NCBI GenBank assembly: GCA_012728835.1
Contig: JAAYEJ010000072.1
Coordinates: forward strand, 1-36,957
Length of the DNA stretch: 36,957 nucleotides
Direction of reading: 5' to 3'
Origin: Candidatus Brocadiaceae bacterium
Lineage (GTDB): Bacteria; Planctomycetota; Brocadiia; SM23-32
The first letter of the stretch is position 1, and each line of letters begins with the position of its first letter. The position numbers were made by a program, and so were the translations under genes. A model generated the notes under the pieces. It searched no databases. It was not told the DNA's origin and saw only the letters and a list, made by a program, of their open reading frames with translations. Shown here piece after piece: positions 1-36,957 of this stretch.

Positions 1-31
1 GGCGGAGGCTGCCGGCGCATCGGCGGAGGCC

Positions 32-769
32 GTGAATGTCCTGGCTGGAACGATCAGGAAGCTGATGGCCGAGCGAGCGAGAGTGTTCGCGGAGTTGGCG
101 GTCATCGCCAAGGAGACACCACTGCTCTTCAGCAGCCCGGAGACGGTGCCGGAAACCGAGAGACGCGAGTGGGGGGACCGAATGGTCGGGCATGCTCTGT
201 CCTCTCCGGAGGCGCCGCCCGGTCTCATCCCCCTCAGTCTGGATGGGACGAAGCTCGCGATCGCCGCAAACGTGTTCCTGCTGGGGTACACAGAGCACCC
301 GGATGCGGTGGGGCCCATTTTGTCTGTTGCCGGACACGACGAGGGTGAGGATCGGCTGACCGTCAAGGGCGCCTTCCTCCGGCCCGATACGTTTGTCATC
401 CCGCAGTTGGAGATACAGAACTGGTTCGTCATCGGCGACGCCCTGGATCGGATCATGGTTGCAGCTACGGACAGAACAGATCTCTCCCCGGACGCCAAGG
501 CGATCGCCGGCGAATACGTTCGGTGGCGCTCGGAACAGGGTTGGCAGGAGCGGGAGAGGGCCACGGTCATTGCGTATGACGATCCCTCAGTGAATCCGCA
601 CAGCTTCCGGGGCATGATCGTGGCGCCAGTGGAGACGAGGGGCCCTGCCGTCGAGTGCCAGCTCGACCTGTGCCTGCAGTTCGGGCGGTATAGTGATCTG
701 GATGCCGATTGTCCCGACGGCGTCATGGAAGTCGTCGCCTGGGCGGAGCGCTTCAACGCTGCTCTCTGA
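32..769 (+). CDS. Unrecognised protein, possibly continuing upstream of the window
   Basis: I do not recognise this protein of at least 245 residues. It has no obvious signal peptide, membrane segment or catalytic motif; it looks like a soluble alpha/beta protein with an acidic C-terminus. The GTG at 32 has a GGAGG only two bases upstream, which is too close, and the reading frame is open back to base 2, so the real start may lie outside the window. An internal ATG at 65 is another candidate. Codon choice is less GC-biased than in the genes that follow (about 60% G+C by eye), which may mean an accessory or recently acquired gene. It ends 126 bases before the converging tatD gene. The reading frame is believable, but the function is unknown. 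Confidence 0.6.
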   Translation: MNVLAGTIRKLMAERARVFAELAVIAKETPLLFSSPETVPETERREWGDRMVGHALSSPEAPPGLIPLSLDGTKLAIAANVFLLGYTEHPDAVGPILSVAGHDEGEDRLTVKGAFLRPDTFVIPQLEIQNWFVIGDALDRIMVAATDRTDLSPDAKAIAGEYVRWRSEQGWQERERATVIAYDDPSVNPHSFRGMIVAPVETRGPAVECQLDLCLQFGRYSDLDADCPDGVMEVVAWAERFNAAL

Positions 770-895
770 GGACAGATGGCCGAGTCGGCCTCTGCCAGCG
801 ATGGAACGGCAGTGCCCGCAAACGCGAGAGCAGCATTGCGGGTGCAGAAGACGGCTTTTACGGCGACCAGGGTTGTCTCACGGGAGCAGTCTGGG

Positions 896-1669
896 CTACG
901 GCATGTCAGGAAAGAAGAGGCGCCTGGCAACCGCGGTCGTGGACTCCGCCAGCGCCTTGGCGCTTTCCCCCCGAATGGCGGCCAGCGCGGCCAGGGTCTC
1001 CGGCAGGAAAGCCGGCTCGTTGCGCGTGCCCACCCGGCTTGACGGGGACTGATAGGGACAGTCGGTCTCCACCATCAGGCAGTCGGCCGGCAGGTCCCTC
1101 ACGGCCGCCTTCAGGCGCTTGTGTCCGGGGCGCGTGACGACAGCCCCGACGGCGACGCACAGGCCCAGGGAGAGATAGCGGGACGCGACGTCCGCCGGGC
1201 CATCGAAGCAGTGGCGGACGCCTCTGAGCGCGCCCTTCGCCTGCTCGAGGACCTCCAGGACCCGTTCGTCCGACTTCCTGGCGTGGACGATCAGGGGCTT
1301 GTCCAGGGCCAGGGCGAGGTCCACGTGCCGCCGGAGGCCGTCGGCCTGCGCGTCCGGCGGCGTCGAGTCATGATGGAAGTCCATCCCCGTTTCGCCGACG
1401 GCGACCACCACCGGCAGGGCGGCCAGTCGCTCGACCTCCGCGAAGTCACCGGAACATGCGGCCCAATCGGTGGGGTGGATGCCAACGGCCGCGCGGATCA
1501 GGTCCGGATGACGGCGCGCGAGTTCGACGCACCGGCGCGAGGACGCCAAGTCCGTCCCCACGCAGAGGATACGGACGACGCCCGCCGTGCGTGCGCGTTC
1601 CAGCACGTCCGGAAGATCGTGCCGGAAGGCCCGTGCGTCCAGATGGGCGTGTGTGTCGATGATGTGCAT
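896..1669 (-). CDS. tatD: TatD-family metal-dependent DNase / hydrolase
   Basis: This 257-residue protein is full length for the TatD family, metal-dependent hydrolases with 3'-5' exonuclease or DNase activity in characterised members. The N-terminus carries the metal-binding DTHAHLD motif (H7, H9). Further in are the family blocks VGETGMDFH (metal-ligand Glu), VHARKSDE, a buried HCFDG segment and VETDCPY near the C-terminus (metal-ligand Asp). The ATG at 1669 gives a start right at the usual TatD beginning. The gene is divergent from galT, and a shared AT-rich -10 region near 1723-1730 may serve both. It is monocistronic here. Family membership is secure; the physiological substrate is not. 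Confidence 0.93.
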   Translation of the reverse strand: MHIIDTHAHLDARAFRHDLPDVLERARTAGVVRILCVGTDLASSRRCVELARRHPDLIRAAVGIHPTDWAACSGDFAEVERLAALPVVVAVGETGMDFHHDSTPPDAQADGLRRHVDLALALDKPLIVHARKSDERVLEVLEQAKGALRGVRHCFDGPADVASRYLSLGLCVAVGAVVTRPGHKRLKAAVRDLPADCLMVETDCPYQSPSSRVGTRNEPAFLPETLAALAAIRGESAKALAESTTAVARRLFFPDMP

Positions 1670-1701
1670 GGCAGTGCTGCAACCCGGCCGGGGCGCCCGC
1701 G

Positions 1702-1730
1702 TTGTGCGTGCGACGGACAGCGATTATAAT
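1702..1730 (+). promoter_or_regulatory. Sigma-70-type promoter of the galT-glg operon
   Basis: TTGTGC at 1702-1707, a 17-base spacer and a perfect TATAAT at 1725-1730. Transcription would start near 1737, leaving a leader of about 30 bases before the galT ATG at 1766. It is the only good promoter I see before the tightly packed genes that run to 11844. Confidence 0.7.
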
Positions 1731-1752
1731 GGCGGGGGCACGGGCATTTCAG
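1723..1752 (-). promoter_or_regulatory. Possible tatD promoter sharing the galT -10 region
   Basis: The bases ATTATAAT at 1723-1730 are self-complementary, so the minus strand also reads TATAAT (1728-1723). A 4/6 match to a -35 box (CTGAAA on the minus strand, 1752-1747) lies 18 bases upstream. Transcription would start near 1716, about 46 bases before the tatD ATG. The -35 is weak, so this is tentative. Confidence 0.35.
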
Positions 1753-1765
1753 GGGGAGCCAGGAG

Positions 1766-2842
1766 ATGGCAGAGCTACGCCGCGACGCCGTCAGCGGGCG
1801 GTGGGTGATCATCGCCACGGAGCGCGCGGCCCGGCCTCAGAGCCTGCACCTTTCGCGGGGCCTGCGGGGCGGGGGGTTCTGTCCGTTCTGCGAGGGGAAC
1901 GAGGACCGGACGCCGCCGGAGCTGACGGCCGTGCGGCCCGGGGACACCGCCCCGAATACGCCGGGCTGGAAGGTCCGCGTGGTGCCGAACAAGTATCCGG
2001 CCCTGCGCACGGACGAGCCGCTGGTCTCCACCGGGCATGGCACCATGCGCGCGTGCACGGGGTTCGGCCTGCACGAGGTCATCATCGAGTCGCCGCAGCA
2101 CCTGGTGAGTCCCACCGAGATGGCGCCGGAGGACCTGGCGCTGGTCCTGCGGACGATCTGCGACCGTTCGCGGCTGCACAGCGCTGACGAGCGTCTGACC
2201 TACGTCATGGTGTTCAAGAACGTCGGGGAACCGGCCGGGGCGACGATCGAGCACGCGCATTCGCAGTTGATCGCCGTGCCCGTGATGCCCAGGCGCGTGC
2301 AGGAGGAGATGGCGCGGTGCACGGAGTCATTCCACGAGACGGGGCGGTGTCTGTTCTGCGACATCGTGGAGGAGGAACGGGCGTCCGGCGCGCGCATCGT
2401 GTCGGAAGACGACGACTTCGTGGTCCTGTGTCCGTACGCGGCGCGGTTTCCGTTTGAGATGTGGCTGCTGCCTCGGTTCCACGCGCCGCACTTCTTCCAG
2501 TTGTCTCCGGAGCGCATCCCCGCGCTGGCCCGCGCACTGCAGGACGCGCTGGCGCGGCTGGAGGTGTGTCTGCAGGACCCGCCCTACAACTACGTGGTCC
2601 ATACGGCGCCGGCGCGGGGCGTCGAGAGCGGCCACTACCACTGGCACATCGAGGTGATCCCCCGGGTGACGGAGGTTGCCGGTTTCGAGTGGGGCACGGG
2701 ATTCTACATCAACCCGTTGGAGCCGGAGCGGGCGGCCGAGTATCTGCGTGCGGTCACGCCGGAACAGGTTCTGGAGAAGGTCTCTGCGCGGTCTGTGCCC
2801 GCAGCGGGCGCAGGGCGCGACGAACGCAGCGAGGAGCGCTGA
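1766..2842 (+). CDS. galT: Galactose-1-phosphate uridylyltransferase family protein
   Basis: This 358-residue HIT-superfamily nucleotidyl transferase exchanges nucleotidyl groups between hexose-1-phosphates (UDP-glucose and galactose-1-phosphate in classic GalT). The active-site HAHSQ motif is at residues 163-167, and H165 matches the nucleophile H166 of the E. coli enzyme. A CPFC zinc pair is at residues 39-42 and a second CLFC pair follows mid-protein; HYHWHIE near the C-terminus is the second half-domain signature. The last 20 or so residues are a charged Ala/Arg/Glu tail. It is the first gene of a run ending at 11844, two bases before glgA. Next to glycogen genes it could also act as an ADP-glucose/glucose-1-phosphate exchanger, as some GalT relatives do; sequence alone does not settle this. 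Confidence 0.9.
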   Translation: MAELRRDAVSGRWVIIATERAARPQSLHLSRGLRGGGFCPFCEGNEDRTPPELTAVRPGDTAPNTPGWKVRVVPNKYPALRTDEPLVSTGHGTMRACTGFGLHEVIIESPQHLVSPTEMAPEDLALVLRTICDRSRLHSADERLTYVMVFKNVGEPAGATIEHAHSQLIAVPVMPRRVQEEMARCTESFHETGRCLFCDIVEEERASGARIVSEDDDFVVLCPYAARFPFEMWLLPRFHAPHFFQLSPERIPALARALQDALARLEVCLQDPPYNYVVHTAPARGVESGHYHWHIEVIPRVTEVAGFEWGTGFYINPLEPERAAEYLRAVTPEQVLEKVSARSVPAAGAGRDERSEER

Positions 2843-2844
2843 CG

Positions 2845-4341
2845 ATGCGGATTGCCATGGTGGGCTCCGAGGTGGCCCCTTTCTCCAAGGAGGGGGGATT
2901 GGCCGACGTGCTGGGGTCTCTGCCGGCGGCTCTGGCGGGGCTGGGCGAGGACGTCTGCGTGATCAGCCCCCTGTACCGGGGCGTGCGCGAGCGGGCCGAG
3001 GCGCTGGGGCTGCCGCTGAGGCCGGTCGAGAAGGGCGACTTCGTCGTGCCGATCGGGGCGGCCAACGTGCCCGGGAGTGCCTGGCAGTCCGTCCTGCCCG
3101 GCACGGACGTGCCCGTCTACTTCCTGCAGAACGACCGTTACTACGACCGCGAAGGCTACTACACCCGGCGCGAGGACAACACCGACTTCCTGGACAACAG
3201 CGAACGCTTCATCTTCCTGGCGCGGGGCGCGCTGGAGTTCGCGCACGTCCGGGGCCTGAAGCCGGACGTCCTCCATAGCCACGACTGGCCGACGGGGCTT
3301 GTGCCGATCTACGTCAAGCACATCTACAGGGACCGGTTCCCGCGGACCGGCACCGTCTTCACCATCCACAACATCGCCTACCAGGGCATCTTCTGGCACT
3401 GGGACATGAACCTGGCCGGGCTGCCCTGGGAGCTGTTCAACTGGCGGATGCTCGAGTACTACGGCAACCTGTCGTTCCTGAAGGCCGGCCTCGTGGGCGC
3501 CGACGTGCTGACGACCGTGAGCCGGCGCTACGCCGAGGAGATCCGCACCGAGGAGCACGGCTGCGGCATGCACGGCGTCCTGCAGGAGCGTGCCGAGGAC
3601 CTGCACGGCATCGTGAACGGCATCGACCGGAGCGAATGGAGCCCGGCCACCGACCAACTGATCCCGGCCAACTACACGGCCGAGGACCTTTCCGGCAAGG
3701 CCGAGTGCAAGCGCGCGCTCCAGGAGCGGTTCGGGCTGCGCCAGGAGCCCGACGTGCCCCTGATTGGCATGGTCTGCCGCCTGGTGGACCAGAAGGGCCT
3801 GGACCTGCTCCAGGAGGCGCTGCCCGTCCTGCTGCAGGAGGACGTGCAGTTCGTCGTGCTCGGCCTCGGGGACCCGGGCTACCATGCCTTCCTGACCCGG
3901 ACGCAGGGGGCCCAGGAACGCTCCTTCGGCGTGGTCCTTGCGCATGACAACGCGACCGCCCACCTGGTCGAGGCGGGCAGCGACATGTTCCTGATGCCGA
4001 GCCGCTTCGAGCCGTGCGGGCTGAACCAGCTCTACAGCCTGCAGTACGGCACGGTTCCGGTGGTGCGGGCGACCGGCGGTCTGGCCGACACCGTGGTCGA
4101 CTACACCGAGGAGGGTCTGCGGGCGGGCACGGCGACCGGGTTCCGGTTCGGCCCCTATGAGGCATCGGCCCTGATCGGGGCCGTCAGGCGGGCGCTGGCC
4201 GTCTACCGGCAGCGCGACGCGTGGCGCCGGCTGATGCGCAATGGGGTGGCGGCGGACTGGTCCTGGAGCCGCAGCGCCCGGGAATACGTGGAGGTCTACC
4301 GAAAGGCATGTCGAAAGGCCGGGCACGGGCCGGCCGACTGA
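2845..4341 (+). CDS. glgA: Glycogen synthase (ADP-glucose type, GT5)
   Basis: GlgA transfers glucose from ADP-glucose to the non-reducing end of a growing alpha-1,4-glucan. The 498-residue protein has the full GT-B layout of GT5. The N-terminal SKEGGLADVLG loop is the variant of KxGGLxDV that binds the nucleotide sugar. HSHDWPTG and FTIHNIAYQG follow, and the C-terminal half has NGIDRSEWSP, GMVCRLVDQKG and the catalytic-site motif PSRFEPCGLNQLYS, then ATGGLADTV. The ATG at 2845 follows the galT stop by two bases, with GAGGAG upstream, so the two are probably translationally coupled. The histidine kinase gene starts 16 bases after its stop. Confidence 0.95.
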   Translation: MRIAMVGSEVAPFSKEGGLADVLGSLPAALAGLGEDVCVISPLYRGVRERAEALGLPLRPVEKGDFVVPIGAANVPGSAWQSVLPGTDVPVYFLQNDRYYDREGYYTRREDNTDFLDNSERFIFLARGALEFAHVRGLKPDVLHSHDWPTGLVPIYVKHIYRDRFPRTGTVFTIHNIAYQGIFWHWDMNLAGLPWELFNWRMLEYYGNLSFLKAGLVGADVLTTVSRRYAEEIRTEEHGCGMHGVLQERAEDLHGIVNGIDRSEWSPATDQLIPANYTAEDLSGKAECKRALQERFGLRQEPDVPLIGMVCRLVDQKGLDLLQEALPVLLQEDVQFVVLGLGDPGYHAFLTRTQGAQERSFGVVLAHDNATAHLVEAGSDMFLMPSRFEPCGLNQLYSLQYGTVPVVRATGGLADTVVDYTEEGLRAGTATGFRFGPYEASALIGAVRRALAVYRQRDAWRRLMRNGVAADWSWSRSAREYVEVYRKACRKAGHGPAD

Positions 4342-4357
4342 CCGGAAGGCGGAGCAG

Positions 4358-7300
4358 GTGAGCACGCGATCGGACACATCCGAAGAGCGGCGGGCGGTGG
4401 CTCGCGTTCTGCGCGAGCACCGCGACGTCCTGATCGAGCGGTGGATGGCCAGGATCCGCCTGCTCACCCGCGAGAAGGACGCCGACGGCCTGCTGGCGGA
4501 GGACGTGCTGCGGGGCGACGGCCGGGAGCTGGTGGACGTGCTGCTGGTGCGCCTGGAGGGGCGGTCCGAGGAGGCCGACATGGCCGCCTTCTACCGGCTC
4601 ATCTTCGAGGCCCGCCGGCACAGCATGCGGCTTGCCGACGTGGCCTACGTGCTCCTGGAACTCAAGAGCGTCTGCAGGCAGGTCATCTTCGAATCGGTCG
4701 AGGGCGAGCTGAACGCCTTCCACCTGTCGCGCCTGACCGACGAGGCGATCGACGCCGTCCTGCGCAAGGGCGCCGACCTCTACGAACTGGCCACCCAGGC
4801 CGACCACCGGAAGGCCCAGGCGCGCCTGCAGGAGATCTTCACCGCCTGGGAGATCGAGGAGGCGCTGGCCGAGACGGGCACGACCAGCCAGGTGGCCGCC
4901 GTGACCGCCGCGAAGCTGGGCGCCCTGTGGGACCTGGCCGGCTACAGGGTCCGGTTCGAGCCCGGCCAGGGCGGGCCGCCGCGGGACCTGACGGACGCGC
5001 CCGATCTGCCCCTGCCGATGCTGCGCGAGCAGCGTCAGTTCCTCACCGACCACGAGGCGCGCACGGGCGCCGTCCTGAGCGCCCTGGAAAGGGTCTGTCG
5101 CCGGGGCGAAGCCTGCCTCTTCCCGGACGTGCGCGGCCACGAAGGGCTGGTCAACGCGTCCGAACTGCTCGATGCGGGCGTCGGCAGCATTGCCTGCGTG
5201 CCCCTGATCCTGCATGAGAAGCCGGCCGGCGCGTTGCTCCTCTACGGGCGGCGGAAGGACATCTTCCGGACGCGCGACCTGGCACGGCTGCGCGACATCT
5301 GCTCCGTGCTGGCGCTGGCGCTGGACCGCACGGCCCGTCTGGAACTCTCCCGCAAGGAGGTGGGCGAGGCGGAGGTGATCGCCCGGATCGGCCGGTCCCT
5401 GCTGGAGCTGCCCATGCGCAAGGGGCTTCTGGAGGGCGTCGTTGAGGCCCTCCGGACGTTCCGCGACTACTTCGACGTCTCCCTGTTCCGCATCGATGAG
5501 CAGGCGGGGGAGTGCGTGCTGGTCGCCGAGGCCGGCCGCGAGCGCCGCTATCGGCCGGCCGGCTACCGCCAGGCGCTCGCGCAGGGCATCATCGGCCTGT
5601 GCGCGCGCAGCGGGCGCACCGTCCGATCGGCCGACCCCGCCACGGACAGCCGGCGGGTGATCGGGTTCGCCGAGGAGTACAGGGCGCGCAGCGAACTGGC
5701 GGTGCCCGTCGCCTCCGGCAGCAAGGTCCTGGGCGTCATGCACCTCCTGTCGGAACGGGAGGACGACTTCCCGGAGGCCGACCTGGCGGCCTTGGAGCGC
5801 GTGGCGCCGCACATCGGCGTGGCCCTTCAGAACGCCAGCATGATGGTGCAAAGGCGCCGGGACCGCCAGGAGATCGAGCAGGCCCACCGTCAGCTCGCCA
5901 ACATCATCCGCTCGACCGCCGTGGGCATCACCAGCACGCGGCTCGACGGCGTCTACACGCACTGGAGTCCGAGCTGCGAGGAGATGCTCGGCTACTCCGA
6001 AGACGAGGTGGTGGGGCGGATGACGCCGGCCGACCTGGCCGGGGAGCCCTACGATCTGGCGGCCCTGCTGGAGGAATGCCGGCTCGCCGGCCGCACCGTG
6101 ATCGAGCGGACCATGCTGCGCAAGGGCGGGACGCCCGTCATCGTGCGGGAGACCCGCGTGCGGATGGACGACGAGGACGGGCAGCACGTCGGCTTCACCT
6201 CGTTCCTTGTGGACGTCACGGACGAGAAGCGCGCCCAGGCCAACCTGCTGCGCGAGCGCGACACGCTGAACCTGGTGGTCGGCGCGATGGGGGCCGGCCT
6301 GGCGCTGTATGACCGGTCGCTGAGGCTCCAGTGGGCCAATCGCACCCTGATGGACTGGTTCGGGTTCGGGGACGAGGCCTTCGGGAAGGAGTGCCGCGAG
6401 GTGGGCCTCTGCGGGGTCTGCCGGACCGACCTCTGCCCGGTGGCCGAGGCGACCGCCTGCGGGAGGCCCCAGATCCAGATCCACGAGCGCACCGATGCCG
6501 GCGGCGTGTGGCACTGCTACCAGCAGGTCTTCACCCCGGTCGTCCACGGCGACACGCGTCTGGTCGTGCTGACGCTGGACATCACCGAACAGCGCCGGCA
6601 GACCGAGCAGATGCGGCTCATCAACACGCTGGCGGAGAAGGTCGAGACGTCCCTGGACCTGGAGAAGGTCCTGCACCTCGTTCTGACCTGCATGACCGCA
6701 GGGCACGCCATCGGCCTGAACCGTGCGTTCATCTTCCTGATCGATGGCGAGCACCGGAGGCTGTCCGGCCGCATGGCCGTCGGGCCCGTCTCGCCCGACG
6801 ATGCCCATCGCATCTGGTCCGATCTGGACCAGCGGGGGGTGGACATCTGCGACCTCCTGGGGGTGGGGACCCCCTCGGCCGGCGACCTGAGCCTGACCTC
6901 CCTGGTGCTCGGGCTGCACATCCCGCTCTCGAATGCGAACGACACGCTGGTGGCCACGCTGCAGAGCCGCGCGACGGCCCACGTGGGCGACGCGGCCTCG
7001 GACCCCGACATGGACGGCCGCGTGGTGGCCGCGCTGGGGCTCGGGGAGTTCGTCTGCGTGCCGCTGGTTGCCCAGGACGAGCCGCTGGGCGTCATGCTGG
7101 CCGACAACAAGTTCACGCAGGCGCCCATCGGCCAGGAGCAGGTGGAACTGCTGGAGATGTTCTCCCGGCAGGCCTCCCTGGCTATCGCGAACGCCCGCGC
7201 GTACGAGCGGATCCGGGACCAGCTTCACGAACTGCAGGCGACGCGCGACCGGCTGGTCGAGGCCGAGCGCATGGCCAGCGTCGGGCGCATGGCCAGCCAC

Positions 7301-7984
7301 CTCGCGCACGAGATCCGCAACCCGCTCACCGCCATCGGCGGCTTCGCCGCGTCCATCGCCCGGCAGCACAAGGACGACCCGAAGACCGCCCGCAACGCCA
7401 CGATCATCTACCAGGAGGCCCGGCGGCTTGAACGCACGCTGGTGAACGTGCTGGACTACACCCGCCCGCTGCGGCCGACCAAGCTGCCCGTGAGGATCAA
7501 CGACCTCGTGCGGGACACCATCGAGCAGTTCCGCAGTGCCATGGGCGAGGAGGGCGTCTCCCTCGACGTGTCGCTGGACGAACGCATCGGCGAGATACCG
7601 GCCGATGCGGAGATGGTCAAGCAGGTCATCATCAACCTTCTGAAGAACGCCCTGGAGTCCATGGAGGGGGAGGACGACAGCCGCCTGACCGTCACCACCA
7701 CCCTCCGGGAAGGCTTGGTGGAACTGGTCGTGTCGGATACCGGCTGCGGCATCCGTCTGGACAGCCTGGACAAGCTGTTCAGTCCGTTCTTCACGACGAA
7801 GATCGGCGGGGTGGGACTCGGGTTGTCCGTCTCGCGCCGGATCGTGGCGCAGCACGGGGGCCGGATCGAGGTCGACAGCCGACCGGGCGTCGGCTCGCGT
7901 TTCACCGTGACTCTGGCGGCCGCGCCGGCCGGGGAGCATCTGGCCGCCGGCGCGTCATCGACTGAACGGGGATCGAGCACATAG
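4358..7984 (+). CDS. Large multi-sensor histidine kinase (RsbRD-like, GAF, PAS, HisKA, HATPase)
   Basis: A 1208-residue soluble-looking kinase without membrane segments. Approximate domains: an RsbRD_N-like helical region (10-160), GAF (180-340), GAF (345-505), PAS (520-640), PAS (640-755), GAF (760-950), a short coiled coil (945-975), then HisKA and HATPase. The phosphoacceptor is H984 in AHEIRNPL. The N box contains N1097 in NLLKNALES; SDTGCGI and VGLGLSVSRRIV are the G boxes. The second PAS has a dense cysteine cluster (C679, C685, C688, C693, C701) that might bind metal, an iron-sulfur cluster or sense redox state. The GTG at 4358 has GGAAGG eight bases upstream. It lies 16 bases after glgA and 9 before a response regulator, so it probably senses a cytoplasmic signal tied to glycogen metabolism. 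The signal is unknown. Confidence 0.9.
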   Translation: MSTRSDTSEERRAVARVLREHRDVLIERWMARIRLLTREKDADGLLAEDVLRGDGRELVDVLLVRLEGRSEEADMAAFYRLIFEARRHSMRLADVAYVLLELKSVCRQVIFESVEGELNAFHLSRLTDEAIDAVLRKGADLYELATQADHRKAQARLQEIFTAWEIEEALAETGTTSQVAAVTAAKLGALWDLAGYRVRFEPGQGGPPRDLTDAPDLPLPMLREQRQFLTDHEARTGAVLSALERVCRRGEACLFPDVRGHEGLVNASELLDAGVGSIACVPLILHEKPAGALLLYGRRKDIFRTRDLARLRDICSVLALALDRTARLELSRKEVGEAEVIARIGRSLLELPMRKGLLEGVVEALRTFRDYFDVSLFRIDEQAGECVLVAEAGRERRYRPAGYRQALAQGIIGLCARSGRTVRSADPATDSRRVIGFAEEYRARSELAVPVASGSKVLGVMHLLSEREDDFPEADLAALERVAPHIGVALQNASMMVQRRRDRQEIEQAHRQLANIIRSTAVGITSTRLDGVYTHWSPSCEEMLGYSEDEVVGRMTPADLAGEPYDLAALLEECRLAGRTVIERTMLRKGGTPVIVRETRVRMDDEDGQHVGFTSFLVDVTDEKRAQANLLRERDTLNLVVGAMGAGLALYDRSLRLQWANRTLMDWFGFGDEAFGKECREVGLCGVCRTDLCPVAEATACGRPQIQIHERTDAGGVWHCYQQVFTPVVHGDTRLVVLTLDITEQRRQTEQMRLINTLAEKVETSLDLEKVLHLVLTCMTAGHAIGLNRAFIFLIDGEHRRLSGRMAVGPVSPDDAHRIWSDLDQRGVDICDLLGVGTPSAGDLSLTSLVLGLHIPLSNANDTLVATLQSRATAHVGDAASDPDMDGRVVAALGLGEFVCVPLVAQDEPLGVMLADNKFTQAPIGQEQVELLEMFSRQASLAIANARAYERIRDQLHELQATRDRLVEAERMASVGRMASHLAHEIRNPLTAIGGFAASIARQHKDDPKTARNATIIYQEARRLERTLVNVLDYTRPLRPTKLPVRINDLVRDTIEQFRSAMGEEGVSLDVSLDERIGEIPADAEMVKQVIINLLKNALESMEGEDDSRLTVTTTLREGLVELVVSDTGCGIRLDSLDKLFSPFFTTKIGGVGLGLSVSRRIVAQHGGRIEVDSRPGVGSRFTVTLAAAPAGEHLAAGASSTERGSST

Positions 7985-7993
7985 GGGGAGACC

Positions 7994-8368
7994 ATGGCCA
8001 GGATACTGCTGGTGGAAGACGAAGAGAACGTGCGCCTCCTCTACAAGCAGGAACTCGAGGAGCAGGGCTACGAGGTGCTCTGCGCCGGCGACGGCCGCAC
8101 CGCCGTGAAGATGGCCCGGGAGATGTGCCCGGATGTGGTCATCATGGACATCAACCTGCCGGAGCGGATGGACGGGATCGAGTCGATGTCCCGCATCCTG
8201 AGCCACAGCAAGGACACGCCCGTGATCCTCAACACCGGCTACAGCGAGTACCAGGACAGCTTCATGAGCTGGGCGGCGGATGCCTACGTGCTGAAGTCGG
8301 CCGACTTGGAGCCTCTCCTGGAGGCCATCCGGGACGCCCTGGAGAAGAGGAGTCAGGCACGGGAGTGA
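7994..8368 (+). CDS. Single-domain response regulator (REC only)
   Basis: A 124-residue receiver domain with no output domain. The acidic pocket is E8/D9, the phosphoacceptor D52 (VIMDINLP), the switch Thr T81 and the conserved Lys K101. The ATG at 7994 has GGGGGAG at 7984-7990, overlapping the kinase stop codon by one base. It is presumably phosphorylated by the adjacent kinase. Without a DNA-binding or enzymatic output it must act by protein-protein contact or as a phosphorelay intermediate. It sits between the kinase and glgC in the same run of genes, so a direct partner among the glycogen enzymes or the DUF4912 protein is conceivable. That partner is a guess. Confidence 0.93.
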
Positions 8369-8391
8369 CCCCCCGGTCGCCGGGAGCCGCC

Positions 8392-9639
8392 ATGCACGGA
8401 ACGTGGCCCTTGAGAGACACGCTGGTGATGGTCCTCGCCGGAGGGCAGGGGGAGAGGCTGTACCCGCTGACCAAGGACCGGGCCAAGCCGGCCGTGCCCT
8501 TCGCGGGAGACTTCCGCCTGATCGACTTCACCCTCAGCAACTGCCTCAACAGCGGCCTGCGCCGCATCTACGTGCTGACGCAGTACAAGAGCGAATCCCT
8601 CGACCAGCACCTGCGCACGAGCTGGGACGTCTTCAGCCCCGAGATCGGCGAGTGGATCACGACCAGGCCCCCGCAGAAACGCATGAGCGACGACTGGTAC
8701 CTGGGCACCGCCGACGCCATCTACCAGAACGTATACACCCTCCAGACCGAGCGTCCCCGACACGTGCTCGTGCTCAGCGGCGATCACCTCTACCGCATGG
8801 ACTACTCCCTGCTGCTCGAGGAACACACGCGCACGGCCGCGCACGTCACCGTGGCCTGCATGGAGAGGCCGCTCGCAGAGGCCGCCGGCAACCTGGGCGT
8901 GCTCGTGGTGGGCGAGAACGACGCCGTGGTGCGCCTGGAGGAGAAGCCGTCCCGGCCCGCGCCGTCGCCCGGCCGTGCCGACACGTGCCTCTGCTCGATG
9001 GGCGTCTATGCCTTCCAGACCGAAGCGCTCGTCCGGAGCGTCATCGAGGACGCCAAGCGGAGCGGGGGCCACGACTTCGCCCGTGACGTGCTGCCCGCCA
9101 TGGTGCGCAGCGGCGCGCAGGTGCATGCCTACCGCTTTCCGGGCCGCTACTGGCGCGACGTCGGCACCATCGACGCCTACTGGGAGGCCCACATGGACCT
9201 CGTGCGCGTCCAGCCCGTGCTGAACCTCTACGGCCGCGACTGGCCGTTCCGCGGAGAGACCCAGCACGGCGGCCCGGCCAAGATCGTCTTCGCCGGCGGC
9301 AGCCCGGGGACCCCCAAGGCGGAGGTCTTCAACTCCCTGATCTGCCACGGCGCCATCGTCAGCGGCGCCTACGTCTGCGACTCCGTCATCGGCCCCGGCG
9401 CCCGCATCGAGGTCGGCAGCCGCATCGAGCAGTCCATCATCATGGACCGCACGGCCATCGGACGCGATGTGCGCATCCGCAGGGCCATCATCGACAAGGA
9501 CAACACCATACCCGACGGCGCCCGGATCGGGTACGACATCGACTGGGACCGCCGCCACTTCACGGTCAGCGAGGGGGGCGTCGTCGTCATGCCCAAGCGC
9601 GTCCCCTTCCCTCGCGCAGACGCCGGAGCGCACGAATGA
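8392..9639 (+). CDS. glgC: Glucose-1-phosphate adenylyltransferase (ADP-glucose pyrophosphorylase)
   Basis: GlgC makes ADP-glucose from ATP and glucose-1-phosphate, the committed step of bacterial glycogen synthesis. The 415-residue protein starts with the nucleotidyltransferase loop [14 protein letters not shown], followed by AKPAVPFAG, the GTADAIYQN block, [11 protein letters not shown] and [14 protein letters not shown]. The C-terminal part is a left-handed beta-helix with hexapeptide-like repeats (about residues 310-390). The ATG at 8392 is preceded by GGGAG. An in-frame extension upstream overlaps the response regulator gene and is not needed. Its stop overlaps the start of the DUF4912 gene (ATGA), so the two are likely translated together. 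Confidence 0.95.
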
Positions 9640-10136
9640 GCCGTCAGGACTTCCCGGAGCCCCCGCATCCCTCGGCGGAGGAGGACCGGGACGCCATCTT
9701 CGCCGTCCCCCGCTCCCCGCGTTCGCTTTTCGTCCACTGGCGCCTGGTCGGATCGGGTGCCTCCGGGGCCGCCCTCGCCGCCGCGGCGGACAGCCAGTGG
9801 GTGCTGCGCGTCGTGAACCTGACCGACGGATCGAGCCGGACCATCGCCGTGCCGCCGGAACGCCGCAGCCTGTACGTGGACGTGGAGCCGGGCGAGGTCT
9901 ACGCCGTCGAACTCGCCCTGCGCGGAGGCCGAAGGTGGCGGACCGTCTGTCGCACACCGCGCATGGCGATGCCGCCCGCCGTGCCCGGCGAGGCCGTGCA
10001 TCCCGCGCGCCCGGCCTGGCCGAGACCCCGCACCGGCATCCCGGGCCTCGATCTCCACTCGACCCTGCCGCACCTCGGCTCGTCGTTCCAGACGGCCTCT
10101 CGGCGCGACGATCCGGGGGCCGAACGGCCCCGTTGA
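9636..10136 (+). CDS. DUF4912-like protein of the glycogen operon
   Basis: A 166-residue protein resembling the DUF4912 family, which is often found beside GH57 branching enzymes. The core is about residues 18-110: a segment around FAVPRSPRSLFVHWRL, then WVLRVVNLTDG and a YVDVEPGEVYAVELAL strand region typical of a small beta-sandwich. This fold could bind carbohydrate, which is inference. The C-terminal 50 residues are Pro/Arg-rich and probably disordered. The start overlaps the glgC stop in ATGA, and the GH57 gene follows after 34 bases. No enzymatic residues are visible, and its role in glycogen metabolism is unproven. Confidence 0.7.
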   Translation: MSRQDFPEPPHPSAEEDRDAIFAVPRSPRSLFVHWRLVGSGASGAALAAAADSQWVLRVVNLTDGSSRTIAVPPERRSLYVDVEPGEVYAVELALRGGRRWRTVCRTPRMAMPPAVPGEAVHPARPAWPRPRTGIPGLDLHSTLPHLGSSFQTASRRDDPGAERPR

Positions 10137-10170
10137 CCCCTGCGTTTGACCCTCGGTGCCCCGCAGACCC

Positions 10171-11844
10171 ATGACCCAGGCGAACCTGCTGCTGATCCTC
10201 CACTGCCACCTGCCGTACGTGCGGCACCCGGAGCATGACGACTTCCTGGAGGAGGACTGGTTCTTCGAAGCGGTGGCCGAGACCTACGTGCCGCTCCTTC
10301 TGGCCCTGGAGCGCCTGGAGGAGGACGCCGTCCCGTTCCCGCTGGCCCTGTCCGTCAGCCCGACGCTCTGTGAGATGCTGGCCAACCCGCTGCTGCAGCG
10401 CCGGCTCGCCCGCTACCTCGACCGCCACGTCGATCTGGCCGAGGCCGAAGTCCGGCGGACGCGGGCGACCCCGTTCGCCGACGCCGCGCGGATGTACGCA
10501 CGCCACTACCGGACCGTGCGGGACGCCTGCGCGACGCGTTACGGCGGCGACATCCTCCAGGCATTCGCGCGGCTGCACAGGGCCGGGCGGCTGGAGCTGA
10601 TCGCCTCGGCCGCCACGCACGCGCTGCTGCCGCTGCTTGCGTCGCCGCAGGCGCGCCGTGCCCAGGTCGAGGTGGGACTGCAGTGCTTCCGCAGGCACTT
10701 CGGCGTCCGCCCCCGGGGCTTCTGGCTGCCAGAATGCGCCTTCGACCCCGCCGTGCCCCGCCTCCTGGCCGAGTTTGGGCTCGGCTGCTTCTTCCTGGAC
10801 ACACACGGGATCCTGCTGGCCGACCCGGCGCCGCCGGCCGGGGTGTTCGCCCCGCTGGCCACGCCGGACGGACCCCTGGCGTTCGGACGCGACGTCGAGA
10901 CCGGGCGTCAGGTCTGGAGCGCGCAGGAGGGCTACCCCGGCGATCCCGTCTACCGGGAATTCCACCGTGACCTGGGCTACGACGCCGACCCCGAACGCCT
11001 GGCGCCCTGCCTGCCCGCCGACGGAGCGCGACGGCCCGTGGGCCTCAAGTACCATCGCGTGACGGGCGCCTGCCCTCTGGGCGACAAGCGGCCCTATGAA
11101 CCGGCCGCAGCGGTGGCGCGGGCCCGGCAGCATGCCGCGCACTTCGTGGCGCGACGGACCGAGCAGGCCCGCCGCATCGCGCGCGCCCTCGGGCCGGCCC
11201 TCGGGCGCGCGCCCGTGATCGTGGCCCCCTACGACGCGGAACTCTTCGGGCACTGGTGGTTCGAGGGCGTACACTTCCTGGAGACCGTGGCCCGTCTGGC
11301 CGCGTCGCAGAGTGTCTGGAGGTTCGCGACCCCGGGGGAGTTGCTGGACAACGGCCGGGCCGGCGGCCCGGGCGGGGCGCCCTCGGGCCGGCCGGCCACC
11401 TCGAGCTGGGGCGATGGCGGCTACTTCGACCCCTGGGTCAACCCCGCCAATGACTGGATCCAGCCCGCCCTGCAGGCGGCCGACGCGCAGATGCGCGCCC
11501 TCGCGCAGATGCGCGCCCTCGCGCAGACGCGCGCCCTCGCGCAGACGCGCGCCCTCGCCGCCGCCTGCGGGCCGCCTGGCGACCTGGCGCGGCGGGCGCT
11601 GAACCAGTGCGCCCGCCTGCTCCTGCTCGCGCAGGCCGGGGACTGGCCGTTCCTCGTCTACACCGGCACCGCCCGGCAGTACGCGTCCGGGCGCGTGCGG
11701 TCCCTGCTGGGGCGCTTCGACCACCTCGCGCGATGCCTCCGTCGGGGCGGCCTCGAAGAACGAGTCGTGGCCGAACACGAGTGGCTGGACGACCCGTTTC
11801 CGGACATCGACTTCCGCGTGTGGACGCCCTCTCGCAGCGATTGA
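10171..11844 (+). CDS. GH57 1,4-alpha-glucan branching enzyme (DUF1957 type)
   Basis: A 557-residue glycoside hydrolase family 57 protein. The N-terminus has the family motif HCHLPYVRHPE. The predicted nucleophile is E188 (FWLPECAF) and the acid/base D355 (APYDAELFGHWW), at nearly the same positions as in the characterised Thermococcus branching enzyme (E183, D354). The C-terminal part (from about residue 430) matches the helical DUF1957 region. It would introduce alpha-1,6 branches into the glucan made by GlgA. Residues 439-462 form a four-fold hexapeptide repeat (AQMRAL/AQTRAL) encoded by an 18-bp tandem repeat. The ATG at 10171 was preferred to the in-frame GTG at 10156 because it begins at the usual N-terminus; neither has a strong ribosome site. 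It is the last gene of the glycogen run. Confidence 0.88.
   Translation: MTQANLLLILHCHLPYVRHPEHDDFLEEDWFFEAVAETYVPLLLALERLEEDAVPFPLALSVSPTLCEMLANPLLQRRLARYLDRHVDLAEAEVRRTRATPFADAARMYARHYRTVRDACATRYGGDILQAFARLHRAGRLELIASAATHALLPLLASPQARRAQVEVGLQCFRRHFGVRPRGFWLPECAFDPAVPRLLAEFGLGCFFLDTHGILLADPAPPAGVFAPLATPDGPLAFGRDVETGRQVWSAQEGYPGDPVYREFHRDLGYDADPERLAPCLPADGARRPVGLKYHRVTGACPLGDKRPYEPAAAVARARQHAAHFVARRTEQARRIARALGPALGRAPVIVAPYDAELFGHWWFEGVHFLETVARLAASQSVWRFATPGELLDNGRAGGPGGAPSGRPATSSWGDGGYFDPWVNPANDWIQPALQAADAQMRALAQMRALAQTRALAQTRALAAACGPPGDLARRALNQCARLLLLAQAGDWPFLVYTGTARQYASGRVRSLLGRFDHLARCLRRGGLEERVVAEHEWLDDPFPDIDFRVWTPSRSD
11485..11556 (+). repeat. In-frame 18-bp tandem repeat, four copies, within the GH57 gene
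   Basis: Four consecutive 18-base units (11485, 11503, 11521, 11539) of the form GCGCAGAYGCGCGCCCTC. The first two copies are identical and have T at the variable base; the last two are identical and have C. Each adds six residues (AQMRAL or AQTRAL) to a helical region of the protein, so copy-number change would keep the frame. Confidence 0.95.
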
Positions 11845-11870
11845 CAGTCCGGGCTCGGCAGGGGTATACT
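11841..11870 (+). promoter_or_regulatory. Sigma-70-type promoter of hom
   Basis: A perfect TTGACA at 11841-11846 overlaps the GH57 stop codon. An 18-base spacer leads to TATACT at 11865-11870. The predicted start near 11877 gives a leader of about 147 bases before the hom ATG. A small CGCCC-CTTC-GGGCG hairpin can form at 11986-11999 in that leader, but there is no T-tract or Thr/Ile-rich leader peptide to suggest classical attenuation. Confidence 0.7.
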
Positions 11871-12023
11871 CTCGGGACTCGCCGCAGCGAATCGGGGCCT
11901 CGACGCGGGCATGGCAGCCGGTTGAGGGAGTTGCCCTGTGTTGCGCTTCTCCCACTGGGCTGACAGAGATCGGGGCCGGGCCCGCCGCCCCTTCGGGCGC
12001 CCCTCAGATCCGGATGCAGATAC

Positions 12024-13325
12024 ATGGAATTGTGCCAGGTCGCAGTCTACGGTTGCGGCACGGTAGGTCTGGGCGTCTGCCGGATCCTGCTGTCGCCCGG
12101 CCCCCTGCACGAGCGGACGGGTGACTCCATCCGCCTGAAGTACGTCGTGGACGGCCGCACCGAGGAACTCGCCGCCGAGTTGCCGAAGGATCGGGGCGTG
12201 ATCCTGACCGACGACCTGGAGGCGCCCCTGCGGGACCCGGAGGTCGGGGTGGTTGTCGAGCTGTTCGGCGGGACGACGACCGCCCGGACCGTGATCGAGA
12301 AGGCCCTGGCCGCCGGCAAGGACGTGGTGACCGCCAACAAGGCCCTGCTGGCCGAGCACGGAGACGAACTCTTCCGTTTCGCCCGGGCGCACGGGCGGAG
12401 CATTGCGTTCGAGGCCAGCGTCGCCGGCGGCATCCCCGTCATCGGCAGCATCCGGCGCGGCCTGATCAGCGACCCGATCGAGAGCATCTACGGCATCGTC
12501 AACGGCACCTGCAACTACGTGCTGACGGAGATGGACGAACGCGGCCTCTCCTACGAGGACGCCGTGGCGGAAGCCCAGAGGCGGGGCTACGCTGAGGCGG
12601 ACCCGCGGCTGGACGTGGAGGGCGTCGACTCCGCCCACAAGCTGGCCGTGCTGGTGCGGCTCGCGTTCGGCGTGCGCGTCCGCCTCGAGGACATCCCCTG
12701 TGAGGGCATCTCGGGCGTGGACCGGCGGGACATCGAATACGCCCGAGGCCTCGGCTACACGCTGAAGCTGCTCGCCGTGGCCGTCCGGCGCGATGAACGA
12801 CTGGAATTGAGCGTCTACCCCGCGCTGCTGCACCGGGACCATCCGGTGGCGGTCACGGGAGGCGTCTACAACGCCATCTGCATCCACGCCGGCCATGCGG
12901 GCGAACTCGTCATGACCGGCATGGGCGCCGGGCGCCTGCCGACCGCCAGCGCCGTCGTCTCCGACATCGCCGCGATCGCGCTGGGGAAGTACCCGATGCA
13001 CTTCTCGCGGCTCTCCCAGTTCGGAGACGTGCCGGCGGCCGACCTGGTGCCGCAGGCGGAGTTCGTCAAGCGCTTCTACCTCTGCATGGAGTGTGTCGAC
13101 AGCCCCGGCGCGCTCGGGAAGGTCGCCACGATCCTGGGCGAGGAAGGCATCAGCATCGCCTCCGTGCACCAGCAGGAGGTGGGGGAGGGCCTGGAAGCGG
13201 CCCCCGTCGTCTTCATGACCCACAAGGCGTGCGAGGGCGCCGTCGACCGTGCGCTGGACCGCATCAGCCGGCTGAGCATCGTGCCGGGCGGCCGTCCCCG
13301 CATGCTGCGAGTGGAGGACGTCTGA
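12024..13325 (+). CDS. hom: Homoserine dehydrogenase with ACT domain
   Basis: Hom reduces aspartate-4-semialdehyde to homoserine with NAD(P)H, the branch point to threonine and methionine. The 433-residue protein has the N-terminal Rossmann motif VYGCGTVGLGV, then TANKALLA, FEASVAGGIPVI and the family signature GIVNGTCNYVLTEM, followed by DVEGVDSAHKLAVL. A C-terminal ACT domain begins near residue 350 (CVDSPGALGKVATIL) and suggests feedback control by an amino acid, usually threonine. The ATG at 12024 sits at the normal family start but has no strong ribosome site. A good promoter lies at 11841-11870. apgM follows after 31 bases and is probably in the same operon. Confidence 0.95.
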   Translation: MELCQVAVYGCGTVGLGVCRILLSPGPLHERTGDSIRLKYVVDGRTEELAAELPKDRGVILTDDLEAPLRDPEVGVVVELFGGTTTARTVIEKALAAGKDVVTANKALLAEHGDELFRFARAHGRSIAFEASVAGGIPVIGSIRRGLISDPIESIYGIVNGTCNYVLTEMDERGLSYEDAVAEAQRRGYAEADPRLDVEGVDSAHKLAVLVRLAFGVRVRLEDIPCEGISGVDRRDIEYARGLGYTLKLLAVAVRRDERLELSVYPALLHRDHPVAVTGGVYNAICIHAGHAGELVMTGMGAGRLPTASAVVSDIAAIALGKYPMHFSRLSQFGDVPAADLVPQAEFVKRFYLCMECVDSPGALGKVATILGEEGISIASVHQQEVGEGLEAAPVVFMTHKACEGAVDRALDRISRLSIVPGGRPRMLRVEDV

Positions 13326-13356
13326 GCCCTGACCTGACCCCATGGGGAGTGGTCCC

Positions 13357-14553
13357 GTGAAATACTGTATCATCGTGCCCGACGGCGCGGCCGACACCCC
13401 CTCGCCGCGCCTGAACGACCGGACGCCCCTGGAAGCCGCCCGCACGCCGAACATGGACCGGGCGGCCTCCGACGGGCTGCTCGGCCTGGTCAACAACGTC
13501 CCGCGCCGCCTGTCGCCCGGCAGCGCCGTGGCCATGATGAGCGTCACCGGCAACGACCCCCTGAAGTACTTCACCGGCCGCGGCCCCCTGGAGGCGGCCG
13601 ACCTGGGCCTGCGCCTGGAGCCCGGCCAGTGGGCCGTTCGCTGCAACCTGGTGACGGTGGCCGACGGTCGGCTCGCGGACTTCACGGCCGGGCACATCAG
13701 CACCGCCGAGGCCGACCTTCTCCTGCGCGCCCTGCAGGAGAGCCTCGGATCGCCCGAAATCTCGTTCCACACCGGCACAAGCTACCGGCACGTGCTCATC
13801 TACACCGGCCCGGACCCCCTGAACGCGGAGACCACCCCCCCTCACGACGTCGTCGGCCAGGCGGTCCGCGAATGCCTCCCCAGCGGCAAGGGCGCCCCTC
13901 TGCTCCTGGACCTCATGCAGCGCTCCCGGGCCCTCCTGGAAGCGCACGACGTCAACCACGTGCGCGTGGACCTCGGCAAGAACCCGGCCAACATGATCTG
14001 GCTCTGGGGGCAGGGCGTCGCGCCCGACCTGGAGCCGTTCGAGGCGCGATTCGGCGTGCGCGGGGCCGTCATCAGCGCGGTCAACCTCGTGCGCGGCATC
14101 GGGCGCCTGATCGGCTGGGAAGTCGTCGACGTGCCCGGCGCCACGGGCTACGTGGAGACGGACTTCGCCGCCAAGGGCCGCTACGCGATCGACGCGCTCA
14201 CGCGCTGCGACCTGGTGCTGGTGCACGTCGAAGCCCCCGATGAGGCGAGCCACGAGGGCGACGTCCAGGCCAAGGTACGGTCGATCGAACGCGTCGACAG
14301 CCACATCGTTGGGCCGCTGATGGCCCACGCGGCGGACGTTCCCGAGGGGCTCCGGGTGCTCATCCTCCCCGACCACCTCACCTCCGTCGAGGACGGGCGC
14401 CACAAGCGGGGCGCCGTGCCGTTCGCCATGTGGGGCGCGGGAGTGAAGGCCGCCTCCGGCTGTCCGTACACCGAGGCCCACGCGGCCGCCTCGGACGTGG
14501 AGGTCGACCCGGGCTGGCAACTGATGGACCAGTTCATCGTCCCGGCGCCGTAG
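13357..14553 (+). CDS. apgM: ApgM-type cofactor-independent phosphoglycerate mutase family; possible homoserine kinase analogue
   Basis: A 398-residue member of the alkaline phosphatase superfamily, archaeal-type iPGM branch. Visible motifs are the N-terminal metal-binding VPDGAADTP, the active-site Ser in AMMSVTGNDPL, the metal-ligand HVEAPDEASHEGD and the C-terminal LPDHLTSVEDGRH. The GTG at 13357 is chosen because GGGGAG sits seven bases upstream; the in-frame ATG at 13342 has no such site. The classical activity interconverts 2- and 3-phosphoglycerate in glycolysis. Its position 31 bases after hom, with no thrB visible in the window, fits proposals that some ApgM-like proteins next to threonine genes replace homoserine kinase. 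Family confident; which reaction it performs is open. Confidence 0.88.
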   Translation: MKYCIIVPDGAADTPSPRLNDRTPLEAARTPNMDRAASDGLLGLVNNVPRRLSPGSAVAMMSVTGNDPLKYFTGRGPLEAADLGLRLEPGQWAVRCNLVTVADGRLADFTAGHISTAEADLLLRALQESLGSPEISFHTGTSYRHVLIYTGPDPLNAETTPPHDVVGQAVRECLPSGKGAPLLLDLMQRSRALLEAHDVNHVRVDLGKNPANMIWLWGQGVAPDLEPFEARFGVRGAVISAVNLVRGIGRLIGWEVVDVPGATGYVETDFAAKGRYAIDALTRCDLVLVHVEAPDEASHEGDVQAKVRSIERVDSHIVGPLMAHAADVPEGLRVLILPDHLTSVEDGRHKRGAVPFAMWGAGVKAASGCPYTEAHAAASDVEVDPGWQLMDQFIVPAP

Positions 14554-14579
14554 CGGCGGGCCGAACACCGTCCATCTCC

Positions 14580-14608
14580 TTGCTCAGCGCCCGCCGGCCG
14601 CCTATAAT
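14580..14608 (+). promoter_or_regulatory. Promoter of tRNA-Ala
   Basis: TTGCTC at 14580-14585, a 17-base spacer and a perfect TATAAT at 14603-14608. The tRNA begins 14 bases after the -10 box. Confidence 0.75.
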
Positions 14609-14621
14609 ACGTCGACCGGGT

Positions 14622-14697
14622 GGGGATGTAGCTCAATTGGGAGAGCGCGGCACTCGCACTGCCGAGGCCGGGGGTTCGAATCCCCTCATCTCCACCA
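14622..14697 (+). tRNA. tRNA-Ala (anticodon CGC)
   Basis: A 76-base tRNA that folds into a standard cloverleaf. The acceptor stem GGGGATG/CATCTCC includes the G3:U70 pair that identifies alanine tRNAs. The anticodon stem is CGGCA/TGCCG with loop CTCGCAC, giving anticodon CGC for GCG codons. The T arm contains GGTTCGAATCC. CCA is encoded at 14695-14697. It has its own promoter. GCG is expected to be a frequent codon in such a GC-rich genome. Confidence 0.97.
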
Positions 14698-14824
14698 CCC
14701 CGTTGCGGAGGGCCGCCGGCCCCGAGCACCATCCGGCCGCCGCGCAGACTGCCCCTGATCCCGGGGAGACTGCCGAAATCGCCGGGCATCTCCAACCGCC
14801 GCCCGCCAATTCGCCCTCGTGGCT

Positions 14825-14853
14825 TTGACGCACCGCGAGGCGTTGTATATGCT
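14825..14853 (+). promoter_or_regulatory. Promoter of the exported-protein operon
   Basis: TTGACG at 14825-14830, a 17-base spacer and TATGCT at 14848-14853. The predicted start near 14860 places a leader of about 60 bases before the GTG at 14921. Between the tRNA-Ala end and this promoter (14698-14824) I see only a short GGGCC/GGCCC hairpin at about 14710 without a T-tract. Confidence 0.6.
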
Positions 14854-14920
14854 ACGAGGGCATGCGCGCCGGCCGGCGGGACGAATGCGACCGGACGGCC
14901 TTCTCTGCAGGGAGCGGAGC

Positions 14921-15733
14921 GTGCGAATCCAGCGGACGATTGCGTGGGCGGCGGGGTTGGCGCTGATGGCCGCAGGTGCCGGATGTGCCGGCGGCCGGGC
15001 CGTCCGGCTCGAGCAGGCGCACCTGTTCTCGGCCACGGGAACCGCCGTTCTCGAGCCGGTCGGCGAGGCGGCCTCGGGCCGGGCCGTCGACTGCGAAGCG
15101 GTCGTCGAGGGAGAGGGGCTGGGGTTTGCCGCGCCCGACGCCCGCACCGAGCTGGAGGCGCGGCTGACCGCCCTGGAGGCGGCCCGCGCCCAGGCCATGG
15201 CCGTGCTGGTCGAGAAGCTGTTCGGCGCCCAGGTCTACCGCCGGGCCGAGGTGCGCGACCTGCGCTTTGCGAGCGCCGAGACCCGCGTCGATCTCTCGGG
15301 CTCCCTGTCCGGCGTCATGCTGGTGGACGGCGACTACGACGCCGAGGAGCGGATGGCCCGCGTTGTGCTGCGGGTCGGGCTCGACGCGAACGGCCGGATC
15401 CTCCCCGAGCGACTGCTGCACGGCACGCCGCGCGGCGCGCCGCCGTCGGAGGGCATGCGGCGCGCACAGGCGGAGGAGGCCGCCCGCTGCGACGCCGTCG
15501 CGAAGCTGCGTGAGCAACTGGGCGGCGCCTACATCACCAACGAGGTGACCGTCGAAGGTCTGATGCTCGCCCACCAGCGTGCGCGGTCAACGGTGGCCGG
15601 GCTGATGGCGGGCGGGGTGGAGTATGGCAAGCCGGTCTGGCCGACGCCGGAGCGCTGCGAGGTCCGGGCCGTCCTGCGTCTGACGGGAGAGGACCTCCGC
15701 CGTCTGCGGAGTCTGGTGGAACCGACACGTTGA
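14921..15733 (+). CDS. Predicted lipoprotein with two LPP20/FlgT-N-like domains
   Basis: A 270-residue exported protein of unknown function. The GTG at 14921 has AGGGAG six bases upstream and lies after the promoter; upstream in-frame codons would be untranscribed. The N-terminus is a signal sequence ending in a lipobox-like AGAGC (Cys near residue 22). Two similar segments follow. Copy A (about residues 85-165) has an Ala/Glu-rich helix with LEAARAQAMAVLVEKLFG, then VDLSGSLSGV and a strand VARVVLRVGL-like block. Copy B (about 185-268) has AAKLREQLGG-like helix, TNEVTVEGLML and VRAVLRLTGEDLRRLRSLVE. The same pattern recurs in the next two genes. It resembles LPP20/FlgT N-terminal domains, but that link is by eye only. 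Confidence 0.75.
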   Translation: MRIQRTIAWAAGLALMAAGAGCAGGRAVRLEQAHLFSATGTAVLEPVGEAASGRAVDCEAVVEGEGLGFAAPDARTELEARLTALEAARAQAMAVLVEKLFGAQVYRRAEVRDLRFASAETRVDLSGSLSGVMLVDGDYDAEERMARVVLRVGLDANGRILPERLLHGTPRGAPPSEGMRRAQAEEAARCDAVAKLREQLGGAYITNEVTVEGLMLAHQRARSTVAGLMAGGVEYGKPVWPTPERCEVRAVLRLTGEDLRRLRSLVEPTR

Positions 15734-15813
15734 GCCGGTTGGCGGCTGCCGGACCTCTGACCACGGGGCGGGCGTTCTGCCGTTCTCTGGTTCCTTTTGC
15801 CGGGAGATTGGCG

Positions 15814-16212
15814 ATGAAGCTGGTATGGGCGGGTGTGCTGGCGCTGGTGTGCGTCGGCTGCATGCAGACGCACCACAAGGTGGTATTCACCGCCGAAGGG
15901 GAGGCGGTCAAGACGAAGCAGGACGACCCGCTGGCGGAGGCCGAAGCCCGGGTGGCCGCGTCCGTCATCGCCAAGGCCAACCTGCTCGAGAAGGTCAAGG
16001 GCGGCATGGTGACCGGCACAGCATCCGTGGGCGACCTGATGTTCCGCAGCCAGGAGGCCGAGGTCCGGGTCAGCGGCTTCCTGTCCCGCGCGGACGTGAC
16101 CTTCCAGAAGAAACAGGACACGCAGCTCTCGCCGAGTCCGATCGTCCGGGCCACGGCGACCCTCGAACTGACGTGCGAGGAGTATGCCCGGCTGAGGGAC
16201 TTCGTCGAGTAG
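15814..16212 (+). CDS. Small predicted lipoprotein, one copy of the same domain
   Basis: A 132-residue protein. The ATG at 15814 has GGGAG seven bases upstream. The first 18 residues form a signal sequence ending in CVGC, a plausible though not ideal lipobox. The mature part has an Ala-rich helix (AEARVAASVIAKANLLEK), then a GG turn, TGTASVGDLMF, EVRVSGFLSRADVTF and a final VRATATLELTCEEYARLRDF. The ending closely parallels the end of the preceding protein (VRAVLRLT...LRRLRSLVE), so the two probably share ancestry. No enzyme motif is visible. It lies 80 bases after one exported protein gene and 80 before another, all in the same direction. Confidence 0.75.
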   Translation: MKLVWAGVLALVCVGCMQTHHKVVFTAEGEAVKTKQDDPLAEAEARVAASVIAKANLLEKVKGGMVTGTASVGDLMFRSQEAEVRVSGFLSRADVTFQKKQDTQLSPSPIVRATATLELTCEEYARLRDFVE

Positions 16213-16292
16213 CGGACGGCGAACCCGCGAGGGCTTCCGCCGTGCCGCCGGGGCCCCCGTCCGCCTCCTCCTGCCATGATGGGGCCGATCGG

Positions 16293-17318
16293 ATGCTTGG
16301 ACGGCATCGCGCCGTGTGCATCGCGTGCGCCGTGCTCGCGCTCTGTGCGGCGGGCGCCTCGGCCGGGCTCGCGTCGCCCGGGCCGGTGGCCGTGGAGGTC
16401 TACGGCTTCGCGGAGATGGCGCCGGGCCTCGGCCGGGCCCGGGCGCACGCCGCCGCACTCGCGGATGCGCGGAGGAACGCGCTGATCCAGGCGCACGCCG
16501 CCGTGCAGGCCCGCACGGTTGTTGCCGGCCGCCGTGTGGCGGAGCAGTCCGTCTGCGTCTGCGCCGCCGGCTACGTGCGGGAGATGCACGTGCTGGAGGC
16601 GGGCGGGCTGCCCGAGACCGAGCCGGCCGTCTACCGCGTGCGTGCCCGTGCGCTGGTCCACCCGCTGGACGCGCGCCCCGGCGACCCTCTGACGCCGGCC
16701 GTCTGCCTGGACGTGCCGTCGGACGCCGGCGCGGGCCTGCGCATGGACCTGGCCCGCGAGCTGGAACGGTGCGGGCTGCGCGTGGTCGAGCCCGGAGGCA
16801 CGCAGCCGGCCATCCACCTGGCCGTGGCCCTGGCCGCTGCGCCGGAGGACCCCGGGGCGACCGACGGCGGCGAGGCGGGGCAGGAGGTGAGCTGGGCCCT
16901 CACCGCGGGCCGGCCCGGCGACCCGTCCGCATCGCACGCGGCGGGCTCCCGCGTGGTTCCCGCAGGGCCGGACGGGGTTGAGCGGGCGCTTCCGCCTCTT
17001 GCGCTGGAGATGGCCCGGGCGGTGTTGCGCCTCTGGTTCTCGCCGCGTCGGACCCGGGTTCGCATCCCCGAGGCCACGGGGTCGGAGGCGGAGGCGCTCC
17101 GTGCCGCGGCGGCCGAGGCGGCACTGCCGGGGGCCGATCCGGGCGGTCCGGGTGTCGTTTTCGACCTGCAGACCGCCGGCAGTCCGGATGGCGCCGTCCG
17201 GCCGATTCTGGCCCGCGCGGGGCTGGCGGGCCGGTTCGCGCTTCGCGAGGCATGCCTGCAGGAACTGGTCTATGTACGTCTACCTGATGTCGCCGAGGCG
17301 GCCGCGGATGCCCCCTGA
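16293..17318 (+). CDS. Exported protein with FlgT-N-like N-terminal domain
   Basis: A 341-residue protein starting with a signal peptide (ALCAAGASAG cleavage region, about residues 15-25). Residues 32-115 have the Ala-rich helix ARAHAAALADARRNALIQ followed by GYVREMHVLEAGG and VYRVRARALV. That order resembles the N-terminal domain of the flagellar H-ring protein FlgT and is also the pattern in the two preceding lipoproteins. Residues 120-260 form a second alpha/beta region (LTPAVCLDVPSD, MDLARELERCGLRVVEPG), resembling domains that collect peptides or lipoprotein partners in the cell envelope; this is inference. The start was chosen for the signal peptide; no strong ribosome site is visible. 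No flagellar gene lies nearby, so a motor role is not supported. Confidence 0.65.
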   Translation: MLGRHRAVCIACAVLALCAAGASAGLASPGPVAVEVYGFAEMAPGLGRARAHAAALADARRNALIQAHAAVQARTVVAGRRVAEQSVCVCAAGYVREMHVLEAGGLPETEPAVYRVRARALVHPLDARPGDPLTPAVCLDVPSDAGAGLRMDLARELERCGLRVVEPGGTQPAIHLAVALAAAPEDPGATDGGEAGQEVSWALTAGRPGDPSASHAAGSRVVPAGPDGVERALPPLALEMARAVLRLWFSPRRTRVRIPEATGSEAEALRAAAAEAALPGADPGGPGVVFDLQTAGSPDGAVRPILARAGLAGRFALREACLQELVYVRLPDVAEAAADAP

Positions 17319-17367
17319 TCCGGGCACCTGCCGGGCGGCCGGCGGCGTCGCATAGCGGGGCGGACTC

Positions 17368-18510
17368 ATGGGATTCGTCGTCGTCATCCTGCTCGCCTGG
17401 GGGGCCATGCACGCTTACGCGTGGACGCATGTGCGCATCCATGCCGGGCTGGGCACGCGCACGGCCTCGGTGCTGGGGCTGGCGATGCTGGTCCTGATGG
17501 TGGCGCCGATTGCCGGCATGATGCTGGTGCGCGCGGGGCGATCGGCGATCGGCCGGCCGGTCGAGGTCGTGGGTATGGTCTGGGCGGGCGCACTTTTTCT
17601 ATTTCTCGGTGTGGCGCTCGTTCGTGACCTCTGGAACGGTCTGTTCGCGCTGGCGGGGCGCGTGCACCCGGGGGCGCGTGCATTCCGGCTGGTCGGCCCG
17701 CGGGTGCTTGCCGTCGAGCTGGCGGCGGTCGCGGCGCTGTGTGCCTATGCCCTGATCGAGCCGTGGCGGATCCGCACGGAGTGCGTGCGGCTGGAGTCGC
17801 CGAAGCTGACGGCGGAGCGGCCGCGCGTGCGGATCGCGGTGCTGGCCGACGTTCACGTGGGCAGCACCGTGGGGCGGCGGCGGCTGGCGCGCATTGCGGA
17901 GCGGGTGCGGCGCGCGGAGCCCGACATCCTGCTGAGCGCCGGCGATCTGGTTGACGCGGAGATGAAGGACTCGGCAGAGCTGGCGCGGATCCTGGCGGAC
18001 CTGCCGGCGCCGCTCGGCAAGTTCGCCGTCACGGGCAACCATGAGTACTACGCGGGGCTGGGGCACTCGGTGGACTTCACGGGGCGCGCGGGCTTCGCGC
18101 TGCTGGCCGACGCGTGCGCGCGGCCCGTCGAGGGCCTGACCGTGGCCGGCGTCAACGACCCTACGGGGCGGCGGGGGCCGTTCCGAGACGGCGGCGGCCG
18201 GAGCGAGCAGGCGGTGCTGAGCGACGCGGGGGACGGCGATTTCGTTGTGCTGCTCAAGCACCGGCCCGTGGTCGAAGCGGGCTCGATCGACCGGATGGAC
18301 CTGCAGGTGAGCGGGCACTCCCACCGCGGGCAGATCTTCCCGTTCAGCCTGCTGGTGGCCCTCTACTACGAACATGGCCACGGGCTGGTGGAGGTGGCCC
18401 CGGGCACGCATCTCTACACGAGCCGCGGCACGGGCACGTGGGGGCCGCCCATGCGCTTCCTCAGCCCGCCCGAGGTGACCGTGATCGACCTGGTCCGGGC
18501 CGCACGCTGA
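17368..18510 (+). CDS. Membrane-anchored metallophosphoesterase
   Basis: A 380-residue protein with about four N-terminal transmembrane helices (roughly residues 3-19, 31-55, 66-90, 108-132), followed by a calcineurin-like phosphoesterase domain. All metal-binding blocks are present: LADVHVG (D161, H163), SAGDLVDAE, VTGNHEYY, LLKHRP and SGHSHRGQ. This layout matches the YaeI/YkuE-type family, which includes enzymes acting on UDP-diacylglucosamine-like or other phosphoester lipids, but the substrate cannot be read from sequence. The ATG at 17368 has a GGGGCGGA site. It lies 49 bases after three genes for exported proteins and converges on pdxA with an 11-base gap. Confidence 0.88.
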   Translation: MGFVVVILLAWGAMHAYAWTHVRIHAGLGTRTASVLGLAMLVLMVAPIAGMMLVRAGRSAIGRPVEVVGMVWAGALFLFLGVALVRDLWNGLFALAGRVHPGARAFRLVGPRVLAVELAAVAALCAYALIEPWRIRTECVRLESPKLTAERPRVRIAVLADVHVGSTVGRRRLARIAERVRRAEPDILLSAGDLVDAEMKDSAELARILADLPAPLGKFAVTGNHEYYAGLGHSVDFTGRAGFALLADACARPVEGLTVAGVNDPTGRRGPFRDGGGRSEQAVLSDAGDGDFVVLLKHRPVVEAGSIDRMDLQVSGHSHRGQIFPFSLLVALYYEHGHGLVEVAPGTHLYTSRGTGTWGPPMRFLSPPEVTVIDLVRAAR

Positions 18511-18521
18511 CCACCGGCCCG

Positions 18522-19526
18522 TCAGCGTGCGGCGCGCGCCGTCCGGGCCATCTGTGCGCCCAGCCGCAGTGCGGCGACCAGCGAATCCTCCTCGGCCCGG
18601 CCGGTCCCGGCGATGTCGTAGGCCGTGCCGTGGCCGACGCTCGTGCGGACGATCGGGAGCCCGAGCGTGACGTTCACGACGGCGCCGAGCCCGGCGAGTT
18701 TCACCGGGATCATGCCCTGGTCGTGGTAGAGGGCCAGGACGGCGTCGTAGGCCCCTGCGGCGGCCTTCACGAACACCGTGTCGGCCGGCTCGGGGCCCGT
18801 CAGCCCGATGCCTTCCCGGCCGGCCGCCGCCACGGCGGGGGCCAGCAGCCGGGCCTCCTCGTCGCCGAACCGCCCGCCGTCCCCGCAGTGCGGGTTCAGC
18901 CCGCACAGGGCGATGCGCGGGTGCGGCGTGCCGAAGAAGCGGCGCAGACCTTCGTTGAGCACCCGCGCGACGCCGAGCAGGCCCGGGACGGACACCAGCC
19001 CCGGCACGTCGCGCAGGGCCACGTGGGTCGTCGCGAGGGCCACCCGCAGCGGTCCGTTGACGAGCATCATCACGGGCGTGGCCGCGCCGGTCAGGGCCGC
19101 GAGCATCTCGGTGTGGCCCGGGCAGCGCGCGCCGGCGGCCGCGATGGCCTCCTTGTTGATCGGGGCGGTGACCACCGCGTCGGCCCGGCCGGCCAGGGCC
19201 AGCGCCACGGCCTTCTCGATGTAGTCGATCGAGGCCCGGCCGCCCAGAGCGTCGGGCCGGCGGGGCTCGATCCGGTCCGGCGGGAAGCCGGGCACGTCCA
19301 GCAGCGCCGGCCAGAGCTGCGCGCCCGGGGCGTCGCCGAAGGCGTGCAGCGCCGGGTGCAGGCCCAGGCGGTCCGCAACGGCCGCCAGCACGGCGCCCGA
19401 GCCCACCACGAGCATGCGCGTGCGCACGTCCGTGCGCGCGAGTGCCTTGACGATCACCTCCGGGCCGATGCCGCGCGGGTCGCCCATCGTCACGGCCAGA
19501 ACGACGTCGTCGCGTCCGTCTCGCAT
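18522..19526 (-). CDS. pdxA: 4-hydroxythreonine-4-phosphate dehydrogenase
   Basis: PdxA oxidises 4-phospho-hydroxy-L-threonine in the DXP-dependent route to pyridoxal phosphate. The 334-residue protein has the N-terminal AVTMGDPRGIGPEV, the substrate-binding GHTEMLAALTG, GLNPHCGDGGRFGDEE and the metal-ligand YHDQGMIPVK, all in the expected order. The ATG at 19526 overlaps the ribE stop codon (TGATG), so the two genes are very probably cotranscribed and translationally coupled. A PdxA2-type paralogue acting on other substrates is a less likely alternative. It converges with the metallophosphoesterase gene. Confidence 0.94.
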   Translation of the reverse strand: MRDGRDDVVLAVTMGDPRGIGPEVIVKALARTDVRTRMLVVGSGAVLAAVADRLGLHPALHAFGDAPGAQLWPALLDVPGFPPDRIEPRRPDALGGRASIDYIEKAVALALAGRADAVVTAPINKEAIAAAGARCPGHTEMLAALTGAATPVMMLVNGPLRVALATTHVALRDVPGLVSVPGLLGVARVLNEGLRRFFGTPHPRIALCGLNPHCGDGGRFGDEEARLLAPAVAAAGREGIGLTGPEPADTVFVKAAAGAYDAVLALYHDQGMIPVKLAGLGAVVNVTLGLPIVRTSVGHGTAYDIAGTGRAEEDSLVAALRLGAQMARTARAAR

Positions 19527-20170
19527 CAGAACCCTTGCTCCTGCAGGCCGGGGATGGTCAGGTCGGCGCCGGTTGCGGCTTCGTCGCGCCGCAGCAGGCG
19601 GCGGACCCAGCGGCCGATCAGGTCGCACTCGATGTTCACGCGTGCGCCCGTCGTCCGGCACCGGAGCGTCGTCTGTGCCAGCGTGTGCGGGATGACGCTC
19701 ACCTGGAACGCCCCGGGGTCCAGGGACGCGATGGTCAGGCTCACGCCGTCGACGGCCACGCTGCCCTTCATCACCATCTGGTCGGCCAGGGCGGGGGGGA
19801 CCTCGACCGTCAGGCGCACCTCGCCCGGCAGGGCGGCCAGGCTGCGCACGGTGCCCGTGCCGTCGACGTGGCCGCTGACGAAGTGGCCCCCGAGGCGGTC
19901 GCCGAGGCGGAGCGCCAGCTCCAGGTTCACCGGCCGTCCCGGGCGGGCCTCTCCGAGCGTGGTCAGCCGCAGCGTCTCGGCCCCGGCGTCGAATTGCACG
20001 TGCGGCGGCCGTATGGCCGTGGCCGTCAGGCAGGCGCCGTCCACGCACACGCTGTCGCCCGGGGCCACCTGCGCGGCCAGCGGGCCGCAGTCGACCCCGA
20101 GGGAGCAGGCTTCCCCGCGGCGGACGACGGACTGCACGGTGCCGACGTGCTGGACGATGCCGGTGAACAT
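19526..20170 (-). CDS. ribE: Riboflavin synthase alpha chain
   Basis: Riboflavin synthase dismutates two molecules of 6,7-dimethyl-8-ribityllumazine to riboflavin. The 214-residue protein has the expected tandem Lum_binding repeats: it begins with MFTGIV, then GDSVCVDGACLT in the first half, LGGHFVSGHVDGTG at the domain junction and MKGSVAVDGVSLTI in the second half. Longer upstream in-frame starts were rejected because MFTGIV is the normal family start. No FMN riboswitch was recognised in the 5' region on the minus strand. The gene overlaps pdxA, linking two cofactor pathways in one operon. Confidence 0.96.
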   Translation of the reverse strand: MFTGIVQHVGTVQSVVRRGEACSLGVDCGPLAAQVAPGDSVCVDGACLTATAIRPPHVQFDAGAETLRLTTLGEARPGRPVNLELALRLGDRLGGHFVSGHVDGTGTVRSLAALPGEVRLTVEVPPALADQMVMKGSVAVDGVSLTIASLDPGAFQVSVIPHTLAQTTLRCRTTGARVNIECDLIGRWVRRLLRRDEAATGADLTIPGLQEQGF

Positions 20171-20223
20171 GCGGGCGGACCTCGCGTAGCGGATGGCAGC
20201 CGCGGCACGGCGCCGCAGGCGGC

Positions 20224-20253
20224 ATGATAGCACGCCCGGGGCCGGCGTTTCTA
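20224..20253 (-). promoter_or_regulatory. Probable ribE-pdxA promoter
   Basis: On the minus strand, TAGAAA (20253-20248, 4/6 match to the -35 consensus), an 18-base spacer and TATCAT (20229-20224, 5/6 match to -10). The transcript would start near 20217, about 47 bases before the ribE ATG. Confidence 0.45.
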
Positions 20254-20290
20254 CGTGACGACCGCCGTGTGGAGCCATGCTCCCGGAGGG

Positions 20291-20320
20291 TTGACTTACG
20301 GTCGGCCGTTGGCCGATGAT
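20291..20320 (+). promoter_or_regulatory. Possible archease-rtcB promoter
   Basis: TTGACT at 20291-20296 is a good -35 box. The best -10 candidate is GATGAT at 20315-20320 after 18 bases, which is weak. It is placed about 50 bases before the archease ATG. Confidence 0.35.
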
Positions 20321-20370
20321 GCTGGAAGGGCGAGCGGGGGACGCCGGCGGACATCCGAGGACACCGTAGA

Positions 20371-20808
20371 ATGCGGGACCCTGAGGACGAGCGCTGCGGG
20401 TACGAGTCGCTGGACCATACGGCCGATCTGGCGTTGCGCGTCTGGGCGCCGTCGCTCCGGGAGCTGATCGAGCAGGCGTCGGCCGGGTTCATCGGCCTGA
20501 TGGTGGACCCGGAGACCGTGGAGCCGGAGCGGGAGGCCGCACTGGCAGTCACCGGTGAGGCGCCGGAGGAGCTGCTGGTCGGCTGGCTGAACGAGATACT
20601 GTTCGCGTTCGATGCGGAGGGGCTGGCGCCGGTGCGGGCCGTCGTCGACGCCGTCGGCGCCGGCGAAGTGCGCGGGCGGTTGTTCGGACAGGACTTCGAC
20701 CCGCTCCGCCACGAGGTGCGCAACGTCATCAAGGCCGTCACCTACCATGATCTGGTCGTGAGGCCGTCCGCTGGGCGGCTGGAAGTCAGCATCGTCTTCG
20801 ACGTCTGA
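20371..20808 (+). CDS. Archease, RtcB activator
   Basis: Archease helps load GTP and allows multiple turnovers of the RNA ligase RtcB. The 145-residue protein has the family pattern YESLDHTADLALRVWA at the N-terminus, with the conserved Asp metal ligands, ELLVGWLNEILFAF in the middle and VIKAVTYHDLVV near the C-terminus. The usual length is 135-150 residues. The ATG at 20371 lies directly at the conserved beginning. The rtcB gene starts 23 bases after the stop, which supports the assignment functionally. Confidence 0.93.
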   Translation: MRDPEDERCGYESLDHTADLALRVWAPSLRELIEQASAGFIGLMVDPETVEPEREAALAVTGEAPEELLVGWLNEILFAFDAEGLAPVRAVVDAVGAGEVRGRLFGQDFDPLRHEVRNVIKAVTYHDLVVRPSAGRLEVSIVFDV

Positions 20809-20831
20809 CGGCGACCGGGAAGGGGCCGACC

Positions 20832-22286
20832 ATGAGCCAGAGACCCTACGTGCTGAGTCAGGTGGCGCCGTGCGTGCATGAGATCGCGCCGTTCGGCGGG
20901 ATGAACGTGCCCGTGCGCATCTACGCCGACGCGAACCTGCTGGAGTCCATCGAGCGCGACAATGCGGTCGAACAGGCGGTCAACGTCGCGCACATGCCGG
21001 GCATCGTGGGCGCCTCTCTGGCCATGCCGGACGCCCACTGGGGCTACGGATTCCCCATCGGCGGCGTGGCCGCCTTCGACGAGGAGCAGGGCGGGGTCGT
21101 CTCGCCCGGCGGCATCGGGTTCGACATCAACTGCGGCGTGCGGCTGGCGCGCACCGGGCTGACCGAATCCGAGGTGCGCCCGCGGATCCACGATCTCATC
21201 GACGGGTTGTTCCGCGACATCCCCTGCGGCGTCGGCGCGTCGAAGGCCATCCGGACGCTCACCGTTCCGGACCTGCGCCGCGTCTGCGTGGACGGGGCGG
21301 CGTGGGCGGTGGAGAACGGGTTCGGACGGCCGGAGGACCTGGTGCGGACCGAGGCGGGCGGCGCGATCGAGGGCGCCGACCCGGACGCCGTCAGCCCCAG
21401 GGCCATGCAGCGCGGCGCCGCCCAGATGGGCACGCTGGGCAGCGGCAACCACTTCGTGGAGATCGACCGCGTCGTCGAGGTGTTCGACGCGCCGGCGGCC
21501 GAGGCGTTCGGCGTGGCGCCGGGCCTGGTGGTCGTGCAGATCCACTGCGGCTCGCGCGGGTTCGGGCACCAGGTCTGCACGGACTACCTGCAGACGATGC
21601 AGGCGGCGACGCGCAGGTACGGCATCCGGGTGTCGGACCGGCAGCTCGCGTGCGCGCCGCTCGGTTCGGCCGAAGCCGTGCGCTACCTGGGCGCCATGGC
21701 CGGCGCGGCCAACTACGCATGGGCCAATCGGCAGACGATCTTCGCGCTCGTCGGCCGCGTGTTCGAGAAGGTCTTCGGTGCAGACCGCGACGCGCTGGGG
21801 CTGCGGCAGGTCTACGACGTGTGTCACAACATCGCCAAATGGGAGGTGCACGACGTCGACGGCGAGCGGCGGCGGCTCTGCGTGCACCGCAAGGGGGCGA
21901 CACGCGCCTTCCCGGCCGCCCATCCGGAGACCCCGGCGCCGTACCGCGCCGTGGGCCATCCCGTGCTGATCCCCGGCGACATGGGAACGGCCAGCTACCT
22001 GCTGGTGGGCACCGACCGCGCGATGCGCGAGACGTGGGGCAGCACCTGCCACGGTGCCGGCCGTGCAATGAGCCGCAAGGGCGCGATCCGCCGGGCGGCC
22101 GGGCGCAGCATCAAGAAGGAACTGGCGGCGCGCGGCATCCTGGTGCGGCATGAGGGGCGCGACACGCTCGCCGAAGAGATGCCCGACGCCTACAAGGACG
22201 TCGACGCCGTCGTGCAGGTGATGCAGGAGGCCGGCATCACGCGCAAGGTGGCGCGCATGGAGCCGATCGGCGTCATCAAGGGGTAG
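20832..22286 (+). CDS. rtcB: RNA-splicing ligase RtcB
   Basis: RtcB joins RNA ends with 2',3'-cyclic phosphate (or 3'-phosphate) and 5'-hydroxyl groups through GTP-dependent histidine guanylylation. The 484-residue protein keeps every catalytic position of the Pyrococcus enzyme with an offset of three or four: D98 and C101 (GFDINCGV), H207 (GSGNHFVE), H238 (HCGSRGFG), H332 (CHNIAKWE) and H407 (CHGAGRAMSR), the guanylylated residue. The ATG at 20832 has AAGGGG upstream. It is cotranscribed with archease, the usual pairing in RNA repair or tRNA splicing modules. No RtcA or sigma-54 activator RtcR is adjacent, so regulation differs from the E. coli rtc operon. Confidence 0.97.
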   Translation: MSQRPYVLSQVAPCVHEIAPFGGMNVPVRIYADANLLESIERDNAVEQAVNVAHMPGIVGASLAMPDAHWGYGFPIGGVAAFDEEQGGVVSPGGIGFDINCGVRLARTGLTESEVRPRIHDLIDGLFRDIPCGVGASKAIRTLTVPDLRRVCVDGAAWAVENGFGRPEDLVRTEAGGAIEGADPDAVSPRAMQRGAAQMGTLGSGNHFVEIDRVVEVFDAPAAEAFGVAPGLVVVQIHCGSRGFGHQVCTDYLQTMQAATRRYGIRVSDRQLACAPLGSAEAVRYLGAMAGAANYAWANRQTIFALVGRVFEKVFGADRDALGLRQVYDVCHNIAKWEVHDVDGERRRLCVHRKGATRAFPAAHPETPAPYRAVGHPVLIPGDMGTASYLLVGTDRAMRETWGSTCHGAGRAMSRKGAIRRAAGRSIKKELAARGILVRHEGRDTLAEEMPDAYKDVDAVVQVMQEAGITRKVARMEPIGVIKG

Positions 22287-22291
22287 AGCGC

Positions 22292-22326
22292 GCGACGGGC
22301 GGGGAGCGGCCGGCTTTTTCCGTCGC
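22292..22326 (+). other. Inverted repeat downstream of rtcB
   Basis: GCGACGG at 22292-22298 pairs with CCGTCGC at 22320-22326, with a 21-base loop that itself contains GCCGGC and five T. It could be a weak transcription end for rtcB, but the T-run is in the loop rather than after the stem. In the rest of 22327-22553 I see only a T-rich patch near 22446 and no convincing promoter. Confidence 0.3.
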
Positions 22327-22553
22327 CATTCGCGCGGGACTCCGGGGCGCCGGCCGTCCCACCGCATTCTGTAAAGCATTCTTGGGCAATCACTTCGGAT
22401 GCATCGCCCCGGGCGACTGGCGGGCGCCGGCCGCCCGGAGGGATGCTTTTTGTTTTTGGGATGGCCGTTTGGCTAACCTACCCGTGTGAGTCTATGGCCA
22501 CGGTCGGGAAGATCGAGCGGTCGGATCGGATCAGGAAGGGGGGTTGGCCCCAT

Positions 22554-23357
22554 ATGAAGCTCAAAGAAGTGCAACTGCTGGGTATCCTGGCCTTGCTGGC
22601 GGTCGCCGTGATCCTGCTCTGCGTGTGGGGCGGCGAGACGGTGCCGGAGGATGCGACGCTCGCCGAGGCCGGCGAGCAGACGCCGGAGCCCTCTGAGACG
22701 CGGACCGGAGTCGACGATCTGTTGCAGGAGCTGATGGCGCAGTCCGATCCGCCGGCTCGGTCCGTGCAGCCCCGCGTCGTCCAGCCGACCCCGCCGGATG
22801 CAGCCGGACAGGAGTCCGGCTCGCCCGCGTTGGGTGTCACGACGGAGGAGTCCACCATCCGCGACCTGATCAACCAGATGCAGCCCGAGGAGATCCGGGT
22901 CACTCGTGCGCCGACGCCGTCGACCGACGGATCGGCCCCGGGGGCGGCGCAGACGACGCCTCAGCGGCCGCAGCATTACGTCGTGGAGAGGGGCGACACG
23001 CTGAGCGGGATCAGCCAGAAGCTCTACGGCTCCTCGCGGCATCACGGTGCGATTCTGAAGGCAAACTCGGGGGTCCTGAGCGACCCCAGGCTGCTGCAAC
23101 CCGGCATGCGGCTGCGCATTCCGCCCCTGGAAGGGAGTGAGGGCCGTGCGCCTGCCGCGTCCTCCCCGTCCCCGGTACTCGCGGCGTCCTCCGGCCGACG
23201 CACCTACAAGGTGGAACAGGGCGACAGCCTCTGGCGGATTGCCGAGAAGTGCTATGGCGGCGACGGGATGAAGTACAAAGACATCCAGGCCGCGAACAGC
23301 CGGGTGCTGCCGGACGCGGCCAGCCTTCAGCCGGGGATGGTGCTGGTGATCCCCTGA
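22554..23357 (+). CDS. Membrane-anchored protein with two LysM domains
   Basis: A 267-residue protein starting with a single transmembrane helix (about residues 7-24). A Pro/Glu/Thr-rich linker follows (25-140), then two LysM peptidoglycan-binding domains. LysM 1 (about 142-191) starts YVVERGDTLSGISQKLYG and ends QPGMRLRIP; LysM 2 (about 219-267) starts YKVEQGDSLWRIAEKCYG and ends QPGMVLVIP at the C-terminus. The ATG at 22554 has an AAGGGGGG run about ten bases upstream; longer in-frame starts would add an unlikely N-terminal stretch. It probably anchors or organises cell wall; no catalytic domain is attached. An intrinsic terminator follows at 23403-23439. Confidence 0.9.
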   Translation: MKLKEVQLLGILALLAVAVILLCVWGGETVPEDATLAEAGEQTPEPSETRTGVDDLLQELMAQSDPPARSVQPRVVQPTPPDAAGQESGSPALGVTTEESTIRDLINQMQPEEIRVTRAPTPSTDGSAPGAAQTTPQRPQHYVVERGDTLSGISQKLYGSSRHHGAILKANSGVLSDPRLLQPGMRLRIPPLEGSEGRAPAASSPSPVLAASSGRRTYKVEQGDSLWRIAEKCYGGDGMKYKDIQAANSRVLPDAASLQPGMVLVIP

Positions 23358-23402
23358 CGGACCCGGCAGATGCCGGCATGACTCCCACGCAGGGCAGGGC
23401 AG

Positions 23403-23439
23403 GGCGGCGCGGGTCGGTTCACCGCGCCGCCGCCTTTTT
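23403..23439 (+). terminator. Intrinsic terminator after the LysM gene
   Basis: A perfect 10-bp stem (GGCGGCGCGG at 23403-23412 with CCGCGCCGCC at 23422-23431), a 9-base loop, then GCC and TTTTT at 23435-23439. It is the clearest terminator in the window. Confidence 0.88.
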
Positions 23440-23455
23440 GGGGGGTTGCGCGTGC

Positions 23456-23483
23456 TTGACGGGCCCTGTCGATGGGCTATATT
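23456..23483 (+). promoter_or_regulatory. Promoter of the DUF4159 gene
   Basis: TTGACG at 23456-23461, a 16-base spacer and TATATT at 23478-23483. The predicted start near 23490 leaves a leader of about 50 bases to the ATG at 23540. Confidence 0.65.
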
Positions 23484-23539
23484 GGCTGGGTCGGGACATG
23501 TTCGTTGCGGACCACCTCTCTGCGGGGCACGGGCGTCTG

Positions 23540-25744
23540 ATGAGCCATGGACGCTGCGGCGGCGTCGGCCTGGCCTGTGTGCTCATTCTGTGCGTTGTGG
23601 GCGCGCGTCCGGCGCTGGGGCAGCAGGTGTCGTCGGCGGCTGTGCAGCGGCGGGTGGAGGCATTGACGCGCGCGGTGCGTGCGCGGCAACTGGAGGACGG
23701 CTCGTTCCGGGACCCGGAGGCGGCCAACTGGCCCGTGGGGCACACGGCGCTGGCCGTGCTGGGCCTGCGCACGGCCGGCGTGCCGGCCAACGACCGGGCG
23801 GTTCGTGACGGGGCGGCGTACCTGGCGCGCACCCGCGCCGAGGGCCGCCACGGCGTCTATGAGAGCGGTCTTCGCATCATGGCGCTGGAGAGTGTGGACT
23901 CCGCGCGGTACGCTGCGGAGATCGAGGCGACGGCGGGCTATCTGATCCGGGCGCAGCAGCCCTCCGGGGGGTGGAGCTACGGCCTGTCCGGCCGCACGGA
24001 CAACTCCAACACGCAGTTCGCCATCCTGGGCCTGAACTCGGCGGCTCTCTGCGGCGTCACGGTGCCGGAGATCGTCTGGCGGCGTGCCGGGGAATACCTG
24101 GCCGTCGGGCAGAACCGTGACGGCGGCTGGGGCTACCAGCACGGGACGGCGTCCTACGGCAGCATGACGGCGGCGGGCGTGGCCGGGCTGTTCATCTGCG
24201 ACCTGTGGCTGCACGTGCAGCGCGGACGGTGCGGCATCTACACGGATGCCTCGCGGGTTGCGAACGGCCTGAACTGGCTGGCCGAGAACTTCTCGGTGGC
24301 CGTCAATCCCCGCCGGGACGCCACCTACAAGTTCTACTACCTGTATGCGCTCGAACGGGCGGGCGCCATCCTGGCCCGGCCGCGTTTCGGGCGGCACGAC
24401 TGGTACCGGGAGGGCGCCGCTCACCTGACGGAGCAGGCGGCCGCCGGCGGCGGGTTCGCCAGCGGGGGCGAGTCGGACTTCCTCCGCGACTGCTTCGCGC
24501 TGCTGTTCCTGGCCAAGGTGAACGCCCCCCTCCTGGTGCTCAAGGCCCAATGGACGGGGGATTGGCAGCCCTACCGCTATGACGTCCGTTTCCTCGTGAA
24601 CCACGTGGGGAGGCTGCTGGGCCAGACGCTCGACTGGCAGATCGTGCCGCTGGACGCGCCCCTGGACGAACTGATGAGGGCGCCGATCCTCTACCTGAGC
24701 GGCCGGGGGGCGGGCGCATGGTCGGAGCAGGAGACGGGGCGCCTGAAGGAGTACGTCGAGGCCGGCGGGTTCGTGCTGGTGGAGGCGGCCGGCGGCGATG
24801 CGGCCTTCGACCGGTCCGTGCGGGCGATGATGGCGCAGTGCTTCCCCGAGGAGCGCCTCGTGCGCCTGCCGACGGACCATCCCGTCTACTCCAGCCATTT
24901 CGACATACCGCCCGAGCAGCGCCCGCCGCTGGAGGCCGCGATGGGTCCGTGCTGGATCTCCGTGCTGTATGCGCCCGAGGGGCTCTCCTGCGAATGGGAC
25001 GTGGCCGACTTCGAGCACGTGAACTCCCGGATGGGCGTCAACGTGGTCGCCTACGTCACCGGCCTCCAGACGCTGGAGGGCAAGCTGGCGGAGCCGGTCT
25101 ACTACGCGCCGTCGGCTCAGCCGCCCCAGGAGCGGGGCGGGGCGTTCACGCTCGGGCAGGTCGTGCACGCCGGCAACTGGCAGCCCCACAAGGTGGCCTG
25201 GCGCCGCGTGCTGGAGGAGGTCAACGCGAAGGCGGGCCTGACCGTCTACAGCCGGCCGCTGCCCATCCGCGTCGACGTCGAGAGCCCGTTCGAGGCACAG
25301 GTGCTGTACCTGACCGGCGTGGACGAACTGCGCCTGGGGCCCGAGGCCCGACGGGCGCTCAAGCTGTACCTGGAGCGGGGGGGATTCCTGTTCGCCGAGG
25401 CCGCGTGCGGCAGCCGGCGGTTCGACGAGTCGTTCCGTGCGCTGGTCCGGCAGGTGTTCCCGGGGCAGGACCTGGCGGAGCTTCCGCTGGGGCACCCGCT
25501 CTACGAGGGCGGCGAGCCGCTCCCGCGGGTGGAGTACAGCATCGGCGCGCGGGAGCAGTCGCCCGACCTGCAGCGCCCGATGCTGGAGTTCCTGGAGCTG
25601 AACGGGCGCGCGGCCCTCGTCTACTCGCGGTTCGATCTCAGCAGCGCGATCGACGGGCACCCGTGCCACCGGTGCCCGTCGATCCTGCAACCCTCGGCCG
25701 GCCGTCTGGCGCTGAAGATCATCCTGTACGGCCTGGCCAGTTGA
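23540..25744 (+). CDS. Exported protein: terpenoid-cyclase-like (alpha/alpha)6 domain plus two DUF4159 domains
   Basis: A 734-residue protein with a signal peptide (hydrophobic GLACVLILCVVGARPALG, residues 8-25). Residues 40-310 have repeated helix and QW-like motifs (QQPSGGWSYG, QNRDGGWGYQHG) of the terpenoid cyclase/prenyltransferase toroid, but no DxDD acid motif, so catalysis of a cyclase reaction is unlikely. Two DUF4159-like halves follow. In copy 1 (about 345-545), DVRFLVNHVGRLLG, PILYLSGRG and GGFVLVEAAGGD are visible; in copy 2 (about 550-734), QVLYLTGVDELRL and GGFLFAEAACGS repeat that pattern. The ATG at 23540 gives the best signal peptide and a normal leader; the ATG at 23498 would be only eight bases from the predicted transcript start. 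Common in planctomycete genomes by my recollection; function unknown. Confidence 0.85.
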   Translation: MSHGRCGGVGLACVLILCVVGARPALGQQVSSAAVQRRVEALTRAVRARQLEDGSFRDPEAANWPVGHTALAVLGLRTAGVPANDRAVRDGAAYLARTRAEGRHGVYESGLRIMALESVDSARYAAEIEATAGYLIRAQQPSGGWSYGLSGRTDNSNTQFAILGLNSAALCGVTVPEIVWRRAGEYLAVGQNRDGGWGYQHGTASYGSMTAAGVAGLFICDLWLHVQRGRCGIYTDASRVANGLNWLAENFSVAVNPRRDATYKFYYLYALERAGAILARPRFGRHDWYREGAAHLTEQAAAGGGFASGGESDFLRDCFALLFLAKVNAPLLVLKAQWTGDWQPYRYDVRFLVNHVGRLLGQTLDWQIVPLDAPLDELMRAPILYLSGRGAGAWSEQETGRLKEYVEAGGFVLVEAAGGDAAFDRSVRAMMAQCFPEERLVRLPTDHPVYSSHFDIPPEQRPPLEAAMGPCWISVLYAPEGLSCEWDVADFEHVNSRMGVNVVAYVTGLQTLEGKLAEPVYYAPSAQPPQERGGAFTLGQVVHAGNWQPHKVAWRRVLEEVNAKAGLTVYSRPLPIRVDVESPFEAQVLYLTGVDELRLGPEARRALKLYLERGGFLFAEAACGSRRFDESFRALVRQVFPGQDLAELPLGHPLYEGGEPLPRVEYSIGAREQSPDLQRPMLEFLELNGRAALVYSRFDLSSAIDGHPCHRCPSILQPSAGRLALKIILYGLAS

Positions 25745-25787
25745 CCGAGACGCTCCCTCCGTGCCTGTGCCACACAGGCAGACCTCC

Positions 25788-26960
25788 TCAACGGGCTGCC
25801 AGAGCCTTCAGCTCGGCGAGGACCTCGCGCATGCCCTGCTTGACGACCTCCTCGCCGCCGGGGCCCACACGCGTGGACCGGGGTTCGTAGCCGCCCTCTT
25901 CGAACGACTTCGCCGTGCAGAGGTAGCCCACGGATCCGCTGTCGGTGTAGCCGAGGATGAGCGTGGCGGGCGCCGTCGAGACGCTGCGGCCATAGAAGGC
26001 GAACTCGACGAACGCCTCGGCGCCGATCGTGACCAGCACCGCATCACCCAGCCGCAGGCCGTGCATGGGCAGCTCCTGGGCGGCGCCCGCATCGTCCTTG
26101 CCCGGCAGGGCGAGCGTGCGCACGACCGCCTGCATGGGCAGGGGGTCGAGCGGGCGGGCGGACTCCATCGCCTGGAGCACGGCATCGGATGCCGCGCGGC
26201 CGTGGGACTCCATCTCGTCGAAGCTGCCGCGCTTGCCGTCGATCTTGGTCCAGTACGGGTCCTGATCGGCTCCGCAGCCCTGCACGAAGATGGTGCGCAC
26301 GTCCGAGCGGGCCTCCTCCACGTTCCTTCGCGCCAGGCCCATCCACTCGGCCGAGAGGCTCCGGTGCTCCTGGCCCAGCGTTGTGCCGTGCATGGGCGCG
26401 CTGAACAGGACGATGTCCGGGGCGCCCGCACGCGGGAAGTGCCATGCGGTCAGCTCCTTGAGGCTCTGCCCCCCGCGGTTGTGGCCCAGGCCCACCTGGC
26501 CGTCGGCCATGCGTTCGCGGCGGTTGCAGCCGATGTCCAGGGGCGCGGCCCCGGCCCGCAGGCCGGCGGGCATCAGGTCGTCCACGGCGGCCCGGGCGGC
26601 CCGGCCGCCGGCCTCGACGATCGACCGGCGGTAGTCCCTGTCTTCGTGGTCCTTGTGCCAGGCGCCGACGGCGGGGCCCGCGTGCGTGTGCGTGGCGTTG
26701 ACGAGGACCCGCTCGGCGGGCAGGCCGGTCGAGGCCCGGACGGCGTCCTTGACCTCTCCGACCAGTTCGGTGCCCATGCCGCAGACGTCGTAGGCGAGGA
26801 TCGCAACGGTCAGGCGCCCGTCGCTGAGCGCCAGGGCGTTCACGTAGAGGTCGTCGTGGAGGTCTTCGGCGCCCTGCGTGCGGGCGGCGTAGCCGCTCAT
26901 GCGGATGCCGAGGGGCGGGGTGATGCAGACGCGGCCGTGTCCGACGTGGAAGGCGTCCAT
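25788..26960 (-). CDS. Neutral/alkaline ceramidase-family protein, N-terminal domain only
   Basis: A 390-residue protein of the neutral/alkaline non-lysosomal ceramidase family (PF04734-like). Family marks are the N-terminal GRVCITPPLGIRMSGY, ALSDGRLTVAILAYDVCG, the zinc-site motif NATHTHAGP (H91, H93), FVQGCGADQDPY and a C-terminal GYTDSGSVGYL. Full-length ceramidases have 650-750 residues and a signal peptide; this protein has neither the C-terminal domain nor an export signal, so it probably acts in the cytoplasm on an amide or ester other than bulk ceramide. That is inference. The ATG at 26960 has AGGGAG upstream. Its promoter is at 27006-27034. It converges on the DUF4159 gene with a gap of 43 bases. 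Confidence 0.85.
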   Translation of the reverse strand: MDAFHVGHGRVCITPPLGIRMSGYAARTQGAEDLHDDLYVNALALSDGRLTVAILAYDVCGMGTELVGEVKDAVRASTGLPAERVLVNATHTHAGPAVGAWHKDHEDRDYRRSIVEAGGRAARAAVDDLMPAGLRAGAAPLDIGCNRRERMADGQVGLGHNRGGQSLKELTAWHFPRAGAPDIVLFSAPMHGTTLGQEHRSLSAEWMGLARRNVEEARSDVRTIFVQGCGADQDPYWTKIDGKRGSFDEMESHGRAASDAVLQAMESARPLDPLPMQAVVRTLALPGKDDAGAAQELPMHGLRLGDAVLVTIGAEAFVEFAFYGRSVSTAPATLILGYTDSGSVGYLCTAKSFEEGGYEPRSTRVGPGGEEVVKQGMREVLAELKALAAR

Positions 26961-27005
26961 GGTGGACTCCCTGGCAGAGGGGTGGTGTGCGAAGTCTGCG
27001 GGCGG

Positions 27006-27034
27006 TTTATACCACGGCGCAGTGGGCCCGACAA
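27006..27034 (-). promoter_or_regulatory. Promoter of the ceramidase-family gene
   Basis: On the minus strand, TTGTCG (27034-27029), a 17-base spacer and TATAAA (27011-27006). The transcript would start near 26999, about 39 bases before the ATG at 26960. Confidence 0.65.
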
Positions 27035-27122
27035 GGCGCGACGGCCGTGCCGGGCCGGCCGGCACGGACGCACGCGGCCGCACGTCCCCCGCAGCACGGG
27101 GGCGAGAACGCGAACGCTCCCG

Positions 27123-27182
27123 ATGCAGCCGCATGGTATGCAGCCGCATGGCATGCGGCCGCATGGTATGCGGCCGCTTGAT
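27123..27182. repeat. Four-copy 15-bp tandem array of a palindromic motif
   Basis: Units start at 27123, 27138, 27153 and 27168. The unit is ATGCRGCCGCATGGY. Copy 3 begins with ATGCGGCCGCAT, a perfect 12-bp palindrome (27153-27164). Copies 1, 2 and 4 differ from it by one base within the 12. The array lies in the 315-base gap between two divergent genes, 89 bases upstream of the ceramidase-family -35 box. Its last copy touches the candidate -35 of the membrane protein gene. I see nothing else of note in 27035-27122. Confidence 0.95.
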
Positions 27183-27206
27183 TGCGCCGGCGGGGTGCTT
27201 TCTGAT
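27178..27206 (+). promoter_or_regulatory. Possible promoter of the unknown membrane protein gene
   Basis: TTGATT at 27178-27183, a 17-base spacer and TCTGAT at 27201-27206 (4/6 match). The -35 box overlaps the end of the fourth palindromic repeat. Leader to the GTG at 27276 would be about 63 bases. Confidence 0.35.
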
Positions 27207-27275
27207 ATCGTTCTGGCGCGTGTCGGTCTCCGAACAGGCGCGGCGCTTCGGGCGTGCGCGGGCAGGGAGGTGTTC

Positions 27276-28169
27276 GTGCGTACGGTGCTCAACTACGGCT
27301 GGCGGGCCCTGGTGGCCCTCGGCATCCTGACGGCGCTTTCCTGCGCGTCGCTGTACGTGCAGGCGCAGGGCGGCACCCTGGGCGATCCGATCGGGGGCCG
27401 GGGCACGTTCGTCCTGCGCACGGCCCTGCGCGAGGCGCTGACGGTTCTGGCCCTGCTGTGGCCGACGCTGCGCACGCGCTGGGCAGGCACCAGGCTGACG
27501 GGCGCCCTGTTCGTCGCCTACTTCGGCGTTCACAGCTTTGTGACGCTCAGCCGGACGGCGCTGACGCTGCCTTCGATCGTCACCTCGGAGGTCGCAACGG
27601 CGCTGAGCGCGCACGGGTTCCTGATCGCCCTGGCGTCCGCCCTGACCATGGTGGTCACGATGGGCCGCATGCGTCCGTCCCCGTCGCCGCTGGAGAGCCC
27701 GCGCCTGCACCTGCCGGCCGGGGAATGGCTGTGGAAGCTGCTGTTGTGCTCGGTCGCCGGCATGGGCATCTGGCTGGCCGAGCAGAAGCTGGCGCCGGCC
27801 GGGCTGGAGGAGTTCTACCAGGATGCCGGCCGGCCGGAGCAGACGGCGCGCGCCGTGCTGGAACTGGGGCGCAGCCTGCTGTTGCTGGCGTTCGTGCTGC
27901 CGGTGATCAAGATGATGAAGGGCGGGCGCTGGGAGACGGCGCTGGCCGTCGCGCTGCTGATGGCCGTCCTGGGGGGGCTGACGCCGGTGATCCTGCCCAC
28001 GGAGCTGATGCCGGCGCCCGTGCGCTGGTCCTTCGTCTGTGGGACGGCGCCGGGGAACTTCATCTACGGCGGGCTGGCCGGGTACCTGTTCAGCCGGCGC
28101 CCCGGCACCGATCCGACCTCGCCGTACTCGGGCCCCGAGGCGTGGGGCGTGGCGGGGCGGCTGCTCTGA
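27276..28169 (+). CDS. Unknown multi-pass membrane protein
   Basis: A 297-residue protein with about seven hydrophobic helices (approximate residues 12-28, 52-68, 78-95, 110-130, 155-172, 200-218, 230-248) and a short polar tail. I do not recognise a family and see no transporter or enzyme motif. A charged loop lies at about residues 132-150 and another acidic one near 175-195. The GTG at 27276 follows AGGGAGG by five bases, a strong ribosome site; the upstream in-frame extension is antisense to the ceramidase-family gene and is rejected. It is divergent from the ceramidase-family gene across a repeat array, and fhs follows after 102 bases. Confidence 0.8.
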   Translation: MRTVLNYGWRALVALGILTALSCASLYVQAQGGTLGDPIGGRGTFVLRTALREALTVLALLWPTLRTRWAGTRLTGALFVAYFGVHSFVTLSRTALTLPSIVTSEVATALSAHGFLIALASALTMVVTMGRMRPSPSPLESPRLHLPAGEWLWKLLLCSVAGMGIWLAEQKLAPAGLEEFYQDAGRPEQTARAVLELGRSLLLLAFVLPVIKMMKGGRWETALAVALLMAVLGGLTPVILPTELMPAPVRWSFVCGTAPGNFIYGGLAGYLFSRRPGTDPTSPYSGPEAWGVAGRLL

Positions 28170-28271
28170 TGCCGGCCGTGCGTCCGGCTCGGGACGGCCC
28201 GGACGCCTGAGGTCGGCCCGCCGGCGTGTGCGCGCCGTCCGTCGGGACTGTCCGGAGGGAGGACGAGAACC

Positions 28272-29960
28272 TTGCTGAACGACCTGCAGATTGCCCAGAG
28301 GGCGAAGCTGCGCAGGATCGAGGATGTCGCGGCCGATGCGGGCATCCTGCGCGATGAACTGGAACTCCACGGCGACCACAAGGCGAAGGTCAAGCTCAGC
28401 ATCCTGGAGCGCCTGGCCGACCGTCCGGACGGTCGCTACATCGACGTGACGGCCATCACGCCCACGCCGCTCGGAGAGGGCAAGACCGTCACCACCATCG
28501 GCGTCACCCAGGCGCTCTGCGCCATCGGCCGGCGTGCGTGGGTCTGCATCCGGCAGCCCTCGCTCGGGCCCGTCTTCGGCGTCAAGGGCGGCGCGGCCGG
28601 GGGCGGCCACAGCCAGATCGTGCCGATGGAGGACATCAACCTGCACCTGACCGGCGACGTCCACGCCGTCAGCATCGCCCACAACCTGGCCGCCGCCTTC
28701 CTGGACAACTCGCTCAAGCGCAGGAACCGCCTCCGGATCGATCCGTCCGACATCTGCTGGAACCGCGTCGTCGACCTCAACGACCGCTGGGCGCTCGAGC
28801 AGGTCGTCGTCGGGCTCGGCGAAGGCTTCGTGCGCAGGACGGGTTTCGACATCAGCGTGGCCAGCGAACTGATGGCCTGCCTGGGCCTGTCCCGGAGCCT
28901 GAAGGACCTGCGCGAGCGCGTCGGCCGGTGCGTCGTCGGCTATACCTACGACGGCGAGGCGGTCACGTGCGAGGACCTCAAGTGCGCCGGCGCGATGACC
29001 GTGCTCCTGCGCGACGCCCTCAAGCCGAACCTCATGCAGACGCTCGAGGGAGGCCCCGCCTTCGTCCACACGGGCCCCTTCGCCAACATCGCCCACGGCA
29101 ACAGCAGCATCCTGGCGGACATGATTGCGCTGAAGCTGTCCGACTACGTCGTCACGGAGAGCGGCTTTGGGGCCGACATCGGGATGGAGAAGTTCTTCGA
29201 CATCAAGTGCCGCGTCGGCGGCTTCACGCCGAACGCCGTCCTGCTGGTGGCCACCGTGCGCGCACTCAAGATGCACAGCGGCAGCTTCCGCGTCGTGCCC
29301 GGCAAGCGCCTGCCCGACGAACTGACGCATGAGGACCCCGACGCGGTCGCACGGGGCTGCGCCAACCTGGAGAAGCACATCGAGAACGTGGCCCTCTTCG
29401 GCGTCCCGTCGGTCGTCTGCATCAACCGGTTCACGGACGACACGGAGTCGGAGATCGAGGCCGTGCGGGAGCGCGCCCTGGCCGCCGGCGCCGAACGCGT
29501 GGTCACCAGCGAGGTGTGGGCCCGGGGCGGGCGGGGCGGCATCGAGGTGGCCGAGGCGCTCCAGGATGCCTGCGAGAAGCCGAGCCGCTTCCGGTTCCTG
29601 TACGACCAGGACGCCTCCATCCGCGCCAAGATCGAGGCGATCGCCACGAAGGTCTACGGGGCCGACGGCGTGGACTACGCCCCGGCCGCGCGGCGCAAGA
29701 TCAAGCAGTTCACGGAGTTGGGATACGGTCGCCTGCCCGTCTGCATGGCCAAGACGCACCTGTCCCTCTCGCACGACCCCGCGCTGAAGGGCCGCCCGAC
29801 CGGCTGGCGCCTGCCCGTGCGCGACGTGCGCCCGTCGCTGGGCGCCGGGTTCCTCTATCCGCTCTGCGGGGACATGCGCACGATCCCCGGCCTCCCGACG
29901 AGGCCGGCAGGCGAGGATGTGGACATCGACGAGGAGGGCCGCATCGTCGGGCTGTTCTGA
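28272..29960 (+). CDS. fhs: Formate-tetrahydrofolate ligase
   Basis: Fhs makes 10-formyl-tetrahydrofolate from formate, THF and ATP, feeding one-carbon units into purines or, in acetogens, the Wood-Ljungdahl methyl branch. The 562-residue protein has the P-loop TPTPLGEGKTVTT (near residue 60), QPSLGPVFGVKGGAAGGG, NLTGDVHA-like and THTGPFANIAHGNSS-like blocks, all typical. The start is a TTG at 28272 with GGAGGGAGG nine bases upstream; no in-frame ATG lies close enough to the conserved N-terminus. No folD or other folate gene is next to it. It converges with aroC over 65 bases, in which I see only a small CCGGT/ACCGG hairpin. Confidence 0.96.
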   Translation: MLNDLQIAQRAKLRRIEDVAADAGILRDELELHGDHKAKVKLSILERLADRPDGRYIDVTAITPTPLGEGKTVTTIGVTQALCAIGRRAWVCIRQPSLGPVFGVKGGAAGGGHSQIVPMEDINLHLTGDVHAVSIAHNLAAAFLDNSLKRRNRLRIDPSDICWNRVVDLNDRWALEQVVVGLGEGFVRRTGFDISVASELMACLGLSRSLKDLRERVGRCVVGYTYDGEAVTCEDLKCAGAMTVLLRDALKPNLMQTLEGGPAFVHTGPFANIAHGNSSILADMIALKLSDYVVTESGFGADIGMEKFFDIKCRVGGFTPNAVLLVATVRALKMHSGSFRVVPGKRLPDELTHEDPDAVARGCANLEKHIENVALFGVPSVVCINRFTDDTESEIEAVRERALAAGAERVVTSEVWARGGRGGIEVAEALQDACEKPSRFRFLYDQDASIRAKIEAIATKVYGADGVDYAPAARRKIKQFTELGYGRLPVCMAKTHLSLSHDPALKGRPTGWRLPVRDVRPSLGAGFLYPLCGDMRTIPGLPTRPAGEDVDIDEEGRIVGLF

Positions 29961-30025
29961 GGGCTGCGCGCGCGGGTCCGGTTCGACCGGGCGCCCCGAG
30001 GGCGATGGTCACCGCCCCGGAGGGC

Positions 30026-31348
30026 TCACTCGCCGCCCGCCAGGGCACGATAGCCCAGATGCATGGCCAGTTGGTCGACCAGGATCATCGCCGTGAATGC
30101 CTCGGCCACGGGCCAGACGCGGGCGACGATCGTCGGATCGCGGCGCGTGACCGCCGCCAGCGTGGCGTTCTGGCGCGTCACCTTGTCGATGGTCTGCTGC
30201 GGCCTGGCGATCGTGGGCGTCGGCTTGACGGCAATCCGGGCGACGACAGGCTGGCCGGTTGTCAGGCCGCCGGTGATCCCGCCGGCGTGGTTGCTCGCGA
30301 ACTGCACCTTCCCGTCGCGGGCGCTCATCTGGTCATTGCAGGCGGATCCGGTCATGTCCTTCACCGCGACGCCGGCCCCGACCTCCACGGCCTTGACCGC
30401 TCCGATCCCCAGCATGCGGCCCAGCTCGGCGTCCAGCTTCTCAAACACGGGCTCGCCCAGGCCGCCGGGCACGCCCGTGGCGACCACCTCGACCAGGCCG
30501 CCGCTCGAATCGCCGCCGTCGCGGATCTCGATGATCCGGCGGGCCATCGCATCGGCCGTCTCGACGTCCGGGCAGTTCATCGTCGTGTGCACGCCGAAGC
30601 GTTCGCGCACCGCCGCCTCGTCGAACTTCATCCGCTCGCTGAGTTCCGGCACCTGCTTCTCGACCTCGGCCAGAACGGCCATCTTCTCCAGGAAACGCAT
30701 GTCCGGTGTGATGCGCCCATCGCCGTAAACCGCCTGGTAGACCGGATCGCACGCCCGCCGCATCGCCTTGTAGGCGTCGACCTGCCGGTGGATGAGTTCC
30801 AGCGGCATCTCCGGCGCCCGGACGCCGGCGGCCTCCTTCACGTAGGCGCTGATGCGGATCCCGTGGCGGGCCAGCACCTGCTTGGCGACCGCCCCGGCAG
30901 CCACGATCGTGGCGGTGTAGCGGCCGCTGAACAGACCCGCGCCGATCGCGTCGTCGCATTCGCCGTACTTCAGGTACGACGCATACGACGCGTGCCCGGG
31001 CCGCGGCGTGCGGTTGGTGGACCGGTACTGCTCGATGTGCTCGAAGTGGCGGTCCAGATTCGGGATCAGGATCACCAGCGGGGTGCCGTTGGTCCGCCCC
31101 TTGTTGGAGACGCCGGCCATCGTGTCGGCGGCGTTCACCCCGCTGTAGATCACGGGCACGTCCGGCTCCCGGCGGGGCGAGGCCAGTTCGCCCTGGCCGG
31201 GCTTGCGCAGGAGCAGGTCCGCGTAGATGTCCTCCTCCCGCAGCAGAAGGCCCGTGGGGACCCCCTGGATGTGCGTGCTCAGGCCTTCCTGGTAGGACCC
31301 GCCCGCGACCGTGACACGGAACAGGCGTCCGTAGGAACATCCCAGCAT
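30026..31348 (-). CDS. aroC: Chorismate synthase family protein, divergent variant
   Basis: AroC converts EPSP to chorismate with reduced FMN, the last shikimate step. Much of the 440-residue protein is typical: GVPTGLLL, YRSTNRTPRPGHASY (H119, matching the second catalytic His), VAAGAVAKQVL and QFASNHAGGITGGLTTGQP. Three usually conserved sites differ. The first catalytic His (GESHG, His17 in Neurospora) is replaced by Y19 in GGSYQE. The RSSARET-like FMN segment reads LFSGRYTA. GRHDP reads TRRDP. About 60-80 extra residues sit around 175-275, making it longer than the usual 350-390. The ATG at 31348 has AAGGAG seven bases upstream. It follows the permease gene by 46 bases. It is either a lineage-specific AroC or a relative with another role. 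Confidence 0.85.
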   Translation of the reverse strand: MLGCSYGRLFRVTVAGGSYQEGLSTHIQGVPTGLLLREEDIYADLLLRKPGQGELASPRREPDVPVIYSGVNAADTMAGVSNKGRTNGTPLVILIPNLDRHFEHIEQYRSTNRTPRPGHASYASYLKYGECDDAIGAGLFSGRYTATIVAAGAVAKQVLARHGIRISAYVKEAAGVRAPEMPLELIHRQVDAYKAMRRACDPVYQAVYGDGRITPDMRFLEKMAVLAEVEKQVPELSERMKFDEAAVRERFGVHTTMNCPDVETADAMARRIIEIRDGGDSSGGLVEVVATGVPGGLGEPVFEKLDAELGRMLGIGAVKAVEVGAGVAVKDMTGSACNDQMSARDGKVQFASNHAGGITGGLTTGQPVVARIAVKPTPTIARPQQTIDKVTRQNATLAAVTRRDPTIVARVWPVAEAFTAMILVDQLAMHLGYRALAGGE

Positions 31349-31394
31349 GTCTTGCTCTCCTTGCCGTGCATGCGCACCGGACTACGCCGACGTG

Positions 31395-32480
31395 CTATGT
31401 CAGCATCGCCTCGAACAGCCAGAGCCCCAGCGCCCCGGCAAGAACCGTGGGCAACCAGCCCGCCAGCGCCGTGTTGAGGCTGCCCGTGTAGCCCATGCTG
31501 CTGAACACGAACGTCAGGGTATACAGCCCGGCGGCCACGGCGATGCTCAGAATCGCGCCGAGGAAGCGGCTGTTGACCGACCGCTCGAACCCTACCATGC
31601 AGGGCAGCCCGATCAGCAGCAGGATGAACGGTGTGAAGACCCCGGCCAGCCGGCCGTGGAGCGCCACGCGGAAATACGGCACCGTCGGATACTCCCGCGC
31701 CGCCCTGCGCAGGTCAGACACGGTCTGCGTCGGCGGCCCTGCCTTGCCCTCCTGCGAAGCGGCCAGCAGTTCCGCCCGCCCGATGTCCGTGGGCAGAACG
31801 ACCTCCGGCAGCAGGTCCGACCCGATCGCCCGGCCCGTTGCCGGATCGAACTCATCGATCGCCACCGCCTGCAGGCGGACGCTGCCGGGCGTCCAATGCG
31901 CCGACGCTGCCTGAAGCACACGCACGAGCCGGCCGCCGGGCTCCAGTTCCACCACCGCGACGTCGCGGGCTGCCGCGCGCCGGAAGTCATACTCGCGCAG
32001 CCGGTACTTGCGTGCGTACGCCGTGTCGTTCAGAAGCAGGTTCGCGGCCGTCTCGCCCTCCAGAACCCGCCCCTGAATCTGCTGCTCCTGCGCCATCCGG
32101 GGCGCAACCCCCTCGCGCACGGCGAACACGCCCGCGCTGACCAGCGCCGTCCACACGAAGATGGGCGCCACCACCCGATGCACGCTCGTGCCGCACGCCT
32201 TGAGCGCCATCAACTCGCCCGACCGCGCCATGGCCACCAGCAGCATCCCCGCCGCCAGCAGGATCACGCCCGGCGCCAGCTCGACCAGGAACAGGGGGAC
32301 AACGTGGGAGTAGTACCTCACCAGTGCGCGTCCCCCGCCCGCCGCGTCGCCGTCCGGCAACTCGTCCAGCCGCTTCAGCACGTCGAAGCTGACGTACAGC
32401 AACGTGATCACCAGCGCGGTCCCGAGAGCCCGCGTGAGGAATGCGACGCTGACGTACCGGTCGATCTTCTTGAACAGCAT
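31395..32480 (-). CDS. LptF/LptG (YjgP/YjgQ) family permease
   Basis: LptF and LptG are the inner-membrane permeases that, with the LptB ATPase, extract lipopolysaccharide for transport to the outer membrane. The 361-residue protein has the family layout: N-terminal LFKKIDRYVSVAFLTRALG and a first helix, two more helices (about 55-80 and 100-120) with SGELMALKACG between them, a periplasmic beta-jellyroll region (about 125-260), and three C-terminal helices (about 265-361). The ATG at 32480 is chosen because it matches the usual start. A GTG at 32525 has AAGGAG only three bases upstream and is the alternative. LptF and LptG cannot be told apart here. A promoter is at 32541-32569. Confidence 0.85.
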   Translation of the reverse strand: MLFKKIDRYVSVAFLTRALGTALVITLLYVSFDVLKRLDELPDGDAAGGGRALVRYYSHVVPLFLVELAPGVILLAAGMLLVAMARSGELMALKACGTSVHRVVAPIFVWTALVSAGVFAVREGVAPRMAQEQQIQGRVLEGETAANLLLNDTAYARKYRLREYDFRRAAARDVAVVELEPGGRLVRVLQAASAHWTPGSVRLQAVAIDEFDPATGRAIGSDLLPEVVLPTDIGRAELLAASQEGKAGPPTQTVSDLRRAAREYPTVPYFRVALHGRLAGVFTPFILLLIGLPCMVGFERSVNSRFLGAILSIAVAAGLYTLTFVFSSMGYTGSLNTALAGWLPTVLAGALGLWLFEAMLT

Positions 32481-32540
32481 AGGCGGAATCCGTTGCGGCG
32501 GCCCCGCGAGCCGGCAGAAGCACACGATCTCCTTGCCGGA

Positions 32541-32569
32541 ATTCTATCGGACGGGACCGCTCGAAGCAA
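32541..32569 (-). promoter_or_regulatory. Promoter of the LptF/G-aroC operon
   Basis: On the minus strand, TTGCTT (32569-32564), a 17-base spacer and TAGAAT (32546-32541). The transcript would start near 32534. A run of nine C at 32578-32586 lies just upstream. Confidence 0.65.
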
Positions 32570-32631
32570 CCGGCGCGCCCCCCCCCGGCACCGCACGCCG
32601 GACCCCCGGCGCCACGCAAGCGGGCGGCCAT

Positions 32632-32654
32632 GCACGCCTCCCATGGGAGCGTGC
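32632..32654. promoter_or_regulatory. Palindrome upstream of the rnpB promoter
   Basis: CTCCCATGGGAG at 32638-32649 is a perfect 12-bp palindrome. It is extended by GCACG (32632-32636) and CGTGC (32650-32654) with one unpaired C. It ends at the expected -35 position of rnpB, so it could bind a regulator. Confidence 0.45.
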
Positions 32655-32679
32655 GGAACGGCCCGCATTGTGGTATAAT
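32651..32679 (+). promoter_or_regulatory. Promoter of rnpB with extended -10
   Basis: A perfect TATAAT at 32674-32679 is preceded by TGG, making an extended -10 element. The -35 position (GTGCGG, 32651-32656) matches poorly, as is common with extended -10 promoters. Transcription would start at about 32686, right at the 5' end of the RNase P RNA. Confidence 0.7.
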
Positions 32680-32685
32680 GACGCG

Positions 32686-33107
32686 ATGAGCCGTTCGGGG
32701 GCGCAGGCAGCCGCGCTGCCCGCCCCGTCTGGGCATGCGGCAGTGGAGGAAAGTCCGAACTCCATAGGGCAGGGCGGTGGATAACGTCCACCGGGAGCAA
32801 TCCCAGGGAAAGTGCCACAGAAAACATACCGCCCCGGCCGATGGCCGGAGCAAGGGTGAAAAGGTGGGGTCGCCGCAAGGCGACTTAATGTAAGAGCCCA
32901 CCGCCTCGGCGGTGACGTCGAGGGCAGGGCAAACCCCGCCCGGAGCAAGGCCGAATAGGGGAGGATGAGGTCGCCCGCCTCGCCACAACTCCCGGGTTGG
33001 CCGCTTGAGCGCGCCGGCAACGGCGTGGCCAGATGAATGGCTGCCGCCCCCGCGTGCGAACGCGTGGGGTCACAGGATTCGGCTTACGCGCCCCCGTACG
33101 GCTCACC
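32686..33107 (+). ncRNA. rnpB: RNase P RNA, bacterial type A
   Basis: The catalytic RNA of ribonuclease P, which matures tRNA 5' ends. The universally conserved P4 strand GAGGAAAGTCC is at 32746-32756. AGGGTGAAAAGGTG-like sequence follows near 32853, TAAGAGCCCACCG near 32891 and the GGAGCAAGGCCGAATAG-like block near 32941. The 3' part has AGATGAATGGCTGCC (33031 on) and GATTCGGCTTA. The terminal P1 helix pairs GAGCCGTTCGGGGGCGC (32688-32704) with GCGCCCCCGTACGGCTC (33088-33104) with one mismatch, which fixes the ends. Length is about 420 bases. Confidence 0.97.
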
Positions 33108-33195
33108 CGCGGCGCGCCCGTCCCGCACGGCGGGGAGGGCGCCCGACGGGCCCCTGTGTTCACGTGCGGCATCGCGACCGCGCAGAGAGGCGACG

Positions 33196-33684
33196 ATGGA
33201 ACGGCTATGGGCCCCCTGGCGCCTGGACTACGTCGGGCGGGAGGACAAGAAGGGCGACGGAGGCTGCTTCCTCTGCACCGCCGCGCAGAGTGTCCAGGAC
33301 GGCCCGCACCGCGTCCTGTGGCGGGGCCGCACCTGCTTCGCCATCCTGAACCGCTATCCCTACAACAACGGCCACCTGATGGTCGCCCCCAACGAGCACA
33401 AAAGCTCCCTGGCGGAACTGACCGACGAGGAGCGGCTCGAGCACCTCGACCTGATCGTCCGCTGCCAGGCCGGCCTGACGCGGACCGTCCGCCCGGCCGG
33501 CTTCAACGTCGGGCTCAACCTCGGCGCCGCCGCCGGAGCCGGTCTGGCCGATCACCTGCACTGGCACATCGTTCCACGCTGGACGGGCGACACGAACTTC
33601 ATGCCCGTCCTGGCCGATACGAAGATCATCCCCCAGTCCCTGGACCAGCTCTGGCGGATGCTGCGCCAGACCGCTGCGGACTGA
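33196..33684 (+). CDS. HIT-family nucleotide hydrolase/phosphorylase
   Basis: A 162-residue histidine triad protein. The nucleotide-binding triad HLHWHIVPRW has H120, H122 and H124. It starts with MERLWAPWRLDYV, which is typical of the subgroup related to Ap4A phosphorylases, and a CFLC pair (C24, C27) may bind zinc. FNVGLNLGAAAGAG precedes the triad. The likely substrates are dinucleoside polyphosphates or aminoacyl/acyl-AMP adducts; sequence cannot choose. The ATG at 33196 has AGAGAGG upstream. The dGTPase-like gene starts 19 bases after the stop, so the two are probably cotranscribed. Confidence 0.92.
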   Translation: MERLWAPWRLDYVGREDKKGDGGCFLCTAAQSVQDGPHRVLWRGRTCFAILNRYPYNNGHLMVAPNEHKSSLAELTDEERLEHLDLIVRCQAGLTRTVRPAGFNVGLNLGAAAGAGLADHLHWHIVPRWTGDTNFMPVLADTKIIPQSLDQLWRMLRQTAAD

Positions 33685-33703
33685 CCGGCCCCGGGAGGCG
33701 CAC

Positions 33704-34852
33704 GTGACCCGAGAGGAGATGGAACGCCGCGAAGCCCAGCCCCTGGCCCCGTACGCCATGCGGAGCGCCGAGTCCGCCGGGCGCGTCTACGACGAACCCG
33801 AGGCCGAGTACCGCACGCGCTACCAGCGCGACCGCGACCGCATCATCCACTGCAAGGCCTTCCGCCGGCTGGAGTACAAGACCCAGGTCTTCCTCAACCA
33901 CGAGGGCGACCACTACCGCACCCGGCTCACCCATACCATCGAAGTCGCCCAGATCGCCCGCACCATCGCCCGCGCCCTGTGCCTGAACGAAGACCTGACC
34001 GAGGCCATCGCCATGGCCCATGACCTCGGCCACACGCCGTTCGGCCACTCCGGCGAAGAAGCACTCCGGGACCTGATGGCCGAGCACGGAGGCTTCGAGC
34101 ACAACGCCCAGGGCCTCCGTGTCGTCGACCTGCTGGAGCGCCAGTACCCCCAGTTCCCCGGCCTGAACCTGACCCGCGAAGTGCGCGAATCCATCGCCAA
34201 ACACAGCACCCGCTGGGACAGCCCCTGCGACCATGCATTCTCCCCGGGGCCGTCCCTGCTCGAGGCCCAGGTGGTGGAACTGGCCGACTCCATCGCCTAC
34301 GACAACCACGACCTGCAGGACGGCCTGGAAGCGCGCATCCTGACCCGGCAGAAGCTCTCCGACCTGGGCCTCTGGAGCGAGGCCGAGCAGGCCGTGCGCG
34401 AACGTTACGGGCGCATGGGCATGCAGCAGCTCTGCAAGCAGACCATCCGCCACCTCGTCAACCTCTTCGTCACCGACGCGGTCCAGGCCACCCGCCGCGA
34501 AATCAAGGCCCGCGCCCTGACCTCCTGGCAGGACGCCGCCCGGCAGGACGGCAACCTCGTGCGCCTCAGCCCCGAGTTGGAACGGCGCAAGGCCGAGCTG
34601 GAGGACTTCCTCTACCGCGTCCTGTATGCCGACTACCGCGTGCTGCGTCTGACCGTCAGCGCGCGGCGGTTCGTCTGCAGGGTCTTCCAGGCATTCGTCG
34701 ACGACCCGCGCCAGCTCCCGCCGCAGCACCGCCGGCGCGCCGACGAACACGGGATCCACCGGGCCGTCTGCGACTACGTGGCCGGCATGACGGACCGGTT
34801 TGCACAGAACACCTACGCCCAGCTCTTCCATCCATATCAGAAACTCTCGTGA
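33704..34852 (+). CDS. dgt: Deoxyguanosinetriphosphate triphosphohydrolase-like protein (HD domain)
   Basis: This 382-residue HD-superfamily protein is of the dGTPase type, which hydrolyses dNTPs to deoxynucleosides and tripolyphosphate. Visible marks are YQRDRDRIIHCKAFRRLEYK near the N-terminus, TRLTHTIEVAQIAR (metal-ligand H77), MAHDLGHTPFGHSGE (H106, D107) and a later ELADSIAYDNHD. The length matches the dGTPase-like type 2 subgroup rather than the 500-residue E. coli Dgt. The GTG at 33704 has GGGAGG about eight bases upstream. It follows a HIT nucleotide hydrolase, which suggests a small nucleotide-housekeeping operon. Substrate preference is not known. Confidence 0.92.
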   Translation: MTREEMERREAQPLAPYAMRSAESAGRVYDEPEAEYRTRYQRDRDRIIHCKAFRRLEYKTQVFLNHEGDHYRTRLTHTIEVAQIARTIARALCLNEDLTEAIAMAHDLGHTPFGHSGEEALRDLMAEHGGFEHNAQGLRVVDLLERQYPQFPGLNLTREVRESIAKHSTRWDSPCDHAFSPGPSLLEAQVVELADSIAYDNHDLQDGLEARILTRQKLSDLGLWSEAEQAVRERYGRMGMQQLCKQTIRHLVNLFVTDAVQATRREIKARALTSWQDAARQDGNLVRLSPELERRKAELEDFLYRVLYADYRVLRLTVSARRFVCRVFQAFVDDPRQLPPQHRRRADEHGIHRAVCDYVAGMTDRFAQNTYAQLFHPYQKLS

Positions 34853-34869
34853 CGGATGCCCGCGCGCCA

Positions 34870-34900
34870 CAGGAGCCGTTTTTGACACGGCGGGCTCCTG
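34870..34900. promoter_or_regulatory. Inverted repeat centred on the -35 box of the PIN-TRAM promoter
   Basis: CAGGAGCC at 34870-34877 is repeated inverted as GGCTCCTG at 34893-34900, a perfect 8-bp arm with a 15-base centre that contains the TTGACA box. It could be an operator. As RNA the hairpin lacks a following T-tract, so it is a poor terminator for dgt. Confidence 0.55.
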
Positions 34901-34909
34901 CGCTATAAT
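34882..34909 (+). promoter_or_regulatory. Consensus sigma-70-type promoter of the PIN-TRAM gene
   Basis: A perfect TTGACA (34882-34887), a 16-base spacer and a perfect TATAAT (34904-34909). Transcription would start near 34916, with a leader of about 66 bases before the ATG at 34982. It is the best promoter match in the window. Confidence 0.85.
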
Positions 34910-34981
34910 GAGGCGGCGTGGGGAGTAAGGGCCCGAGCCCCGGTGGGTGGCCCTGCGGGTCGGGACAGGGGAGCGTCGCAC

Positions 34982-35986
34982 ATGGGACTCTGGGTCTTCC
35001 GGGCGCTGTTCATGCTGGCTTCGGCCGGCACTGCGTACTCGATCGGCCTGGCCACCGACCACCCCTTCGGCGCCCTGCTGCTCGGCATCATCATCAGCCT
35101 CGGCATCATCCTGGCCGAGTGGTTCGTCAGCCGCGGCCCCATCGCCCTGATCTCCTCCATCGTCTTCGGCTGCCTCATCGGCATGCTCTTCGCCACCATC
35201 ACCGTCTCCGTCGTCGGCCTCGCCGTCGAACGGGAAGTGATGGACGAGATCCGCGACGGCCTCACCGGCGCGCTCATCGTGGCCTTCAGCTACCTCGGCA
35301 TCGCCTTCATCTACAACAGCCGCGACAAGTTCAACCTCATCGTGCCCTACGTCGAATTCCGCAAGGAACAGAAGGGCGCCTCCCCCGTCGTACTCGACAC
35401 CAGCGTCGTCATCGACGGCCGTATCGCCGACATCGTCGGCACCAGCATCATCGACGCCCCCATCGTGGTGCCCCAGCTCGTCCTGCGCGAACTGCATCAG
35501 ATCGCCGATTCGGGCGACAAGCTCCGGCGCGAGCGCGGCCGCCTCGGCCTGGAAACCCTCAACCGCCTGCGCGCCGCCCCCGGCGTCGACGTCCGCGTCC
35601 AGGACCTCGGCATCGATGGCGACGACCGGCCGGTCGACGAGCAACTCGTCCGCATCGCCAAGGCACTCCACGGCCGGCTCATGACCATGGACTACAACCT
35701 GAACCGGCTCGCCGGCGTCGAGGGCATCCGCGTCGTCAACCTCAACGAACTCTCCAACGCCGTCAAGCCCATCGTGGTGCCGGACGAGCACCTGTCCGTC
35801 AAGCTCGTCAAGCGCGGCGAACAGCCCGGCCAGGCCGTCGGCTACCTGCCCGACGGCACCATGGTCATCGTGGAGGAAGCCGCCCACCTGATCGGCCGGG
35901 AGGCCACCGTCGTCGTGCGAAACTCCATCACGCGCCCCACGGGCCGGATGATCTTCGCCCAGATACCCAAAGAACCCCCCGCCTGA
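34982..35986 (+). CDS. Membrane-anchored PIN-TRAM domain protein (YacL family)
   Basis: A 334-residue protein with four N-terminal membrane helices (about residues 4-22, 28-48, 55-80, 92-112), then a PIN nuclease domain and a C-terminal TRAM domain. The PIN acidic residues are in VLDTSVVIDGRI (D139 first), LRELHQIADS and LMTMDYNLNRLA. The TRAM part has VKLVKRGEQPGQAVGYLPDGTMVIVE. The layout is that of Bacillus YacL and relatives, in which the PIN domain is a putative RNA-cleaving enzyme at the membrane. The ATG at 34982 has GGGGAG upstream; a GTG at 34943 would add 13 residues without membrane character. ispD follows after 37 bases, an association also seen in firmicute genomes. Confidence 0.92.
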   Translation: MGLWVFRALFMLASAGTAYSIGLATDHPFGALLLGIIISLGIILAEWFVSRGPIALISSIVFGCLIGMLFATITVSVVGLAVEREVMDEIRDGLTGALIVAFSYLGIAFIYNSRDKFNLIVPYVEFRKEQKGASPVVLDTSVVIDGRIADIVGTSIIDAPIVVPQLVLRELHQIADSGDKLRRERGRLGLETLNRLRAAPGVDVRVQDLGIDGDDRPVDEQLVRIAKALHGRLMTMDYNLNRLAGVEGIRVVNLNELSNAVKPIVVPDEHLSVKLVKRGEQPGQAVGYLPDGTMVIVEEAAHLIGREATVVVRNSITRPTGRMIFAQIPKEPPA

Positions 35987-36023
35987 CGCCCGCCATGCCC
36001 CCGCGGGCAGCCCGGAGTTCCTC

Positions 36024-36746
36024 GTGTCCACCCACTGCGACCTGCGCTACGCCGTCATCGTGCCCGCCGCCGGCGAAGGCCGCCGCATGGGCGGCTGCCG
36101 CAAGCCCTTCCTCATGCTCGCCGGCCGGCCCGTCATCGGCCACGTCGTGGAGGCGCTTGCCCGGGCCCCCGGGTGCGTCCGAATCGTCCTGGCCCTGCGG
36201 CCGGACGACGCCGCCGACGAGTCCGTCCGCGCCGAACTCCAGGCGCTCGGCCAGCACGTGCGCATCGTGCCCGGGGGCGCCACGCGACAGGACAGCGTGG
36301 CCGCCGGCCTGCGCGGCGTCGACGTTGATGTCCCGGTGGTTCTCACGCACGACGCCGCCCGGCCGCTGGTCGACCCGGACGTCGTCCGCCGGGTCGCCCA
36401 GGGCGCACTGAGCAGCGGAGCCGCCGTGGCCGCCGTCCCGGCCGCCGAGACCGTCAAGGAAGTGGGGGAGGGCGGCATCGTCCTGGGCACCCCCGCGCGG
36501 GACGGCCTCTGGCTCGCCCACACCCCCCAGGGGCTGCGCAGGCACCTCTTCGAGCGCGCCCACGAGGCGGCCAGGCGCGACGGCTTCGCGGGCACCGACG
36601 ACGTCCAACTGGCCGAACGCCTCGGGGCGCGCGTCATCGTCGTGGAGGACAGATACGACAACATCAAGATCACCACGCCGGAGGACCTGGCCATTGCCGA
36701 GGCCATCCTGCGCTGGCGGGCCGGTCAGCCGGCGGGCGGTGCATGA
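36024..36746 (+). CDS. ispD: 2-C-methyl-D-erythritol 4-phosphate cytidylyltransferase
   Basis: IspD attaches CMP to methylerythritol 4-phosphate in the non-mevalonate isoprenoid pathway. The 240-residue protein has the CTP-binding loop VPAAGEGRRMGG with the following Lys, VLTHDAARPLV, AHTPQGLRR, FAGTDDVQLAE and the MEP-binding YDNIKITTPEDL. All are in the normal order and the length is typical (about 230). The usual PKQ after the glycine loop reads RKPF, a modest deviation that keeps the Lys. The GTG at 36024 has GGAG upstream. The close relative TarI (ribitol-5-phosphate cytidylyltransferase) is the main alternative but less likely. It is probably cotranscribed with the PIN-TRAM gene. Confidence 0.93.
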   Translation: MSTHCDLRYAVIVPAAGEGRRMGGCRKPFLMLAGRPVIGHVVEALARAPGCVRIVLALRPDDAADESVRAELQALGQHVRIVPGGATRQDSVAAGLRGVDVDVPVVLTHDAARPLVDPDVVRRVAQGALSSGAAVAAVPAAETVKEVGEGGIVLGTPARDGLWLAHTPQGLRRHLFERAHEAARRDGFAGTDDVQLAERLGARVIVVEDRYDNIKITTPEDLAIAEAILRWRAGQPAGGA

Positions 36747-36765
36747 CCGCCCAGCGCCCGCAGCC

Positions 36766-36795
36766 GGCCCGGCCGCTGCCGGCCCGGCCGCTGCC
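36766..36795. repeat. Two-copy 15-bp direct repeat downstream of ispD
   Basis: GGCCCGGCCGCTGCC occurs at 36766-36780 and again directly at 36781-36795. It lies between the ispD stop and the tRNA-Asn promoter. No T-tract follows, so it is not an obvious terminator. Confidence 0.85.
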
Positions 36796-36819
36796 GGCGG
36801 CATGTTGAGGTCGGTTCCA

Positions 36820-36848
36820 TTGCACGCCGGGTCTGCTCCGGTTACAAT
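36820..36848 (+). promoter_or_regulatory. Promoter of tRNA-Asn
   Basis: TTGCAC at 36820-36825, a 17-base spacer and TACAAT at 36843-36848. The tRNA starts 35 bases after the -10 box, so the transcript has a leader of about 28 bases that would be removed by RNase P. Confidence 0.65.
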
Positions 36849-36882
36849 GGCCCCATGAAGTCCGGCCCGGAGCGCCATCGGC

Positions 36883-36957
36883 TCCCCGATAGCTCAACGG
36901 TAGAGCGGGCGGCTGTTAACCGCTAGGTTTGAGGTTCGAATCCTCATCGGGGAGCCA
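36883..36957 (+). tRNA. tRNA-Asn (anticodon GTT)
   Basis: A 75-base tRNA with encoded CCA at the very end of the window. The acceptor stem is TCCCCGA/TCGGGGA, the anticodon stem GCGGC-like with loop CTGTTAA giving GTT for asparagine codons, and the T arm has GAGGTTCGAATCCTC. G is the discriminator base, as usual for tRNA-Asn. It is complete within the window. Confidence 0.97.

What the first reader, a model, noticed from the sequence alone, without database searches (positions are those of the whole stretch)
30026..31348. Chorismate synthase homologue without the first catalytic histidine and with an internal insertion
Directly visible: the near-invariant N-terminal GESHG motif reads GGSYQE (Y19 in place of the catalytic His), the RSSARET-type flavin segment reads LFSGRYTA, and the C-terminal GRHDP reads TRRDP. 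About 60-80 extra residues lie around 175-275. H119 and SNHAGG are kept. Chorismate synthases characterised in Neurospora and E. coli use both histidines as acid groups. Either this lineage has a compensating mechanism, possibly using the insertion, or the protein has changed function.
Basis: partly seen in the sequence, partly recalled or inferred. Interest (0 to 1): 0.6.

Follow-up and report, generated by a model that had tools for sequence, protein, structure and literature searches.

The report
Chorismate synthase lacking its invariant histidine
This gene belongs to an apparently undescribed branch of chorismate synthase, the enzyme that finishes the common precursor of the aromatic amino acids; it is scattered over several bacterial phyla and is often the only copy present, yet it has lost a catalytic histidine thought to be universal, so one textbook proton-transfer step must work differently in it.

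Summary
Confirmed. The 440-aa ORF at 30026-31348(-) is an AroC homologue (TIGR00033 and PF01264 above cut-off; all 28 significant fold matches are chorismate synthases). GESHG reads GGSYQ: His17 (Neurospora numbering) is Tyr19. It is not a private mutation: 69 distinct relatives from Planctomycetota, Hydrogenedentota, Spirochaetota, Bacteroidota, Armatimonadota, Aminicenantota and others all share Tyr19, Gln20, Ser121 and Tyr144, three insertions (the largest helical, ~66 residues), and form one clade on a long stem. All keep the other mechanistic residues (Ser18, His119, Ser141, Asp404) and four EPSP-binding arginines. Function is most likely unchanged: the variant is the only AroC in its own genome (97% complete) and in 29 of 52 variant-bearing genomes, including two one-contig chromosomes. 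It lies directly downstream of aroA in about half of the loci, ends an aroB-aroD-aroE-aroA-variant gene cluster in an Aminicenantes genome, and in one genus stands where sister species carry a canonical shikimate kinase-AroC fusion. Which group replaces the acid (Tyr19, or variant-only His101, His104, Tyr144, Arg403) is inferred, not shown. 22 genomes keep both forms. New variant of a known kind.

The parts
30026..31348 (-). ORF of the His17-less chorismate synthase variant, 440 aa
   Evidence: PF01264 2.6e-95; TIGR00033 318.7 bits against cut-off 212.2; only PF01264 match in the genome
31286..31303 (-). GGSYQE (residues 16-21) in place of GESHG; Tyr19 codon at 31292-31294, Ser18 kept
   Evidence: Tyr 69/69 variants, His 52/52 canonical
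31106..31135 (-). Short insertion, residues about 72-81 (Asn72 and Ala74 invariant)
   Evidence: gap in 51-52 of 52 canonical rows
31037..31051 (-). RHFEH, residues 100-104; Arg100, His101, Phe102 and His104 are invariant and variant-specific, candidate replacement acids
   Evidence: 100-102 absent from all 52 canonical rows
30992..30994 (-). His119, counterpart of N. crassa His106 (flavin N1 protonation), kept
   Evidence: role from PMC3509576
30914..30934 (-). LFSGRYT (residues 139-145) in place of RSSARET; Ser141 and Arg143 kept, Tyr144 variant-specific
30596..30802 (-). Helical insertion, residues 183-251 (four helices; Asp201, Arg218, Lys222, Glu230 invariant)
   Evidence: AlphaFold2 model, helices 183-200, 202-209, 219-238, 244-251; absent from canonical rows; no Pfam match on its own
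30131..30148 (-). TRRDPT (residues 401-406) in place of GRHDPC; Arg402 and Asp404 (N. crassa Asp367) kept

Best explanation
The gene encodes a working chorismate synthase (EPSP to chorismate plus phosphate, with reduced FMN) of a distinct, horizontally spread subfamily. Shown by sequence: the flavin-protonating His (His119), the Asp that primes flavin N5 (Asp404), both relay serines (Ser18, Ser141) and four EPSP-binding arginines (Arg48, 116, 143, 402) are invariant, while the leaving-phosphate His17 is always Tyr. Inferred: phosphate departure is assisted by Tyr19, donating a hydrogen bond or proton from the same place (my first guess, about 0.4), or by variant-only invariant residues (His101/His104 about 0.25; Tyr144, Arg403 less). 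Inferred: the helical insertion is structural (lid or subunit contact), and the steps at flavin N1 and N5 run as in known enzymes.
For: Sole AroC of the own genome, which has aroA, aroB, a TrpE-type chorismate-using enzyme and prephenate dehydratase. Sole AroC in 29 of 52 variant-bearing genomes, two of them single-contig chromosomes. aroA directly upstream in 34 of 65 scored loci. Five-gene cluster aroB-aroD-aroE-aroA-variant in G144, where the variant is the only AroC. aroA-variant-aroK in L140. Replacement of a canonical shikimate kinase-AroC fusion within one genus. Chorismate synthase fold, profile scores above cut-off, four of five mechanistic residues invariant, purifying selection.
Against: No biochemical or genetic test exists. 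22 genomes keep a canonical AroC as well, as a paralogue with another role might. A shikimate kinase was not detected in the own genome, although that search also missed one control genome. G137 lacks recognisable dehydroquinate synthase of either type and PF00800.
Confidence: 0.84

Rival explanations
1. A neofunctionalised AroC paralogue that binds an EPSP-like ligand and flavin but does something other than make chorismate.
For: The leaving-group His and several neighbouring residues are changed as a block; 22 genomes have both forms; long stem branch in the tree.
Against: 29 genomes have only the variant together with aroA and, in most of those tested, chorismate-using enzymes; it lies in aro gene clusters; it replaces a canonical gene in one genus; the other mechanistic residues are invariant.
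Confidence: 0.08
2. The helical insertion is the functional novelty: it supplies NAD(P)H-dependent reduction of FMN or docks AroA or a reductase, making the enzyme bifunctional or part of a complex, and the active-site changes follow from that.
For: Insertion is confidently helical with invariant charged residues; frequent aroA adjacency.
Against: About 66 residues is small for a reductase and matches no Pfam family. Compatible with the main explanation, but not testable here; the NAD(P)H site of bifunctional enzymes could not be predicted from sequence or structure (PMC2386126).
Confidence: 0.12
3. The gene is decayed or redundant, and a canonical aroC lies in the missing few percent of the assembly.
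For: The own genome is 97% complete in 82 contigs.
Against: The same pattern holds in 28 other genomes including two one-contig chromosomes; dN/dS about 0.15 and 123 invariant positions across phyla.
Confidence: 0.03

Closest known systems
Chorismate synthase AroC (EC 4.2.3.5; PF01264, TIGR00033; solved structures 1QXO, 7RCA, 4LJ2)
   Same: Fold, whole-length profile match, FMN/EPSP residues His119, Asp404, Ser18, Ser141, Arg48, Arg116, Arg143, Arg402; shikimate-pathway gene context
   Different: Tyr for the leaving-group His; Gln20, Ser121, Tyr144, Arg403, Thr406 in place of conserved residues; three insertions totalling 79 residues; separate clade on a long stem; 22-30% identity to solved structures
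Shikimate kinase-AroC fusion of Hydrogenedentota and Planctomycetota (L162:7813-9429, L164:6602-8191)
   Same: Takes the same place in the genome in genus g129; same inferred role
   Different: Canonical GESHG active site, N-terminal PF01202 domain, no helical insertion
Second Bacillus-type chorismate synthase, NF009113 (PRK12463)
   Same: Homologous AroC family
   Different: Window protein scores 141 bits against a cut-off of 799, so it is not this paralogue

Membership tests
Chorismate synthase superfamily (PF01264 / TIGR00033) | Whole-length profile match above the curated cut-off | tested here: met
   PF01264 319 bits against 27, positions 1-326 of 327; TIGR00033 318.7 against 212.2; NF003793 321.7 against 321
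Chorismate synthase superfamily (PF01264 / TIGR00033) | Chorismate synthase fold | tested here: met
   Model pLDDT 86, pTM 0.91; 28 of 28 significant PDB matches are chorismate synthases
Canonical AroC as characterised in N. crassa and others | N-terminal GESHG with the leaving-group His (N. crassa His17) | tested here: not met
   Tyr19 in 69/69 variants; His in 52/52 canonical. M. tuberculosis His11 is described as present across all known species (PMC2386126)
Canonical AroC as characterised in N. crassa and others | Flavin N1 His (His106) and active-site Asp (Asp367) | tested here: met
   His119 and Asp404 invariant
Canonical AroC as characterised in N. crassa and others | Two invariant relay serines and the EPSP-binding arginines | tested here: met
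   Ser18, Ser141, Arg48, Arg116, Arg143, Arg402 invariant; arginine roles from PMC11633415, positions mapped through the E. coli sequence
Canonical AroC as characterised in N. crassa and others | Conversion of EPSP to chorismate with reduced FMN | not testable with these tools
   Supported only indirectly, by genome content and context
Chorismate synthase superfamily (PF01264 / TIGR00033) | Homotetramer | not tested
   No multimer model was made

The most novel reading that the evidence does not exclude
A second natural catalytic solution for chorismate synthase: His17, treated as the universal acid for the leaving phosphate, is dispensable, and another group in a rebuilt site (Tyr19, or variant-only His101/His104/Tyr144/Arg403, with help of the helical insertion) does its job, in an enzyme that has replaced the canonical gene by horizontal transfer in several phyla.
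Probability: 0.6. Interest if true: 0.68.

Novelty: new variant of a known kind. Interest (0 to 1): 0.57.

Why it matters
Chorismate synthase runs a non-redox reaction that needs reduced FMN, its mechanism is still debated, and its two active-site histidines are described as invariant. A large natural subfamily without one of them makes the role of that residue directly testable and offers a differently built active site for inhibitor work. Motif-based checks would wrongly call the protein inactive, or its hosts unable to make aromatic amino acids.

Tried and rejected
A shifted rather than missing His: rejected, flanking Gly16 and Ser18 align in all 69 + 52 sequences. A second aroC in the genome: none. 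Pseudogene or sequencing error: rejected by 69 concordant relatives and dN/dS 0.15. I first took G039 and G069 as variants because their matches are long; the variant profile gives G039 only 118 bits, so I treat both as canonical proteins with some other insertion (G069 not re-tested). The insertion alone matches no Pfam family. Model coordinates were not released to the Python box, so residue distances could not be measured. No shikimate kinase-like frame was found in the fetched own-genome stretches around aroA, aroB, trpE and the prephenate dehydratase gene, nor in the window. No paper on this subfamily was found, but most subscription journals are not held; the original His17 mutagenesis paper was not held, so no loss-of-activity figure is quoted for His17.

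Full report
Observation. The ORF at 30026-31348 on the minus strand encodes 440 residues. It matches PF01264 over nearly the whole model (2.6e-95) and the TIGR00033 aroC equivalog model above cut-off (318.7 against 212.2 bits). The extra length against E. coli AroC is 79 residues in three places: about 10 at 71-81, 3 at 100-102, and about 66 between 175 and 259. Neighbours in the window are formate-tetrahydrofolate ligase (28272-29960, +) and an LptF/LptG permease (31395-32525, -); no other shikimate gene was identified in the window.

It is a subfamily, not a mutation. One scan of genome contigs gave 67 relatives, 62-82% identical, labelled Planctomycetota, Hydrogenedentota, Spirochaetota, Bacteroidota, Armatimonadota, Aminicenantota, Lentisphaerota and others; nearly all are metagenome-assembled, so some labels may be wrong. 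In an alignment with 52 canonical AroC proteins, E. coli included, column 19 is Tyr in every variant and His in every canonical protein. Seven further members, some more distant, show the same: 69 distinct variant rows, 123 positions invariant among them. The tree makes the variants one clade (SH-aLRT 99, stem 2.24 substitutions per site) (quick method, long branches present). Long stem, shallow crown and patchy distribution suggest horizontal spread. Only 5 of 214 sampled near-complete genomes of the own phylum hold it. In the own taxonomic family G000, G004 and G006 have the variant, whereas G002, G005, G007 and G008 have GESHG proteins.

What is kept and what is changed. In the mechanism reviewed in PMC3509576 one His protonates flavin N1 (20-fold loss on mutation in N. 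crassa) and Asp367 primes flavin N5 (300-600-fold loss); two invariant serines were assigned to a proton relay (title of Rauch 2008, cited there; that they are Ser16 and Ser127 is from my own knowledge). His17 is proposed to protonate the leaving phosphate (PMC2386126; PMC7144000), and other acids, arginine among them, have not been excluded (PMC12697075). In the window protein His119, Asp404, Ser18 and Ser141 are invariant across the clade, as are Arg48, Arg116, Arg143 and Arg402, the counterparts of EPSP-contacting arginines named for the P. brasiliensis enzyme (PMC11633415; mapping through E. coli numbering is mine). Of these five mechanistic residues only His17 is lost. Around it a block of residues has changed together (E. 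coli to variant): Glu17 to Gly, Gly20 to Gln, Asp108 to Ser121, Arg125 to Phe/Ile/Leu139, Glu130 to Tyr144, His320 to Arg403, Cys323 to Thr406. New invariants are Arg100, His101, Phe102, His104, Asn112 and Arg113, and Asp201, Arg218, Lys222 and Glu230 in the insertion.

Structure. The AlphaFold2 model (59-sequence alignment) has mean pLDDT 86 and pTM 0.91. The insertion forms helices 183-200, 202-209, 219-238 and 244-251, mostly at block means of 77-96. The stretch 101-140 around the active-site loop is uncertain (block means 54-73). All 28 significant PDB matches are chorismate synthases.

Function. The own genome has a single AroC, with aroA, aroB, a TrpE-type enzyme and prephenate dehydratase. 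Of 52 distinct variant-bearing genomes, 29 have only the variant (two of them in two copies), 22 also have a canonical AroC and one is unclear (classification by score and match length is mine). Two variant-only genomes are single contigs: G100 (CP070816.1) and G137 (CP070654.1). aroA is upstream on the same strand within 1.5 kb in 34 of 65 scored loci, usually within about 130 bases. In G144 (Aminicenantes) the order is aroB, aroD, aroE, aroA, variant, with the first four genes overlapping, and G144 has no other AroC. In L140 a shikimate kinase follows the variant. In genus g129, G254 and G272 carry a canonical shikimate kinase-AroC fusion; in G237 the sequence downstream of the gene is collinear with G272 up to the 3' end, but the gene there is the variant (the upstream side differs). 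G237 keeps aroA, prephenate dehydratase and a stand-alone shikimate kinase. This natural replacement and the aro cluster are the strongest arguments that the variant does the same job.

Limits. In the 22 genomes with both forms the roles may differ. Neither shikimate kinase PF01202 nor, over its cut-off, the archaeal type TIGR01920 was found in the own genome and several other variant-only genomes; the PF01202 search also missed the Synechococcus elongatus control, so this is an open lead, not a result. G137 lacks recognisable dehydroquinate synthase of either type and PF00800.

Verdict. Very probably a functional chorismate synthase of a distinct subfamily in which the leaving-group His is replaced. 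Tyr19 as the new acid or hydrogen-bond donor is my first guess (about 0.4), variant-only His101/His104 next (about 0.25); both are inference. By profile and fold it belongs to the chorismate synthase superfamily; by the His17 criterion it is not a canonical AroC. It is therefore filed as a new variant of a known kind.

Noticed in passing
L162:7813-9429, L164:6602-8191; also long AroC frames in L101, L103, L005, L009, L107: Canonical AroC in several Hydrogenedentota and Planctomycetota genomes is fused to an N-terminal shikimate kinase domain (PF01202 + PF01264, 530-590 aa; Pfam-tested for L162 and L164, read by eye for the others).
   Followed up: partly
G000, G004, G009, G220, G163, G100: No shikimate kinase of the PF01202 type, nor of the archaeal type over cut-off, was detected in six variant-only genomes that have aroA; the PF01202 search missed one control genome, so the absence is weak.
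   Followed up: partly
G010, G012, G084, G100, G102, G104, G110: Archaeal-type dehydroquinate synthase II (PF01959) is present in bacteria that carry the variant and, all but one without any PF01761 hit and one with a sub-threshold hit, lack the usual aroB.
   Followed up: partly
G101 (C9, C81), G118 (C1, C19): Two genomes carry two copies of the variant and no canonical AroC.
   Followed up: no
L160:6111-7265: A DNA topoisomerase VI subunit A gene lies upstream of the variant, on the opposite strand, in G237.
   Followed up: no
L047:4341-6044; similar frames in L135 and L145: In Armatimonadota-labelled genomes the order is aroA, variant, then a carbon starvation protein CstA (Pfam-tested in L047, by sequence start in the others).
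   Followed up: no
window 20832-22286: An RtcB-type RNA ligase gene (PF01139, 5e-170) lies in the same window.
   Followed up: no
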